Positions 1 through 64,000 of a DNA stretch of 64,000 nucleotides are shown here, in pieces. A program made the translations under genes and the position numbers. Each line of letters starts with the position of its first letter. Position 1 is the first letter of the stretch. This DNA is from Modestobacter sp. DSM 44400 (GTDB taxonomy: Bacteria; Actinomycetota; Actinomycetes; Mycobacteriales; Geodermatophilaceae). The notes beneath the pieces are model-generated. The model searched no databases and was not told the DNA's origin. It saw only the letters and a program-made list of their open reading frames with translations. Location of the stretch: positions 1 to 64,000 of the forward strand of contig NZ_FNOZ01000003.1 in NCBI RefSeq assembly GCF_900107175.1, written 5' to 3'.

Positions 1-276
1 CTGCTCATCGCGCTCAGGGGCTGCGGCGCGCACCGCGGCGAACATCCGCACGTAGGTGCCGTCGTCAGACCAGCGACGGTGGCGTTCCCACACCGATTGC
101 CACGCGCCGAAGTGATCGGGCAGGTCACGCCACGGCGACCCGGTGCGGTACCGCCAGATGATCGCCTCGAGCGTCAGTCGGTGGTCATTCCACGGCCGGC
201 CCTGATGACCGCCGGCAGGCAGCACCGGCTGGATCAACTCCCACAACTCGTCCGGGATCTCGTCGGTACGCAACAT
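1..276 (-). mobile_element. IS5-family transposase, N-terminal part (runs off window)
   Basis: The minus strand reads from an ATG at 276 to the window edge as 92 codons beginning MLRTDEIPDELWELIQPVLP and continuing through GRPWNDHRLTLEAIIWRYRTG and SPWRDLPDHFGAW. This is the DUF4096 N-terminal domain of IS5-group DDE transposases, which cut and paste their own element. The DDE catalytic core lies outside the window, so intactness cannot be judged. The element sits directly against a broken relaxase tail on the plus strand, which suggests it inserted into that gene. Family call by sequence resemblance only. Confidence 0.8.
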
Positions 277-300
277 TCGTCCAGCGTCGCCCACCAACCC

Positions 301-326
301 GCCAATCTTTGGCAGACACGCTCTAG
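301..326. mobile_element. Probable IS5-group element end with CTAG target
   Basis: Just upstream of the transposase start the sequence ggcagacacgct is followed by CTAG at 323-326, and the relaxase-like reading begins immediately afterwards. IS5-group elements commonly duplicate short CTAG/YTAR targets, so this is the likely terminal repeat and target site. The opposite end is outside the window, so the inverted repeat cannot be confirmed. Confidence 0.35.
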
Positions 327-740
327 CTGGATCGATGACCGGCCCGCGCTGTGGAGGGCGCTGGACGCCGTCGCCCGCCGCGCCGCCGCAGACGCCCACC
401 CCTAACACGCGGCGCTGCACGCCGCCGCCGACGCAGCGCGGCAGGCGCACGACAACGCCCGACGCACCCTGGCCGAGGGCCGCCGGCAACGCAGCGAGCG
501 ACTCGACCGGTTCGGACCCCCGACCCCGAGCGGCGGCTCGCCGACCTCGAGCGCGGCATCGCCGCCGCGCACCAGGAGCTGACCGACACCCGGGCGCGCA
601 TCGCGACCCTCACGACCGAGCCCGCCATCCTCGCCCAGCCGGTCGACGGGCTCGCCCAGCAACACGACGCCTGGCGAGCCCGGAGCGACACCGAGCGCCG
701 CCAGCGGGGCACCCCCGCCCCGCGGCAGGCCACCTCGACG
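327..740 (+). pseudogene. Remnant of a MobF-type relaxase C-terminus
   Basis: A C-terminal tail resembling actinobacterial MobF/TrwC relaxases can be pieced together from two frames. The first frame reads DDRPALWRALDAVARRAAAD and is halted by TAA at 403-405. It continues past the stop as Arg/Ala-rich helix (ARQAHDNARRTLAEGRR). Near position 520 the reading jumps to another frame with RLADLERGIAAAHQELTDTR and IATLTTEPAILAQPVDGL. At least one nonsense codon and one frameshift are therefore needed, and the N-terminal relaxase and helicase domains are absent. The preceding IS5 end probably caused the truncation. The assignment rests on the helical tail only, so it is moderate. From 741 to 981 I see no further coding signal. 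Confidence 0.5.
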
Positions 741-981
741 TCGGGCGTGCCACGCCCGCAGCCGGAATACCTTGGGCGGTCCGATAGCCGTCCCGGCGCC
801 GTGCCCCGGCTGGGGCGTTGACCACGGGCCTTCGTGCGGGCGCGCGGCGGGGTGGACGCCGCCACAGGAGAACGACCGGAGGACAGCTGCGGGAACTGGT
901 TGTCGGCTGTCAGCACTCACCGGGAAATGACGCCTTCTGTAGTGCACCGCCAACCACGCTCGACCAGCCCCGGAGCCAGCC

Positions 982-1222
982 ATGCCCGAGCACACCGCCA
1001 GCCGCGTCCGCGACCTCACTGCAGACAGGGAGCCGGAACTGCTCACCATCGCCGAAGCCGCCGAACTCCTCCGCGCCCCCGTCGGCACCCTGCGCTACTG
1101 GCGCCACCTCGGCACCGGCCCACGCAGCTTCCCCCTCGGCCGCCGCGTCCTCTACCGCCGCAAACGACCTCCGAGCCTGGATCAACACTCAGCACAACCA
1201 GGGCGCCCCCGCCCGGCCTTGA
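982..1222 (+). pseudogene. Excisionase-like helix-turn-helix protein, frameshifted
   Basis: From ATG 982 the protein carries a MerR/Xis-type winged helix core (LLTIAEAAELLRAPVGTLRYW, then GPRSFPLGRRVLYRR). Near 1162 the frame changes. The expected family ending NDLRAWINTQ is present in the next frame, stopping at 1220-1222, and removing one A from the AAA at 1162-1164 joins the two. Proteins of this type direct excision of integrative elements beside their integrase. Here the single-base insertion destroys the last helix unless it is a sequencing error. It lies between the relaxase remnant and the integrase, the usual place for xis in actinobacterial integrative elements. Confidence 0.6.
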
Positions 1223-1232
1223 CGAGGCGCTT

Positions 1233-1496
1233 GTGTCAGACAATAGTGGCGGGGCGGAGATCCGGTTCACCCAGTCCGCGCGCAGGCACCGCATCGGCAA
1301 AGCCTCCGCACGGCACGTCATGGCCAGCACCGAACCGACGCTGGTCACCACCGCCAACGGCACCGACGCCTGGCTCTACATCGGACGCGACAAACGAGGC
1401 CGAGAGTTGGAGATCATCGCGATTCCGCTGTCGACGGAGCCTGCGGCGCCGTCTCTCCTCGTCATCCACGTCATGCCGACCCAGCTCCGAGGATGA
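1233..1496 (+). CDS. Toxin-like protein of a type II TA-like pair
   Basis: An 87-residue protein starting at GTG 1233 and containing IRFTQSARRHRIG near the N-terminus and a hydrophobic end, LLVIHVMPTQLRG. The pattern (an F-T-x-S-A-x-R-H start, central strand pair, final I-H-x-M-P-T) resembles small BrnT/DUF4258-like toxins that usually accompany a ribbon-helix-helix partner. Its stop overlaps the next gene's ATG by four bases (ATGA), indicating translational coupling to that DNA-binding partner. If active it would probably be an RNase-like toxin, but this is inference from size, pairing and resemblance. It sits inside the decayed integrative element, where such modules often persist. Confidence 0.5.
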   Translation: MSDNSGGAEIRFTQSARRHRIGKASARHVMASTEPTLVTTANGTDAWLYIGRDKRGRELEIIAIPLSTEPAAPSLLVIHVMPTQLRG

Positions 1497-1813
1497 AGCC
1501 CATGGCCAAGCGCACCCCACCCCCCGTCACGACCAGCACTCCGCTGGGACCCGACGTCGACCTCGACGAGGAGGACGTACGCCTTCCAGACGGCAGCCGG
1601 CTGACCGAGCAGAAGGCCGCGGCGATCGTGGAGGAAGTGCGGCGTCGCGGCGGACGGCCATCCCTGACCGGAGAGGCGGCCACGTCCCCGCGCATCGTCT
1701 TCCGCGTTACGCCCAGCGTCCGCGACCGCGCCGCCGAGATCGCCGCCCGCGAGGGCAAGACCATCTCCCAACTCGCCCGCGAGGCACTTGAGGCGCGGGT
1801 GGCCTCCTCCTGA
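1493..1813 (+). CDS. Ribbon-helix-helix antitoxin-like protein
   Basis: A 106-residue protein starting at ATG 1493, with an alternative ATG at 1502. The central segment LPDGSRLTEQKAAAIVEEVR is followed by GRPSLTG and an RHH/CopG-like C-terminus, IVFRVTPSVRDRAAEIA plus LAREALEA. RHH proteins of this length bind their own operator as dimers and neutralise the partner toxin. The ATGA overlap with the preceding small gene supports a two-gene module. No frameshift is visible, unlike the neighbouring xis-like gene and integrase. Antitoxin function is inferred; a solitary transcription regulator remains possible. Confidence 0.55.
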   Translation: MKPMAKRTPPPVTTSTPLGPDVDLDEEDVRLPDGSRLTEQKAAAIVEEVRRRGGRPSLTGEAATSPRIVFRVTPSVRDRAAEIAAREGKTISQLAREALEARVASS

Positions 1814-1916
1814 CAAGACCGCAGCGACCGACGAGGAAGGACGGTGCGATGGCCGCCATCCTGGCGCCCCGCTCCAGACCCGGCGACATGCCGGCCGGCC
1901 CACGGAGCCGGCGAGC

Positions 1917-2654
1917 GTGAGCAGCGTAGAGAAACGAGTCCGCGACGGGCGGACGATCTGGCGCGCCCACTACCGCACGCCGGATGGGAAGCAGCGGAAC
2001 AAGTCCTTCACGCGCAAGGGGGACGCCGAGCGGTTCCTGACGACTGTGGAGTCGGCGAAATTGAGCGGGTCGTTCGCCGACCCATCCCTGGGTCGCCTCA
2101 CGGTCGGTGAGTGGTCGGTCCGCTGGCTCGCTGACCAGACGCACCTCAAGCCGTCGACCCTCGAGCGCTACGCCGGCATCCTGCGGAAGGATATCGACCC
2201 GCAGTGGGGAAGGGTGCGCCTTGCCGACGTCTCACACGCCGACGTCCAGTCCTGGGTGGCCAGGCTCGCGGCGGCGCGGTCGCCCGCGACCGTGCGCAAG
2301 GTGCACCGGGTCCTCTCCCTGGTGCTGACCATGGCGGTGAAGGACGGTCGGCTGGCGCGGAACGCGGCCACCGGCGTCAACCTTCCGCGAGTGGTCACCG
2401 AAGAGCGTCAGTACCTGACCCACGCGGAGGTCGAGCGGCTCGCCGAGGCCTGCGCGGCTCCTGTAGGCCAGCCCGTCAGCAAGCACCGGAGACTGAGCGA
2501 ACGGCGACGCGAGGACTACAGACTCATCGTCTTGTTCTTCGACCGAGCCCGTCGGAGCGGGCTATCCCCGCTCCGACCAGGCATTTTGTCAAGTGCCCCC
2601 GGCAGGATTCGAACCTGCGCCACTGCCTCCGGAGGGCAGTGCTCTATCCCCTGA
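1917..2654 (+). pseudogene. Tyrosine integrase lacking the catalytic domain
   Basis: A phage-type site-specific integrase starting at GTG 1917. The N-terminal arm-binding domain (RDGRTIWRAHYRTPDGK, FTRKGDAERFL) and SAM-like core-binding domain (SADPSLGRL-type region, LKPSTLERYAGILRKDIDP, VRKVHRVLSLVL) are normal. At about residue 185-205 (DYRLIVLFF) homology ends. The reading continues through unrelated sequence and the antisense of tRNA-Arg before stopping at 2654. All catalytic R-H-R-Y residues are missing, so the protein cannot recombine DNA. The break lies just before the tRNA 3' end, which was probably the attachment site. A deletion between int and att immobilised the element. Confidence 0.8.
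2551..2577. terminator. 11-bp hairpin downstream of tRNA-Arg
   Basis: Perfect inverted repeat gtcggagcggg / cccgctccgac with a 5-nt loop. It lies 17 bp beyond the 3' end of tRNA-Arg in the direction of tRNA transcription, so it may end that transcript. There is no T-run. It could alternatively be part of the attachment region of the decayed element. Confidence 0.4.
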
Positions 2655-2665
2655 GCTACGGGGGC
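2594..2665 (-). tRNA. tRNA-Arg (anticodon CCG)
   Basis: The minus strand folds into a standard cloverleaf of 72 nt: acceptor GCCCCCG/CGGGGGC with discriminator A, D arm GCTC..GAGC, anticodon stem CTGCC/GGCAG around loop CTCCGGA (anticodon CCG), variable loop TGGC, and T arm GCAGG-TTCGAAT-CCTGC. It decodes CGG arginine codons, which are heavily used here. CCA is not encoded. The 3' end faces the truncated integrase, so this gene is the likely integration site of the element to its left. Confidence 0.95.
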
Positions 2666-2752
2666 TCGTGCCGCGTTGTGGTGCTGTCGCCCCGCTCTCG
2701 CGCGGCGCGGCAGGGACGTTACCAGCCGGGAACGGGTGCCCCGGCGGGGGGC

Positions 2753-3436
2753 TCAGGGCGCCGGGAGCGGCGCCGCGCCGCGGGCCCGAAGCATGTCCTC
2801 CATCGTGGCGGTCTCCGCCGCCTGCGTCTCGGCGATCGACCGGGCGAGGGTGCGGACGGCGGGCTGGGTGGCGTGCGCGTGCCCGTACTGCGCCATCTCC
2901 AGCCCGCCCTGGTGGTGCCGCATCATCAGCTTGAGGAACCGCACGTCCAGCTCCGTGCCCGACAGCGAGCGCAGCTCGGCCAGCTCGGCCTCGGTGGCCA
3001 TGCCGGGCATCACCGCGCCGTCGGCCGCCGCGGCAGCGTCGGGCATGGAATCGGCGTCGGCGCTCATCCAGGCCATGACCTTGCTGCCGGAAGGCGGCAG
3101 CCCCCACAGCGACAGCCAGCCCTGCATCCGGCCTACCTGGTTGGTCTGGGTGGCCGAGATGTCGAAGGCCAGCCGGCGCACCTCGGCGTCCTGCGTGCGC
3201 TGCAGCGTCAGGTTGGCCATCTCCACCGCCTGCAGGTGGTGCCGGCTCATGTCGCGGGCGAACCCGGCGTCCACCGAGTCCGCCGCCGGTGTCTCCGTCC
3301 GCCCGATGCCCAGTCCCACGGCCAGGCCGCCACCGGCGACGAGCAGGCCGACCGCGATCACGGCGAGCAGCGCCGTGGTGAGCCGGCGACGCGGCGGGGG
3401 TGCCGCGTCATCCCGCGCGGCCGTGGGGTGCGTCAT
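2753..3436 (-). CDS. DUF305 family membrane-anchored protein
   Basis: 227 residues from ATG 3436. A short cytoplasmic N-terminus is followed by one hydrophobic anchor ([20 protein letters not shown]). Two copies of the DUF305 signature follow: [12 protein letters not shown] near residue 65 and [12 protein letters not shown] near residue 170. DUF305 domains form ferritin-like helical bundles whose paired histidines suggest metal binding. The biochemical role is not established. The gene begins 5 bp after the stop of the upstream DUF3105 gene, so the two form an operon acting at the cell surface. Confidence 0.85.
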
Positions 3437-3441
3437 GTCGC

Positions 3442-4245
3442 TCAGGGCGCCGGGGTCGTGGCGGTCGGGGTGGTCGGTGCGTCGGTGGCCACGTCGGTGG
3501 ACGTCGCCGACCGGCTGCTGTGGCCCTCCACCAGCGGGTCGCTGATGAAGGTGGGGTTCTCGCAGCTGGCGCCGATCTCGGGGTAGTGACCCGCTACGTC
3601 GGCGTTCTTGGTCAAGAAGTCCACGAACTGCTGGACCCGGAGGTCCGTGGCCGAGTCGACCGCCAGCTGGTGGTTCCACGACTGCAGGCTGATCGTCGAG
3701 CCGAGGCCGTCGTAGGGGGACAGCATCAGACCGGAGTTGCCCCGCACGACGTCCTCCAGGGTAGCCAGGTCGTCGTCGCTGATGGTGTCCGGGTCATAGG
3801 TGATCCAGGTCGCCCCGTGCTCCAGGCTGTGCACCGCGTTCTCGTGCCGGATGTCGACGTCGTAGACGGTGCCGGTGCAGTCGGCCCACTCCGGGTCGTG
3901 CGCGCCACCGACCGGCGGGGACTCCGTGTAGGTGACCGGCGTGGACACGTGGTCCTGGCCGGCGGCGTAGTCATAGGTCTGCAGGCCCGCGATCTGGTCG
4001 GCCGAGGTCACCCGATCGGCGTTGGACCGGTTGACCTGCACCACGGCGTAGGTGAGCACGGCGGCGGCGAAGACGACGACGGCCACGGCACCGGCGATGA
4101 GCCCCCACGGCTTCTGGGCGGTCACCACGTTGGCCGGCGGGCGCGTGCGCCCGCGCTGCGGCGGCTTCTTGCCGGCGGCGCTGGACCCCCGGGGCGTGAA
4201 GCCGCGGGCAGCGCGGCTGTCCTCGGGCTTGGGGTCCTTGGCCAC
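3442..4245 (-). CDS. DUF3105 family membrane protein
   Basis: 267 residues. GTG 4245 is preferred because an AGGAG motif lies 5 nt upstream; GTG 4251 is also in frame. A basic, proline-rich cytoplasmic N-terminus is followed by one transmembrane segment ([18 protein letters not shown]). The extracytoplasmic DUF3105 domain has conserved [19 protein letters not shown] and [15 protein letters not shown] segments rich in His and Asp. The function of the family is unknown. It is commonly found next to DUF305 genes, as here, where the DUF305 gene starts 5 bp downstream. The C-terminus is Thr/Ala/Pro-rich and probably disordered. Confidence 0.85.
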
Positions 4246-4398
4246 TGCCACTCCTGTCGTGCCGGGCGCTGCGCGCGCCCTCGTCCCGCACGGGCTTCTC
4301 CCGCCTGGCGGGGCGAGCGTAGGTGCGCTGCCTGTGCCTCCCCGGTCACCGCAGGTCGACGGCCCCTGCGCGCCGGTCGGGCGGACCCGGCGGGTCAG

Positions 4399-4404
4399 TA
4401 CGAT
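4399..4404 (+). promoter_or_regulatory. -10 hexamer TACGAT for leaderless argS
   Basis: TACGAT lies at -12 to -7 relative to the argS GTG with a 6-nt spacer, and no Shine-Dalgarno is visible. This is the spacing expected when transcription starts at the start codon itself. No convincing -35 is seen. Confidence 0.5.
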
Positions 4405-4410
4405 CACCAG

Positions 4411-6072
4411 GTGACACCCGAGCAGCTCCGCGACGTCGTCCGCTCTGCCGTGGCCTCGGCCGTGGAGCGCGGCGCACTCGCCGTCGCCGTCCCCGATGAC
4501 GTCGTGGTCGACCGGCCGAAGAACCCCGAGCACGGCGACTACGCCACCAACCTCGCACTCCGACTCGCCAAGGCCGCCGGCCGACCGCCGCGGGAGGTCG
4601 CCGAGGTGATCGCCGCCGAGCTGCGCCAACAGCCGGGCATCGACGCCGTCGACATCGCCGGCCCCGGCTTCCTCAATGTGCGGCTGGCCAAGGCAGCGCT
4701 GGGTCAGGTGGCCCTGCAGGCGGTCGCCGCCGGGAAGGCCTACGGCCGGACCGAGATGCTCGCCGGGCAGCGGCTGAACCTGGAGTTCGTCTCGGCGAAC
4801 CCGACCGGCCCGGTGCACATCGGCGCCGTCCGGTGGGCGGCCGTGGGTGACGCGCTCGGCCGGCTGCTGGAGAGCAGCGGCGCAGAGGTCACCCGGGAGT
4901 ACTACTTCAACGACGCCGGCGCCCAGATCGACCGGTTCGCCCGCAGCCTGCAGGCCGCGGCGCAGGGCCGGCCGGTCCCGGAAGACGGCTACGCCGGGGC
5001 CTACATCGACGACATCGCCGCCGAGGTCGTGGCCGCCGAGCCGGGGCTGGCGGAGCGCGCCGACGACGAGCAGCTCGCGGTGTTCCGGTCCCGCGGGGTC
5101 GAGCTGATGTGGGTGGAGATTCGCAGCTCGCTGTCCGGCTTCGGCGTGGTCTTCGACGTCTACTTCAGCGAGTGGACCCTGCACGAGGCCGGCGCGCTGG
5201 AGAAGGCGATCTCCCGGCTCCGCGAGCAGGGCCACGTCTTCGAGGCCGACGGCGCGATCTGGCTGCGGACGACGACGTTCGGCGACGACAAGGACCGGGT
5301 GCTGGTCAAGGGCGACGGCGAGCCGACCTACTTCGCCGCCGACTGCGCCTACTACCTGAACAAGAGGGAGCGCGGTTTCGACAAGGTCCTGATCATGCTG
5401 GGCGCCGACCACACCGGCTACGTCGGCCGGTACAAGGCGCTGGTGGCCGCCTTCGGCGACGACCCGGACACCAATCTGGAGATCCTGATCGGCCAGCTGG
5501 TGAACCTGGTCAAGGGCGGGGAACCGGTCCGGATGAGCAAGCGTGCCGGGAACGTCATCAACCTGGGCGACCTGGTCGAGGCGATCGGCGCGGACGCCGC
5601 CCGCTATGCGCTGGCCCGGGCCTCGATCGACCAGCAGATCGACCTGGACCTGGACCTGTGGAGCCGGCAGACCAGCGACAACCCGGTCTTCTACGTCCAG
5701 TACGCGCACGCCCGCATCGCCTCGCTGCTGCGGGCGGCGAGCGACCTGGGGTTGGTCCTCGGCGAGCCCGCCGACGTCGACCCCGCCCTGCTGGCGACCC
5801 AGCGCGAGAGCGACCTGCTGCGCGCGATCGCGGAGTTCCCCCAGGTGGTGGCCTCCGCCGCGGAGCTGCGCGCCCCGCACCGGGTGGCCCGCTACCTGGA
5901 GGAGCTGGCCGGCACCTACCACCGGTTCTACGACGCCTGCCGGGTGCTGCCGCGCGGCGACGAGGAGGCCACCACGTTGACCACCGCCCGGCTGTGGCTG
6001 TGTGCGGCGACCGCCACGGTGCTGCGCAACGGGCTCGCCGTCCTGGGCGTGCACGCCCCGGAGCGGATGTGA
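4411..6072 (+). CDS. argS: Arginyl-tRNA synthetase
   Basis: 553-residue class I synthetase that charges tRNA-Arg with arginine using ATP in the cytoplasm. The N-terminal Add1 domain ([19 protein letters not shown]) is followed by the HIGH motif in the form [10 protein letters not shown] at residues 136-139 and a KMSKS-like loop VRMSKRAGN near residue 375. The C-terminal DALR anticodon-binding domain ([13 protein letters not shown] through to the end) is complete. GTG 4411 was chosen because it begins the conserved N-terminus and follows a TACGAT box. Its stop overlaps the lysA start (GTGA), so argS leads the argS-lysA-hom cotranscribed group, an arrangement known in corynebacteria and relatives. 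Confidence 0.97.
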
Positions 6073-7562
6073 GGGCGCACCCCGCAGGTCCGCTGCATGC
6101 CGGCATCGCGCCGCCGCCGGCCACCGGGCCTGCACCGGCCGATCTGGGCGCGCTCGACCCGCAGGTCTGGCCCCGCTCCGCGCGGCGGGTCGACGGCGAG
6201 CTGCACCTGGGCGGCCGCTCCGTTACCGAGCTGGCCCGCGAGCACGGCACCCCGCTGTTCGTGCTGGACGAGGGCGACTTCCGCGGCCGGGCCGCGGACT
6301 TCGCCGGCGCGTTCGCCGGCGCCGACGTGCACTACGCCTCCAAGGCCTTCCTCTGCGGCCAGGTGGCCCGCTGGGTCGCCGAGGACGGCCTGCACCTGGA
6401 CGCCTGCAGCGGCAACGAGCTGGCCCTGGCCCTGGCCGCCGGCTTCCCGGCGCCCCGGATCGCGCTGCACGGCAACAACAAGTCCCTCGTGGAGCTGCAG
6501 CTGGCGGTCGACGCCGGCATCGGGCACGTCGTGCTGGACTCCTTCGACGAGATCGACCGGCTGGTGCCACTGGCCAGCGCGCGGGTCTCCGCCGGGGGCC
6601 GCCCGGTCCCGGTGCTGATCCGGGCCACCGTGGGCATCGAGGCGCACACCCACGAGTTCATCGCCACCGCCCACGAGGACCAGAAGTTCGGTTTCTCGCT
6701 GGCTACCGGCGACGCGCTGGCCGCCGCCCGCCGGGTCTGCGACTCCCCGGCGCTGGAACTGGCCGGGCTGCACAGCCACATCGGCTCGCAGATCTTCGAC
6801 ACCGCCGGCTTCGAGGCCGCGGCGCACCGGGTCGTGGGGCTGATGGGTGCCATCCGCGACGCCACCGGTCGAGTGCTCCCCGAGCTCAACCTCGGCGGCG
6901 GCTTCGGCATCGCCTACCTGCCCGAGGACGACCCGGTCGCCCCGGGCGACGTCGCGGCTAAGCTACGCACCATCGTGGCCGCCGAGTGCGCCGAGCTCGG
7001 ACTGCCCGTACCGCGGCTGGCCGTCGAACCGGGCCGGGCGATCGCCGGCCCGGGCACGGTCACCCTCTACGAGATCGGCACGATCAAGCCGGTGCGGCTG
7101 GGCGCCAGCGGCGCCCCGGGCACCCCGCTGGTACGCAACTACGTGTCGGTGGACGGCGGGATGAGCGACAACATCCGCACCGCCCTCTACGACGCCGCCT
7201 ACACCTGCGTGCTGGCCAACCGGGACTCCGACGCCCCACCGGCGCTGTGCCGGGTCGTGGGCAAGCACTGCGAGACCGGCGACATCCTGGTGCGCGACCT
7301 GTGGCTGCCCGCCGACGTCGTCCCCGGCGACCTGCTCGCGGTAGCGGCCACCGGGGCCTACTGCTGGTCGATGGCGAGCAACTACAACTACCTGCTCAAG
7401 CCGCCGGTGGTCGCCGTCCGGGACGGCGTGGCCACTGAGCTGGTGCGCCGTCAGACACTGTCCGACGTGTTCGCCCTCGACGCCGTCCTCGCCCACATGC
7501 CCGCCCCGTCTCCGGTCATCGACCAGCCGGCGCCCGAGCTCGCCGCCGGGACCCGCTCATGA
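6069..7562 (+). CDS. lysA: Diaminopimelate decarboxylase
   Basis: 497-residue PLP enzyme of the alanine racemase fold. It decarboxylates meso-diaminopimelate to lysine, the last step of lysine synthesis. The PLP lysine is Lys92 in VHYASKAF. The substrate loops HSHIGSQI, the glycine-rich LGGGFG and CETGDIL near residue 401 are intact. Homology begins around residue 40; the preceding residues are Pro/Ala-rich, as is common in actinobacterial LysA. GTG 6069 overlaps the argS stop and the gene's own stop overlaps the hom ATG, so translation is probably coupled across argS-lysA-hom. Confidence 0.96.
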
Positions 7563-8866
7563 CGGGACCGTCGAGCACGCCGCTGCGGGTCGCGCTGCTC
7601 GGCTGCGGCACCGTCGGCAGCGCGGTGCTGCGGCTGCTCACCGACCAGGGCGCGGACCTGGCCGCCCGGATCGGCCGCCCGATCGAGGTCGCCGGGGTCG
7701 CCGTCCGCCGGCCCGACCGGCATCCCGGCGTGCCCGCCGGCCTGCTCACCACCGACGCGCACGCGCTGGTCGCCCGCCCCGACGTCGACCTGGTGGTGGA
7801 GGTGATCGGCGGCATCGAGCCGGCCCGCACCCTGCTGCTGGCGGCGATGGCCGCGGGCAAGTCGGTGGTCAGCGCCAACAAGGCGCTGTTGGCCGACGAG
7901 GGCGTCGCGCTGCACGCCGCCGCGGCGGCCGCCGGTGTCGACCTCTACTACGAGGCGGCCGTCGCCGGCGCCATCCCGCTGCTCCGCCCGCTGCGCGAGT
8001 CGCTGGCCGGCGACCAGCTGCGCCGGGTGGTCGGCATCGTCAACGGGACGACGAACTACATCCTGTCCTCGATGGCCGAGACCGGCGCCGGCTTCGGCGA
8101 AGCGCTCGCCGAGGCGACCGAGGCCGGCTACGCCGAGGCTGACCCGACCGCCGATGTGGACGGCTTCGACGCCGCAGCCAAGGCCGCGATCCTCGCCTCG
8201 CTGGCCTTCCACTCCCGGGTAACCGCCGCCGACGTCTACCGCGAGGGCATCTCGGCGGTGTCGGCGACCGATGTCGCCCGGGCCGCCGAGATCGGCTGCA
8301 CCGTCAAGCTGTTGGCCATCTGCGAGCGGGTGCCGAACGGCAACGGCTCCGGGGACTCCATCTCGGTGCGGGTGCACCCGGCGATGATCCCGACCTCGCA
8401 CCCGCTCGCCGCGGTCAACGGGGCGTTCAACGCGGTGTTCGTCGAGGCCGAGGCCGCGGGGCAGCTGATGTTCTACGGGCAGGGCGCCGGCGGTGAGCCC
8501 ACCGCCAGCGCCGTCCTCGGCGACCTGGTGGCGGTGGCTCGCAACCGGGTGTCCGGTGCCGCCGGCCCGGGGGCCACCGGTTACGCCGGGCTGCTGACCC
8601 GGCCGATGGCCGAGACCCCGACCCGCTACCACGTCAGCCTCGACGTGGCCGACAAGCCGGGTGTGCTGGCCACGGTCGCGAGTGAGTTCGCCGCCCAAGG
8701 GGTCAGCATCGCCACCGTCCGCCAGGACGGGCACGGCGACGCCGCCACCCTGGTCATCGTCACGCACCGCGCCCCGGACGCCGCCCTGGCGACGACGGTG
8801 GAGCGGCTGCGCGGGATGGCCGCCGTCCGGGGGGTCACCAGCGTGCTGCGTGTGGAGGGGTTGTGA
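7559..8866 (+). CDS. hom: Homoserine dehydrogenase
   Basis: 435 residues. Reduces aspartate semialdehyde to homoserine with NAD(P)H, the branch point to threonine and methionine. The Rossmann loop [11 protein letters not shown] is at residues 11-21. The catalytic domain has [11 protein letters not shown] and [17 protein letters not shown] with the conserved Asp and Lys. A C-terminal ACT domain ([19 protein letters not shown]) indicates feedback control, usually by threonine. ATG 7559 overlaps lysA by four bases. Downstream lie 226 bp of degenerate repeats before thrC, which is unusual since hom and thrC are often tightly packed. Confidence 0.97.
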
Positions 8867-9092
8867 GCGGACAGAAGCGTGAGCATCGCAGCGAGCGGAT
8901 GAGCCGACCAAGAGTGAGCTGCCCGGAGCCGACAGGGAGCGAGCATCTCAGCGAGCGCCAGCGAGCGAGGAGCGGAACGACCGCGGAGGCGACCCGTGGC
9001 GTCGAACGAGGAGCGGAGCGACCGCGGAGGCGACCTGTGACGGAGCGAGCGAGGCGCGGAGCGCTCCGCGGAAGCGAACAGGTGATCTGGTC
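8867..9092. repeat. hom-thrC spacer with degenerate tandem repeats
   Basis: The spacer is built of GAGCGA/GAGCGGA words. Two 32-bp copies at 8967-8998 and 9008-9039, offset 41 bp, differ at only two positions (gaggagcgga-a/g-cgaccgcggaggcgacc-c/t-gtg). A third, more diverged copy spans 9051-9084. Each copy ends in GTG. A 77-codon frame crosses the region but is pure low-complexity Arg/Glu/Ser, so I do not regard it as a gene. Function unknown. Confidence 0.7.
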
Positions 9093-10178
9093 ATGACCGG
9101 GGCGAACATCCTGCGGGGCGCCGTATCGCCGTTCTGGCCGGGGCTCATCGAGGCCTACCGGCACCGGCTGCCGGTCAGCCCGTCGACCCCGGTGGTGACG
9201 CTGCAGGAGGGTGCCACCCCGCTGGTGCCGGCGCCGGAGCTGTCCCGGCGTACCGGCTGCGAGGTCTACCTCAAGGTCGAGGGCGCCAACCCGACCGGGT
9301 CGTTCAAGGACCGCGGGATGACGATGGCGATCACCAAGGCCGTTGAGGAGGGGGCCAAGGCGGTCATCTGTGCCTCCACCGGCAACACCAGCGCCAGCGC
9401 CGCCGCCTACGCCGCGCGCGCGGGGCTGGTCTGCGCCGTCCTGGTGCCGCAGGGCAAGATCGCCAGCGGCAAGCTGGCCCAGGCGCTGGTGCACGGGGCC
9501 AAGCTGCTGCAGGTCGAGGGCAACTTCGACGACTGCCTCGCGCTGGCCAGCAAGCTGGCGATCGACTACCCGGTCAGCCTGGTCAACAGCGTCAACCAGT
9601 ACCGCATCGAGGGACAGAAGACCGCGGCGTTCGAGGTGGTCGACGTCCTCGGCGACGCCCCGGACGTGCACTGCCTGCCGGTCGGCAACGCCGGCAACAT
9701 CACGGCGTACTGGCAGGGCTACCGCGAGTACGCCGCGGACGGTCCGGCCACCCGCACGCCGCGGATGTGGGGGTTCCAGGCCGCCGGCGCCGCCCCGATC
9801 GTCACCGGCAGGGTCGTCGAGCAGCCCAGCACGATCGCCACCGCCATCCGGATCGGCAACCCGGCGTCCTGGACCAAGGCGCTGGAAGCCCGGGACTCCT
9901 CCGGCGGGCGGATCGACGCGGTCACCGACCGGGCGATCCTGGCCGCCTACAAGCTGCTCGCCCGCACCGAGGCGGTGTTCGTCGAGCCGGCGTCCGCGGC
10001 GTCGGTGGCCGGGCTCCTGCAGGTGGCGGCGGCAGGCGAGCTGGCCCCGGGTCAGCGGGTGGTCTGCACCGTCACCGGCAACGGCCTCAAGGACCCCGAG
10101 TGGGCCATCTCCGGCGCCCCCGCGCCGGTGACGATCCCGGTCGACGCCGCCACGGCGGCCGCGCAGCTCGGCCTCTAG
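9093..10178 (+). CDS. thrC: Threonine synthase
   Basis: 361-residue PLP enzyme (fold type II) that converts O-phosphohomoserine to threonine. The PLP lysine is Lys72 within [14 protein letters not shown]. The phosphate-binding loop [12 protein letters not shown] and the downstream [11 protein letters not shown] segment are present. Length matches the short actinobacterial form. ATG 9093 has only a weak upstream purine tract (gaacaggtgatctggtc). The stop TAG shares its last G with the thrB GTG start (TAGTG), so the two final steps of threonine synthesis are translated in tandem. Confidence 0.97.
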
Positions 10179-11140
10179 TGGCGGCTTCCGGCTCGGCGGT
10201 GCGCGTCCGGGTGCCCGCCACCAGCGCCAACCTCGGTCCCGGTTTCGACTGCGCCGGCCTGGCGCTGAGCTGCTGGGACGTACTGGACGTCGTCGTCACC
10301 GACGGCGGGCTGGCCGTCGAGGTCAGCGGCACCGGGGCGGGGGAGCTGCCCACCGACGAGTCACATCTGGTTGTGCGCTCCTTCCGGGCGGCGTGCGTGG
10401 AGCTCGGTTGGTCGCCGGCAGGTCTGCGCCTGTCCGCCCGCAACGAGGTGCCGCAGGGCCGCGGGCTGGGCTCCTCGGCCGCGGCGGTCACCGCCGGCGT
10501 CCTGGCCGCGTGGGCGCTGTGCCCCGACGTCGTCGGGGTCGACGACGCAGCGGTGCTGCGGCTCTGCTCCGAGATGGAGGGCCACCCGGACAACGTCGCC
10601 GCCTGCCTGTTGGGTGGGGCCACGCTGTCCTGGACGACGTCGGCCGGCGCCCGCGCCGAACGGCTGTCGGTCGACCCGCGGATCGCCCCGGTGCTGTTCG
10701 TACCTGTTGCGACGCTGTCCACGCACGTGGCGCGGGGGCTGCTGCCGGCCACCGTCCCGCACGCCGACGCCGCGCACGCCGCCGGCCGGGCCGCGCTCCT
10801 CGTACACGCCCTCACCCGCGACCCGGCGCTGCTGTTCGAGGGGACCGAGGACCGGCTGCACCAGGCTCAGCGTGCCCCGGCGATGCCGGAGAGTGCCGCG
10901 CTGGTAGCCGGGCTGCGGGCTGACGGGCACGCCGCCGCCGTCTCCGGCGCCGGGCCCAGCGTGCTGGTGCTCGCGCAGCTGACCACCGGCGAGCACGCCG
11001 GCGACGCGGTGTCCGCTGCCGCCGTCCGGGAGCTGGCCGGGTACACCCCGCCGGGGTGGCGCTGCCTGCCGCTGCCGGTCGACCACACCGGCGCGGCGGT
11101 CACCCCGCTGCCCGCTGATCACGATGCGGTATCGTTCTGA
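10178..11140 (+). CDS. thrB: Homoserine kinase
   Basis: 320-residue GHMP kinase that phosphorylates homoserine with ATP to feed ThrC. N-terminal motif VRVPATSANLGPGFDCAG, ATP loop VPQGRGLGSSAAAVTAG and C-terminal GAGPSVLVL are all intact. GTG 10178 overlaps the thrC stop by one base and places the conserved N-terminus correctly. It closes the threonine cluster; a 261-bp gap precedes rho. Confidence 0.96.
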   Translation: MAASGSAVRVRVPATSANLGPGFDCAGLALSCWDVLDVVVTDGGLAVEVSGTGAGELPTDESHLVVRSFRAACVELGWSPAGLRLSARNEVPQGRGLGSSAAAVTAGVLAAWALCPDVVGVDDAAVLRLCSEMEGHPDNVAACLLGGATLSWTTSAGARAERLSVDPRIAPVLFVPVATLSTHVARGLLPATVPHADAAHAAGRAALLVHALTRDPALLFEGTEDRLHQAQRAPAMPESAALVAGLRADGHAAAVSGAGPSVLVLAQLTTGEHAGDAVSAAAVRELAGYTPPGWRCLPLPVDHTGAAVTPLPADHDAVSF

Positions 11141-11401
11141 CCGCCTGGAAGACACTGGTGGCAGACGGTGTTGTGGGCACTGTCGGCTTGTGTCTAGGCT
11201 GACGACGTAGCCGCCTCCGGGCGTTGCTCCACGCGGGAGCGTTGCAGACGGGACGATCCGTCGCCGCTCGTCCTCGCCCCGCATCCACAGATTCGTGTTA
11301 TCCCGATCGACGCCACGAGTCGAACAGCTGGCTCCTATGGTCCGGGACCGGATCACCCCCTGCGCTGGTAGGCGCAGGTCACCGCAGGGAAGGACCTGTA
11401 C
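11141..11401 (+). promoter_or_regulatory. rho leader/promoter region
   Basis: No gene is visible. The span holds a small gctcc-acgcg-ggagc hairpin, a ctgcg/cgcag hairpin about 25 bp before rho, and a purine-rich GGGAAGGA ribosome site ending 8 nt before the GTG. rho is often autoregulated by attenuation in its leader. Whether that applies here cannot be told from sequence. Confidence 0.35.
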
Positions 11402-13633
11402 GTGAGTGAGACCACCGACCTCGTCGACGCCCCGTCGAACGAGGTAGCTGCCGACACCGGAGCGGCCAGCCGTTCCCGTCGTCGAGGCAGCGGACTGTCC
11501 GGGATGCTGCTGCCCGAGCTGCAGCGCCTGGCCGGTGAACTGGGCATTGCCGGCACCGGCAAGATGCGCAAGAGCGACCTCGTCGCCGCCATCTCCGAGC
11601 GCCAGGTGGGCGGGCCGTCCGGCCCGGCGCCGGCGCAGGTCACCGCACCCACCCCCCCCGCGCCGCGCTCCGACCGCGCGGCCGACAGCCCCGTCACCGG
11701 GGGTGTGACCACTACGGCCGCGCCGCTGGAGGCGCCGATCAGCGGAGGCGGCAACGGCGGACCCGTCAACGGGTCGGTCAACGGCGCCGCAGCCGGCGGT
11801 GCCGACACCGCGGCCGACGCTCCCGCCGAGGCGCCGACGGGGCGCCGTCGCCGGACCGCCAGCCGTCCGGCCGGCGCGCCGATGGCGGACGCCGACAATG
11901 GGAGCACCGACTCCCCGGGCGCCGCGGCTCCCGCCGCCGGCGCCGAGACCCGCACCGAGTCCCCTCCGGACACGGCGCCGGCCGAGGGCCACACTGAGGG
12001 TGAGCGTCCCGAGCGCCCGCAGCGGACCCGCGGCAACCGTGACCGCGTCGAGCGGGACGGTGCCCGCGACGGTGCCGGCCGCGAGGGCGTTGCCGCCGAG
12101 GACCGCACCCGTGAGGGCGCCAAGCGCGACGAGCGCCCCCGTGCCGACGGCAACCACGACTCCGAGGAGCGCGCCGGCCGCAACCGCACCGGCGGGGGCG
12201 ACGGCGAGACCGGCGACCGCGCCGAGCGCGGCCGCAGCGGCCGTAACAATCGCGACGGCAACCGCGACGGAGGCCGTCCCGACGGCAACCGTAACGACGT
12301 GGGCCGCAGCGACGTGGGCCGCAGCGACGGCGGCCGCAACGACGCCGGCCGTCCCGACGAGGACGACGACGAGTTCGACGGCAACGGCCGTCGCCGCGGC
12401 CGGCGCTACCGCGACCGCAACCGTCGCGGCGGCAACGCCGGCGGCGGGGGCCGGGAGCGCTTCGAGCCCAGCGAGCCCACGGTCAGCGACGACGACGTCC
12501 TGCTGCCGGTCGCCGGCATCCTCGATGTGCTCGACAGCTACGCCTTCGTCCGGACCTCGGGGTACCTGACCGGCCCGAACGACGTATACGTATCGCTGTC
12601 CCAGGTGCGCCGCCACGGCCTGCGCCGCGGTGACGCCATCACCGGTGCGGTCCGCCAGCCCCGGGAGGGCGAGCGCAAGGACAAGTACAACGCGCTGGTC
12701 CGCCTCGACTCGGTCAACGGCCTGGACCCCGAGCAGGCCCGCGACCGGCCGGAGTTCACCAAGCTCACGCCGCTCTACCCGCAGGAACGCCTGCGGCTGG
12801 AGACCGAGTCGAACCTGCTGACCACCCGGTTGATGGACCTGGTCATGCCGATCGGCAAGGGGCAGCGTGCGCTGATCGTCAGCCCGCCCAAGGCGGGCAA
12901 GACGATGGTGCTGCAGGCGATCGCCAACGCGATCTCCACGAACAACCCCGAGTGCCACCTGATGGTCGTGCTCGTCGACGAGCGGCCCGAAGAGGTCACC
13001 GACATGCAGCGCTCGGTGAAGGGCGAGGTCATCGCCTCGACCTTCGACCGGCCGCCGTCGGACCACACGACGGTCGCGGAGCTGTCCATCGAGCGGGCCA
13101 AGCGCCTGGTCGAGATGGGGCACGACGTCGTCGTCCTGCTGGACTCGATCACCCGGCTGGGGCGTGCCTACAACCTGGCCGCCCCGGCCAGCGGCCGCAT
13201 CCTGTCCGGTGGTGTCGATTCCACGGCGCTGTACCCGCCGAAGCGCTTCCTCGGTGCCGCCCGCAACATCGAGAACGGTGGCTCGCTCACCATCATCGCC
13301 TCGGCGCTGGTGGAGACCGGGTCGACGATGGACACGGTGATCTTCGAGGAGTTCAAGGGCACCGGCAACGCCGAGATCAAGCTCGACCGCCGGCTGGCGG
13401 ACAAGCGGGTCTTCCCGGCCGTCGACGTCAACGCCTCGGGCACCCGCAAGGAGGAGATCCTCCTGGCTCCTGACGAGCTCGCGATCATCATCAAGCTGCG
13501 CCGGGTGCTCTCCGCGCTCGAGCCGCAGCAGGCGATCGAGCTGCTGCTGGACCGCATGCGCAAGACGCGCAACAACATCGAGTTCCTGATGCAGGTCCAG
13601 AAGACGACGCTCGGCGTCGGCGAGAAGGACTGA
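11402..13633 (+). CDS. rho: Transcription termination factor Rho, with long RGD-rich insertion
   Basis: 743-residue hexameric RNA helicase that ends transcripts. The N-terminal Rho/SAP-like domain ([17 protein letters not shown]) lies near residues 36-68. An insertion of roughly 280 residues follows, rich in Arg, Gly, Asp and Asn, including a 15-bp repeat (gacgtgggccgcagc at 12296 and 12311). The OB-fold RNA-binding domain begins near residue 362. The ATPase has Walker A SPPKAGKT at 494-501. Insertions of this kind are typical of actinobacterial Rho and add RNA contacts. E. coli Rho is 419 residues. GTG 11402 has a good GGAAGGA site. Confidence 0.97.
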
Positions 13634-13736
13634 CCCCCGGCCCGCCCGGCCGGTCCTCCCGTCTGGGAGACTGATGGGCCGAGCCTGCGCCACCGATCCA
13701 GAACCAGACCGACCGAGCAGAGAGAGGGTGAGCGGC

Positions 13737-13967
13737 ATGAAGGCCGACATCCACCCGAACTACACCGTCACCGAGGTGACCTGTGGTTGCGGCAACACGT
13801 TCCACACGCGCAGCACCTACGGCCAGCCCGCGCTGAGCGTCGAGGTGTGCTCCGCCTGCCACCCGTTCTACACGGGCAAGCAGAAGATCATGGACACCGG
13901 TGGCCGCGTCGCCCGCTTCGAGAAGCGGTTCGGCAAGCGCACCACCGGCGTCAACGCCGAGAAGTAG
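13737..13967 (+). CDS. rpmE: 50S ribosomal protein L31, zinc-binding form
   Basis: 76 residues, bL31 type. Four cysteines (CGC near residue 17 and CSACH near 37) identify the C+ zinc-binding form, which is expressed when zinc is sufficient. Family signature [18 protein letters not shown] is complete. ATG 13737 is preferred over the in-frame GTG at 13728 because the AGAGAGGG site lies 8 nt upstream and the family starts MKxDIHP. It sits between rho and prfA, the usual actinobacterial position. A strong hairpin follows 7 bp after the stop. Confidence 0.97.
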
Positions 13968-13974
13968 CACCTCC

Positions 13975-14021
13975 GACGGCGCCTGCGCCGCTCCCCTCGC
14001 GGGAGCGGCGCAGGCGCCGTC
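13975..14021. terminator. 21-bp perfect hairpin after rpmE
   Basis: Arms 13975-13995 and 14001-14021 are perfectly complementary (gacggcgcctgcgccgctccc type) around a ctcgc loop. It starts 7 bp after the rpmE stop. There is no T-tract, which is common for high-GC terminators. Confidence 0.75.
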
Positions 14022-14041
14022 GTCATGTCCGGACCCGTTTC

Positions 14042-14069
14042 CCCGGCCAAAGTGGCCACTTTGGCCGGG
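14042..14069. repeat. 28-bp perfect palindrome upstream of prfA
   Basis: The sequence centred on agtggccact is self-complementary over 28 bp with no loop (arms cccggccaaagtgg). It ends 19 bp before the prfA GTG, and the ribosome site GTAGGAG lies in between. A loopless dyad suggests a protein-binding operator or a dispersed palindrome rather than a terminator. No second copy exists in this window. Confidence 0.6.
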
Positions 14070-14088
14070 CCTGCCGTAGGAGTGCACC

Positions 14089-15168
14089 GTGAGCAGCAAC
14101 GCTGACGCCGGCACCGACCGGCTCGCCGACGCCCTCGAGGAGCACGCCTCCCTGGAGGCCGAGCTGGCCGACCCGGCGGTGCATGCCGACGCCGCCCGAG
14201 CTCGCCGGCTGGGGCGCCGTTACGCCCAGCTGGCCCCGCTGGTGGAGAACGCCCGCGCCCTTGAGGAGGCCCGCGGCGACCTGGCCACCGCGCTCGAGCT
14301 GGCCGTGGAGGACGCCTCCTTCGCCGCCGAGGCCACTGCCCTCGAGCAGCGGGTGGCCCAGCTCGACGACCGACTGACCGAGCTGCTGCTGCCCAAGGAC
14401 CCCGATGACGACAAGGACGTCATCCTCGAGATCAAGGCGGGGGAGGGCGGGGCGGAGTCGGCGCTGTTCGCCGGCGACCTGCTGCGCATGTACCTGCGCT
14501 ACGCCGAGCGCCGAGGCTGGTCGACGGATGTCCTCGACGCCGTGGGCGCGGAGCTCGGCGGGTACAAGGACGTCGCGGTGGCGGTGAAGTCGCGCACGGA
14601 CGAGGGCATCTGGTCCCGGCTGAAGTTCGAGGCCGGCGTGCACCGGGTGCAGCGGGTGCCGGTCACCGAGTCCCAGGGCCGCATCCACACCTCCGCGGTC
14701 GGCGTCCTGGTGCTGCCCGAGGCCGAGGAGGTCGACGTCAGCGTCGACCCGAACGACCTGCGGATCGACGTCTTCCGCTCCTCGGGTCCGGGTGGGCAGA
14801 GCGTGAACACGACCGACTCCGCCGTCCGGATCACCCACCTGCCCAGCGGCATCGTGGTCAGCTCGCAGAACGAGAAGAGCCAGCTGCAGAACCGGGAGTC
14901 CGCGCTGCGGGTGCTGCGCTCCCGACTGCTCGCCGCCGCGCGCGAGGAGGCCGCCGCGACCGCGTCGGACCACCGCCGCAGCCAAGTGCGCACCGTCGAT
15001 CGCAGCGAGCGGGTGCGCACCTACAACTTCCCGGAGAACCGGATCAGCGACCACCGGGTCGGGTTCAAGGCGCACAACCTGGACGCCGTCCTGGACGGCG
15101 AACTCGACCCGGTGCTCGATGCGCTCACCGAGGCGCACACCGCCGAGCTGCTGGCGGCCGGCTCCTGA
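14089..15168 (+). CDS. prfA: Peptide chain release factor 1
   Basis: 359 residues. Recognises UAA/UAG stops and hydrolyses peptidyl-tRNA. The stop-codon reading tripeptide PxT appears as [14 protein letters not shown], the RF1-type version, and the catalytic GGQ is at residues 235-237 ([15 protein letters not shown]). GTG 14089 follows a clear TAGGAG site. The stop overlaps the region encoding the start of prmC, whose product methylates the Gln of this GGQ, a very common gene pair. Confidence 0.97.
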
Positions 15169-16055
15169 ACGCCCGCACCCTCGCCGCGCAGGCGGCCCGC
15201 ACACTCGCCGGGGCCGGCGTCGAATCCCCGCGGGCGGACGCCGAGCTCCTGCTGGCCGCCGTGCTCGACGTGCCCCGCGCCCGGCTGCTCACCCTCGACG
15301 ACGTACCCGACGCCACCGCCGGGCGGTTCGCCGCCCTGATCGAGCAGCGGGCCGCGCGGGTGCCGCTGCAGCACCTCACCGGCCGGGCGCCGTTCCGGCA
15401 CGTCGAGCTCGCCGTCGGACCGGGGGTCTTCGTGCCCCGCCCGGAGACCGAGCTCATCGCCGGCTGGGTGCTCGACCGGATCGCCGGGCTCGACGCGCCG
15501 CGGGTGGTCGACCTGGGCACCGGCTCGGGGGCGATCGCGCTGTCGGTGGCCTCCGAGCACCCCGGCGCGCAGGTCGTCGCCGTCGAGCACGACGCCGGCG
15601 CCATCGAGTGGACCCGGCACAACGCCGCCGCGCGGGCCGCCGCCGGGGACACCCCGGTCGAGGTGCTCGCCGGGGACATGACCGACCCCGGGCTGCTGTC
15701 CGCGCTCGAGGGCTCGGTGGACGTCGTCGTCTCCAACCCGCCCTACGTCCCCGACGGCGCCCGGTTGCCGCGCGAGGTCGCCGACCACGATCCGCCGCTG
15801 GCGCTGTGGGGTGGACCCGACGGACTCGACGTCGTCCGCGGGCTCCTGCGCACCGCCGCCCGGCTGCTGCGCCCCGGCGGCTGGCTGGGCATCGAGCACG
15901 CCGACCAGCAGGGCAGCACTCTGCCCGCGCTGGTGCGCGCCGCCGGCGGGTGGACCGAGGTCACCGACCATTCTGACCTGGCCGGCCGGCCGCGGTACAC
16001 GACCGCTCGGCTCGGCGGGGCCGAGGCCGCACCGGACCCGGGCCCGCGAGGCTGA
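15165..16055 (+). CDS. prmC: Peptide chain release factor N5-glutamine methyltransferase
   Basis: SAM-dependent enzyme that methylates the GGQ glutamine of RF1/RF2. The SAM loop [13 protein letters not shown] and catalytic NPPYVPD (Asn at residue 191 counted from 15165) are intact. The normal PrmC N-terminal helices ([38 protein letters not shown]) are encoded from 15168 onward. No ATG, GTG or TTG precedes them in frame. The candidates are CTG 15165, overlapping the prfA stop (CTGA), or GTG 15261, which would lose 32 conserved residues. I place the start at CTG 15165 as the best fit to the family. Confidence 0.9.
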
Positions 16056-16080
16056 GCCGGGCGGAGCGCCGGGAGGCGCA

Positions 16081-16740
16081 GTGACAGACTCCGGTCCCGT
16101 GGCCGACGTCTACGACTGCAGCGACCCGGAGCAGCGCACCGCGGGGCTGGCCGCCGCCGCAGCGGCGCTGTCCCGCGGCGACCTGGTCCTCCTGCCCACC
16201 GACACCGTCTACGGGGTGGCCGCCGACGCCTTCACCCCCGCTGCGGTGACGAAGCTGCTGGCCGCCAAGAACCGCGGCCGCAGCATGCCGGTCCCGGTGC
16301 TCATCGGTGAGGCGTCCACGCTGGCCGGCCTGGTCACCACCGTTCCGTCGGTGGCACACGCCCTCGCCGAGGCGTTCTGGCCCGGCGGGCTCACCCTGGT
16401 CCTCGAGCACGCGCCCTCGCTGGCCTGGGACCTCGGCGATGCCGAGGGCACCGTCGCGGTCCGGCTACCCGACGACGACCTGACCCGGGAGCTGCTGCGC
16501 CGCACCGGGCCGCTGGCGGTGTCCAGCGCCAACCGGTCCGGGCGTCCGGCGGCGACGACGGCCCAGCAGGCGGACTACCAGCTCGGCGAGCACGGCGCGG
16601 TGGTCCTGGACGACGGCCCGCGGGAGGGCTCGGCGGCCAGCACGATCGTCGACTGCACCGCACCGACGCCCCGGGTGCTGCGGATCGGGGCCATCGACGT
16701 CGACCGGCTGCGCGAGGTGGTCCCCGGGATCACGGATTGA
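16081..16740 (+). CDS. tsaC: Threonylcarbamoyl-AMP synthase (Sua5/YrdC family)
   Basis: 219 residues. Makes L-threonylcarbamoyladenylate from threonine, bicarbonate and ATP for the t6A modification of ANN-decoding tRNAs. The YrdC signature [17 protein letters not shown], the [12 protein letters not shown] segment and [10 protein letters not shown] are present. It has the short TsaC form without the C-terminal Sua5 domain. GTG 16081 has a GGGAGG site 4 nt upstream. It follows prmC by 25 bp, the standard actinobacterial order. Confidence 0.93.
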
Positions 16741-16939
16741 CGGACCGCTGGGCCGGAGGCTCCCGCCGTCATCGCACGAAACGGCTCCACGCCACCGAGG
16801 ACGGCACGTGGCCGCGATGCGATGCGAAGCATCGCCACGTTGCAGCGTTACGGTTGACTGTCCGCCGCGCCGTCCGAGCCCGGGCATCGCGGGCGCCCGC
16901 ACCGACGCACCGTCGTCCCGTTCCTGGAGTGCAGCCGCG
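16741..16939 (+). promoter_or_regulatory. glyA upstream region
   Basis: 199 bp without a gene. A 6-bp hairpin (cgatgc-gatgcgaa-gcatcg) lies near 16815-16835, and TTGCAG/TTGACT words near 16840-16860 could contribute to a promoter. I see no glycine or tetrahydrofolate riboswitch core. A GGAG ribosome site ends 10 nt before the glyA ATG. Confidence 0.3.
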
Positions 16940-18250
16940 ATGAGCACCTCCGCACCCACCCCCTACTGGGGCCCGGACTTCGACGCCCTGGCCGGCTTCG
17001 ACCCGGAGATCTCCGGCGTCGTACTAGACGAGCTCGACCGGCTCCGCGGCGGCCTGCAGTTGATCGCCAGCGAGAACTTCACCAGCCCGGCCGTGCTGGC
17101 CGCGCTGGGGAGCACGCTGTCCAACAAGTACGCCGAGGGTTATCCCGGACGGCGCTACTACGGCGGCTGCGAGGTCGTCGACCGGGCCGAGGAGATCGGC
17201 ATCGCCCGCGGCAGGGAGCTCTTCGGCGCGGAGCACGTCAACCTGCAGCCGCACTCCGGGGCCAGCGCAAACCTGGCCGCCTACGGCGCCTTCCTCTCCC
17301 CGGGCGACACCCTGCTGGGCATGGCGCTGCCGCACGGCGGGCACCTGACCCACGGCACCAAGGTGTCCTTCTCCGGCAAGTGGTTCAACGCCGTGCAGTA
17401 CGGCGTCCGGCCCGACACCGAGCACATCGACTACGACCAGGTGCGCGACCTGGCCCGCGAACACCGACCCAAGCTGATCGTCTGCGGCGGCTCGGCCATC
17501 CCGCGGCTGATCGACTTCGCCGCCTTCCGGGAGATCGCCGACGAGGTCGGCGCGATACTGATGGTCGACGCCGCGCACTTCATCGGCCTGGTCGCCGGCA
17601 AAGCGATCCCCTCGCCGGTGCCCTACGCCGACGTGGTCACCTTTACCACGCACAAGGTGCTGCGCGGGCCGCGCGGCGGCGCGATCGTCTGCAGGGCCGA
17701 GCACGCCAAGGCCATCGACAAGTCGACCTTCCCGATGATGCAGGGCGGCCCGCTGATGCACGCCATCGCGGCCAAGGCGGTGAACCTCAAGGAGTGCCTG
17801 CAGTCCGAATACCAGGTCTATGCCCGCCAGGTCATCGCCAACGCCCAGGCGCTCACCGCAGGCCTCGCCGCCGAGGGACTCCGCCCGGTGGCCGGTGGCA
17901 CCGACACCCACCTGGCGCTGCTGGACCTGCGCGAGGTGACCGACGACGCCGGCGAGCTGGTCACCGGCAAGGTGGCCGAGGCCCGCGCGGACGCCGCCGG
18001 CATCGTGCTGAACAAGAACGCCATTCCCTTCGACCCGCAGCCGGCCTCGATCGCCTCGGGCATCCGGGTGGGCAGCCCCGCGGTCACCACCCAGGGCATG
18101 GTCGAGACCGACATGAAGGCGGTCGCCGCGCTCATCGGCACCGCTATCCGGGACGCCTCCGGTGCCCGGACCGCCGAGGTGGCCGTCGGCGTCCGCGAGC
18201 TCGTGGCCGCGCACCCGGCCTACCCCGCTCCCGCCTCCTACTCCGCCTGA
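16940..18250 (+). CDS. glyA: Serine hydroxymethyltransferase
   Basis: 436-residue PLP enzyme interconverting serine and glycine while charging tetrahydrofolate with a one-carbon unit. Motifs: [42 protein letters not shown], and the PLP lysine Lys239 in [11 protein letters not shown]. The C-terminal [20 protein letters not shown] substrate segment is present. ATG 16940 was chosen over an in-frame upstream start because the family begins just before [10 protein letters not shown] and GGAG lies upstream. It is followed at 5 bp by wecA. Confidence 0.96.
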
Positions 18251-18254
18251 TCCG

Positions 18255-19505
18255 GTGCGCGAGTACGCCGTCGTCCTGCTGACCGCCGCGGTGGTCACCT
18301 TCCTGGCCACGCCCGTGGTCCGGGTGGCGGCGGTCCGGCTCAGGATGATGGCGGCGCCGCGGGAACGCGACGTGCACGTCATCCCCACCCCGCGGGGCGG
18401 GGGAGTGGCGATGTACCTGGGGGTCGCCGCCGCCGTCCTGGTCGCCGGCCGGCTGCCCGCGCTGCAGCGGACCTTCGACGACTCGCAGACCATCGGCGTG
18501 CTCATCGCCGGCGGCGTCATCTGCCTGCTCGGCGTGCTCGACGACCGGTTCAGTCTCGACCCGCTGACCAAGCTCACCGGCCAGATCGCCGCGGCTGGCG
18601 TGATGGTGCTCTTCGGCGTCCAGCTGCTCTACCTCTTCCTGCCGGTCGCCGACATCGGCACGCTCATCCTCGGGCCCTCGGTCGGGGTGCCGGCGACGAT
18701 CCTGCTGACCCTGCTGACGGTCAACGCGCTGAACTTCATCGACGGCCTCGACGGGCTGGCCGCGGGGGTCTCGGCGATCGCCGCGCTGGCCTTCTTCGCC
18801 TACAGCTACCACCTGGGGCTGGTCGGCTACGACGACGTGGCCAGCGCACCCGCGCTGATCACTGCCGTGCTCGCCGGTGCCTGCCTGGGCTTCCTGCCGC
18901 ACAACTTCAGCCCGGCGCGGATCTTCATGGGCGACTCTGGCTCCATGCTGGTGGGCCTGATGCTGTCGGCGGCGGCGGTCTCGGCGACCGGCCAGGCAGA
19001 TCCCCAGACCTTCGACTCCGCGGCCAGCCTGCTGCCGCTGGCGCTGCCCCTGCTGGTGCCGGTCGCCGTGCTGTTCATCCCCTTCGCCGACCTGGTGATG
19101 GCCGTGATCCGGCGCACCAGGCGCGGGCAGTCGCCGTTCTCCCCGGACAAGATGCACCTGCACCACCGGCTGTTGTCGATCGGGCACTCGCACCGGCGGG
19201 CGGTGCTGATCATGTACTTCTGGGCCGCGCTGCTCAGCTTCGGCGCGGTCGCGCTGTCCATCACCGGCGGGACGGCTAACGTCCTGGTCGTCATCGGTGC
19301 CCTGCTCGTCGTCGGGGTGGTCGTGGTGCTCAGCCCGCGGGCCCGGCGCGCGGCCATCGCTGCCCGACAGGCGAAGCTGGCCGCGATGAGGGAACGCAGC
19401 CGCTCGACCCACCCGACCGGGCGCGCCGTGCCGTCCGCCTCGCCCGCCCCTGCCCCTCCGGCGCCCCCGGTCGTCTCCTCGACCCCGGCGGGAGTGCGGC
19501 GGTGA
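18255..19505 (+). CDS. wecA: Undecaprenyl-phosphate GlcNAc-1-phosphate transferase (WecA/MraY family)
   Basis: 416-residue polytopic membrane enzyme that transfers a sugar-1-phosphate to polyprenyl phosphate, starting arabinogalactan- or teichoic-type wall polymers. Family landmarks are HVIPTPRGGGVAMYLG, LGVLDDRFSLDP, NFIDGLDGLAAG, FMGDSGSMLVG and the C-terminal KMHLHHRLLSIGHSHR. About ten to eleven hydrophobic helices are evident. A Pro/Ala tail follows. It sits immediately upstream of the ATP synthase operon, as in many actinobacteria (rfe-atpI). Its stop overlaps the next start (GTGA). Confidence 0.92.
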   Translation: MREYAVVLLTAAVVTFLATPVVRVAAVRLRMMAAPRERDVHVIPTPRGGGVAMYLGVAAAVLVAGRLPALQRTFDDSQTIGVLIAGGVICLLGVLDDRFSLDPLTKLTGQIAAAGVMVLFGVQLLYLFLPVADIGTLILGPSVGVPATILLTLLTVNALNFIDGLDGLAAGVSAIAALAFFAYSYHLGLVGYDDVASAPALITAVLAGACLGFLPHNFSPARIFMGDSGSMLVGLMLSAAAVSATGQADPQTFDSAASLLPLALPLLVPVAVLFIPFADLVMAVIRRTRRGQSPFSPDKMHLHHRLLSIGHSHRRAVLIMYFWAALLSFGAVALSITGGTANVLVVIGALLVVGVVVVLSPRARRAAIAARQAKLAAMRERSRSTHPTGRAVPSASPAPAPPAPPVVSSTPAGVRR

Positions 19506-20011
19506 GCGGGCTGTTCGCCGAGCCCACCGGCCCGCGCAGCGACGCCCCCTGGGACCTGTCCTTCCTGCGGGTGGGTGTGCTGGTGGCGCTGGCGGTCACC
19601 GCCGTCGCCGTCCCGGTCACCGGCCTGCTCGCCGGTTGGTCCGACGCCCTCGGCATCCTGGTGGGCGCGGTGATCGTCACGGCGTTCTTCTGTGTGTCCG
19701 GCCTGGTCATTGCCTGGGCCGGCAAGATCGACGACACGTGGACCCTGCCGGCCGCGCTGGGCACCTTCGGCATCAAGGCGCTGGTGCTGTACGCCGTGCT
19801 GTCCGCCCTGCCCGCTGACGGCTGGCTGGACCGACGGGCGCTGGCATGGTCGGTCATCGCCGGTGCGCTGCTGTGGAGCGGTGTCCAGCTGCGCTGGGTG
19901 TGGACCCGGCAGATCTACTACACGTCCCCACCTCCGCCGCCGGTCGCCCGCACAGCGAACTCTCAGCCCGGTGCGGCGGATGACCCGGGAATTCGCCCGG
20001 CGCGCGGCTGA
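19502..20011 (+). CDS. AtpI-like membrane protein upstream of ATP synthase
   Basis: 169 residues with about four transmembrane helices (VGVLVALAVTAVAVPVTGLLAG, LGILVGAVIVTAFFCVSGLVI, LGTFGIKALVLYAVLSAL, WSVIAGALLWSGVQL) and a proline-rich tail. Its size, topology and place between wecA and atpZ-atpB match the poorly conserved actinobacterial AtpI, thought to help assemble the c-ring. Sequence alone does not prove this. GTG 19502 overlaps the wecA stop by four bases. Confidence 0.65.
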   Translation: MSGLFAEPTGPRSDAPWDLSFLRVGVLVALAVTAVAVPVTGLLAGWSDALGILVGAVIVTAFFCVSGLVIAWAGKIDDTWTLPAALGTFGIKALVLYAVLSALPADGWLDRRALAWSVIAGALLWSGVQLRWVWTRQIYYTSPPPPPVARTANSQPGAADDPGIRPARG

Positions 20012-20025
20012 TAGGGTCCGATCCG
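20012..20025 (+). promoter_or_regulatory. -10 hexamer TAGGGT ahead of atpZ
   Basis: TAGGGT at 20012-20017 begins directly after the upstream stop and lies 8 nt before the atpZ ATG, with no Shine-Dalgarno. This fits a leaderless internal promoter for the atp genes. Confidence 0.35.
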
Positions 20026-20361
20026 ATGGCTGAGGACACTCCCACACCCGGGAGCCCCCGACCACGACCTGCGAGTCCAGCTCGTCAGCCCAGTGGGGCG
20101 GACACCGGCTGGGCGGTCACCGGAACGCTCATCTCCGGGATGGCCGTGTGGGGCGGGGCCGGGTGGCTGCTCGACCGCTGGTTGGACATCCTGGTGTTCT
20201 TCCCGGTCGGCATCATCTTCGGCATGGCAGTGGCCATCTACCTGGTGGTCAAGAGGTACGGCGCCGCCGACCCGCTCCCGGGTCAGCGGTCGGCGAAGAC
20301 CCCGGGCGGACGACGGAGCCAGCCAGGGACAGTGACAAGGACGCAGAAGGGACGACGGTGA
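20026..20361 (+). CDS. atpZ: AtpZ/AtpI-family protein
   Basis: 111 residues with a proline-rich N-terminus, then two transmembrane helices (GTLISGMAVWGGAGWLLDRW and VGIIFGMAVAIYLVVKRYG) carrying the G-x-x-x-G/D pattern of AtpZ/AtpI proteins, followed by a basic tail. Members associate with F0 and may assist magnesium supply or c-ring assembly. The ATG is 8 nt after a TAGGGT hexamer. The stop overlaps the atpB GTG by four bases. Confidence 0.75.
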   Translation: MAEDTPTPGSPRPRPASPARQPSGADTGWAVTGTLISGMAVWGGAGWLLDRWLDILVFFPVGIIFGMAVAIYLVVKRYGAADPLPGQRSAKTPGGRRSQPGTVTRTQKGRR

Positions 20362-21188
20362 CCCCCAGCGCCCTCGCGCTCGTGGACGTGCTCGCTGCCG
20401 AAGGCGGTGGCGGCGACTCCGGGTTTCAGGCTCCCGGCCTCGGCGAGTTCTACCCCGAGGTGATCGGCAGCTTCTCGGTGCTCGGTGTCTCTTTCGAGAT
20501 CACCCGCATCACGATCATTCTCTGGATCGCCACGCTGGCCATCTCCGCCCTGCTCCTCGCCATGGCGCGCAACCCCAAGATCGTGCCCGGCCGGCTGCAG
20601 TTCCTCGGTGAGAGCGGCTACTCCCTCGTCCGCGACGGCATCGCCCGCGACGTGGTCGGGCCGAAGGGGCTGCCGTTCGCGCCGTTCCTGGTCGCGCTGT
20701 TCTTCTTCATCCTGGCGAACAACCTGATGTCGATCATCCCGTTCGCGCAGATCTCGCCGATGAGCAAGTTCGCCTTCCCGCTGCTGCTGGCGATGATCTG
20801 CTGGGTCATATACATCGTGGTCGGCATCCGCAACCAGGGCGCGGGCAAGTACTTCAAGGACATCCTGTTCCTGCCCGGGGTGCCCAAGCCGATGTACGTC
20901 CTCGTCACGCCGATCGAGATCCTGCAGAACTTCATCGTCCGGCCGTTCACCCTCGCCGTCCGACTTTTCGCCAACATGTTCGCCGGCCACATGCTGCTGG
21001 TGGTCTTCTCCCTCGGCGCCGTGTACCTGTTCCAAGTCGGCAACTACTCGGTGATCTTCGGGCCGGTATCGGTGCTGATGGCGATCGTGATGACCTTCTT
21101 CGAGCTGCTGGTCATCTTCCTGCAGGCCTACGTCTTCACCGTGCTGATGGGCACCTACCTGAACGGGTCCATCGAAGCCGAGCACTGA
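20358..21188 (+). CDS. atpB: ATP synthase F0 subunit a
   Basis: 276-residue membrane subunit that forms the two proton half-channels beside the c-ring. The essential arginine lies in RPFTLAVRLFANMFAGH, and the terminal helix ELLVIFLQAYVFTVLMGTYLNG is complete. About six transmembrane helices are visible. GTG 20358 overlaps the atpZ stop. A 120-bp spacer with 8-bp tandem repeats separates it from atpE. Confidence 0.97.
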   Translation: MTPSALALVDVLAAEGGGGDSGFQAPGLGEFYPEVIGSFSVLGVSFEITRITIILWIATLAISALLLAMARNPKIVPGRLQFLGESGYSLVRDGIARDVVGPKGLPFAPFLVALFFFILANNLMSIIPFAQISPMSKFAFPLLLAMICWVIYIVVGIRNQGAGKYFKDILFLPGVPKPMYVLVTPIEILQNFIVRPFTLAVRLFANMFAGHMLLVVFSLGAVYLFQVGNYSVIFGPVSVLMAIVMTFFELLVIFLQAYVFTVLMGTYLNGSIEAEH

Positions 21189-21190
21189 GC

Positions 21191-21230
21191 CGCACCACCG
21201 CACGACCGCACGACCGCACGACCGCACGAC
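21191..21230. repeat. 8-bp tandem repeat in atpB-atpE spacer
   Basis: Four exact copies of cgcacgac at 21199-21230, preceded by a variant cgcaccac at 21191-21198. The array lies 10 bp after the atpB stop, well before the strong AGGAGG site of atpE. It may vary in copy number between strains. Confidence 0.8.
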
Positions 21231-21308
21231 CCAAAGCTGCACCACCCGCACCACCCCCGCCAGCCGCCCGGTATCCACCGGGCGACGACACAGGAGGAAC
21301 ACCCCGCA

Positions 21309-21536
21309 ATGGAGCTTCTGGCAGAACTGACCGGCAGCATCGGCTCGGTCGGCTACGGCCTGGCCGCCATCGGCCCCGGCATCGGTGTGGGCATCGTCTG
21401 GGCCGCCTACATCCAGGCGACCGCCCGGCAGCCGGAGTCGGCCGGCCTCACCCGCACCTACGCGTTCCTCGGGTTCGCGCTCTCCGAGGCGCTGGCCCTG
21501 ATCGGCTTCGTCGTCCCGTTCGTCTTCGGCATCTGA
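21309..21536 (+). CDS. atpE: ATP synthase F0 subunit c
   Basis: 75-residue hairpin of two helices that forms the rotor ring. The glycine-rich first helix (GYGLAAIGPGIGVGIVW), polar loop ARQP and second helix with the proton-carrying Glu60 (FALSEALALIGFVVPF) are standard. A strong AGGAGG site lies upstream of ATG 21309, as needed for this high-copy subunit. Confidence 0.97.
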   Translation: MELLAELTGSIGSVGYGLAAIGPGIGVGIVWAAYIQATARQPESAGLTRTYAFLGFALSEALALIGFVVPFVFGI

Positions 21537-21567
21537 TCCTGCTCTCCCGAGCACGGATCCCGACTGG

Positions 21568-22167
21568 ATGGTGGACACCATGCTGACCTGGGCAGCCGAG
21601 GCGGAGCACAACCCGCTCCTCCCGCCCCTGGGCGAGATCATCATCGGCCTGATCGCGTTCGCGGTCGTGCTGTTCGTGGTCTTCAAGTTCGTCGCCCCTG
21701 CGTTCGAAAAGGCCTTTGTCGCGCGTCGTGACGCCATCGAGGGCGGCATCGAGCGGGCCGAGGCCATGCAGGCCGAGGCGAAGGCGGCGCTGGAGCAGTA
21801 CCGCGCCCAGCTCGCCGAGGCCCGGACCGAGGCGGCGCAGATCCGCGACGCCGCCCGGGCCGAAGGGCAGCAGATCCTCGAGGAGCTGCGTGCCCAGGCT
21901 CAGGAGGAGTCGGCCCGCATCGTCGCCCGTGGCGAGGAGCAGCTGACTGCCCAGCGCCAGCAGGTGGTCAACCAGCTGCGCGGGGAGATCGGCGCGCTCG
22001 CCGTCGACCTCGCCGGCCGGGTGGTGGGGGAGTCCCTCGCGGACGACGCCCGCCGCAGCGGGACCGTCGACCGGTTCCTTGACGAGCTCGACGGGATGAG
22101 CGCCGGCACCGCCTCGGCCGACGGCCGCGGTGGCAACTCGGCGTACGTGCCGCAGGGCGACCGCTGA
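21568..22167 (+). CDS. atpF: ATP synthase F0 subunit b
   Basis: 199-residue peripheral stalk subunit: one N-terminal transmembrane helix (LGEIIIGLIAFAVVLFVVFKF), then a long charged coiled coil (ERAEAMQAEAKAALEQYRAQL and on) ending near residue 170, then a Gly/Ser tail. ATG 21568 and ATG 21580 are both possible; neither has a strong ribosome site. The stop overlaps the atpH start by one base. Confidence 0.95.
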   Translation: MVDTMLTWAAEAEHNPLLPPLGEIIIGLIAFAVVLFVVFKFVAPAFEKAFVARRDAIEGGIERAEAMQAEAKAALEQYRAQLAEARTEAAQIRDAARAEGQQILEELRAQAQEESARIVARGEEQLTAQRQQVVNQLRGEIGALAVDLAGRVVGESLADDARRSGTVDRFLDELDGMSAGTASADGRGGNSAYVPQGDR

Positions 22168-22997
22168 TGGAGGCGTCGAGCCGGGCGGCCATGGACGAGG
22201 CCCGCGCGGCTCTCGCCGGGCAGACGCAGGGCGCCCCGAGCAACCGCCGAGGCGACACCCTGCTCGCGCTCACCGACGAGCTGTTCGCCGTAGCGCGGCT
22301 GCTCGACGGGCAGCCGTCGCTGCGCCGGGCCCTGTCGGACGCGTCGGTGCGACCCGACGACCGGGCCGGGCTGGCCTCGCGGCTGCTCGCCGCCCAGGTG
22401 TCGCCGGCCGCGCTCGCGGTCGTCGAGGCCGTGGCGCGGCAGCGCTGGTCGCGGCCGCTGGACCTCGTGGAGGCGACCGAGATCCTCGCGGTCGAGGCCG
22501 CGCTGGACGCGGCCGAGGCGCGCAACGAGCTCGACGGCGTCGAGGACGAGTTGTTCCGCTTCGGGCGGATCATCTCCGGTGACGACGAGCTGCTGCGCAT
22601 CCTGGGTGACCGGTCGGCTCCCCGGGAGGGGAAGTCGGCCCTGCTGGACCGGTTGCTGTCGGGGAAGGTCAGCCCGGTCACCGAGCGGCTGGTCCGGAAC
22701 TCCTTGACCAGCTCGCACGTGCAGAACCCGGAGAACACGATCGAGCGACTGTCCGAGGTGGCCGCGCGCCGCCGGGGACAGTCGGTCGCCCACGTGGTCA
22801 GTGCGGTGGACCTCACCGCCGTCCAGGAACGCCGGCTCACGGAACTGCTCGAGCGCCTCTACGGGCGGACCATGGGCCTCCAGGTCCAGGTCGACCCCTC
22901 CGTCCTCGGTGGTCTGGTCATCCGGGTCGGCGACGAGGTCATCGACGGCAGCATCGCGCACCGACTCGAGGCCGCCGGCCGGCGGCTGGCCGGCTGA
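22167..22997 (+). CDS. atpH: ATP synthase F1 subunit delta
   Basis: 276 residues, longer than the 177 of E. coli because of the N-terminal extension usual in actinobacteria. It joins the peripheral stalk to the top of F1. The C-terminal OSCP/delta signature (VVSAVDLTAVQERRLTELLERLYG, then VDPSVLGGLVIRVGDEVIDGS) is clear. TGATGG overlap with atpF indicates coupling. Confidence 0.95.
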   Translation: MEASSRAAMDEARAALAGQTQGAPSNRRGDTLLALTDELFAVARLLDGQPSLRRALSDASVRPDDRAGLASRLLAAQVSPAALAVVEAVARQRWSRPLDLVEATEILAVEAALDAAEARNELDGVEDELFRFGRIISGDDELLRILGDRSAPREGKSALLDRLLSGKVSPVTERLVRNSLTSSHVQNPENTIERLSEVAARRRGQSVAHVVSAVDLTAVQERRLTELLERLYGRTMGLQVQVDPSVLGGLVIRVGDEVIDGSIAHRLEAAGRRLAG

Positions 22998-23084
22998 GCC
23001 GGGCCCGACAGACATCCGACCCGCCCCGCCGATCATCCGGCCGCCCCACCGCCCCAGTCACCAGTAGGAAGAGGACGCAGAGCC

Positions 23085-24722
<1,638 letters not shown>

Positions 24723-24724
24723 CC

Positions 24725-25693
24725 ATGGCCGGTTCCCTCCGCGCGCTGCGGCGCCGGATCCGCTCCACACAGTCGACGAAGAAGATCTTCTCGGCCCAGG
24801 AGCTGATCGCCGGTGCCCGCATCGTCCGCGCGCAGAACAGGGTGACGGCGTCCAAGCCGTACGCACGGGAGATCACCCGGGTGCTGTCGGCGCTGGCCGG
24901 TTCGGCCAGCCTGGACCACCCGCTGCTGACCGAGCGGGACAAGCCCGGGCGGGTCGCCGTCCTGGTGATCACCTCTGACCGCGGGTTCGCCGGCTCCTAC
25001 AACGTCAACGTGCTGCGTCGCACCGAGGAGCTCCTCCGGCTGCTGCGCGACGAGGGCAAGGAGCCGCTGCTCTACGTGGTGGGGCGCAAGGGCGAGACGT
25101 ACTACCGCTTCCGTGAGCGGGACACGGCCGACACGTGGACCGGCTTCTCCGAACAGCCGGGCTACGAGAACGCCCAGGAGGTGGGGAGCGTCCTCATCGA
25201 CGCCTTCACCGCCGGTGCCGACGACGACGGGACCGGTGCCGGGGCCGACGGGGTCCTCGGCGTGGACGAGCTGCACATCGTCTACACCGAGTTCCGCTCG
25301 CTGCTGTCGCAGGTGCCGGTCGCGAAGCGGATGGCGCCGCTGGAGGTCGAGGAGGTCGAGGAGTTCCGCGACGAGCGGGACGAGGAGGTCCAGGCCCAGC
25401 GGACCAGCGACGTCCCGACCTCGTACGAGTTCGAGCCGTCGGCGGAGGCGCTGCTGGACGCCCTGCTGCCGAAGTACGTCACCACCCGGATCTACGCGGC
25501 GATGCTCGAGGCGGCGGCCTCGGAGTCGGCGTCGCGCCGCCGGGCGATGAAGTCGGCGTCGGACAACGCCGAGGAGCTGGCGAAGAACCTCGCCCGGCAG
25601 GCCAACCAGGCGCGCCAGGCGGAGATCACCCAGGAGATCAGCGAGATCGTCGGCGGCGCCGACGCGCTGGTGTCGGCCAACGCCGACAACTAG
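24725..25693 (+). CDS. atpG: ATP synthase F1 subunit gamma
   Basis: 322-residue central rotor shaft. The N-terminal coiled coil ([18 protein letters not shown]) and C-terminal helix ([17 protein letters not shown]) match the family. The middle domain holds acidic and Gly-rich insertions (around residues 155-175 and 205-230), making it longer than the usual ~290. Such loops are seen in actinobacterial gamma subunits and may limit reverse rotation. It starts 2 bp after the atpA stop. Confidence 0.96.
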
Positions 25694-25760
25694 TGAGCCG
25701 GCCAGTCATTGAGCCACCCGCCCCGGCCGCTGCGCCCACCGCCGCGGCCGGGGACACTGA

Positions 25761-27380
<1,620 letters not shown>

Positions 27381-27395
27381 CACTCCGTCCAGCGC

Positions 27396-27425
27396 GGCCG
27401 GGCTCCTCCCTCGGAGGGCCCGGCC
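27396..27425. terminator. Strong hairpin after atpD
   Basis: ggccgggc pairs with gcccggcc, then cctcc with ggagg around a 3-nt loop. It sits about 150 bp after the atpD stop and may end most atp transcripts before atpC. No T-run. From 27426 to 27598 I see nothing except a purine-rich approach to the next small gene. Confidence 0.6.
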
Positions 27426-27598
27426 GTCGGCGTTTCCGTTCCCCGAACGGGGTGCGCGGGTCGCCGGCCGGTCGCGCAGGGCGACGACCGGCCATCCGAT
27501 CGGGTGGCGGCGGCCGGCGACGCTCAAGCAACGGGCGTGGCAGGTCGATCATCCGGTCAGCGCGTCCGAACCGCGGGCGTCCAGCCAGGAGAACCACC

Positions 27599-27826
27599 GT
27601 GTACCGCGAGGAACGCCGAACAACCCGGGACCAGGTAGCGCTGCCCGCCCTCCCGTCTGCGGTGGTCCCGCAGGCACACGACCTGGACTGGAGCTGGCCT
27701 CCCTACGCCCCGCTCGAGCTGGCGGCCGTACCGTTCGACACCCCCGAGTGGGCGCCTGCTTCGACCGTGTGGCACCCGCAGCTGCGGGTCGGCCGGTGGA
27801 CAGTGCTCTACCGGCGGGGTGCCTGA
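27599..27826 (+). CDS. Small hypothetical protein between atpD and atpC
   Basis: 75 codons from GTG 27599 with an AGGAGAA site at good spacing. The protein ([20 protein letters not shown], then [17 protein letters not shown] and [14 protein letters not shown]) has five tryptophans and four tyrosines and no low-complexity bias, which argues for a real gene. I recognise no family, transmembrane helix or motif. Its position splits the atp operon. It could be a lineage-specific gene or chance. A GC-rich double hairpin follows its stop. Confidence 0.5.
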
Positions 27827-27837
27827 AGAAGTAGAAG

Positions 27838-27891
27838 GGCCCCGTCCTGCCCACCCTTCGCCAAGCTCAGGGCGGGGCCCGGGACGGGGCC
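27838..27891. terminator. Composite GC-rich hairpin before atpC
   Basis: ggccccgtcc pairs with ggacggggcc, enclosing a tgccc/gggcg pairing and the word ttcgccaagctcaggg, which recurs in actinobacterial intergenic repeats. It follows the small ORF by 11 bp and could act as a terminator or attenuator ahead of atpC. Between 27892 and 28034 no gene is seen; a purine-rich GAGGAG ends 6 nt before the atpC GTG. Confidence 0.5.
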
Positions 27892-28034
27892 GGGCCCCGT
27901 TCTGGGGCCGGGGGCTGCGGGCGACCGTTCCGCCCCCGTCGGTACAGTGGATGACGACCCGTCGCCGTGTCCACCCGGACCGGCGACTTCGCACCCGCCG
28001 GTTCCCCTCGGCGCGGTGGACCCCGAGGAGTGAC

Positions 28035-28424
28035 GTGGCGACCCTGCAGGTCGAGCTCGTGGCCGTGGAGCGGATGATCTGGTCCGGCGAGGCCACCATG
28101 GTCATCGCCCGTACCACCGAAGGCGAGCTCGGTGTCCTGCCCGGGCACGCCCCGCTGCTCGGTGAGCTCGCTCCCGGTGGCGTCGTGCGGATCCGCCCCG
28201 AGTCCGGCGAGGAGCTCGTCGTCGCCGCCCACGGTGGCTTCCTCTCGGTCACCGAGCGGGGAGTGTCCATCCTGGCCGAGACGGCGGAGATCGCCAGCGA
28301 GATCGACGTGGAGCGCGCTCGCGACGCTCTGCGCCGCGCCGAACAGGCCGGCGACGACCCCGAGGCCCTCGCCGCGGGGCGTCGCGCCCAGTCCCGCCTC
28401 CGGGCCGCCGGTCAGGACGCCTGA
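28035..28424 (+). CDS. atpC: ATP synthase F1 subunit epsilon
   Basis: 129 residues. The N-terminal beta sandwich ([40 protein letters not shown]) and the two-helix C-terminal domain ([19 protein letters not shown]) are both present, so it can couple to gamma and inhibit hydrolysis. GTG 28035 follows CGAGGAG. It is separated from atpD by repeats, a hairpin and a small ORF, so its supply relative to the other subunits may depend on a local promoter. Confidence 0.95.
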
Positions 28425-28462
28425 GACGCCTCGGTTCCGTCAGGTCCGGCGGCTGCTGACCC

Positions 28463-28867
28463 GTGACCACCGTCGTCCTGGTCCTCGTCGGACTACTGGT
28501 CGTCGCGCTGGTCGCCGCCTTCCTGCTGCGCCGTCGCTTCCTCCTCTCCGGCCTCGGCGCGGTCACCATGTGGCTGCGCCCGGCCGGCAGCCCCCGCTGG
28601 GCCGTCGGGGTGGCCTGGTACTCCGGGGACAACCTGCTCTGGTACCGCGCGTTGTCGCTGTCGGTGCGGCCCAACCGGCGGATGTGCCGCTCGGAGTTCC
28701 ACGTCGACGGCCGTCGTCCGGCCACCCGTGACGACCTGGCGCTGCCCGCGGAGAGTGTCGTGCTGACCTGCCGGACCGGGGCCGGCCCGCAGGAGCTGGC
28801 CATGGACGTCTCGACGGTGACCGGCTTCCTGTCCTGGATCGAGTCGGCTCCGCCGATCGAGCGATAG
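28463..28867 (+). CDS. DUF2550 family membrane protein
   Basis: 134 residues: one N-terminal transmembrane helix (TVVLVLVGLLVVALVAAFLL), a basic stretch, then a small domain containing WAVGVAWYSGDNLLWYRALSL and an Arg-rich segment. This matches DUF2550 proteins that follow atpC throughout Actinobacteria. Function unknown; the constant neighbourhood suggests a membrane or ATP synthase-linked role. GTG 28463 lies 38 bp after atpC. Confidence 0.85.
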   Translation: MTTVVLVLVGLLVVALVAAFLLRRRFLLSGLGAVTMWLRPAGSPRWAVGVAWYSGDNLLWYRALSLSVRPNRRMCRSEFHVDGRRPATRDDLALPAESVVLTCRTGAGPQELAMDVSTVTGFLSWIESAPPIER

Positions 28868-28958
28868 AGCCGTACGACGAAAGTGCGAAGCCATTCGCGG
28901 TCCGGGGGCCGGAGGCCGCGGTTCAAGAAGGCTTGAGCACGGCGCAGTCGTTCGCCGC

Positions 28959-29546
28959 CTACACCGGAGGTGTGTGGCTGTGCGCGCCCGGCTCCCACAG
29001 CACGTCGCCGTCGGGGTTGGCCGCCCGGGCCAGGATGAACAGCAGGTCCGAGAGCCGGTTGAGGTAGCGGGCGGTCTCGGCGTTGGTGCGTGCGGCGTCG
29101 ACGGCCAGCAGCGCCCACACGCTCCGCTCGGCGCGCCGGGCGACGGTGCGCGCATGGTGCAGCAGCGCGGCGAGCGCGGTGCCGCCGGGCAGCACGAAGG
29201 ACGTCAGCGCGGGCAGCTCGGCGTTGGCCGCGTCGCAGGCCGTCTCCAGCCGCTGCGTGTACTTCGGGGTGATCCGCAGCGGCGGGTGCGCCGGGGAGTC
29301 GGTGACCGGGGTGGAGAGGTCGGCGCCCACGTCGAACAGGTCGTTCTGCACGCTGCGCAGCAGGTCGGCGACCTCCGCCGACGGCGCGCCCAGGGCGACC
29401 GCGACCCCCAGCACGCTGTTGGTCTCGTCGACGTCGGCGTAGGCGACCAGCCGGGGATCGGTCTTCGTCACCCGGCTCATGTCGCCCAGGTGCGTCTGAC
29501 CGGCGTCGCCGGTCCTGGTGTAGATGCGGGTGAGCCGGACGGTCAT
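28959..29546 (-). CDS. Cob(I)alamin adenosyltransferase, PduO type
   Basis: 195 residues from ATG 29546. Adenosylates cob(I)alamin to make coenzyme B12. N-terminal TRIYTRTGDAGQTHLGD is the ATP-binding signature; the helical bundle follows with DETNSVLGVAV, the KYTQRLE segment, and C-terminal ARTNAETARYLNRLSDLLFILAR. A TAGGCT hexamer 7 nt upstream of the ATG and the lack of a ribosome site point to a leaderless mRNA. It is divergent from murA. Its product is the cofactor needed by the mutase at 31494. Confidence 0.93.
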   Translation of the reverse strand: MTVRLTRIYTRTGDAGQTHLGDMSRVTKTDPRLVAYADVDETNSVLGVAVALGAPSAEVADLLRSVQNDLFDVGADLSTPVTDSPAHPPLRITPKYTQRLETACDAANAELPALTSFVLPGGTALAALLHHARTVARRAERSVWALLAVDAARTNAETARYLNRLSDLLFILARAANPDGDVLWEPGAHSHTPPV

Positions 29547-29630
29547 GCCGGCTAGCCTAGGTCTTGCGGCCGCTACCGGTGGACGGTGCTCGGTTGGGGC
29601 GCGGGGCGAGGACGCCTCTACGCTGGCCCG
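29547..29630. promoter_or_regulatory. Divergent leaderless promoters, adenosyltransferase / murA
   Basis: TAGGCT (minus strand, 29554-29559) lies 7 nt before the adenosyltransferase ATG. TACGCT (plus strand, 29619-29624) lies 6 nt before the murA GTG. Both starts lack Shine-Dalgarno sequences, so both transcripts probably begin at the start codon. Confidence 0.5.
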
Positions 29631-30914
29631 GTGGACTGCTTTTCGGTGACCGGTGGTGCGTCGCTGCGGGGCCGGGTCCGGGTGACCGGTGCGAAGAACA
29701 GTGCTCTGAAGTTGATGGCCGCCGCGCTGCTGGCCACCGGTCGGACCACCCTCGACGAGGTCCCGGACATCCTCGACGTGGAGATCATGAGCGAGGTGCT
29801 GCGCCGGCTGGGCTGCGGCGTCGGCTTCGAGCGCTACCCCGCCGGCAGTGGGGGAGGTGGCCGGGTGCACATCGACGTCCCGGAGCGGCCCTCCAGTGAG
29901 ACGGACTACGACCTGGTGCGCCGGATGCGCGCCTCGATCAGCGTGCTGGGCCCGCTGGTGGCCCGGCTCGGGACGGCGAAGGTCGCGCTGCCCGGGGGCG
30001 ATGCGATCGGCTCGCGGGGGCTGGACATGCACATCGCCGGCCTGGAGCGGCTCGGCGCCACCGTGGTCAACGAGCACGGCTTCCTCATCGCCACCGCGCC
30101 CAAGCTGGTCGGCGCCTCGATCTGGCTGGACTTCCCCTCGGTCGGGGCGACGGAGAACCTGGTGATGGCCGCGGTGCTCGCCGAGGGCACCACGATCGTC
30201 GACAACGCCGCCCGCGAGCCGGAGATCAGCGACCTGTGCGCGATGCTCACCGCGATGGGCGCCCGGGTCGACGGCGCGGGCACCTCCACCATCACCGTCG
30301 AGGGCGTGGCCGAGCTGCGGCCGGTGGCCTACACGACGGTGCCGGACCGGATCGTGGCCGGCACCTGGGCGATCGGTGCGGTGATGACCCGCGGCGACGT
30401 GGTCATCGAGCGGGCGGTCGCCGAGCACCTGGCCGTCCCGCTGGACAAGCTGGTCACCGCCGGTGCAACCGTCGAGCCCCGGCCTGACGGCGTGCGGGTG
30501 GCCATGGCCGATCGGCCGCGCGGTGTGGACGTGGTCACGCTGCCCTTCCCGGGCTTCCCGACCGACCTGCAGCCGATGGCGGTGGCACTGGCGGCGGTCT
30601 CCACCGGGACGGCACTGATCACCGAGAACGTCTTCGAGGGCCGGTTCATGTTCGTCAACGAGCTGGTCCGGCTCGGCGCCGACGTGCGCATCGACGGCCA
30701 CCACGCGGTGGTGCGCGGCCGGGAGCGGCTCTCCAGCGCCCCGGTGCTGGCCACCGATATCCGGGCGGGTGCGGGGCTGGTGCTGGCGGGTCTGCTGTCC
30801 GACGGCGTCACCGAGGTGCAGGACGTCCGGCACATCGACCGCGGCTATCCCGACTTCGCCGAGCAGCTGCGCGGCGTGGGGGTCACTATCGAGCGGACCG
30901 ACCGCCCCGGCTGA
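29631..30914 (+). CDS. murA: UDP-N-acetylglucosamine 1-carboxyvinyltransferase
   Basis: 427 residues. Transfers enolpyruvate from PEP to UDP-GlcNAc, the first committed step of peptidoglycan synthesis. N-terminal [18 protein letters not shown] and the inside-out alpha/beta repeats are complete. The catalytic-loop cysteine (Cys115 in E. coli, in PGGCTIG) is replaced by Asp124 here ([10 protein letters not shown]), as in mycobacteria, which keeps activity and confers intrinsic fosfomycin resistance. GTG 29631 is preceded by a TACGCT hexamer at leaderless spacing. Confidence 0.96.
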
Positions 30915-30974
30915 CTCCCCGATTGGCCCTCGTGCAGGGGCCCGAGTCGAGCGGAGCGAGGTTCGGAGGCACGC

Positions 30975-31030
30975 GGCCCCGCTGCAGGGTCCCGCCGCGA
31001 GCGTGCGAGCGGCGGGGGGCAGCGGGGTCC
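30975..31030. repeat. 56-bp palindromic element, copy 1
   Basis: Read on the minus strand it starts GGACCCCGCTGCC exactly 4 bp after the stop of the 31035 gene and forms nested hairpins (ccccgctgc/gcagcgggg outside, cccgccgc/gcggcggg inside). It lies between convergent genes and nearly fills their spacer, so it may terminate both. Other copies: 40621-40676 and 45821-45875. Confidence 0.85.
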
Positions 31031-31034
31031 TTGG

Positions 31035-31370
31035 TCAGCCGTCGCGGAAGGACATCGCCAGCGTGCGGGCCCGCTCGGCGTCCTCGAGGAAGACCAGCAC
31101 GTCGGTCCGGTGCGGCGCGGGCTCCCGCAGCGTGGACCGGATGCCGGCGTCCGACAGCACCGCGCGCAGCGCCAGCGCCGACTCCCGGCGGGTGAGCGAG
31201 GCGACCGGCGTGAGCAGGCCCTCGCCGCTCCCGGGCCCGGGCCCGGGCCGGCCACCGGAGCCCGTCGAGTAGGAGAACGCCCAGCGCAGGAACAGCGCGA
31301 TCAGGCCCACCATGATCGCGGCGATGACCGGGCCGACGGCGTAGTGCAGGCTCCCGGCGTCGATCGGCAC
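31035..31370 (-). CDS. Hypothetical membrane protein with DUF2007-like tail
   Basis: 111 residues from GTG 31370, chosen for the GGGGGGAGT site 5 nt upstream; an ATG at 31457 would add 29 residues without a ribosome site. One transmembrane helix (YAVGPVIAAIMVGLIALFLRW) precedes a Gly/Pro linker and a small domain (LLTPVASLTRRESALALRAVL, DVLVFLEDAERARTLA) that looks like the ferredoxin-like DUF2007 fold. Function unknown. The palindromic element follows its stop by 4 bp. Confidence 0.65.
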   Translation of the reverse strand: MPIDAGSLHYAVGPVIAAIMVGLIALFLRWAFSYSTGSGGRPGPGPGSGEGLLTPVASLTRRESALALRAVLSDAGIRSTLREPAPHRTDVLVFLEDAERARTLAMSFRDG

Positions 31371-31479
31371 GCGGACTCCCCCCGGCTGGGCGGCAGGTCC
31401 GGTCGGGACGGCCGGACTCCCGTTCGAGTGTGCCACCGCCGTAGGGGGGAGCCCCATGGCTACTGGCCGGTAACCGCCC

Positions 31480-31485
31480 TACACT
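31480..31485 (+). promoter_or_regulatory. -10 hexamer TACACT for the mutase gene
   Basis: TACACT is 8 nt before the mutase ATG and no ribosome site is present, fitting a leaderless or near-leaderless transcript. Confidence 0.45.
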
Positions 31486-31493
31486 CCGCGGTC

Positions 31494-33509
31494 ATGCCGT
31501 TCCCGCACACGCCGAAGGAGCGCGACCGCCCCTGGGTCATGCGCACCTACGCCGGCCACTCCTCGCCGGCTGCGTCCAACGCCCTGTACCGCCGCAACCT
31601 GGCGAAGGGGCAGACCGGCCTCTCGGTCGCCTTCGACCTGCCCACCCAGACCGGCTACGACCCCGACGACGAGCTCGCCGTCGGCGAGGTCGGCAAGGTC
31701 GGTGTCCCGGTCACCCACGTGGGGGACATGCGGGCCCTCTTCGACGGCATCCCGCTCGACGGGATGAACACGTCGATGACGATCAACGCCACCGCGATGT
31801 GGCTGCTCGCGCTCTACCAGGTGGTCGCGGAGGAGCACGGGCACGACGTCACGCAACTGACCGGGACGACGCAGAACGACATCATCAAGGAGTACCTGTC
31901 GCGGGGCACCCACGTGTTCCCTCCGGCGCCGAGCATGCGGCTGATCACCGACATGGTGGCCTACACCGTCACCGCAATGCCGAAGTGGAACCCGATCAAC
32001 ATCTGCAGCTACCACCTGCAGGAGGCCGGGGCGACGCCGGTGCAGGAGATCGCGTACGCGATGAGCACGGCCATCGCCGTCCTGGACTCGGTGCGGGACT
32101 CCGGACAGGTCCCCCCCGAGCGCTTCGGCGAGGTCGTCGCCCGGATCTCCTTCTTCGTCAACGCGGGTGTCCGCTTCGTCGAGGAGATGTGCAAGATGCG
32201 GGCCTTCGGCCAGCTCTGGGACGAGCTGACCGCCGAGCGCTACGGGGTGACCGACCCCAAGCACCGTCGGTTCCGCTACGGGGTTCAGGTCAACTCACTC
32301 GGCCTGACCGAGGCCCAGCCGGAGAACAACGTGCAGCGCATCGTGCTGGAGATGCTCGCGGTCACCCTCTCCCGCGACGCGCGCGCCCGCGCGGTGCAGC
32401 TGCCGGCCTGGAACGAGGCGCTGGGCCTGCCCCGTCCCTGGGACCAGCAGTGGTCGCTGCGACTGCAGCAGGTACTGGCCTTCGAGACCGACCTGCTCGA
32501 GTACGAGGACCTGTTCACCGGCTCGGTCGTGGTCGAGCAGAAGGTCGCCGAGCTGGTCGAAGGTGCCCGGGCCGAGATCGCCCGGGTGCAGGAGATGGGT
32601 GGGGCCGTGCCGGCCGTGGAGTCCGGCTACATGAAGTCCCAGCTGGTCGGCTCGCTGGCCGACCGGCTCCGGAGGATGGAGAGCGGCGAGGACGTCGTCG
32701 TCGGCGTCAACCGCTTCCAGACCACCGAGCCCAACCCTCTGCTGGCCGATCTCGACGCCGCGATCATGGTGGTGGACCCCGCCATGGAGAACGCGGCGCA
32801 GGAAGCCGTCCGGACCTGGCGTGCCGAGCGGGACCCCGAGCCCGTGCAGCGCTCACTGGACGCGCTCCGCGCGGCGGCCGGCACCGACGCCAACCTGATG
32901 CCGGCCACCCTCGATTGCGCCCGCGCCGGGGTGACCACCGGCGAGTGGGCCGGCGTGCTGCGCGAGGTCTTCGGCGAGTACCGGGCGCCCACCGGGGTGG
33001 CCGCGGCTGCCGGCGGCGCGGGGGACACCACGCTGGACGACATCCGCGGACGGGTCGCCGCCACTGGTCAGGAGCTCGGCGGCCGGCTGCGGTTCCTGGT
33101 TGGCAAGCCGGGCCTGGACGGGCACTCCAACGGCGCCGAGCAGATCGCCGTCCGGGCCCGGGACGCCGGCTTCGAGGTCGTCTACCAGGGCATCAGGCTC
33201 ACCCCGGCGCAGATCGTGGCCGCCGCGGTCGAGGAGGACGTGCACGTCGTCGGTCTGTCGGTGCTCTCCGGCTCGCACCTGCAGGTGGTGCCCGCGGTCC
33301 TGGCCGGGCTGCGCGAGGCCGGCCTGGACGACGTCCCGGTCGTGGTCGGCGGCATCGTGCCCGACGGCGACGCCCGGCGGCTGCGGGACCAGGGCGTCGC
33401 GCGGGTCTTCACCCCGAAGGACTTCGCGATCACCGACATCATGGGCGAGATCGTCGACGTCGTCCGGGCGGCCAACGGACTCGATGCGCAGGTGCCCGCA
33501 CCGGCCTGA
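31494..33509 (+). CDS. ecm: Ethylmalonyl-CoA mutase (MeaA/Ecm type, B12-dependent)
   Basis: 671-residue single-chain acyl-CoA mutase. The TIM barrel opens with RPWVMRTYAGHSSP and contains GLSVAFDLPTQTGYD, TSMTINATAMWLLALY and QNDIIKEYLSRGT. The C-terminal cobalamin domain has D542-G-H544-S-N-G547, the DxHxxG base-off motif. Barrel details match Streptomyces MeaA, now understood as ethylmalonyl-CoA mutase converting ethylmalonyl-CoA to methylsuccinyl-CoA, rather than two-subunit methylmalonyl-CoA mutase. Ccr, epimerase, MeaB and an adenosyltransferase in the same window support this. Methylmalonyl-CoA mutase is the alternative. Confidence 0.85.
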   Translation: MPFPHTPKERDRPWVMRTYAGHSSPAASNALYRRNLAKGQTGLSVAFDLPTQTGYDPDDELAVGEVGKVGVPVTHVGDMRALFDGIPLDGMNTSMTINATAMWLLALYQVVAEEHGHDVTQLTGTTQNDIIKEYLSRGTHVFPPAPSMRLITDMVAYTVTAMPKWNPINICSYHLQEAGATPVQEIAYAMSTAIAVLDSVRDSGQVPPERFGEVVARISFFVNAGVRFVEEMCKMRAFGQLWDELTAERYGVTDPKHRRFRYGVQVNSLGLTEAQPENNVQRIVLEMLAVTLSRDARARAVQLPAWNEALGLPRPWDQQWSLRLQQVLAFETDLLEYEDLFTGSVVVEQKVAELVEGARAEIARVQEMGGAVPAVESGYMKSQLVGSLADRLRRMESGEDVVVGVNRFQTTEPNPLLADLDAAIMVVDPAMENAAQEAVRTWRAERDPEPVQRSLDALRAAAGTDANLMPATLDCARAGVTTGEWAGVLREVFGEYRAPTGVAAAAGGAGDTTLDDIRGRVAATGQELGGRLRFLVGKPGLDGHSNGAEQIAVRARDAGFEVVYQGIRLTPAQIVAAAVEEDVHVVGLSVLSGSHLQVVPAVLAGLREAGLDDVPVVVGGIVPDGDARRLRDQGVARVFTPKDFAITDIMGEIVDVVRAANGLDAQVPAPA

Positions 33510-33517
33510 GTGGAGGC

Positions 33518-34288
33518 TCAGGCCTGGGCGTTGAACCGGTCCACGGCCGCGTGGGCGAGGGACTCCGCGGTGGATCGGGCCGCGGCGCTGTCCCCGGCGG
33601 CGTCGTCGCCGCCGTCCCCGGGGCCGGAGCCCGTGCCGATCGACTGCTCGGTGGTGTACCCGACGTGCAGCAGAGTGCTGCCGGAGCGGACCACGACGCT
33701 CCACGTCACCCGGATGACCCCGTCCCGACCACCGTCGTCGACGACGAACACGGCCGACTCGTCGCCGGTGCCGTTCACCGTGCCGGTCGGCTCGATCGAC
33801 CCACCGGTGGACGGCGTCGGGCAGGCCACCGCGTCGTCGGTCAGCCGGGCCAGCGCAGCCGAGGCCGCGGCGCTGTCGGCGTAGCCCACCGCGTACTCGC
33901 TCACTCCGGCGCCGGTGGTGGGGTACTCATGCCCGACGCCCTGCTCCGGCGCGCTCCACTGGTTGCCCCAGTCCGGGGCGTCGCACAGCACCGGGAACAG
34001 CGGGGCGTCGATCGCGACCGGATCGGCGACGGTCAGGCCCGCGTCCGCGACGTCGGCCGGGGTCATCAGCGCCTCGAAGGTGAGCGCACCGTCGACCGGG
34101 GCGTCGATCGCGGCGTTGGTGGCCGGCGCTGCCGACGATGCGCTCGTCCCTGCGGTGGGCGCAGGCTCGGCGGTCGCCGTCCGGTCGCGCTGGCCGAGCA
34201 CCAGGCCGGCGACCACCGCGGCCGCCACGAGCACGGCGGTCAGCAGGACGAGGAGGAGGCGCCGGGAGGTCGGGCGGTCCTGCGGCAT
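33518..34288 (-). CDS. Hypothetical membrane-anchored extracytoplasmic protein
   Basis: 256 residues from ATG 34288 (AGGAG 7 nt upstream). The N-terminal basic segment RPTSRR and helix LLLVLLTAVLVAAAVVAGLVL form a signal anchor. A Thr/Ala/Ser-rich linker and a globular domain follow with two cysteines (PVLCDAPDWG, DAVACPTPS) that could form a disulfide. The layout resembles the exported sensor-like domains of PknH-type or lipoprotein families, but I cannot assign a family. It converges with the mutase gene, 8 bp away. Confidence 0.6.
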   Translation of the reverse strand: MPQDRPTSRRLLLVLLTAVLVAAAVVAGLVLGQRDRTATAEPAPTAGTSASSAAPATNAAIDAPVDGALTFEALMTPADVADAGLTVADPVAIDAPLFPVLCDAPDWGNQWSAPEQGVGHEYPTTGAGVSEYAVGYADSAAASAALARLTDDAVACPTPSTGGSIEPTGTVNGTGDESAVFVVDDGGRDGVIRVTWSVVVRSGSTLLHVGYTTEQSIGTGSGPGDGGDDAAGDSAAARSTAESLAHAAVDRFNAQA

Positions 34289-34428
34289 GACGGGCTCCTG
34301 GGCGGACGGCCGGCGGCGAGCCGTTGCCGCAGCCGCCGTCGACGTGGTGGAGTCGCCGGGACGGCGTCGTTCCGGCCACCCGGACTTCCCGGGTGCCGCA
34401 CCGTACCGGCGCAGGAGAGGGTGAGGGC

Positions 34429-35202
34429 ATGACCTCGAACGGAGCACCTCGTGTCGACCGCGACGGGGACACCGTGCGCATCACCATGACCAGGGGGCCC
34501 AAGCGCAACGCGCTGTCCCGGGAGCATCTGACCCAGCTGTTGGCCGCGGTGACCGCGGCCGGCGACAGCGACGCCACCGGCATCGTGCTGGGCGGTGAGG
34601 GGCCGGTGTTCAGCGCCGGACACGACTTCGCCGACGTGTCGGGGGTGCCGCTGCCGGAGGTGCGCAGCCTGCTCGCGCTGTGCACCGAGCTGATGCAGAC
34701 CCTGCAGGAGGTGCCCCAGGTCGTGATCGCCCGGGTGCACGCGCTGGCCACCGCGGCCGGCTGCCAGCTGGTCGCCTCCTGCGACCTGGCGGTCGCCGCG
34801 GAATCCGCGGGGTTCGCCGCCCCCGGGGGCAAGGGCGGATGGTTCTGCCACACCCCCATGGTCGCGATCGCCCGCAACGTGGGGCGCAAGCGGGCGATGG
34901 AGCTGGCGCTGACCGGGGACGTGATCGACGCCCGGACGGCGCTGGACTGGGGCCTGGTCAACCGGGTGGTGCCCGACGAGGAGCTGGATGCCGCGGTCGA
35001 CGAGCTGCTGGGCCGGGCCACCCGCGGGTCGCGGGCCAGCAAGGCCTGGGGAAAGCAGACTATGTATGCCCAGCTGGACCGCCCGGAGCGGGACGCCTAT
35101 GCGACCGCGGTCGAGGTGATGGCCGCGGCCAGCCAGCTCCCCGGCGCCCGGGAGGGGATGGCGGCGTTCCTGGAGAAGCGGAAACCCGTCTGGACCGACT
35201 GA
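34429..35202 (+). CDS. Enoyl-CoA hydratase/isomerase family protein
   Basis: 257-residue crotonase. The oxyanion-hole segments are FSAGHDFADVSG near residue 63 and AAGCQLVASCDLAVA near residue 107; the trimerisation helix end (EGMAAFLEKRKPVW) is complete. In the crotonase position usually holding the hydratase Glu it reads FAAPGGKGGWFCHTP. The likely reaction is hydration or isomerisation of an enoyl-CoA; the exact substrate is unknown. It could supply the crotonase step between 3-hydroxybutyryl-CoA and Ccr. ATG 34429 follows GGAGAGGGTGA. Confidence 0.85.
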   Translation: MTSNGAPRVDRDGDTVRITMTRGPKRNALSREHLTQLLAAVTAAGDSDATGIVLGGEGPVFSAGHDFADVSGVPLPEVRSLLALCTELMQTLQEVPQVVIARVHALATAAGCQLVASCDLAVAAESAGFAAPGGKGGWFCHTPMVAIARNVGRKRAMELALTGDVIDARTALDWGLVNRVVPDEELDAAVDELLGRATRGSRASKAWGKQTMYAQLDRPERDAYATAVEVMAAASQLPGAREGMAAFLEKRKPVWTD

Positions 35203-35230
35203 GGGCGACCGGGAAGCGGGCCGAGCCGCG

Positions 35231-35735
35231 ATGACCGAGCCGGTGGCCGACCGGCCGGTCATGCCCGGCTACGGAGTGCTGCCGGCCGGCGGGGGGAGTG
35301 GGCTGCCGCCCCTGGGGGGAGGCCGAACGGCGGCTCTTCGCCTCGTACGACTACTGGTGTGCGACCGTCCGACCGGACGGGCGCCCGCACGTCATGCCGG
35401 TCTGGGGAGTCTGGCTGGGTGGCCGGTTGTGGTTCTCCAGCGGGGCGCGGTCCCGCAAGGCCCGCAACCTGGCAGCCGACCCGCGGTGCTCGCTGACCAC
35501 TGACGACGCCCGAAATCCCGTTGTGCTCGACGGGGTCGCCGAATGGGTGGTCGACGCCGGACGGCTGGCCGCCTTCTTCGACGCGGTCAACGGCAAATAC
35601 GACGCGGGGCTGACGGCGGACTTCCTCGACCCGTCGGTCAACGGCACCTATGCGGTCGCCCCGCACCGGGTGATTGCGTTCAACGGGGACGACTTCCCCG
35701 GCAGCCCGACCCGATGGACCTTCGCCCGACAGTGA
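35231..35735 (+). pseudogene. Pyridoxamine 5'-phosphate oxidase-like flavin protein, frameshifted
   Basis: The family N-terminus (ATG 35231, DRPVMPGYGVLPAGG) and the body (ERRLFASYDYWCATVRPDGR, PHVMPVWGVWLGGRLWF) are in different frames. Removing one C from the CCCC at 35309-35312 restores a continuous GSGLPPWGEAERRLF, matching the usual G-x-G-L-x-P-W start. The split-barrel FMN-binding body is otherwise whole to 35735. A GTG at 35298 could still start a protein lacking about 20 residues. Either a true inactivation or a base-call error in a C-run. Split-barrel proteins of this kind use FMN or F420; the substrate is unknown. Confidence 0.7.
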
Positions 35736-35909
35736 ACCTGCCCCACACATCCGGGATGCGGGCGGGCGCGTGGCCGCCTTCAGGTGCGTGTGCAGAACCT
35801 GTGGAGCCTGACGCGACGCCTCGTCGTCGACCTCGGGCGCGCGACCCCCGCGCTCGCTGAGCGCGTCCAGCCGCCGTCCCTACTCCTCCGTCTGGAAGGC
35901 ACCTCTCCC

Positions 35910-36449
35910 GTGTTCGCTCGACTCCACCGCCCCTTCGCGGCGCAGGTGCTCATCGCCCTCGGGCTGGGCATCGCCCTCGGGCTGGTCGCCCGCCAGATGA
36001 GGCCCGTCGCCGACGGCACCCCCAACTGGCTGACCAGCACCCTGCAGACCATCGGCAGCACTTTCGTGGCGCTGCTGCGGGTGATCGTCGTCCCGCTGAT
36101 CGTCACCGCGATCATCGTGAGCGTCGCCAACCTCAATCAGGTCTCCAATGCCGCCCGGCTGGCCGGCCAGACGCTGCTGCGGTTCGCGATCACCGCGCTC
36201 ATCGCCGTCTCCATCGGCATCGGCCTGGGCCTGCTCACCCAGCCTGGCCGCAACAGCTCCGTCGACGCCGCCGCAGCGGCCGTTCCGCAGACCACCGGCT
36301 CCTGGTGGGACTTCCTGCTCGGTCTGGTCCCGGCCAGCTTCTTGGGCCTGCAGACCTCGGCCGACGCCGATCAGGTCTGCTTCTCTGACGACTACGACGC
36401 GGCGGACGACGAGATCGCGCAGGCCCTGCTCGAGCACGTGGAACGCTGA
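35910..36449 (+). pseudogene. Dicarboxylate symporter N-terminus fused to an antitoxin-like tail
   Basis: From GTG 35910 (GGAAGG upstream) the protein begins as a DAACS-family Na+/dicarboxylate symporter (LHRPFAAQVLIALGLGIALG, VALLRVIVVPLIVTAIIVSV) with three to four helices up to FLLGLVPASFLGLQ. It then switches abruptly near 36355 to an acidic tail, VCFSDDYDAADDEIAQALL, typical of antitoxins beside PIN toxins. More than 250 symporter residues and the antitoxin DNA-binding domain are absent. A deletion joined two genes in frame. The next gene is a damaged PIN toxin. Not expected to transport. Confidence 0.75.
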
Positions 36450-36452
36450 CCG

Positions 36453-36758
36453 GTGCGATTGCTGCTGGACACCAACGCGCTGCTCTGGTTGGTGGCCGGC
36501 GATCGGCGGCTCGGTGCGCAGGCCCGTTCGGCGCTGCCCACGCTGCCCACGCTGCCCACCGTGCTGGAGCAAGCGGCTGTCCAGCGACTCGGTATCGAGG
36601 ACGCCCACCTCGTCCGGCTCCAGGAGCTGCCCTGGCAGCACCGCGATCCGTTCGACCGGCTGCTGATCGCGCAGGCGCTCGCCGAGGGGCTGGCCGTCTC
36701 CACCGCCGACCAGGCCTTCTCCGGCTACGGCATCTCGGTGCGCGACGCTCGGGCCTGA
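36453..36758 (+). pseudogene. VapC-like PIN domain toxin with internal deletion
   Basis: 101 residues from GTG 36453. The start VRLLLDTNALLWLV and the end LPWQHRDPFDRLLIAQALAEGL and VSTADQAF are normal for PIN ribonuclease toxins of about 128 residues. The segment between residue 25 and 40, normally containing SAASxWE with a catalytic Glu, is gone and replaced by a 9-bp tandem repeat (ctgcccacg three times, 36534-36560) encoding TLPTLPT. One active-site acid is therefore missing and the toxin is probably dead. It follows the antitoxin-like tail of the previous chimera by 3 bp. Confidence 0.75.
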
Positions 36759-36776
36759 GGACGGATCGAGTCCCGC

Positions 36777-37676
36777 TCACCCGGTCAGGTCGGCGCAGTC
36801 GGACTCGTGTGGCAGCAGCGGCCGGAAGGTCACCGACCACCGAGCGCCGTCGGCGGTGACCCACGGGGTGAGCGAGCTGGCCGAGCGGGCGGCGTCCCGG
36901 AGGGACTGAGCCTGTGCCCCCGTCGCGGTGACGCAGCTGACGTCCGGCGGCCTGCCCGTCGGTTCGCCCGGCAGCGCGGGGCCGGGCCAAGGCAGCTGCG
37001 GGGAGGACAGCTCCTCGTCCAGGTCGATCCACGGGGAGACGATCGCGGCGACGGCGGCCGGCTGGTAGGGCACGTCGCCCCCGATGCCGGGGACGGCGGT
37101 CAGCGCGTCGAGCAGGTCGGACAGCGCCGCCCGAGCCGCCTCCTGGTCCGCCGTCAGGCCGCTGTCCCACTCGCCCCCCGGACCGGGGAACCCGGCTGCT
37201 TCCCGGAGTGCGTAGACCTCGCGCACGTGCCTGCCCTCGGCGGTGACGAGGGTGAACCGGGTGGAGGTGGCATCGGCGATCGGCGGCGTCCCCAGGTCGG
37301 CGGTCCCGCCGACGCCGGCGGCGAGGGCGCGGTCGGCCATCTCCTGCACGTCGGCCGGGTGGACCTGCCGCACCTGCACGTTCGGCCAGGCGGGCCCCGG
37401 ATAGATGGCCGGCACCGGGCCCTCGGTGATCACCCGGCCGTCGGTGTAGACGCTGATCAGCGGCAACCGGGCGGCCAGCATCGGCGGGGTGACGAAGCCG
37501 CCGGTTGCGGCGACCTGGAGCACCAGGACACCGGCCTCGGTCGGCAGCGCGGCGATCGGCGCCATGGACCCGGTGGGCTCCGGCGCAGCGCCGGCGCCAC
37601 TGCGCTGCGCGCACGCGGCGAGGGCCAGCAGCAGGGCGAGGGCAGCGGCGGTTCGGGCGGAACGGAGACCGGTCAT
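36777..37676 (-). CDS. Putative lipoprotein
   Basis: 299 residues from ATG 37676. The signal peptide [15 protein letters not shown] carries lipobox LAAC with cysteine near residue 22, so it is probably lipidated and exposed outside the membrane. The mature part has no recognised domain; it contains [20 protein letters not shown] and two later cysteines ([15 protein letters not shown]) that may pair. No clear ribosome site. An in-frame ATG at 37748 would overlap nucS and push the signal inward, so I prefer 37676. Divergent from nucS. Confidence 0.65.
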
Positions 37677-37720
37677 GGAGAGAGGACGTCGGGGTGGTCG
37701 GGGTGGTTCCGGCGACCCGG

Positions 37721-37726
37721 TAGCGT
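37721..37726 (+). promoter_or_regulatory. -10 hexamer TAGCGT for nucS
   Basis: TAGCGT lies 8 nt before the nucS GTG, no ribosome site is visible, and the spacer is C-rich. Consistent with a leaderless transcript. Confidence 0.4.
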
Positions 37727-37734
37727 CGGCGTCC

Positions 37735-38406
37735 GTGCGTCTGGTCATCGCCCGCTGCTCCGTGGACTACATCGGGCGGCTCACCGCTCATCTCCCGCTC
37801 GCCACCCGGTTGTTGCTGGTCAAGGCCGACGGCTCGGTGTCCGTGCACGCCGACGACCGGGCCTACAAGCCGCTGAACTGGATGAGCCCGCCGTGCTCCC
37901 TGCGGGAGGACCTCGCGGACGGGGCGGGCACGTGGACGGTGACCAACAGGGCCGGCGAGCAGCTGGTCATCACCATCGAGTCGGTGCTGCACGACCACCG
38001 GCACGAGCTCGGGGTCGACCCGGGCCTGCAGAAGGACGGCGTGGAGGCCGAGTTGCAGCGGCTGCTCGCGCTGCACGTGGAGACCTTCGGCGCGGGCTGG
38101 TCGCTCGTCCGCCGGGAGTACCCGACCGCCATCGGCCCGGTGGACCTGCTCTGCCGGGACGCCTCCGGCGCGGTGGTGGCCGTGGAGATCAAGCGGCGCG
38201 GGGAGATCGACGGCGTCGAGCAGCTCACCCGGTACCTGGAGCTGCTCAACCGCGACCCGCTGCTGGCCCCGGTGAAGGGCGTGTTCGCCGCCCAGGAGAT
38301 CAAGCCCCAGGCGCGGGTGCTGGCCGGCGACCGGGGCATCGACTGCGTGACGGTCGACTACGCCGTCCTCAAGGGAACCGACGACCCCTCGGCCCGGCTG
38401 TTCTGA
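37735..38406 (+). CDS. nucS: Mismatch-specific endonuclease NucS/EndoMS
   Basis: 223 residues. In actinobacteria lacking MutS/MutL this nuclease cuts both strands at mismatches in cooperation with the sliding clamp. The N-terminal DNA-binding half ([16 protein letters not shown]) and C-terminal RecB-like nuclease are both present. Catalytic residues Asp137, Glu151 and Lys153 lie in [10 protein letters not shown] and [10 protein letters not shown]. Full length. It lies in the same broad region as the atp genes, as in other actinobacteria. Confidence 0.93.
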
Positions 38407-38413
38407 TCCGTAG

Positions 38414-38452
38414 TGGAGTGCCACAGCGCGGAAACGCGCCCGTGGCACTCCA
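38414..38452. terminator. Two-tier hairpin after nucS
   Basis: tggagtgccac pairs with gtggcactcca (11 bp). Inside, gcgcg pairs with cgcgc around a GAAA tetraloop. It begins 8 bp after the nucS stop and is followed by TT. Good terminator candidate separating nucS from the dehydrogenase gene. Confidence 0.75.
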
Positions 38453-38479
38453 TTCGGGTGGGGATGGGAGACTGGCGGC

Positions 38480-40261
38480 GTGGCCAGGGAACTGAGCGAG
38501 GTCGGGGTCGTCGGGCTGGGCACCATGGGTGCCGGCATCTGCGAGGTCCTGTCCCGGGCGGGGCTGGCGGTGACCGCCGTCGACGTCACCGAGGCCGCGG
38601 TGCTGCGCGGGCGCAAACACGTCGAGCAGTCGACCGACAAGGCCGTGTCCCGCGGGAAGCTGGACCCGGCCGAGCGCGACGCCATCCTCGAGCGGATCCA
38701 CTTCTCCACCAGCCTGGAGGACCTGGCCCGGGCCGAGCTGGTCGTCGAGGCCATCCCGGAGCGGATGGAGCTCAAGGCGCAGGTGTTCGCCAAGCTGGAC
38801 GGGATCTGCCCGCCGGACACCATCCTGGCCACCAACACCTCGAGCCTGTCGGTCACCGAGCTGTCGGTCACCACCGGCCGGCCGGGCAAGGTCATCGGGA
38901 TGCACTTCTTCAACCCCGCGCCGGTGATGAAGCTGGTCGAGGTGGTCCGCACCGTGGTCACCGAGCCCTCGGTGGTCGATGATGTCGAGGCGCTCGCCGC
39001 CCGGCTGGGCAAGGTCGACGTGACCATCGGCGACAAGGCCGGGTTCATCGCCAATGCGCTGCTGTTCGGCTACCTCAACCACGCGGTCTCCATGTACGAG
39101 AACCGCTACGCCAGCCGCGAGGACATCGACGCGGCCATGCGGCTGGGCTGCGGCCTGCCGATGGGCCCGCTCGCGCTGATGGACCTCATCGGCATCGACA
39201 CCGCCTACGAGATCCTCGTGACGATGTACCAGCAGTCACGCAACCGGCTGCACGCGCCCAGCCCGGTCATCAAGCAGATGATGACCGCCGGGCTGCTCGG
39301 CCGGAAGACCGGTCGCGGCTTCTACACCTACGCCGGCCGCGACTCCGCCGAGGTGGTGACCGACGCGGCGACCCCGGCGGCCGGCAGTGCCGCCGACGGC
39401 GCGCGCCCGGTGCGCACCGTGGGCGTCGTCGGCTCGGGCACCATGGCCACCGGCATCGTCGAGGTCGTCGCCAAGAGCGGCTTCCCGGTCACCTTCGTCG
39501 CCCGCACGGTCGACAAGGTGGAGGCGGTCCGGACGGCGCTGACCAGGTCGCTGGACAAGCAGGTGGTCCGCGGCCGGCTGACGGAGGACGAGCGGGACGC
39601 CGTCCTCGGCCGGGTCACCGGTACCGCCGAGCTCGACGACCTGGCCGACGTCGACCTGGTCATCGAGGCCGTCGTGGAGCAGCTGGGTGTGAAGCGGGCG
39701 CTGTTCGCCGCGCTCGGGGAGATCGCCAAGCCCGGCGCAGTGCTCGCGACCACCACCTCCAGCCTGCCGGTGATCGAGTGCGCCAAGGCCAGTGAACGCC
39801 CCGGTGACGTCATCGGCCTGCACTTCTTCAACCCCGCCCCGGTGATGAAGCTCGTCGAGGTGGTCTCCACCATCGCCACCGAGCCCGACGTCGCCGCCAC
39901 GGCACACGCCGTCTGCGCGCAGCTGGACAAGCACGCCGTCTCCTGCACCGACCGGGCCGGTTTCATCGTCAACGCGCTGCTGTTCCCCTACCTCAACGAC
40001 GCGGTCAAGATGCTGGAGGCGCACTACGCCACCGCCGACGACATCGACGCGGCCATGAAGGTCGGCTGCGGCTACCCGATGGGCCCCTTCGAGCTGCTGG
40101 ACGTCGTCGGGCTGGACGTGTCGCTGGCCATCGAGCGGGAGCTGTACACCGAGTTCCGCGAGCCCGGGTTCGCCCCCGCCCCGCTGCTCGAGCACCTGGT
40201 GACCGCCGGCTACCTGGGCCGCAAGGCCGGACGCGGGTTCCGCGACCACACCGCCCGCTGA
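38480..40261 (+). CDS. Duplicated and fused 3-hydroxybutyryl-CoA dehydrogenase
   Basis: 593 residues made of two full 3-hydroxyacyl-CoA dehydrogenase units (about 1-300 and 311-593). Each has an NAD-binding loop (GVVGLGTMGAGICEVLSRAG; GVVGSGTMATGIVEVVAKSG), the catalytic HFFNPAPVMKLVEVV, the DKAGFI/DRAGFI substrate segment, and the C-terminal domain (MRLGCGLPMGPLALMD; MKVGCGYPMGPFELLD). In most bacteria this enzyme is a dimer of single 280-residue chains. It reduces acetoacetyl-CoA to (S)-3-hydroxybutyryl-CoA or runs in reverse. It fits the ethylmalonyl-CoA pathway with the thiolase and Ccr nearby. GTG 38480. Confidence 0.9.
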   Translation: MARELSEVGVVGLGTMGAGICEVLSRAGLAVTAVDVTEAAVLRGRKHVEQSTDKAVSRGKLDPAERDAILERIHFSTSLEDLARAELVVEAIPERMELKAQVFAKLDGICPPDTILATNTSSLSVTELSVTTGRPGKVIGMHFFNPAPVMKLVEVVRTVVTEPSVVDDVEALAARLGKVDVTIGDKAGFIANALLFGYLNHAVSMYENRYASREDIDAAMRLGCGLPMGPLALMDLIGIDTAYEILVTMYQQSRNRLHAPSPVIKQMMTAGLLGRKTGRGFYTYAGRDSAEVVTDAATPAAGSAADGARPVRTVGVVGSGTMATGIVEVVAKSGFPVTFVARTVDKVEAVRTALTRSLDKQVVRGRLTEDERDAVLGRVTGTAELDDLADVDLVIEAVVEQLGVKRALFAALGEIAKPGAVLATTTSSLPVIECAKASERPGDVIGLHFFNPAPVMKLVEVVSTIATEPDVAATAHAVCAQLDKHAVSCTDRAGFIVNALLFPYLNDAVKMLEAHYATADDIDAAMKVGCGYPMGPFELLDVVGLDVSLAIERELYTEFREPGFAPAPLLEHLVTAGYLGRKAGRGFRDHTAR

Positions 40262-40292
40262 CCGCCGTCAGCTGATGCCGGACCGCTGATCC

Positions 40293-40616
40293 GTGCCCCG
40301 TCGAGGCAGTCCCCGCCGCAGGCCCGGCCTTGCCCGTGATGCACAGCCGGGCCGTGGTCCGGTCGCTCCCCGGCAGCCGGTGGAGGAGGCGGCCGACGGT
40401 GACTGGGCGGTCCGGGCGATCAGCGGGGCGGGCAGTGACAAGACCTACCGCTGCCCGGGTTGCGACCAGGAGATTCCGCCGCGCACCCCGCACGTGGTCA
40501 GCTGGCCGGCCTACGCCCGCGACTCCGACCTCGACCCGTGGGACACCGAGTCGGCCGCGGACTGGCGGCGCCACTGGCACACCGCGTGCTGGCGCAACCG
40601 CGACCGGCGCCGCTGA
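40293..40616 (+). CDS. Small zinc-ribbon-like conserved hypothetical protein
   Basis: 107 residues from GTG 40293. A basic, proline-rich N-terminus precedes a conserved core: DGDWAVRAISG, KTYRCPGCDQEIPP, HVVSWPA and RRHWHTACW. Cys-x-x-Cys plus His and Cys in the last segment suggest one bound zinc. Homologues in Streptomyces are often labelled ATP/GTP-binding protein without evidence, and no P-loop exists here. Function unknown. The 56-bp palindromic element begins 4 bp after its stop. Confidence 0.75.
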   Translation: MPRRGSPRRRPGLARDAQPGRGPVAPRQPVEEAADGDWAVRAISGAGSDKTYRCPGCDQEIPPRTPHVVSWPAYARDSDLDPWDTESAADWRRHWHTACWRNRDRRR

Positions 40617-40620
40617 GGAA

Positions 40621-40676
40621 GGACCCCGCTGCCCCCCACCGCTCGCAGGCTCGCGGCGGGCCCCTGCGGCGGGGCC
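40621..40676. repeat. 56-bp palindromic element, copy 2
   Basis: On the plus strand it starts GGACCCCGCTGCC exactly 4 bp after the preceding stop codon, the same placement as the other copies but opposite orientation on the chromosome. It fills the gap between the small zinc-ribbon gene and the convergent sortase gene. Confidence 0.85.
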
Positions 40677-40682
40677 GGTATA

Positions 40683-41294
40683 TCAGCTCACCGAGCGGGC
40701 GTAGACGACGACGTTGTCCCGGTAGCTGCGGCGACTGGTGTCGAACGTGCCACCGCAGGTGATTAGGCGCAGTTCGGGTCCGGTCGTGGGCCCGTAGACC
40801 TCGTCGGTGGCGAAGTCGTCCTTGGGATACTGGGCGACCCGGGTGACCCGGAAGTCCACCGTCCGGCCGTCGCTGCGGATGACCTGGACGGCGTCCCCGA
40901 CGGTGAGCTCCTCCAGCCGGTAGAAGACCGCCGGACCGGTGTAGTCGTCGACGTGCCCGGCGATCACCGCCGGCCCCACGTCCCCGGGCACCGTGCCGGC
41001 GCTGTACCAGCCGGCCTGGGCGAAGTCGGCGGGCGGGACGAGTGCACCGGCCGCATCGACCCCCAGCGAGGCCAGGCTGCTGTCCACGCCGATGGCGGGG
41101 ATGCGCACCTGCTGCGGCGTCGCGGCGGCCGGCGCCGGCGCCGGTCCGGACAGCACCGGCGCCGGCGGCGCCACGATCGTGCTGGCGACCGGTTCGGCCG
41201 TTGGGGCGGCCGGCCCGTCCGGTGACAACAGCAGCGCCAGCGCCCCGGCTCCCAATGCCACGACGGTCGCTGCCCACCGCAGCCGGGACAGCAC
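40683..41294 (-). CDS. Class F sortase
   Basis: 203 residues from GTG 41294. N-terminal signal anchor (WAATVVALGAGALALLL), a Pro/Ala linker, then the sortase barrel. Active-site residues His114 (AGHVDDY), Cys180 (LITCGG, the TLxTC motif) and the following Arg in SRRSYRDN are in place. Class F enzymes cleave sorting signals and attach proteins to the wall, although their targets in actinobacteria are poorly known. The upstream gene encodes an exported DUF4397 protein with a C-terminal helix and basic tail, a likely partner or substrate. Confidence 0.88.
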   Translation of the reverse strand: MLSRLRWAATVVALGAGALALLLSPDGPAAPTAEPVASTIVAPPAPVLSGPAPAPAAATPQQVRIPAIGVDSSLASLGVDAAGALVPPADFAQAGWYSAGTVPGDVGPAVIAGHVDDYTGPAVFYRLEELTVGDAVQVIRSDGRTVDFRVTRVAQYPKDDFATDEVYGPTTGPELRLITCGGTFDTSRRSYRDNVVVYARSVS

Positions 41295-41332
41295 CAGGCT
41301 GTGGCGGCGATGCCGACCCCCGGTGACCAGGG

Positions 41333-42193
41333 TCAGGAGGCGGCGTGCCGCGGGTCGCGGCGGCGCCGGGAGAGCCGGGGCAAGGCGGTGACCAGGAGCG
41401 CCGCCACCGCCAGGGCGGCCAGCGCGACCAGCGGCAGGGGGTTGGCCCCGTCCGCTGCGGTGCCGCCGGCACCGGTCTCCACGCCACCGGCCGGGACGAC
41501 GCCCGGGCTGGCGGCGTCCAGCGCCGTCTGCACGGTGACCCCGCCGCCGTTGCCGTTGAGCACCAGCACCGTGTAGACCGAGCCGGCGCCCAGGTCGACC
41601 GGCAGGTCGGCATCAGGCCCGGAGGTGGCGACCGACAGGGTGCCCGGCCCGCCGGGGACGTCGACGTACTCGGTGTTCTTGGCGAAGTCCAGGCCGCGGG
41701 CCAGCGTGCTCGCGTCGCCGAGGGACAGGTCGAGAGGCGACCCGGCGGAGGCCGCGTTGATCACCCGGGCGCGGGCTTGGCCAGCCGGCGGCAGGGTGAG
41801 GTCGTCGGTCAGCACGGCGAAGCCGAGTTCGGCGAAGTAACCGACCCCCGCGATCGTCGTCGCGGTGCCCGCGTCGAGCGTGACGGTGACGCCGAGGACC
41901 GGCGGGCTCTCCGGGTCGGCGCCCGCCGCCCGTGCGCTGACGGTGTAGGTGCCGGCCGGCACGGTCTGGTAGCCCGAGACGTCCCCGTAGGAGACCGCCT
42001 TCAGCACCACCTTCACGTCCGGGTCCGACACCGAGGCGATGTAGGCATCGACGGAGGGGGTGTCGGGCGACAGGTGCATCATCCGGACGAGCGCGGTGCC
42101 CGGCGCCGGGATGGCGCCGGCGGCCGGTGCTCCCAGCACGGTGAGTCCGGCGACGAGCAGGGCGAGCAGGGCCGCTCGGGTGAACCGGGCCAT
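41333..42193 (-). CDS. DUF4397 surface protein with C-terminal anchor
   Basis: 286 residues from ATG 42193 (GGAGG upstream). Signal peptide ALLALLVAGLTVLGAPAAGA is followed by two DUF4397 beta domains (VRMMHLSPDTPSVDAYIA; ARARVINAASAGSPLDLSLG). A Gly/Ala linker, one C-terminal helix (LPLVALAALAVAALLVTAL) and the basic tail PRLSRRRRDP end it, which is the layout of a sortase-processed or membrane-held surface protein. The last residues before the helix are ANPLPL rather than LPxTG. The class F sortase gene lies 38 bp downstream on the same strand. Function of DUF4397 is unknown. Confidence 0.8.
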   Translation of the reverse strand: MARFTRAALLALLVAGLTVLGAPAAGAIPAPGTALVRMMHLSPDTPSVDAYIASVSDPDVKVVLKAVSYGDVSGYQTVPAGTYTVSARAAGADPESPPVLGVTVTLDAGTATTIAGVGYFAELGFAVLTDDLTLPPAGQARARVINAASAGSPLDLSLGDASTLARGLDFAKNTEYVDVPGGPGTLSVATSGPDADLPVDLGAGSVYTVLVLNGNGGGVTVQTALDAASPGVVPAGGVETGAGGTAADGANPLPLVALAALAVAALLVTALPRLSRRRRDPRHAAS

Positions 42194-42330
42194 GAGGGGT
42201 GCCTCCAGATGCGCTCGAGACGAGCGACGTGCCCGGCACGGGGTGCCGGTGTTGCACTGCGGGGTCGGACGGTGACAGGACCAGCTGTACCTCATGCCGG
42301 CCGGCGGCGCATCCCGGGCCCGGCGTGGCG

Positions 42331-44370
42331 TCATCCGACGCCCGCCCGGGTGAGGACCGCGTCGGGGTCGGGCACATAGCCGTAGCCGACGAGCAGCCCC
42401 CCGGGCACGCGGCGGACGACATCCGGAGTGTATGGCGGACGCTGGGCCCGCAGCAGGGCCCGCACGCGGTCGGTCTGCGCCGCGTCGGCGTCCAGCCGGA
42501 CGCCGCCCACGCTCTCGATCACCGCCTGCCGGACCAGCGTCCAGTCGTGCTCGGCCGGCACGGCGGGGAGGCCGGCCAGCCCGATGCCGGACTGCGCTCC
42601 AATACCGGCGAGCAGGGACAGCAGACGCGGGTCGAGGTCCCCGCGGGCCAACCGGTCGGTGACCTGCTCGTCGGCCACGGTCTCCGGGTTGGCCGCGAGG
42701 GCCTGCCCGAGCACCTGGCGGCGCTCAAGCTCCTCGGCGGTGGGCGGAACCGGCCGGGGGGTGATGACGGTGAGCGCGGGCAGGCCGTCCGCGGCGTCGA
42801 ACCGGGCGACGGGGGCGCCGTGCCGGGACGGGTTGCCGGACACGACGCGCAGCACGACGGGACTCGGTCCGGTGGCCGGCACGGGCACGTCGGCGCCGGC
42901 GGTCACCGCCTGCGGGTCCGCCCCGGCGTGCAGCAGCTCCGCGGAGGTCTTCTCGCCGACGGACAGCCGGCCGTCCTGGGACAGCTGCGCTCCGGCCCAG
43001 GTGAGCAGGTCGTCGCGGGCCGCGGCCCCGAAGTCGCTGCGGTCGGCCGTCGCCAGACCCACGCCGGCGGCGACGACCGACGCGGCTACCGCTCCGGCGG
43101 CGACCAGCCGGAGGGCCCGGGCCGGGCCGCGCCGGGTGCCGACGAGGGAGCGGGCGGCGCGCTCCAGCAGCGCGCCGAGCAGCACGGCCGCCAGCGGCAG
43201 GCACAGCAGGAGGGCCGGCAGCCGGCCGGACGGCGGTGCGACCGCGAGCAGCGTCGTCGCCACCAGGGCGACCGCGGGGCCGCGCAGCGCGGGCAGCGCC
43301 CACAGCGCCAGCAGGCCGACTCCCAGCAGCACGGCACTGACGCCCATCAGGCCGGCCGCGCCGGTGGACCAGCGGGCGGGATCCTCGACGTCGGGGTCTC
43401 AGCGGGGGAGCAGCAGCCGGACGCCGACGGCTGCCACGGCCAACACGGCCGCAACCCCGACGCGGAGCGGCGCCGGCCACCCGGGGCGCACCCGCCCGGT
43501 CAGCACCGCGCCGGCCAGGCCGGTGGTGAGCAGCAGCAGGGCGTCGGGGGCCAGCAGGACGGCGAGCAGGACGGCGATCGCGGCCACGGTCCAAGTGGCC
43601 GGAGCGGAACGCCGGGCGAGGGCCAGCCGGCAGGCCAGCAGCGCCCAGTCGACGGCGAATGCCGCCGGCGCGCTGACGGCGTGCGCGGGCACCAGCAGTG
43701 GCACCGCGCCGAAGGCGAGCACGGCGGCGGCTGCCGCCGGATCGCCCAACCCCAGCCGCCGGCTGGTCCGCCAGACCAGCAGGGCCGACACGACCAGAAG
43801 CACCAGCAGCATCTCCCGGCCGGCCCCGGTCAGGGTGTCATGCCGGGAGAAGGCGCGGGTGACCGTCGCGTAGACGGCGGTGTGCACCGCAGCGAGCCCG
43901 TCCGGGGAGAGCAGCGAGACGGCGGTGCCCCCGCGCAGCAGCCGGAAGGCGGGGTCGGTCAGGGCGCCGTCGTCGGGCAGGGGCAGGCCCCCGAGGGTGC
44001 GTGCACCGGCCAGCGCGACGGCGACGACCGCGGCCAGCGGCCAGAGGGCGTCAGCGCCGATCCGGGGCAGCCGGCTCCCGCCGGCACGGTGCCGGGGTCG
44101 CGGTCCAGCGGACGGCGACAGGTCGGCGACGGAGGGGGCGTCCGGCTTGGGCTCGGGCTCCGGCTGGGCGTGCCGGGGCGTGTACTGCGGGAGGCCGGGC
44201 GGGAGAGGGTCGGGTCCAGCGGTGGAGGCGGTCACCCCGGCCCTCGGGTCAGGCACGGCGCGGCTCCCCCCGGCACACCGAGCGGCTGCGGCGTCCAGCG
44301 CTCGGTCAGTCCTCGCGGTGCGGCATGGCCCCGGGCCGGTACCGGGGGTGGTGACGTCCGACCCTGGCAC
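42331..44370 (-). pseudogene. Large membrane protein gene split by an in-frame TGA
   Basis: Two open stretches, 44370-43399 and 43347-42331, lie in the same frame and are separated only by TGA at 43399-43401 and 17 open codons. Together they would encode about 680 residues: a Pro-rich N-terminus, a run of hydrophobic helices resembling polyprenol-sugar-dependent membrane glycosyltransferases (AVYATVTRAFSRHDTLTG, LLVVSALLVWRTSRRLGLG), further helices after the stop (GVSAVLLGVGLLALWALPAL), then an extracytoplasmic domain (LLTWAGAQLSQDGRLSVGE). Downstream translation could begin at ATG 43347. I do not recognise a named family. A point mutation, error or readthrough are all possible. Start of the first half uncertain. 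Confidence 0.55.
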
Positions 44371-44418
44371 GGTCGCCGCCCAGCGGCCACCGGGAGGCCG
44401 GCGGGGCTCAGACTGCGG

Positions 44419-45705
44419 TCAGCGCCGTCCCGGGCGCTGGCCGGCCGGCGCGACCGGCTGCTCCGTGGTCGCCGGCTGGCCGGTGGTCGCTGCCTGGGGG
44501 TTGACCGCGGGCATCGTCCGGGTCGCCGGATCGGAGTCCGGGACCGGAGGGGTCTGCCGGGGCGCCGGCTGCGGGCGGGACGGCGGGCTCGGGCGGCCCT
44601 GTTGCTGCGTCGGTCCGGCGGCCTGGGTCGGGGCCGGGCTGGCCTCGGGGGTGGCCTGTGCCGGTGGAGCGACGCCGGCCGCCGTGGCGCCGGTGGCGGC
44701 CGGGGCCGGACGCGGCGCGGTTGGCGCGGCGGCCTCCGCCGCCGGCTGCTGGGTGGGTACCGGGCGCACGACCTGCGTCTGCTCGGCCGGTGCGGCCTGC
44801 TGCGGGGGAGCCGCCTGCGGCGCTTGCTGCTGGGGCGCTGCCTGCTGCGGTGCCCGCGCCGGTGCCGGCTGGTCGGAGAGGTCGGGGAACTCGGACAGCA
44901 GCTGCCGGACCTCGGCCAGGCGCCGGGTCAGGTCGTCACGGGCGGCCCGGATGCCCATCGCAGACGCCTCTGCCTCGGCGACCATCCGGCGGGCGTGCTC
45001 CTCGGCCGCGGCGACGCGCTGCTGGGCCGCCGCGATCGAGGCCTGCTCGCGCTCGGCCTCCACCCGCGCGGTCTCCGTCCGGCGCGCGCGCTGGGCGAGT
45101 TCGAAGTCCTCCTCGACCTTGGCCCGCCGGGCCTGGGAGTCGGCGTCGAGTTTCGCGACGCGCTCCTGTGCCTTCTGCACCAGCTCGTCGGCGCGGGCCT
45201 GCGCCTTGGCCGACACCTGCTCGGCGTGCTGGCGCGCCTCGGTGACGACCCGCTCGGCCTCGGCCCGGCTGGCGGCCTGGCGCTCGCCGAGGGCGCGCTC
45301 CTCGCCGGCGACCCGCTCGCGGACGCCCTCGGCCTCGGCGGCTACGGCCTGCCGGAGCGCGGCGGCCTGCTCCCCGGCGACCCGGCGGATCTCCCCGGCC
45401 TCCTCCTCGGCCAGCCGGAGCATGTTGGAGATGCGCTCGCCCATGTTCTCGAACGTGGGGGCACCGGCGGTGGCAGCGCGGCGGCGCAGCGCCTCGTTGT
45501 CGCTCTGCAGCGCCTGGAGCTGGGCGGCCTGGTCGCTGGCGCGGGCCGTGGCGGCATCCCGCTCGGCCACGGCGACCCGCATCTCCGCCTCGATCGTCTC
45601 GATCGTCCCGTCAACCTGGCGGGGGTCGTAGCCGCCCCGGCGCACCGTGGCGAAGTCGTACCCGGCGTCCCGGGGGGCGAGCAGGTCGTCGCGGGGGTCG
45701 CTCAT
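44419..45705 (-). CDS. Scy/FilP-like coiled-coil polar growth protein
   Basis: 428 residues from ATG 45705 (GAGG 9 nt upstream; the alternative ATG at 45714 has no spacing for it). A short DivIVA-like start (YDFATVRRGGYDPRQVDGTI) leads into about 230 residues of coiled coil rich in Ala, Glu and Arg, then a long Pro/Gln/Ala disordered tail. In Streptomyces, FilP and Scy, which organise the polarisome with DivIVA, are encoded beside the epimerase-thiolase-meaB genes. The same neighbours occur here. Family placement by synteny and architecture. Confidence 0.7.
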   Translation of the reverse strand: MSDPRDDLLAPRDAGYDFATVRRGGYDPRQVDGTIETIEAEMRVAVAERDAATARASDQAAQLQALQSDNEALRRRAATAGAPTFENMGERISNMLRLAEEEAGEIRRVAGEQAAALRQAVAAEAEGVRERVAGEERALGERQAASRAEAERVVTEARQHAEQVSAKAQARADELVQKAQERVAKLDADSQARRAKVEEDFELAQRARRTETARVEAEREQASIAAAQQRVAAAEEHARRMVAEAEASAMGIRAARDDLTRRLAEVRQLLSEFPDLSDQPAPARAPQQAAPQQQAPQAAPPQQAAPAEQTQVVRPVPTQQPAAEAAAPTAPRPAPAATGATAAGVAPPAQATPEASPAPTQAAGPTQQQGRPSPPSRPQPAPRQTPPVPDSDPATRTMPAVNPQAATTGQPATTEQPVAPAGQRPGRR

Positions 45706-45820
45706 GGTGTCCATCCTCGCAGACGTCGAGGTGCCGGGGGATCGGTGGAGCGCCTCTCCCAGGAGATCTCCAGCCGGCCCGTCCTTGGCGTCCTCGAGCC
45801 CGCGAAGGGCTCGGGGATGA

Positions 45821-45875
45821 GGCCCCCCTGCAGGGTCCCGCCGCGAGCTTGCGAGCGGAGGGGGCAGGGGGGTCC
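45821..45875. repeat. 56-bp palindromic element, copy 3
   Basis: On the minus strand it begins GGACCCCCCTGCC 4 bp after the ccr stop. One base shorter than the other copies. Here the flanking genes run in the same direction, so its position follows the upstream stop codon rather than convergence. A further hairpin-like segment (cctcgagcccgcgaagggctcgggg) lies at 45792-45816. Confidence 0.85.
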
Positions 45876-45879
45876 TCGT

Positions 45880-47211
45880 TCAGATGTCGCGGAAGCGGTT
45901 GATCGCGGTCAGGTGGCGCTCCCGCTTGGCGACGTCCTTCACGCCCAGCCCCTCCTCGGGGGCGAGGGTCAGCACGCCGACCTTGCCCTGGTGCAGGTTG
46001 CGGTGGACGTCGCAGGCCGCCTGGCCGACGTCGTTCATCGCGTAGGTCTTGGAGAGGGTGGGGTGGATGAGCCCTCGGTCGATGAGCCGGTTGGCCTCCC
46101 AGGCCTCGCGGTAGTTGGCGAAGTGGGAGCCGATGATCCGCTTGAGGTTCATCCAGAGGTAGCGGTTGTCGTACTGGTGCAGGTAGCCGCTGGTCGAGGC
46201 GCAGGTGACGATCGTGCCGCCGCGGCGGGCGACGTAGACACTGGCGCCGAAGGTCTCCCGGCCGGGGTGCTCGAAGACGATGTCGGAGTCGTCGCCGCCG
46301 GTCAGCTCGCGGATCTTGGCGCCCAGGCGCTGCCACTCCTTGGGGTCCTGGGTGTGCTCGTCCTTCCAGAACTGGTAGCCCTCGGCCGAGCGGTCGATGA
46401 CCAGCTGCGCGCCCATCGAGCGCACGATGTCGGCCTTCTCCGGGCTGCTGACCACGCACACCGGGATCGCGCCGCCGTTGAGCGCCATCTGGGTGGCGTA
46501 GGAGCCCAGCCCGCCCGAGGCCCCCCAGATCAGGACGACGTCGCCCTGCTTCATGTTCGCGCCGTTGTGGCTGACCAGCTGCCGGTAGGCGGTGGAGTTC
46601 ACCAGCCCCGGCACCGCGGCCTCCTCCCACGTGAGGTGGGCGGGCTTGGGCATGAGCTGGTTGCTCTTGACCAGGGCGAGCTCGGCCAGGCCACCGAAGT
46701 TGGTCTCGAAGCCCCAGATCCGCTGCTGCGGGTCCATCATCGTGTCGTCGTGGCCGGCCGGGTCCTCGAGCTCCACCGACAGGCAGTGCGCCACGACCTC
46801 GTCGCCGGGCTTCCACTTGTTCACCCCGGGGCCCACCCGGAGCACGACGCCGGACAGGTCGGAGCCGACCACGTGGTAGGGCAGGTCATGCTTTCTGGTC
46901 AGATCGGAGACCTTGCCGTAGCGGGCCAGGAAGCCGAAGGTCGACACCGGCTCGAAGATCGACGTCCAGACGGTGTTGTAGTTCACCGAGGAGGCCATCA
47001 CGGCCACGATCGCCTCGCCCGGGCCGAGCTCGGGGGTGGGCACCTCCTCGACGTGCAGGGACGTGCGTGGGTCCTTGTCCTTGGTGGCCAGGCCCTCGAA
47101 CATGTCCTGCTCGTCCTTGCGCACCAGCACCGCGCGATAGGACTCCGGGACGGCCAGGCCGCCCACGGCATCGAGGTGGTCGGCGAGGATGGCGTCCTTG
47201 ATCTCGTCCAT
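45880..47211 (-). CDS. ccr: Crotonyl-CoA carboxylase/reductase
   Basis: 443 residues from ATG 47211. A zinc-less MDR-family enzyme that reductively carboxylates crotonyl-CoA with NADPH and CO2 to ethylmalonyl-CoA, the signature step of the ethylmalonyl-CoA pathway and a supplier of extender units for polyketides. Features: N-terminal extension before LHVEEVPTPELGPGEAIV, VNYNTVWTSIFEPVSTF, HVVGSDLSGVVLRVG, the NADPH loop LIWGASGGLGSYATQMA, and the C-terminal GRLIHP-type region. Length is that of true Ccr rather than of simple enoyl reductases (about 330). Confidence 0.95.
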   Translation of the reverse strand: MDEIKDAILADHLDAVGGLAVPESYRAVLVRKDEQDMFEGLATKDKDPRTSLHVEEVPTPELGPGEAIVAVMASSVNYNTVWTSIFEPVSTFGFLARYGKVSDLTRKHDLPYHVVGSDLSGVVLRVGPGVNKWKPGDEVVAHCLSVELEDPAGHDDTMMDPQQRIWGFETNFGGLAELALVKSNQLMPKPAHLTWEEAAVPGLVNSTAYRQLVSHNGANMKQGDVVLIWGASGGLGSYATQMALNGGAIPVCVVSSPEKADIVRSMGAQLVIDRSAEGYQFWKDEHTQDPKEWQRLGAKIRELTGGDDSDIVFEHPGRETFGASVYVARRGGTIVTCASTSGYLHQYDNRYLWMNLKRIIGSHFANYREAWEANRLIDRGLIHPTLSKTYAMNDVGQAACDVHRNLHQGKVGVLTLAPEEGLGVKDVAKRERHLTAINRFRDI

Positions 47212-47282
47212 GCGGGCTCCCGGGTCGTCGTTGGCTCGGAGGGTGCAGGTGCGGCAGCGCGAACGTTACTGGTGGGTAGGGA

Positions 47283-47756
47283 TCAATGCGCGACGGTGTC
47301 GGACGACGCCGGTTCGACCAGCTCGACGAGCACCCCGCCGGCGTCCTTCGGGTGGACGAAGTTGACCCGGCTGCCGGCCGTCCCGCGCCGCGGGGCGTCG
47401 TAGAGCAGCCGCAGGCCGCGCTCGCGCAAAGTCGCGCTGACCGCCTCGACGTCGGTCACCCGGAGGGCCAGCTGCTGCAGCCCGGGTCCGGAGCGGCCGA
47501 TGAACTTCGCGATCGCCGACTCGGGGGTCAGCGGGGCGAGCAGCTGGATGCGCGTCTGCCCGTCGCCGACGGCGAGCATCGCCTCGTGGACGCCCTGCTC
47601 GTCGTTGACCTCCTCGTGCACCGAGGTGATGCCGAAGACGAGTTCGTAGAAGGCGATCGCCTCCCGGAGGTCGGGCACCGCGATGCCCACGTGGTCGATG
47701 GTGGTGAACAGGTCCGCGGGCAGGCCGGTGTGCGCGTCGGTGGTCACGGTCGGCAT
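47283..47756 (-). CDS. mce: Methylmalonyl/ethylmalonyl-CoA epimerase
   Basis: 157 residues of two VOC-fold modules. Interconverts R and S forms of methylmalonyl-CoA, and in this pathway ethylmalonyl-CoA. Metal ligands are provided by TTIDHVGIAVPD (His), the Gln of RIQLLAPLTPES, the LQQLALRV segment (usually His), and the final Glu of GVLVELVEP. In the third position the usual GxHHxAxxV reads GLQQLALRV, so the metal-binding His is replaced by Gln. ATG 47756 is preferred; the upstream in-frame sequence is not family-like. Ccr lies 71 bp downstream. Confidence 0.88.
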   Translation of the reverse strand: MPTVTTDAHTGLPADLFTTIDHVGIAVPDLREAIAFYELVFGITSVHEEVNDEQGVHEAMLAVGDGQTRIQLLAPLTPESAIAKFIGRSGPGLQQLALRVTDVEAVSATLRERGLRLLYDAPRRGTAGSRVNFVHPKDAGGVLVELVEPASSDTVAH

Positions 47757-47861
47757 CCTGCCGCCACCCGGGGCGACGCACAGCGGGATGTGATCGGCTT
47801 CACGCAGCGGAGCCCGCCTTCCCATGGGTAAGGTGGGCTCCGGGCGGCGTGCGGGTGCGGC

Positions 47862-48716
47862 TCAGCGCGCCAGGAACTCCAGCAGCGCCCGGTTGAACTG
47901 CTCCGGGTGGCTGGTGTTGATGCCGTGCGGCCCGCCCTCGATGACGACGAGCTCGCTGCCGGCGATCAGTTCGTGGGAGCGCTTGCCGCTGACCTCGAAA
48001 GGCACGACGGCGTCGGAGTCGCCGTGGACCACCAGCGTCGGCACGGTCACCTTCGCCACGTCGCCGCGGAAGTCGGTCCGGCCGAAGGCCGCGATGCAGT
48101 CCAGCGTGCCCTTGGGGGAGGCCACCTCGGCCAGCCGCAGCGCGTACTGGCGCATGGGCTCGCTGACCGCGCCGGACTTCGAGTCCAGCAGACCCTTGCC
48201 GCCGGCGTTGAAGAAGTCAGCGGTGAAGCCGTCCAGGAACGCCGGCCGGTCGGTGGCCACGCCGGTCTCGAACTGCGCGATGGTGGCGTCGTCCAGGCCG
48301 CCGTCCGGGTTGTCCTCGCTCTTGTAGAGGTAGGGCGGGACGGCGGAGGCGAGCACCGCCTTGGCGATCCGGGTGGTGCCGTACGTGCCGATGTAGCGGA
48401 CCACTTCACCGCCGCCCATGGAGAAGCCCACGAGGGTCACCCCGGTGAGGTCCAGCTGGGTGAGCAGGGCATCGAGGTCGGCGGCGAAGGTGTCGTAGTC
48501 GTAGCCGGCCCACGGTTGGCTGCTCTGGCCGAAGCCCCGCCGGTCGTAGGTGATGACCCGGTGGCCGGCCTCGACGAGCGCGGGGACCTGGGCCTCCCAG
48601 GAGCGGCCGGACAGCGGCCAGCCGTGGATGAGGACGACGGGGCTGCCGGTGCCCTGGTCGGTGTAGTGCAACTCGACGGGGTGGCCGTTCTCCGTGCCGA
48701 CGGTCAGTTGGGGCAT
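47862..48716 (-). CDS. Alpha/beta hydrolase (non-heme haloperoxidase-like)
   Basis: 284 residues from ATG 48716 with an excellent TGGAGGA site. Catalytic triad: nucleophile Ser99 in LVGFSMGGGEV, Asp in VVHGDSDAVVPF, His in EGGPHGI. Oxyanion hole LIHGWPLSGRSW and YDRRGFGQSS are typical of the chloroperoxidase/arylesterase subgroup with cofactor-free perhydrolase activity in vitro. The natural substrate is unknown. Divergent from the thiolase gene across a 226-bp spacer that holds no other gene. Confidence 0.88.
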   Translation of the reverse strand: MPQLTVGTENGHPVELHYTDQGTGSPVVLIHGWPLSGRSWEAQVPALVEAGHRVITYDRRGFGQSSQPWAGYDYDTFAADLDALLTQLDLTGVTLVGFSMGGGEVVRYIGTYGTTRIAKAVLASAVPPYLYKSEDNPDGGLDDATIAQFETGVATDRPAFLDGFTADFFNAGGKGLLDSKSGAVSEPMRQYALRLAEVASPKGTLDCIAAFGRTDFRGDVAKVTVPTLVVHGDSDAVVPFEVSGKRSHELIAGSELVVIEGGPHGINTSHPEQFNRALLEFLAR

Positions 48717-48942
48717 GGATTCCTCCAGTGCGGGGTTGATTATTGGTGATGTCCTACCCGGTCGTGCGCCATGTATTCGGTCGGGCGTCCCAGGCGGTTC
48801 GACCCCGTGACGTCGGTCACCAGGGCTTCGGGCCGGCGGTCCTCGTCCTATCCTGAGGGCAGCCCGAGGCGCCGCCGGTGCCTGCGCGCTGTCACGCGAA
48901 GCGGCCGCCAACGGCGGCGGCCGGAGCCACTGGAGGCCTCCC

Positions 48943-50148
48943 ATGAGCCAGCCCGCACAGCCCCGATCGGTCATCGTCAGCGGCGCACGCACCCCTATGG
49001 GGCGCCTGCTCGGCTCGCTGAAGGACTTCTCCGCCGCCGACCTCGGCGGGTTCGCGATCAAGGCGGCCCTGGAGCGTGCCGGTATTTCCGGCGACCAGGT
49101 CGACTACGTGATCATGGGCCACGTCATCCAGGCCGGCGCCGGCCAGAACCCGGCCCGTCCGGCCGCGGTCGCCGGTGGCATCCCGATGACCGTGCCCTCG
49201 TTCACCCTCAATAAGGTCTGCCTGTCCGGCATCGACGCCATCGCGTTGGCCGACCAGCTGATCCGGGCCGGCGAGTTCGACGTCGTCGTGGCCGGTGGCA
49301 TGGAGTCGATGACGCAGGCCCCGCACCTGCTCACCAACTCCCGCACCGGCACCAAGTACGGCGACACGACGCTCGTCGACTCGATGGCCCAGGACGGGCT
49401 GACCGACACCTTCGACCAGGTCGCCATGGGCGCGCTGACCGAGGAGGCCAACTCTCGGTACGGGCTGACCCGCGAGGAGCAGGACGCCTTCGCCGCCGGC
49501 AGCCACCAGAAGGCGGCCGCGGCGCAGAAGAACGGCCTGTTCGACGACGAGATCACCCCCGTGCTGATCCCGCAGCGCAAGGGCGACCCGATCGAGTTGC
49601 GCGAGGACGAGGGGATCCGCGCCGACACCACGGTCGAGAGCCTGGCCAAGCTGAAGCCGGCGTTCGCCAAGGACGGCACCATCACCGCGGCCTCGGCCTC
49701 GCAGATCTCCGACGGGGCCTGCGCCGTCGTCGTCATGTCCGCGGCCAAGGCCGCAGAGCTTGGCCTGACCCCGCTGGCGGAGATCGGCGCGCACGGTGTC
49801 GTGGCCGGGCCCGACGCGACGCTGCAGCAGCAGCCGTCCCGGGCGGTCGCCAAGGCCTGCGCCCGCGAGGGGATCGACCCGGCGTCCCTGGATCTCGTCG
49901 AGCTGAACGAAGCCTTCGCCGCCGTCGGCATCGTCTCCACCCGCGAGCTCGGCATCGACCCGGAGAAGGTCAACGTCAACGGTGGGGCGATCGCGCTGGG
50001 CCACCCGGTGGGGATGAGCGGTGCCCGGATCGTGCTGCACCTGGCCCTCGAGCTCGGCCGCCGCGGCGGCGGTGTCGGCGCGGCCGCCCTGTGCGGCGGC
50101 GGTGGGCAGGGCGACGCCCTGGTGCTACACGTGCCCGCGCGGGCGTGA
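48943..50148 (+). CDS. Acetyl-CoA C-acetyltransferase
   Basis: 401-residue biosynthetic-type thiolase condensing two acetyl-CoA to acetoacetyl-CoA. Nucleophile Cys93 in LNKVCLSGI, His in LNEAFAAVG, His in [12 protein letters not shown], and second Cys in ALCGGGGQG. First enzyme of the ethylmalonyl-CoA route, supplying the dehydrogenase at 38480. ATG 48943 follows TGGAGG. Its stop overlaps the meaB start, matching the order epimerase-thiolase-meaB known from Streptomyces. Confidence 0.95.
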
Positions 50149-51173
50149 CTGGGTTCCCGGAGAGCACAGCAGTCCAGGGTCCCGCCCCCGCCGTCCCTCC
50201 GGGGCGGCGGGGGCGGCGTGCTGCCGACGTCCCGACGCTGGTCGACCGGGCCCGGGACGGCGACGCCCGCTCGGTGGCCCGGCTGATCTCGCTGGTCGAG
50301 GACACCAGCCCGCTGCTCCGCGAGGTCGCCGCCGCCCTGACTCCGCACACCGGTCGGGCTCAGGTGCTCGGCCTGACCGGCCCGCCCGGGGTCGGTAAGT
50401 CCACCACGACCACCGCGCTGGTGCGGGCCTACCGGGGCGCCGGCAAGCGGGTCGGCGTGCTCGCCGTCGACCCGTCGTCCCCGTTCTCCGGCGGAGCGCT
50501 GCTCGGTGACCGAGTGCGGATGAGCGACCACGCGGGCGACCCGGGGGTGTTCATCCGTTCGATGGCCTCCCGCGGTCACCTGGGCGGTCTGGCCTGGGCG
50601 ACTCCCCAGGCGCTGCGCGTGTTGGACGCCGCCGGCTGTGACGTCGTCCTGGTGGAGACGGTCGGCGTCGGGCAGTCCGAGCTCGAGGTGGCGTCCCTGG
50701 CCGACACCACGTTGGTGCTCCTCGCACCGGGGACGGGCGACGGCGTCCAGGCGGCCAAGGCCGGGATCCTGGAGATCGCCGACGTCTTCGTGGTGAACAA
50801 GGCCGACCGGGGGGGCGCCGCGCAGACCGTCCGCGACCTGCGCTCGATGTTGACCCTCGGCGGACGGGCCGCGGACGGCGCCTGGCGGCCGCCCATCGTC
50901 TCCACGGTCGCCTCGCGGGAAACCGACAACGGCGTGCCCGACGTCATGGACCGCATCGCGGAGCACTCCGCCTGGCTGGCCGCCTCCGGCGAGGGGCGGC
51001 GCCGGCGGGTCGCGCGCGCCGCCCGGGAGATCGAGGCCATCGCGCTGGCCGGCCTGCGGTCCTGGCTCGGCGACGTGCACGGGTCGGCCGCTCTGGGCAC
51101 CCTGGCCGAACAGGTGGTCGCGGGGCAGACCGACCCCTACCGTGCGGCCGACGAACTGGTCGCCCGGCTCTGA
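50145..51173 (+). CDS. meaB: MeaB-type GTPase, acyl-CoA mutase chaperone
   Basis: 342-residue G3E-family GTPase that gates cofactor loading and protects B12-dependent acyl-CoA mutases. P-loop GPPGVGKS at residues 79-86, [33 protein letters not shown] and the NKAD base-recognition motif are all present, with a C-terminal dimerisation helix. GTG 50145 overlaps the thiolase stop (GTGA). The partner is the ethylmalonyl-CoA mutase at 31494, nearly 19 kb away. Confidence 0.94.
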
Positions 51174-51226
51174 CCGGCTGACCCCTCACCGCGCCGTCCG
51201 GGTGGTGCGCGGGAGAGGATGAGTTG

Positions 51227-52702
51227 GTGAAGGGGACCCCGGACGCTGTCGTCGTCGGAGCCGGACCGAACGGTCTGGCGGCCGCGCTGCGCCTGGCCGC
51301 GGCCGGCCTGTCGGTGCGGGTGGTGGAGCGCGGCGACCGGGCCGGTGGCGGGCTGCGCACCGAGGAGGTGACGCTGCCGGGCTACCGGCACGACATCTGC
51401 TCCACGGTGCACCCGATGGCCGCGGCGGCGCCGTTCTTCCGAGAGTTCGACCTGGCCTCCCGGGGTGTCCGGCTGCTCCAGCCGGACATCAACTTCGCCC
51501 ACCCGCTGGACGGCGGCCGGGCGGCGTTGTCCTTCGACTCGCTGGAGCAGACTGCGGCGGGGCTGGGCGCGGACGCGGCCGCCTACCGCCGGTTGTTCGG
51601 CCCGCTGCTGCGCCACGCCGACGAGATCACCGACTTCTTCCTCACCTCGGCCTTCCGCCGGCTGCCGCCGCCGCACGGCCTGCTCGGCATCGCCGGCTTC
51701 GGGCTGCAGGGGCTGCCCAGCGTGGGCTGGCTGGCCCGCCGCTACTTCGACGACGACGCAGCCAAGGCCCTGATCGCCGGCGCCGCCGCGCACGGGATGC
51801 TCGACCTCACCCGCCCGCTGACCGCGGCGCTCGGGATGTTCCTGGGGATGCTCTCCCACCACCACGGCTGGCCGCTGATCGAGGGCGGCTCGCAGGTGCT
51901 GGCCGACGCCATGGTCGCCGCGCTGGAGCAGCAGGGCGGGGAGGTGGTGACCGGGCACGAGGTCACCGACCTGCGCGAGTTCGACGGCGTCCCGGCGGTG
52001 CTGCTGGACACCTCGCCGGGCGCGTTCGTGGCGATGGCGGGCAACCGGTTGAACCCTGGGTACCGCCGCTGGGTGCAGCGCTACACGCACGGCCCCGGGG
52101 TCTTCAAGATCGACTGGGCCCTGTCCGAGCCGGTGCCGTGGACCAACCCCGACGTCCGCCGGGCAGGCACCGTGCACGTGGCCGGGACGATGGAGGAGAC
52201 GATCGCGGGGGAGGCGGCGCCGGCCCACGGCCGGCTGTCGGACCGGCCCTACGTGCTCGCCGTCCAGCCGACGGTGGTCGACCCGTCGCGCGCGCCCAAA
52301 GCTGGGCACGTCTTCTGGGCCTACGTCCACGTACCGCACGGGTCGACGGTGGACATGACCGACGTGATCGAGGCGCAGGTCGAGCGGTTCGCCCCGGGTT
52401 TCCGGGACACCATCCTGGCGCGGCACACCATGCACGCCGGGCAGATGGAGCACTGGAACCCCAACGACGTCGGCGGCGACATCTCCAACGGCGAGCCGTC
52501 GCTGCGCCAGATGCTCGCCCGGCCGGTCCCGCGCTGGAACACCTACAAGACGCCGGTCCTCGGCACCTATCTGGCCTCGGCGGCGACCCCACCCGGTCCG
52601 GCGGTGCACGGGCAGTGCGGCGACAACGCGGCCCAGGTGGCGTTGCGCGAGGTGTTCGGCGTCCGGCATGCTCCGCCGCTGCGCCCCGCTCCGCCGGCCT
52701 GA
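51227..52702 (+). CDS. FAD-dependent phytoene desaturase-like oxidoreductase
   Basis: About 491 residues. N-terminal dinucleotide loop VVVGAGPNGLAAALRLAAAG and the following VVERGDRAGGGLRTEE are typical of the carotenoid isomerase/desaturase superfamily (COG1233). The middle contains LIEGGSQVLADAMVAALEQQGGEV, the usual second FAD signature. Substrate unknown; close relatives in actinobacteria are uncharacterised. GTG 51227 is 7 nt after GGAGAGGA; a TTG at 51224 is adjacent. It follows meaB by 53 bp and may be cotranscribed. Confidence 0.82.
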   Translation: MKGTPDAVVVGAGPNGLAAALRLAAAGLSVRVVERGDRAGGGLRTEEVTLPGYRHDICSTVHPMAAAAPFFREFDLASRGVRLLQPDINFAHPLDGGRAALSFDSLEQTAAGLGADAAAYRRLFGPLLRHADEITDFFLTSAFRRLPPPHGLLGIAGFGLQGLPSVGWLARRYFDDDAAKALIAGAAAHGMLDLTRPLTAALGMFLGMLSHHHGWPLIEGGSQVLADAMVAALEQQGGEVVTGHEVTDLREFDGVPAVLLDTSPGAFVAMAGNRLNPGYRRWVQRYTHGPGVFKIDWALSEPVPWTNPDVRRAGTVHVAGTMEETIAGEAAPAHGRLSDRPYVLAVQPTVVDPSRAPKAGHVFWAYVHVPHGSTVDMTDVIEAQVERFAPGFRDTILARHTMHAGQMEHWNPNDVGGDISNGEPSLRQMLARPVPRWNTYKTPVLGTYLASAATPPGPAVHGQCGDNAAQVALREVFGVRHAPPLRPAPPA

Positions 52703-52723
52703 AGTCTCGGGACGCCCTCGGTT

Positions 52724-52783
52724 GCGAGTGGCGAGGTGGTGTGGCCACCGACTGTCGGGAGACCACACCAGCTCGCCACTCGC
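52724..52783. repeat. Imperfect inverted repeat, copy A
   Basis: gcgagtggcgaggtggtgtg at the left end is mirrored by ccacaccagctcgccactcgc at the right, with a short centre. It lies directly against the stop codon of the DUF559 fragment. A related copy occurs at 59474-59539, just beyond the N-terminal fragment of the same broken gene. Confidence 0.7.
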
Positions 52784-52784
52784 G

Positions 52785-53270
52785 TCAGCGCGTCAGCTCC
52801 GCGGCGATCCGGGCGATGAGCCGGTCCGGCGTGCGCAGGTCGGCCGCGGTCACGAAGAGCACGCGCCAGCCGGCGGCCAGCAACCGGTTGAGGCGCTCCC
52901 GATCGGCGGCGAATTGGCCGGGCTCGCCGTGCCACAGTCCGTCGTACGCGACGGCCAGCCGGTGCTCCGGCCAGGCGAAGTCGACCCGGGCCACACACAC
53001 GGCCGTGGCGGATGGTGAACTGGGCGACCGGCGGTGGCAGCAGCGGCGAGCGGTGTAGCAGCGACCGCAGTCGCGTTTCCTGCGGTGTGCCCGCCAGCCC
53101 GTCGGCGAGTGCCGCCGTGCGTGCCTGCCGCTACCCGGCCCCGTGGTCACCGCCGCGGTCGCCCGGACGTCGACGAAGGTCGGCCACGCCGCTGCCAACG
53201 AACCGGTCGAGGGCGACTACGGCCTCCTCCAGTCCGCCGATGCCGACGAGGGCGACTGCCGTAACCCCCG
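52785..53270 (-). pseudogene. DUF559 protein, C-terminal fragment with frameshifts
   Basis: The end of the gene is well preserved: VARVDFAWPEHRLAVAYDGLWH and LNRLLAAGWRVLFVTAADL, the Vsr-like endonuclease fold of DUF559, stopping at 52785. Going upstream the family sequence hops frames: TPQETRLRSLLHRSPLLPPP then VAQFTIRHGR in one frame, with slippage at a GTGTGTGTG tract near 53000. VDVRATAAVTTGPGSGRHAR lies in a second frame and LEEAVVALDRFVGSG in a third. At least three frameshifts. The matching N-terminal fragment lies at 59115-59431 on the same strand, so about 5.8 kb of foreign DNA separates them. Confidence 0.8.
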
Positions 53271-53398
53271 GCGTCGTCACCGGCGTCCGCCGTCCCCGGG
53301 TCGGTTGCTCGGTTCAGAGCAGCTCGGCGGACTCACCGCCCCGGGATGACGGTCCTCGCTCTCCCCGGCGCGATGGCCGACACCACCACCGACCACCT

Positions 53399-53757
53399 CA
53401 GGCGCCGTCTGTGTGGTGCGCCGGGTCCGGCATGCCGCGGCCGATCTGTCGGCCGATCCGCGGGCCGGCCGGCGGCGCACCATCCCCCAAGAGCAACTCA
53501 CCTTGGCGCTGGATGGTGAACTCGACGCGGTCTACGGCTACTCCGTCATCGCCACCAACCTGCCCACCGACACTCCCGCCCAGGCCGTAGGCATCGAGGC
53601 CTGGTATCGCGGTCGCACCGACATCGAGGGCCGTTTCCGCGACGCCAAGCACGCTCAAGCACGCTCCGCCCTGATCCACCTGCCCTCGGCCGACCCGGGC
53701 GTGAACACCGCCTGGCTGTGGGCCGCGCTGCTCGCCCTGGCCCTGTCGGGCCGGGAC
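53399..53757 (+). mobile_element. IS1380-family transposase fragment
   Basis: The plus strand encodes a block of IS1380 transposase C-terminal half: RRTIPQEQLTLALDGELDAV, YGYSVIATNLPTDTPAQAV, RTDIEGRFRDAKHAQAR and GVNTAWLWAALLAL. It lacks the N-terminal and DDE portions and is cut off near 53757, where an unrelated transposase fragment starts on the other strand. Not functional. Confidence 0.75.
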
Positions 53758-53935
53758 TACCGGCGAATCCGGGGCAGATCGGCCTCGGCCTGGCGGATCA
53801 GGGCGGAGTCGGCGGTGTTGCCCGGCCAGGACCACGCCAGCACCGGGGTGCCGGCGCGGGTGACATCCCGATCATGCCTGCGGCAGGTCAGGCCGTAAGT
53901 CTTGGGCTTGCCGGACGTGCGGAACGCCGACCGCC
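53757..53935 (-). mobile_element. IS1634-like transposase fragment
   Basis: The minus strand reads a short piece resembling IS1634/IS4-type transposases: GKPKTYGL followed by VTRAGTPVLAWSWPGNTADS and ALIRQAEADLP (family form VTRDGIPVRVWxWPGNTxDS). About 55 codons remain, with degeneration near the start. It abuts the IS1380 fragment, so this edge of the island has been hit by more than one element. Confidence 0.65.
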
Positions 53936-53969
53936 GACTCCCGTCCTCGGCCCCGCGAACGACGAGGGA

Positions 53970-54734
53970 TCACACCTCGTGCACCACCCCACGGGAGTTG
54001 ACCGTCAGGGCCGCCGTGACCTGCTCGCTCGCGCTCCGCACCATGGCCCCGAAGTGCGCTTCCTCCGCCTCGGGGAAGCGATGGGCGGGCATGAAGAGAC
54101 TGAGCGACGCGACCGGCTGGCCCGGCCGACCGACCACGGCGGCGATCGACGCGACGTCCGCGCGCTGCTCGCCGCGTTGCACGGCATACCCGCGCTCGAC
54201 CACTCGGTCCAGCTCGGCATCGAAGTCCTTCATGGTGGTGATTGTCTCGGAGGTTAGCGCGCGCAGCTTGTCAGGCAGGTGCTGGCGAACTCGGTCCCGC
54301 GGCAGCGTCGCGAGGATCGCCTTGCCGTTGGCGCTCGCGTAGGCAGGCGACCGGCTGCCGATCGGCCAGTGGATGCGCACGACCTGCGTGGACTCAATGT
54401 CGTCGATTGTCACGACGTCGAGCCGGTCGAGCAACGCGAGGTGGACTGACTCCGTCGTACGCTCCGCCAGCCGCGTCATCGGCCCCAGGGCCGCTTCCCG
54501 CAGGCCGAACTCGCGGCCGATGCCGTTCGCGATCCGCAGCGGCTTCGTCGTCAGCACCCACCGTCCGGATTGGCTCTCGGACCGCTGGATCCAGTCGGCG
54601 TCGGCCAGGGTCCTCAGCGCACGCTGGGCGGTGGGCTTGGGGATCTCCAGCCGCCGCGCCAACTCGCTGACCCCGAGCGGCTGGTGACTGGCGATGAGTT
54701 CCAGAGCGCGCAGTGCTGTGGCCGCGGAACTCAC
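53970..54734 (-). CDS. IclR family transcriptional regulator
   Basis: 254 residues from GTG 54734. Winged-helix N-terminus (TALRALELIASHQPLGVSEL, then IPKPTAQRALRTLADADWI) followed by the IclR effector domain (SVHLALLDRLDVVTIDDIES, ASANGKAILATLPRD, GEQRADVASIAAVVG). Such regulators usually sit divergent to the catabolic genes they control and sense an acid or aromatic substrate. Here it faces the crotonase-permease-dehalogenase genes. A TAATGT hexamer 6 nt before the GTG suggests a leaderless transcript. It is the first intact gene of the island. Confidence 0.9.
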   Translation of the reverse strand: MSSAATALRALELIASHQPLGVSELARRLEIPKPTAQRALRTLADADWIQRSESQSGRWVLTTKPLRIANGIGREFGLREAALGPMTRLAERTTESVHLALLDRLDVVTIDDIESTQVVRIHWPIGSRSPAYASANGKAILATLPRDRVRQHLPDKLRALTSETITTMKDFDAELDRVVERGYAVQRGEQRADVASIAAVVGRPGQPVASLSLFMPAHRFPEAEEAHFGAMVRSASEQVTAALTVNSRGVVHEV

Positions 54735-54829
54735 CCGTTGACATTAACAGGGACAGATGACACGGTCGGACGCCACGCGCGTTCCGTAGTTCGATACTGC
54801 GTATCGCTGAACGTACCGAGGGGGCCCTC
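54735..54829. promoter_or_regulatory. iclR-crotonase divergent control region
   Basis: 95 bp containing TAATGT (minus strand, 54741-54746) as the iclR -10, and a 15-bp dyad cgata-ctgcg-tatcg near 54792-54806 that is a candidate IclR operator. On the plus strand GAGGGGG precedes the ATG at 54830. Operator role is inferred from position and symmetry. Confidence 0.5.
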
Positions 54830-55627
54830 ATGACGGCAGCAGCCGCCCCCACGTACGAGGTCGAGATGACGGGTCCCACCTCGATGCTGATCGACGGCGA
54901 GTGGGTGGAAGCGCTCGGAGGTCGAGTCATCTCCGCGATCAGTCGGTTCTTCCGCGCCGGTGGGGACCTCGACGAGCACCCGTCGCTCGACCCGGCCGAC
55001 GGCGCCCGTGAGCTCAGCCTCCGGATGCAACGCGTCTTGGACCGGTTCTCCCGGCTTCCGGCGGCGACCGTCGCGGCCCTCAACGGGCACGCGGTCGGCG
55101 GTGGTCATGAGATTGCCCTAGCCTGCGACCTCCGCGTGGCCGACGCCAGCAGCCGCCTCCTGCGCCCCGAGGTGGGCATGGGCCTGGTCCCGCCCTGGGG
55201 CGGCCTGGGCAGGATGCGCGAGCTGTTCGGACGAAACGGCGTACTGCAGGTGTTGCTCGTCGACAACCGCCTAGACGCCCACCGGGCTCGCGAGATCGGC
55301 TTGGTCGACGTGGTCGCCGAGGACTCCGCCGCCGAGGAAGCAACGCGCCTCACCCGCGCCGTCGCCGTCCTCCCACGCCCCTCGGTGCGAGCGGCCAAGC
55401 AGCTGCTCGCCCAGGACGCCTCGGCCCACGAGGTGGCCGAGGTGTTCGGCCGGCTCTGGCAGGGCGAGGAGCACCGCACCGTCCAGCAGGGCCGGCGTCA
55501 CCGCCGCCGCGACCCGCTCGACAGCGACGCCCGACCACCTACGGCCGACGCCCACGAGAGGCGACCGGATGACCCCGACGAGGATTCAACCACGACGCCC
55601 GTCAAGGAGGACGAGACCAGTGACTGA
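54830..55627 (+). CDS. Chimeric crotonase with aldehyde dehydrogenase-like N-terminus
   Basis: 265 residues. Residues 1-31 (ending SMLIDGEWVEALGG) look like the start of an aldehyde dehydrogenase. At about residue 33 the reading becomes a crotonase already past its first strands: SRFFRAGGDLDEHPSLD, AALNGHAVGGGHEIALACDLR and ARPEVGMG-type LLRPEVGMGLVPPWGG. The first ~50 crotonase residues are missing and the C-terminus runs into a charged, probably non-native tail after VFGRLWQGEEHR. A deletion probably fused an aldehyde dehydrogenase start to an inner crotonase segment, keeping the frame. Activity doubtful. Its end overlaps the permease start by 8 bp. Confidence 0.7.
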   Translation: MTAAAAPTYEVEMTGPTSMLIDGEWVEALGGRVISAISRFFRAGGDLDEHPSLDPADGARELSLRMQRVLDRFSRLPAATVAALNGHAVGGGHEIALACDLRVADASSRLLRPEVGMGLVPPWGGLGRMRELFGRNGVLQVLLVDNRLDAHRAREIGLVDVVAEDSAAEEATRLTRAVAVLPRPSVRAAKQLLAQDASAHEVAEVFGRLWQGEEHRTVQQGRRHRRRDPLDSDARPPTADAHERRPDDPDEDSTTTPVKEDETSD

Positions 55628-56942
55628 ACCATCAACCGCCATCCCAGCAGCCCCGCCAATCTCGGTGCGACGAGTGCTTCTCGCCAGCTTCGCGGGGACC
55701 ACGATCGAGTGGTACGACTTCTTCATCTTTGGCACCGCTGCCAGCCTGGTCTTGGGCCAGCTGTTCTTCAGTGCGGCCGGTGAGGTCGGGGGCACCCTCG
55801 CCGCACTGGCCACATTCGGGGTCGGCTTCGTGGCGCGTCCCGTCGGCGCGGTCGTGTGCGGCCACTACGGCGACCGCCTCGGCCGGAAGAAGATGCTGGT
55901 CGCCACCTTGCTCATCATGGGGGTCAGCACCTTCCTGGTCGGGGTGCTCCCCACCACCGACCAGATCGGCGTGCTGGCGCCCGTCCTCCTGGTGGTCCTG
56001 CGGCTCGCGCAGGGCTTCGCCGTCGGCGGCGAGTGGGGCGGCGCCGTCCTGATGGCGGTGGAGCACTCGCCGGAGGGACGTCGTGGGCTCTACGGCAGTG
56101 CACCACAGATGGGTGTGCCGGCCGGGCTGCTGATGGCCACGGGCGTCTTCGCACTGGTGTCGACCCTCCCGGACGAGCAGTTCCTCTCCTGGGGCTGGCG
56201 GGTCCCCTTCTTGCTGAGCGCCCTGCTGGTGATCGTGGGGCTGGTCGTCCGGCTCAAGGTCGCCGAGTCGCCTGACTTCGAGTCGATCATGAAGAGCGGG
56301 AGCCAGGCGAAGCTGCCGCTGCTCGACGCCATCAAGGAGCACCCCAAGGGGATCCTCATCGCCGCCGGAGCGCGGGTGGGGGAGACCGTGCAGTTCTACG
56401 TCGGGGCGGTCTTCATCATCACCTATGCGTCCTTGACGACCGACCTTTCCCGGAGCACGGTGCTCACGGGCATCCTGATCGCGGCCGCCCTGGAGCTGGT
56501 CACGATCCCGGTCTTCGCCCGGCTCTCCGACGTCTTCGGCCGCCGGCCCATCTACCTGTTCGGCACGGCCGGGGCGTTCGTGTTTGCCTATCCGTTCTTC
56601 CTGCTCGTCGACTCCGAGCAGCCGGTGCTGGTCTGGCTGGCCGCGGTGCTCGCGCTCGCGGTGTTCCACTCCGCCATGTACGCGCCCCAGGCCGCGTTCT
56701 TCTCTGAGCTGTTCCCCGCACGGGTGCGCTACAGCGGCGCCGCGTTCGGCTACCAGGTCACCGGCGCCATCGTAGGCGGGTTCACGCCGCTCGCCGCTGC
56801 GGCACTGCTGGCCGCCTACGACAACGCCGCCTGGCCGGTCGCCACCTACATTATGGTGTTCGCCGCGATCACCCTGGTCTCCGTCTTCGTCGCCCGGGAG
56901 ACCTACCGGGTCCGGACGAGCGCTCAAGACGCCACCACCTGA
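55620..56942 (+). CDS. MHS-family MFS permease, likely haloacid transporter
   Basis: 440 residues from GTG 55620, with a perfect AAGGAGGA site inside the previous gene's end. Twelve hydrophobic helices and metabolite:H+ symporter signatures: FAGTTIEWYDFFIFGTAASL, GHYGDRLGRKKMLVATL, RLAQGFAVGGEWGGAVLMAVE and WGWRVPFLLSALL. The characterised haloacid permease Deh4p of Burkholderia belongs to this subfamily and is encoded beside a dehalogenase, as here. Substrate is inferred from the neighbouring dehI; other monocarboxylates are possible. Confidence 0.85.
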   Translation: MTEPSTAIPAAPPISVRRVLLASFAGTTIEWYDFFIFGTAASLVLGQLFFSAAGEVGGTLAALATFGVGFVARPVGAVVCGHYGDRLGRKKMLVATLLIMGVSTFLVGVLPTTDQIGVLAPVLLVVLRLAQGFAVGGEWGGAVLMAVEHSPEGRRGLYGSAPQMGVPAGLLMATGVFALVSTLPDEQFLSWGWRVPFLLSALLVIVGLVVRLKVAESPDFESIMKSGSQAKLPLLDAIKEHPKGILIAAGARVGETVQFYVGAVFIITYASLTTDLSRSTVLTGILIAAALELVTIPVFARLSDVFGRRPIYLFGTAGAFVFAYPFFLLVDSEQPVLVWLAAVLALAVFHSAMYAPQAAFFSELFPARVRYSGAAFGYQVTGAIVGGFTPLAAAALLAAYDNAAWPVATYIMVFAAITLVSVFVARETYRVRTSAQDATT

Positions 56943-56988
56943 CGGCCCGACGACCACCGTCGCCCCGCCCATCGGAGAGAGGTTCGCG

Positions 56989-57891
56989 ATGCCCGCTCGC
57001 TCGACAGCAGCCATGTTCCCCCAGCTCGACCAGGAGACGGCCTCGGGAGAGATCGCCGAGCTCTACGCCGACATCCGCGACACCCTCCGGGTGCCGTGGG
57101 TGGCCTTCGCGATCCGCGTCATGGCGCAGTTCGGGTCCTACGTGCCGCAGGCATGGGGCGCACTCAAGCCCCTCGTCGCGACCCAGTACGCGGAGGACGC
57201 CGCCGACCGGATCCGCCGGGCGTCCATCCTCGACGGGCCACCTCCACCCGACCCGCGTCCGCGGCTGCGCGAGCAGGGCTGGAGCGAGGAGGACATCGCG
57301 GGCGTCCAACTGGCGCTGGACGCCTTGAACTACGGCAACCCGAAGTACCTCATACTGATTACGGCGTGGAACGAGGCCTGGCACGAGCGGGCTGCTGGCG
57401 ACCCCAACCATCCACTGACGAGTTCCGCCGCAGCGCCGCTGCCTTACGGTCTCCCGGACGGTGTCGAGCCGTTCCACCTGGTCGACCCCGACGCCGCCCC
57501 GAAGGAGGTGCAGGAGCTGCTGCGCGAGGCGCGCGACGTCCTGCTGCACCACGGTCCCGCGAGTGACTACCGGGTGCTCGCGGCGTGGCCCGACCTTCTC
57601 CGGGTCGCGGTCGAGGACGTCCTGCGGCCCGTCGCACTCACCTCCGAGTACGAGGAGACCACCCGCCGGATCCGCGAGATCGCCCGCGAGGAGGTCGCCG
57701 GCCTGACCGGGGTCGGCGGGGTCTCTCGCCGCGACCTCGAGGAGTCGATGAGCCCGACGGACATCGCCGGCCTGACCGGGGTGCTGTTCATGTACAACCG
57801 GTTCATCGCCGACATCACCGTGGCGATCATCCGGCTCCAGCAAGCGTTCGACGGAGGGGCCTCCGCCGTCGAGAACAAGTTCCCCGCCTGA
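56989..57891 (+). CDS. dehI: DehI-family 2-haloacid dehalogenase
   Basis: 300 residues, the size of Pseudomonas DehI (296). DehI proteins are pseudo-dimers of two related helical halves that hydrolyse both D- and L-2-haloacids by direct attack of water. The halves begin IAELYADIRDTLRVPWVAFAI and VQELLREARDVLLHHG. The second half holds SDYRVLAAWPDLL, whose Asp193 aligns in position with the catalytic Asp189 of DehI. Residues RASILDGPPPP to NYGNPKYLILITAW link them. ATG 56989 follows GGAGAGAGG. It lies 46 bp after the permease gene. Assignment rests on family pattern and context. Confidence 0.8.
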   Translation: MPARSTAAMFPQLDQETASGEIAELYADIRDTLRVPWVAFAIRVMAQFGSYVPQAWGALKPLVATQYAEDAADRIRRASILDGPPPPDPRPRLREQGWSEEDIAGVQLALDALNYGNPKYLILITAWNEAWHERAAGDPNHPLTSSAAAPLPYGLPDGVEPFHLVDPDAAPKEVQELLREARDVLLHHGPASDYRVLAAWPDLLRVAVEDVLRPVALTSEYEETTRRIREIAREEVAGLTGVGGVSRRDLEESMSPTDIAGLTGVLFMYNRFIADITVAIIRLQQAFDGGASAVENKFPA

Positions 57892-58031
57892 GCGTCGATC
57901 CGCCGATCGGCATTCTCAGTGACGTGATCCTGATCGGTGGAATGGTTCCCGGCGGTGGGCGTGCGGTAGTCGCCGGTCTGTCCGGCTTCTCCACGTCGGT
58001 CGTTCCTTGCGCTCGGTGCTGGGCTGGGTGG

Positions 58032-58840
58032 TCAGGCCGCGACCGCGCCCGGTGGGCCGAGGGCGGCGGTGGACAGCTGCTCGTCGCCGGTCTGCCAGGG
58101 CCAGTTCTGCGGCAGGTACAGGCGTAGTTGTCGGGCGGAGGAGGCGATCCAGGCCGGGACGGCGATGAGCTGCGCGCGGATCGTCGCCGTTCGGGCCTTG
58201 GCGTGGAACGCCCCGGCCAGGGCACCGGCGGCGCGGGTGAGGTTGAAACGCGATGGCCGCGCAGACCAGCCAGGCGGCGTTCGCGGTGAACTTTCCCGAG
58301 GGCAGGTGGGCCAGCGGCCCTGCCCTGAGCTCGGCGATGACCTGCTCGACGATGGCGTGGTCGCGGTGGGCGGCCGCGGCGGCCGGCATCGACAGGGGTG
58401 AGTCGGTGAAGACGGCGTGATGCCGGTACTCCCCGAACAGTGCGGTCTGCCCGGGCGGCACCGACGCGGGGTTCAGCCGTTTGACCCGCCGGACGATCAG
58501 CCGGGCGGTCACGTGCTCGGCCCTGCGGCGGAAGGTGAACGCGGTGAACTCGGTTTCGGCGACCTCGGCGTCGGAGATCCAGCGCTGCTCGGCCTCCTTC
58601 CAGATCTCGCCCGGATAGCGGATCGGGGTCCACGCGTCCTCGCCGATCGCCGCGATGGCGCGACGGACCGCAGGGTCCACCCGGGCGGTGATCGAGAAGC
58701 GGGCCCCCCGTCGGACGCAGCGACCACCTTGTGGTTGTAGAACGCCGAGTCGGCGCGCATCGTGATCGTCCCGTCGGGCGTCGCGCCGGCCGCCCGGGCG
58801 GTGGCCAACGCGTCGCCGATGAGCCGGAACGCGCCTGTTC
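58032..58840 (-). mobile_element. IS1380-family transposase fragment, frameshifted
   Basis: Minus-strand IS1380 transposase lacking its N-terminal third. TITMRADSAFYNHKVVAAS leads to a frame change in a G-run near 58710; then FSITARVDPAVRRAIAAIGE, RLIVRRVKRLNP and HAVFTDSPLSM. A second change, from an extra T near 58249, is needed to reach the normal end NLTRAAGALAGAFHAKART, stopping at 58032. Dead. Between 57892 and 58031 no gene is visible. Differs from the plus-strand IS1380 fragment at the other island edge. Confidence 0.8.
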
Positions 58841-59045
58841 AAGGCCGAACTGATCCGCCAACCGAGGCCCCTGGCGCGGCATCAACAACGTCGAGTACAT
58901 CGACTGGTTCAACCACCTCCGGCTGCACGGCGAGATCGGCCATGTCCCACCGGCCGAGTACGAAGCCGCCCACGCGGCCCTGCAACCCGCCCCGGCGACC
59001 GCCGGAGCGTGAGAACCCGGTCTCCACCAAACCCGGGGGTTGACA
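58832..59045 (+). mobile_element. IS3-family transposase C-terminus and element end
   Basis: Plus strand reads LFKAELIRQ, then after a frame change GPWRGINNVEYIDWFNHLRL and IGHVPPAEYEAAHAA, the rve integrase end of IS3 OrfB. The segment closes with ccaaacccgggggttgaca, typical of IS3 terminal repeats ending at 59045. DUF559 sequence resumes just beyond, so this is the right boundary of the island. Confidence 0.75.
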
Positions 59046-59114
59046 CTCGGAGGAGCCGTTCCCAGGACGGGGCAGCTGCGAGGGGCTGCTCTCGGGCATA
59101 CGGTCGGCCAGTGC

Positions 59115-59431
59115 TGGGCCAGGACAGAGTCGACCACGTCGTCGTGCGGACCGGCCGGGCCGACGCTCCAGAGCACCGCCGCCCTCCGGCCGGGCACCAC
59201 GGCGCCGGGCAGCAGCAGCGCCGCAGCGGCCCGGGGGCGCACCTGGTGGTCCACCGACACGGCCGGGCAGGCGTAGACGTCGCGGAACAGCCGGCGCCAG
59301 GTCGAACCGCGCAGCTCGGTCGCCGTCAGCATTCCGTCGGCCACCGCGGCCGAGCCGCGGAACACCCGGCCGGACAGCGCGCCGGGGTGCGACGGGCGGG
59401 TACGGGCACGACGGGAGCCTGGCCGACCGAC
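59115..59431 (-). pseudogene. DUF559 protein, N-terminal fragment
   Basis: Minus strand encodes the N-terminal domain that precedes DUF559 nuclease domains in actinobacteria: HPGALSGRVFRGSAAVADGM, LTATELRGSTWRRLFRDVYA and RAAAALLLPGAVVPGRRAAV, ending near DDVVDSVL where IS3 and other sequence begins. No convincing start codon remains upstream. It complements the C-terminal fragment at 52785-53270: both are on the minus strand, in the correct order, with roughly 45 middle residues lost. Confidence 0.75.
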
Positions 59432-59473
59432 CCGCGCCGCGGCCCGGTTCTCCCGTCCACAGGCGGCCGCCTC

Positions 59474-59539
59474 GACTCGGGTGGCGACCTGGTGCGGCCT
59501 CGGCCGGTCCGGACACCACAACAGCTCGCCACTCGGGTC
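59474..59539. repeat. Imperfect inverted repeat, copy B
   Basis: gactcgggtggcgacctggtg is mirrored by caccacaacagctcgccactcgggtc. Related to copy A at 52724-52783. The two copies bracket the split DUF559 gene outside its N- and C-terminal ends. Confidence 0.65.
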
Positions 59540-59602
59540 GGATCGAACGGCGGCTCAGGAGGGGTGCGGCGGGGCCGCCGGGACGGTGGGAGGATTGCGG
59601 TC

Positions 59603-60586
59603 ATGCAGCCGAACCGCCCCGCCCGACCCGACCCGCGCGCCGACCCCCGAGCCGCTGCCCAGCAGGCCCGGATGGCGGCCTCGCTGGCCGGCGCGGTCGA
59701 CCTCGCGGCCGTGAAGGCGCGCTCGGAGGCGGCCGCCCGTGCCCAGGCCGCACCGCCGCCCACGGCGGCCGCCCCGGTGGGCGCGCCCGGCAGCGCCGTG
59801 GTCAACGTCGACGAGTCCACCTTCCAGTCCGAAGTGCTCGACCGTTCCTTCCAGGTGCCGGTGGTGCTGGACCTGTGGGCCGAGTGGTGCGGGCCGTGCA
59901 AGCAGCTGTCCCCGGTGCTGGAGCGACTGGCCACCGAGGGCGGCGGCACCTGGGTGCTGGCCAAGGTCGACGTGGACGCCAACCCCGCGCTGGCCCAGGG
60001 CCTGCAGGTGCAGGGCATCCCGGCGGTCAAGGCGGTGTGGCAGGGCCAGCTGGTCGCGGAGTTCACCGGCGCCATCCCCGAGGAGCAGGCCCGCCAGTTC
60101 GTCACCGAGCTGGTCGCGGCGACCACCGGGGGAGCGGTGCCCGGCGCCGAGGGCGAGGACGAGGCCACCGACGCCGAGGACCCCCGGCTGGATGCTGCCG
60201 AGGCCGCGCTGGACCGGGGCGACCTGGCCGCCGCCGAGGCTGCCTACACCGAGATGCTGGCCACCGAGCCCGACCACCCGGTGGCCGGCCTGGCGCTGCG
60301 CCAGGTGCAGCTGTTCCGCCGCGCCGAGGAGGCCGGCCCGGACGCGCTGGCCGCCGCGGACGCCGCGCCCGACGACGTCGCCGCGCAGACCTGCGCCGCG
60401 GACTTCCTGCTCGGCACCGGCAACGTCGAGGCGGCCTTCGACCGGCTGCTCGACGTCGTCCGGCGCACCGCGGGGGAGGACCGCGACATGGCGCGCAAGC
60501 ACCTCGTGGAGCTCTTCGTCGTCGTCGGCGACGACGATCCCCGGGTGGGTGCCGCCCGGCGGGCGCTCACTCTCGCGCTCTTCTGA
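59603..60586 (+). CDS. Thioredoxin-TPR protein (CnoX/YbbN-like)
   Basis: 327 residues from ATG 59603 with GGGAGGA upstream. A disordered Ala-rich N-terminus of about 65 residues is followed by a thioredoxin domain (VPVVLDLWAEWCGPCKQLSP, Cys96 and Cys99; GIPAVKAVWQG) and a helical TPR region (LDAAEAALDRGDLAAAEAAY, VEAAFDRLLDVVRRTAG). CnoX in E. coli is a chlorine-activated holdase that hands clients to GroEL. Unlike E. coli CnoX, which lacks the active CxxC, this protein keeps a full CGPC and may retain redox activity. Confidence 0.88.
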   Translation: MQPNRPARPDPRADPRAAAQQARMAASLAGAVDLAAVKARSEAAARAQAAPPPTAAAPVGAPGSAVVNVDESTFQSEVLDRSFQVPVVLDLWAEWCGPCKQLSPVLERLATEGGGTWVLAKVDVDANPALAQGLQVQGIPAVKAVWQGQLVAEFTGAIPEEQARQFVTELVAATTGGAVPGAEGEDEATDAEDPRLDAAEAALDRGDLAAAEAAYTEMLATEPDHPVAGLALRQVQLFRRAEEAGPDALAAADAAPDDVAAQTCAADFLLGTGNVEAAFDRLLDVVRRTAGEDRDMARKHLVELFVVVGDDDPRVGAARRALTLALF

Positions 60587-60633
60587 CCGTCCGGGCGGTG
60601 CGGCATGCGGAGCATCCCGCACCGCCCGGACGG
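60587..60633. terminator. Bidirectional 17-bp hairpin
   Basis: Arms 60587-60603 and 60617-60633 (ccgtccgggcggtgcgg type) are perfectly complementary, with a small atgc/gcat pair in the loop. It starts at the first base after the thioredoxin gene's stop and lies between convergent genes. Confidence 0.8.
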
Positions 60634-60677
60634 AACCGGAGGGACGCTCGGCGCAGCCGAGACCTGGCTCTCCCTGG

Positions 60678-62084
60678 TCAGCCGATGCCGCAGGAGGACT
60701 CGCCCTCGACCACGCCACTGCGGAAGACGTCGACCAGCTGGAAACCGCTGAGGCCGACGTCGCCGAGCACGTCGGGGTCATCGCTGTAGCCCAGCAGGAA
60801 CTGCACGCTCTCGTCGGCGTCGCCCGGCGAGATCGTGATGCCGTTGACCTCTCCGCTCAGCACGGACCGGGTGAATGCCCCGGTGAGGCAGACCGCCGAC
60901 CGGGCGGCGTCCTGATCGTCGGTGGACAGCCCCAGCTGGTCGCGCGCGGCCAGGCTGTACGGGATCGCCACCGCGGTCAGCACCGCGTAGTCGCCCAGCT
61001 CCTCGTACACCGGTCGGACCAGGTCGGTCTCGTCGTAGCCGACGGTGTCCTTGTTGGCGCAGAAGACGAGATCGGCCTGCTCGTTGCCCTGCCCGGCGCA
61101 GTCCGGCGCCGTGCCGGAGAAGGGGACGACGTCCGGCGCGGCGAAGGTCTCGCCGCGCGCGGTGAAGGTTCTACTCCAGAAGGTCGACAGTGACTCCGTC
61201 ACCAGCTGCTGCGTCACCGGGTAGCTGGCGTTGCCCTGGGTGGCGGCGTCCGCGGGGTCGAACTCGCGCTGGGTGTAGATCCGGTCGGCACCGAACTCGT
61301 CACGGCAGGCCGTCGGCCCGTCGTCGAAGCCCTGCTGGAACGCCGACACCCGGTCGAACAGCGAGCCGTGCGCCTCGCTCTCGTTGAGGTCGGTGCCGAC
61401 CGGATCGCGCAGCAGCAGGTAGCCGCGCAGCACGTCGTCCAGCTCCGGCGTCCGGATCGTGGTGTGCGGGGCGTTCCCGTCGGCCACCCACGCCGTCCAG
61501 GCGCCGGCGAAGCAGTCGGCCTGCGTCTCGATCGCGATCGAGGCCTGCAGCGGGTAGCCGACCCGCCCCTGGATGGCGTGCCCGAACTCGTGCGCCATCA
61601 CCAGCGCCGGCAGGAACCGCCCGTACTCGTTGGCCAGGTCCTGCAGGAAAGCCCGGTCGTACTGGATGGCGTCGCCGTTGGGGTACTCGTTGCTGGGCGG
61701 GCAGTAGAAGGCGTTGTCCTCGACCGCGTCCGGCGTCTCACCGCACCCGATCTGCCCGCCCGGGTACTGCGTCGGGTCGATGTTGGCCGGATCGACGGAG
61801 TAGTAGCCGCCGCGCAGCGGGGTGAACTCCTGGCCGAAAGTGTCCGGGAACTGGTTTTGCCAGAAGACGTTCAGGTCGACCAGGGCGTTGCGGGCCAGCT
61901 GGTCGATCTCGTCCTCGGTCGCCCCGATCACCGGGAAGTCCTGCGACTGCACCGTGCCGACCTGCCCGGTGGCCGGGCTGGCGCTGCCGACCACGAAGGT
62001 CACCCCGCAGCCGGCCAGCACCGGCAGGGCCGCAATGCTGACGACGACGACGGCGGCCAGCAGCCGGCGGGACGGAGAGGGCAT
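60678..62084 (-). CDS. Neutral zinc metallopeptidase lipoprotein
   Basis: 468 residues from ATG 62084. Signal peptide LLAAVVVVSIAALPVLAGC with lipobox LAGC indicates a lipid-anchored exported protein. Zinc site HEFGH at residues 165-169 (LVMAHEFGHAIQGRVG), with a downstream EIETQADCFAGAW-type Glu ligand (IAIETQADCFAGAW). This matches the putative neutral zinc metallopeptidase family (PF04228-like) of actinobacteria. Several cysteines in the C-terminal half could form disulfides. Substrate unknown. Confidence 0.85.
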   Translation of the reverse strand: MPSPSRRLLAAVVVVSIAALPVLAGCGVTFVVGSASPATGQVGTVQSQDFPVIGATEDEIDQLARNALVDLNVFWQNQFPDTFGQEFTPLRGGYYSVDPANIDPTQYPGGQIGCGETPDAVEDNAFYCPPSNEYPNGDAIQYDRAFLQDLANEYGRFLPALVMAHEFGHAIQGRVGYPLQASIAIETQADCFAGAWTAWVADGNAPHTTIRTPELDDVLRGYLLLRDPVGTDLNESEAHGSLFDRVSAFQQGFDDGPTACRDEFGADRIYTQREFDPADAATQGNASYPVTQQLVTESLSTFWSRTFTARGETFAAPDVVPFSGTAPDCAGQGNEQADLVFCANKDTVGYDETDLVRPVYEELGDYAVLTAVAIPYSLAARDQLGLSTDDQDAARSAVCLTGAFTRSVLSGEVNGITISPGDADESVQFLLGYSDDPDVLGDVGLSGFQLVDVFRSGVVEGESSCGIG

Positions 62085-62140
62085 GAGCTCCCGATCGGTC
62101 GGGCCGGGACGATCCGGCAGGCCGTTCCATCCTGCCGGAC

Positions 62141-62184
62141 CCGGTGGTCCCCCGCCCTCTCGAGGGAGGGCGGGGGACCACCGG
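62141..62184. terminator. 19-bp perfect hairpin between glgB and metallopeptidase
   Basis: Arms 62141-62159 and 62166-62184 (ccggtggtcccccgccctc type) around a 6-nt loop. It follows the glgB stop by 12 bp on the minus strand and probably ends glgB transcription. Confidence 0.8.
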
Positions 62185-62196
62185 CCGGACTCAGGC

Positions 62197-64000
62197 CTAG
62201 GGGATGTCGAGCCCCTCGACGCCGCCGGAGGCCTCGCCGGCCGCCTGCTCCGGGTCGGCCGCCGCCTCGTCGGGGTCGGGCCCCTCGTGGACCAACCACA
62301 CCGTGGCCAGGGGGGGCGCGGTCAGCGTTGCCGAGTAGGGCTGCCCGTGCCAGGATTCCGCCACCGCGTCCACGCCGCCGTAGTTGCCGACCCCCGAGCC
62401 GCCGTAGCCGTCGAAGTCGGTGTTGATCAGCTCGCGCCAGCGACCCCCGCGGGGCAGCCCGATCCGGTACTCCTGGTGCGGATTGCCGGCGAAGTTCGCC
62501 ACGCAGGCCAGCACCTGGCCGTCGGCGCCGTAGCGCAGGAACGACAGCGTGTTGCCGCCCGCGTCGTTCGCGTCGATCCACTGGAAGCCGGCCGGGTCGG
62601 AGTCCTGGGAGTACAGCGCCTCGGTGTCCTTGTAGACGGTGTTGAGGTCGCGGACCAGCCGCAGGACGCCGGAGTGCGCCGGATCGTCGAGGTGCCACCA
62701 GTCCAGCGAGCGGCTCTCCGCCCACTCCGACAGCTGGCCGAACTCCGAGCCCATGAACAGCAGCTGCTTGCCCGGGTGCGCCCACATGTACCCCAGGAAG
62801 GCGCGCAGGTTGGCCAGCTGCTGCCAGTGGTCCCCGGGCATCTTCCGCAGCAGGGAGCCCTTGCCGTAAACGACCTCGTCGTGGCTGATAGGCAGCACGT
62901 AATTCTCGGAGAAGGCGTAGACCAGGGAGAACGTCAGCTGGTTGTGGTGGAAGCTGCGGTGCACCGGCTGCTTGGACATGTAGGCCAGCGAGTCGTGCAT
63001 CCAGCCCATGTTCCACTTGAAGCCGAAGCCCAGACCGCCCAGGTGGGTGGCCCGGGTGACCCCCGGCCAGGACGTCGACTCCTCGGCGATGGTCACCACG
63101 CCGGGGATCTCGCGGTAGAGCGTGGCGTTCATCTCCTGCAGGAACGCCACCGCCTCGAGGTTCTCCCGTCCGCCGTAGACGTTGGGCGTCCACTCGCCGT
63201 CGTTGCGGGAGTAGTCCAGGTAGAGCATCGAGGCGACGGCGTCGACCCGGATGCCGTCGACGTGGAACTCCTTGCACCAGAACAGGGCGTTGGCGACCAG
63301 GAAGTTGCGCACCTCGGAGCGACCGAAGTCGAAGACGTAGGTGCCCCAGTCTGGCTGCTCCCCGCGGCGCGGGTCGCCGTGCTCGTAGAGGGCGGTGCCG
63401 TCGAATCGGCCCAGCGCCCACTCGTCCTTGGGGAAGTGCCCGGGCACCCAGTCGACGATGATCCCCAGCCCGGCCTGGTGCGCCCGGTCGATGAGGTACC
63501 GGAGGTCGTCCGGGCTGCCGAACCGGGAGGTGGGGGCGTAGTAAGAGGTGACCTGGTAGCCCCACGAGCCGCCGAAGGGGTGCTCGGCCAGCGGCATGAA
63601 CTCCAGGTGCGTGAACCCCGCGTCGGTGGCGTAGGCGACCAGCTCGTCGGCCATGTCCCGGTAGGACAGGCCCTGCCGCCAGGAGCCGGCGTGCACCTCG
63701 TAGACGCTCATCGGGCGCTGGTGCCAGTTGCCCTCGGCCCGCTGGGTCATCCACTCGTCGTCGCCCCACACGTGGGCGGACTCGGTGACGACCGAGGCGT
63801 TGGACGGCGGGACCTCGGTGGCGAAGGCCATCGGGTCGGACTTGACCACCCACTGCCCGTCGGTACCGAGCACGTGGAAGCGATAGCGGGTGCCCACCTG
63901 CACGCCCGGGATGAAGACCTCCCAGACGCCGGAGGAGCCCAGTGACCGCAGCGGGTAGGCGCGGGCCTCCCAGTAGTCGAAGTCGCCGGTCACCTTCACG
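62197..64000 (-). CDS. glgB: 1,4-alpha-glucan branching enzyme (5' end outside window)
   Basis: At least 600 residues of a GH13 branching enzyme, which makes alpha-1,6 branches in glycogen. Visible parts: CBM48 end ([20 protein letters not shown]), catalytic barrel with [21 protein letters not shown], nucleophile segment [18 protein letters not shown], acid/base [13 protein letters not shown] and [17 protein letters not shown], and the C-terminal all-beta domain. The reading continues past position 64000, so the start and N-terminal domain are missing here. The last ~25 residues are Ala/Glu/Gly-rich. Confidence 0.96.

Follow-up and report, generated by a model that had tools for sequence, protein, structure and literature searches.

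A block of about 5.8 kb in the genome of Modestobacter sp. DSM 44400 (Geodermatophilaceae; assembly GCF_900107175.1) is quite probably an acquired catabolic island for the use of 2-haloacids, working as proposed below. The block resides at ~53.3–59.1 kb of the window analyzed (the 64,000 nucleotides at positions 1 to 64,000 of contig NZ_FNOZ01000003.1), where it interrupts a DUF559 gene. The analysis shows the gene identities, the preservation of the active site, the host gene that the block interrupts, the lack of the block in relatives, and the layout shared with Pseudonocardia nigra; substrate, transport specificity, regulation and order of events are inferred. A previous sequence-only reading had recognized an IclR regulator, an MHS permease and a DehI dehalogenase, surrounded by IS1380, IS1634, IS1380 and IS3 fragments. 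These elements are all found where they had been placed, and the ends then proposed (53399 and 59045) agree with ours to ~100 bases; the split of the DUF559 gene and a fused ORF had not been reported. IclR, MHS and DehI genes are full length and feature no internal stop, in line with the earlier remark that the genes look intact, but a fourth ORF of the block is apparently a fusion scar.

Table. Features of the island and of the interrupted host gene (window coordinates).
Feature	Position	Strand	Evidence or remarks
DUF559-family host gene, C-terminal half, itself frameshifted	52785..53300	-	left edge of interrupted site
IS1380/IS4-type transposase remnant, C-terminal part	53416..53745	+	NCBIfam IS1380 35.6 bits, profile 273-371 of 419
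IS1634 transposase remnant	53775..53951	-	tblastn; HMM only E 0.05
IclR-family regulator, divergent from catabolic genes	53970..54734	-	IclR_C, HTH_IclR
Shared control region	54735..54829		candidate operator 54800-54819; 6-3-6 palindrome 54792-54806
Apparent fusion of aldehyde dehydrogenase start and truncated enoyl-CoA hydratase	54830..55627	+	aldehyde dehydrogenase part ~54830-54925
MHS-family metabolite:H+ symporter, proposed haloacid permease	55620..56942	+	TIGR00883, neighbourhood
DehI / DL-2-haloacid dehalogenase (Group I)	56989..57891	+	PF10778, PDB matches, residues
Broken IS1380 transposase, more than one frame	57919..58838	-	three open pieces: 93.3, 28.1, 15.2 bits
IS3-family transposase C-terminal tail	58854..59009	+	NCBIfam IS3 20.8 bits, E 1.9e-4, cut-off 160, profile 346-369 of 369
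DUF559-family host gene, N-terminal half	59100..59470	-	right edge of interrupted site

By alignment, the dehalogenase is a member of the DL-2-haloacid dehalogenase/DehI family (Group I, PF10778). The PF10778 profile, suggested earlier as a check, matches with E 5e-14 (53 bits, cut-off 28.9), and none of the NCBIfam models matched. The protein aligns over its full length to solved DL-2-haloacid dehalogenases, DL-DEX Mb of Methylobacterium sp. CPA1 (4n2x and 3wj8; E 1.7e-110 to 4n2x, residues 3–298 of 300) and DehI of Pseudomonas putida PP3 (3bjx, E 1.1e-78), and shares with them the all-helical two-repeat family, the catalytic Asp-Asn pair, and the Trp, Tyr and Ser residues. The match to the D-only enzyme HadD, described as having the same fold as DL enzymes, is far weaker (E 3.2e-29), and action on both enantiomers is predicted. 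As described in PMC5780510 and PMC4376737, the water-activating Asp is D189 of DehI and D205 of HadD, the Asn is N131 of HadD, W34, F37 and S188 of DehE bind the substrate, a conserved Tyr is Y134 of HadD, and one Thr is essential. In the alignment Asp and Asn correspond to D193 and N117 of the window protein, the three DehE residues to W37, F40 and S192, Tyr to Y120, and Thr to T65; all seven mapped active-site or essential residues are thus kept. The same residues are found in 12 other DehI proteins, the sole exception being a T in place of S192 in one. The host is an actinobacterium, whereas the six DL-DEXi enzymes listed in PMC8554231 come from Pseudomonas, Methylobacterium, Rhizobium and Alcaligenes.

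The permease gene, with a GTG start and, by eye, an AAGGAGG motif upstream, matches the whole TIGR00883 profile (1–400; E 2.1e-125) with 418.9 bits, just below the curated cut-off of 443.45; a comparison with the MHS family had been proposed earlier. The closest MHS protein found is that of Nonomuraea (56% identity), in a record without a DehI match, while intact DehI-linked MHS proteins are all 53% identical or less; the permease substrate is therefore not fixed by kinship. Haloacid uptake is proposed from the gene neighbourhood, which supports it. The Nonomuraea locus was considered as an undeleted ancestor and rejected, as tblastn found in it no IclR, enoyl-CoA hydratase or DehI match.

A transporter gene adjoins DehI in 10 of 11 named loci, encoding MHS in 4 (one in fragments) and a sodium:solute symporter in 6. 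In Phyllobacterium trifolii, a Xanthobacteraceae MAG and a Bradyrhizobiaceae MAG, all Rhizobiales, DehI (58–59% identity) and MHS (48–53%) are adjacent and on one strand as here, but DehI comes first, and the divergent regulator is, by eye, TetR-like. The nearest DehI found, 66–68% identical, resides in Pseudonocardia nigra DSM 104088, where IclR (58%), MHS and DehI have the order (IclR, then MHS-DehI) and strands seen in the window, and the control region is similar. The P. nigra MHS gene is gutted, lacking residues ~60–342; at one end 55 residues remain, which are 74.5% identical. The earlier statement that Deh4p and DehI are known partners needs amending, since in Burkholderia MBA4 Deh4p is described as forming an operon with Deh4a (PMC3552994), listed with DehIVa as a Group II enzyme (PMC8554231); what holds is the DehI-MHS neighbourhood in the three Rhizobiales loci and P. 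nigra. Compared by its description in PMC3552994, deh4a-deh4p resembles the island in that a dehalogenase gene adjoins a gene for a major-facilitator haloacid permease, and differs in encoding a Group II (HAD-type) enzyme, whereas the window has a Group I enzyme, the permease gene first, and a divergent IclR gene.

The divergent regulator belongs to the IclR family by its domains, IclR_C (E 7.6e-40, 136.7 bits, cut-off 24) and HTH_IclR (E 4.7e-10, 39.5 bits, cut-off 22). It is above the cut-off of none of the single-function NCBIfam models, and scores 144.8 bits, against a cut-off of 350, with the equivalog of BhcR, a glyoxylate-responsive IclR protein. In the shared control region 16 of the 20 bases of the candidate operator are common to the P. 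nigra region, a likeness equalled in 1 of 200 shuffles. Taken by itself, the palindrome was discarded as the operator, 139 of 1000 shuffles reaching it. A scan of 53900–58000 found no sigma-70-like promoter, and three terminator-like sites, all inside the MHS gene.

In the mechanism proposed, the MHS proton symporter would import short haloacids (chloroacetate, 2-chloropropionate and similar), and DehI would replace the halogen of either enantiomer by a hydroxyl group in one step, via water activated by D193 with the aid of N117. The products, glycolate or lactate, would enter central metabolism. The divergent IclR protein may regulate the operon from the intergenic region that the two share. 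IS elements may have carried the block into the DUF559 gene, or rearranged it there, and then decayed. A deletion would have joined the first part of an aldehyde dehydrogenase gene to enoyl-CoA hydratase without disturbing the reading frame into the permease gene.

The fused ORF is apparently a deletion scar, in which the start of an aldehyde dehydrogenase is joined in frame to an enoyl-CoA hydratase remnant, and is probably not a working enzyme. The hydratase part matches ECH_1 (E 6.5e-25) from profile position 42. The first 33 codons match annotated aldehyde dehydrogenases in 9 of 12 plasmid records, each weakly (E 0.3–7), as well as two PDB aldehyde dehydrogenases (E ~0.5). With a scar as its first ORF, the operon may have lost its function in part or altogether. 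One could view the block as a former haloacid operon now useless, with a single process of loss seen at different stages in the scar, in the broken IS copies and in the gutted permease of P. nigra; its role would have passed to a second locus on contig C56, which carries another DehI, a HAD protein and an SSF symporter. We regard this as unlikely: the three other genes are full length and open, all mapped DehI residues are kept, and pairwise dN/dS against P. nigra is ~0.36 for DehI and ~0.32 for IclR. The selection on the cassette claimed earlier rests on these open frames and on the DehI value, which averages both lineages and is silent on the present host.

The aldehyde dehydrogenase start right after the IclR control region, with the hydratase remnant, indicates that at least two more genes were once there. 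There are haloalkane routes in which an aldehyde dehydrogenase feeds a haloacid dehalogenase. The island could be what is left, the last steps only, of an operon that served detoxification or co-metabolism and whose substrate was a different halogenated or aldehyde-linked compound, as in a route from a haloalcohol or haloalkane by way of aldehyde dehydrogenase to the haloacid on which DehI acts. This origin looks rather doubtful, as the aldehyde dehydrogenase piece measures 33 codons and its matches are weak, the block includes neither a haloalkane dehalogenase nor an alcohol dehydrogenase, and in P. nigra, where no hydratase match was found, neither gene is recognizable between IclR and MHS.

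Profile and tblastn matches bear out that four transposase fragments of three families bracket the cassette and are broken. All matches are far under the full-length cut-offs (180 bits for the left IS1380/IS4-like one), and all are therefore remnants. The IS1634 piece matched 13 plasmid records by tblastn (best E 5e-8), IS1634 transposase being named in 6 of the 8 matches listed; other copies of the right IS1380 in the genome are up to 73% identical. A composite IS1380 transposon was rejected because the IS1380-type fragments on the two sides match each other only weakly, over 36 residues (E 0.002). Such transposons feature two copies of one IS and a target-site duplication; the island has four remnants of three families, and no duplication was found at its junctions, which are too diverged.

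The C-terminal DUF559 half scores 20.0 bits with hmmscan (cut-off 20.6), and its last ~70–90 residues are 68–86% identical to the intact-order gene of relatives, left homology ending between 53283 and ~53330. The N-terminal half is 49–58% identical at the amino-acid level in 8 relatives, and DNA homology starts at 59134–59178. The locus was compared in 20 of the 22 other genomes of the genus, and in 18 of these it was long enough to read. The cassette is found at this locus in none of the 18, and in 8 the DUF559 halves are adjacent, 49–94 bases apart. No DehI was found in the 22 genomes searched. Counting the genome under study each time, DehI is present in 2/112 genomes of the family, 6/397 of the order and 17/396 of the phylum. 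In a tree built without five distant or partial sequences, the window DehI falls with the P. nigra and Rhizobiales sequences, apart from the Geodermatophilaceae copies of C56 and G. chilensis (100/100 split). These data make it very improbable that the locus is native, vertically inherited and lost in relatives, with the IS copies as bystanders, even if its GC does not set the block apart from every neighbour. GC measures 68.7–72% in the cassette and 69.7–76.9% in five flanking genes; since the ranges overlap, an argument for foreign origin from GC was dropped. The acquisition of an IS-bounded set of DehI, MHS and divergent IclR, as read earlier, agrees with the absence of the cassette and of DehI from the genus genomes compared. 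That it was recent is not borne out, given the distance to the nearest DehI found, the decay of the IS copies, and the GC overlap. A literature search pairing haloacid with Geodermatophilaceae found nothing, and searches on trichloroacetate nothing judged relevant among the papers listed.

The C56 HAD protein is L-2-haloacid-dehalogenase-like, and the contig also encodes GcvH and a PrdB/GrdB-like protein in whose gene UAG occupies the selenocysteine site. The genome encodes SelB and a tRNA-Sec with a CUA anticodon. DehI adjoins a PrdB/GrdB-like gene in three actinobacterial genomes, the Sec codon being UAG in two Geodermatophilaceae and UGA in Pseudonocardia. Folds downstream of UAG/UGA, analyzed for a bacterial SECIS, do not stand out from those of shuffled sequence (z 0.37, -0.10, -1.44). 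In P. nigra a selenoprotein-like gene, GcvH and Lpd reside ~1.7 kb downstream. Tentatively, the organism could be a haloacid specialist with two Group I loci, in which the C56 selenoprotein, read through UAG by the CUA tRNA-Sec, might serve a reductive lipoyl-linked step on haloacids beyond the hydrolytic enzymes, such as more heavily halogenated ones. On those terms window cassette and selenoprotein module would be parts of one transferable kit, as the P. nigra kin of the cassette adjoins the same module, with UGA for UAG.

The island adds to a known sort of catabolic gene set, and is not a new system. Cassettes of a Group I haloacid dehalogenase, an MHS permease and a divergent IclR gene now extend, in intact form, to Geodermatophilaceae, and the split DUF559 gene provides a clear insertion site for studying the arrival of cassettes of this kind. 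The larger gain may be the PrdB/GrdB-like neighbour of DehI rather than the cassette, as UAG/UGA genes of this type next to DehI allow a direct test of whether haloacid breakdown includes a step that depends on selenium.

All the ORFs named in the sequence-only reading are present in the window, and the dehalogenase assignment held. The DehI protein aligns almost end to end with the solved enzymes 4n2x (E 1.7e-110) and 3bjx (E 1.1e-78), and matches the D-specific HadD far more poorly (E 3.2e-29). The active-site residues named in PMC5780510 and PMC4376737 (an Asp and an Asn that activate water, then Trp, Tyr, Ser and Phe, and a Thr that is essential in DL enzymes) correspond by alignment to D193, N117, W37, Y120, S192, F40 and T65, and all seven are invariant in the 13 DehI proteins compared, save S192, replaced by T in one. 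The MHS profile is covered entirely by the permease, but the score falls slightly short. The proposed transposase remnants of the IS1380, IS1634, IS1380 and IS3 kinds flank the cassette, as confirmed by HMM and tblastn; the IS1634 remnant is weak by HMM (E 0.05) and firm by tblastn (best E 5e-8, IS1634 transposase being named in 6 of the 8 matches listed).

Features of the haloacid island and supporting matches
Feature	Position	Strand	Evidence
IS1380/IS4-like transposase remnant	left side of island	+	
IS1634 transposase remnant	left side of island	-	HMM weak, tblastn firm
IclR	53970-54734	-	both IclR domains matched
ORF between IclR and MHS genes	54830-55627		ECH_1, match begins only at profile position 42
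MHS permease	55620-56942		TIGR00883 whole profile, 418.9 bits (cut-off 443.45, score slightly below)
DehI	56989-57891		PF10778, 53 bits (cut-off 28.9); near-full-length match to solved DL-2-haloacid dehalogenases
IS1380 transposase remnant	right side of island	-	
IS3 transposase tail	right side of island	+	

The thioredoxin-like gene neighbouring the island is found in 23/23 genomes of the genus. Loci of 20 of the 22 other genomes were fetched; two are too short, and 18 are readable. FAD-oxidoreductase and thioredoxin genes are both present in all 18, and the four cassette proteins have no match in the interval between them in any. The cassette is thus missing at this locus from all the readable relatives (0/18), in line with the island of the sequence-only reading. 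A DUF559-type gene lies on the minus strand of the interval in 8 of the 18 loci, its halves 49-94 bases apart in alignments, and has no match there in the other 10; in the window the same halves (52785-53300 and 59100-59470) are ~5.8 kb apart. Because of this arrangement, the alignments place the island within a strain-variable DUF559 gene and put its ends at about 53.3 and 59.1 kb. Exact junctions and any target duplication are unreadable at the edges, because flank similarity is only 67-78%.

DehI matches were found, own genome included, in 2/112 genomes of the family (the other matching Geodermatophilus chilensis B12 in gene content), 6/397 of the order and 17/396 of the phylum, many of the latter only distant (E 1e-3 to 1e-24); the order and phylum searches scored no more than 5 candidates from each genome. 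The 22 other genomes of the genus gave no match. In the tree, the window protein groups with Pseudonocardia nigra and five Rhizobiales proteins (100/100) and not with the Geodermatophilaceae copies; where exactly it sits within the group has only 86/85 support.

The contig-level scan for DehI gave 11 named loci. A transporter gene lies near DehI in 10: an MHS gene in P. nigra (fragmented), L031, L032 and L034, 4 in all, and a sodium:solute symporter in 6 (L030, L033, L035, L036, L038 and L039; only pieces in L036 and L038); none was found in L037. An uptake gene beside DehI is therefore the general rule, and this supports the MHS gene as a putative haloacid permease. Against this reading counts the closest MHS found (56%, Nonomuraea), whose record has no DehI match. 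MHS paralogues within the genus are distant only, the top hits being partial DNA matches that do not exceed 71%. The IclR gene (58%) is common only to P. nigra among the loci, and the P. nigra control region shares a 20-base block with the window at 16/20, a level reached in 1/200 shuffles.

The ORF between the IclR and MHS genes, absent from the earlier reading, overlaps the GTG start of the permease gene by 8 bases. Its first 33 codons resemble aldehyde dehydrogenase starts, with individually weak matches in 9 of the 12 plasmid records (E 0.3-7) and in two PDB aldehyde dehydrogenases (E ~0.5). Taken together, these matches suggest a deletion that fused the beginning of an aldehyde dehydrogenase gene with the interior of an enoyl-CoA hydratase gene, the frame staying open as far as the permease, so that the crotonase part is probably not functional.

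A second DehI, 46% identical to that of the window, resides on another contig (C56) of the same genome. The locus (L040:1352-6430, minus strand, outside the window) includes an SSF symporter, a HAD-type L-2-haloacid-dehalogenase-like protein, DehI, a PF07355 (GRDB; PrdB/GrdB-like) gene and GcvH. The GRDB-like frame is stopped at an identical place by TAG in this genome and G. chilensis and by TGA in P. nigra, and continues in frame with a conserved PWCTHTV stretch, giving a UxxC motif that resembles the one of the GrdB family (PMC13188914). Read through, the protein scores 147-162 bits against PrdB (TIGR04483), below the cut-off of 300. PF07355 marks 6 places in 5/108 genomes of the family, with TAG at the selenocysteine place in all 6. 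A tRNA-Sec match in the own genome (66.9 bits, gathering 47; anticodon CTA) is called tRNA-Pyl by ARAGORN, and SelB lies on the same contig (276.9 bits, cut-off 242.25); among 14 well-known control genomes, 5 pass the tRNA-Sec and 2 the SelB cut-off. UAG as a Sec codon in Geodermatophilaceae has already been published, sections of PMC5330540 naming formate dehydrogenase, UGSC-motif proteins and AhpC. Downstream of the TAG/TGA of the PrdB/GrdB-like genes there was no conspicuous SECIS-like fold. A link between this selenoprotein and haloacid dehalogenases was not found in the literature searched, which is far from proof of absence; 'haloacid' and 'dehalogen' do not occur in the searched parts of the 2026 review PMC13188914.

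Related genes reside elsewhere. In P. nigra (L029:6953-10086) the PrdB/GrdB-like gene, with TGA for TAG, precedes GcvH and a dihydrolipoyl-dehydrogenase-like gene and lies ~1.7 kb downstream of the IclR and MHS-DehI cassette. A second PF07355 gene of the own genome (L123, contig C181, ~59.4-60.7 kb), with in-frame TAG, directly follows a HAD-type protein ~30% like that of C56; an alpha/beta hydrolase is nearby, by eye. In a Hyphomicrobiales MAG (L030:4691-6739), a SelB-like gene (by eye) and tRNA-Sec (ARAGORN, anticodon tca) lie directly upstream of DehI; this locus has no PrdB/GrdB-like match.

By GC the cassette is not separable from neighbouring genes. Against P. nigra, dN/dS values are 0.229/0.641 for DehI and 0.386/1.202 for IclR, and point to constraint on average on both, a measure not informative on the present host. 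Deh4p had been taken as a known partner of DehI; its partner in PMC3552994 is Deh4a, a Group II enzyme. Both deh4a-deh4p, already known, and the window cassette combine a dehalogenase and a permease, the dehalogenase there being of Group II. Among the loci searched, the window layout is common only to P. nigra, and the cassette adds to the haloacid dehalogenase and permease cassettes already known.
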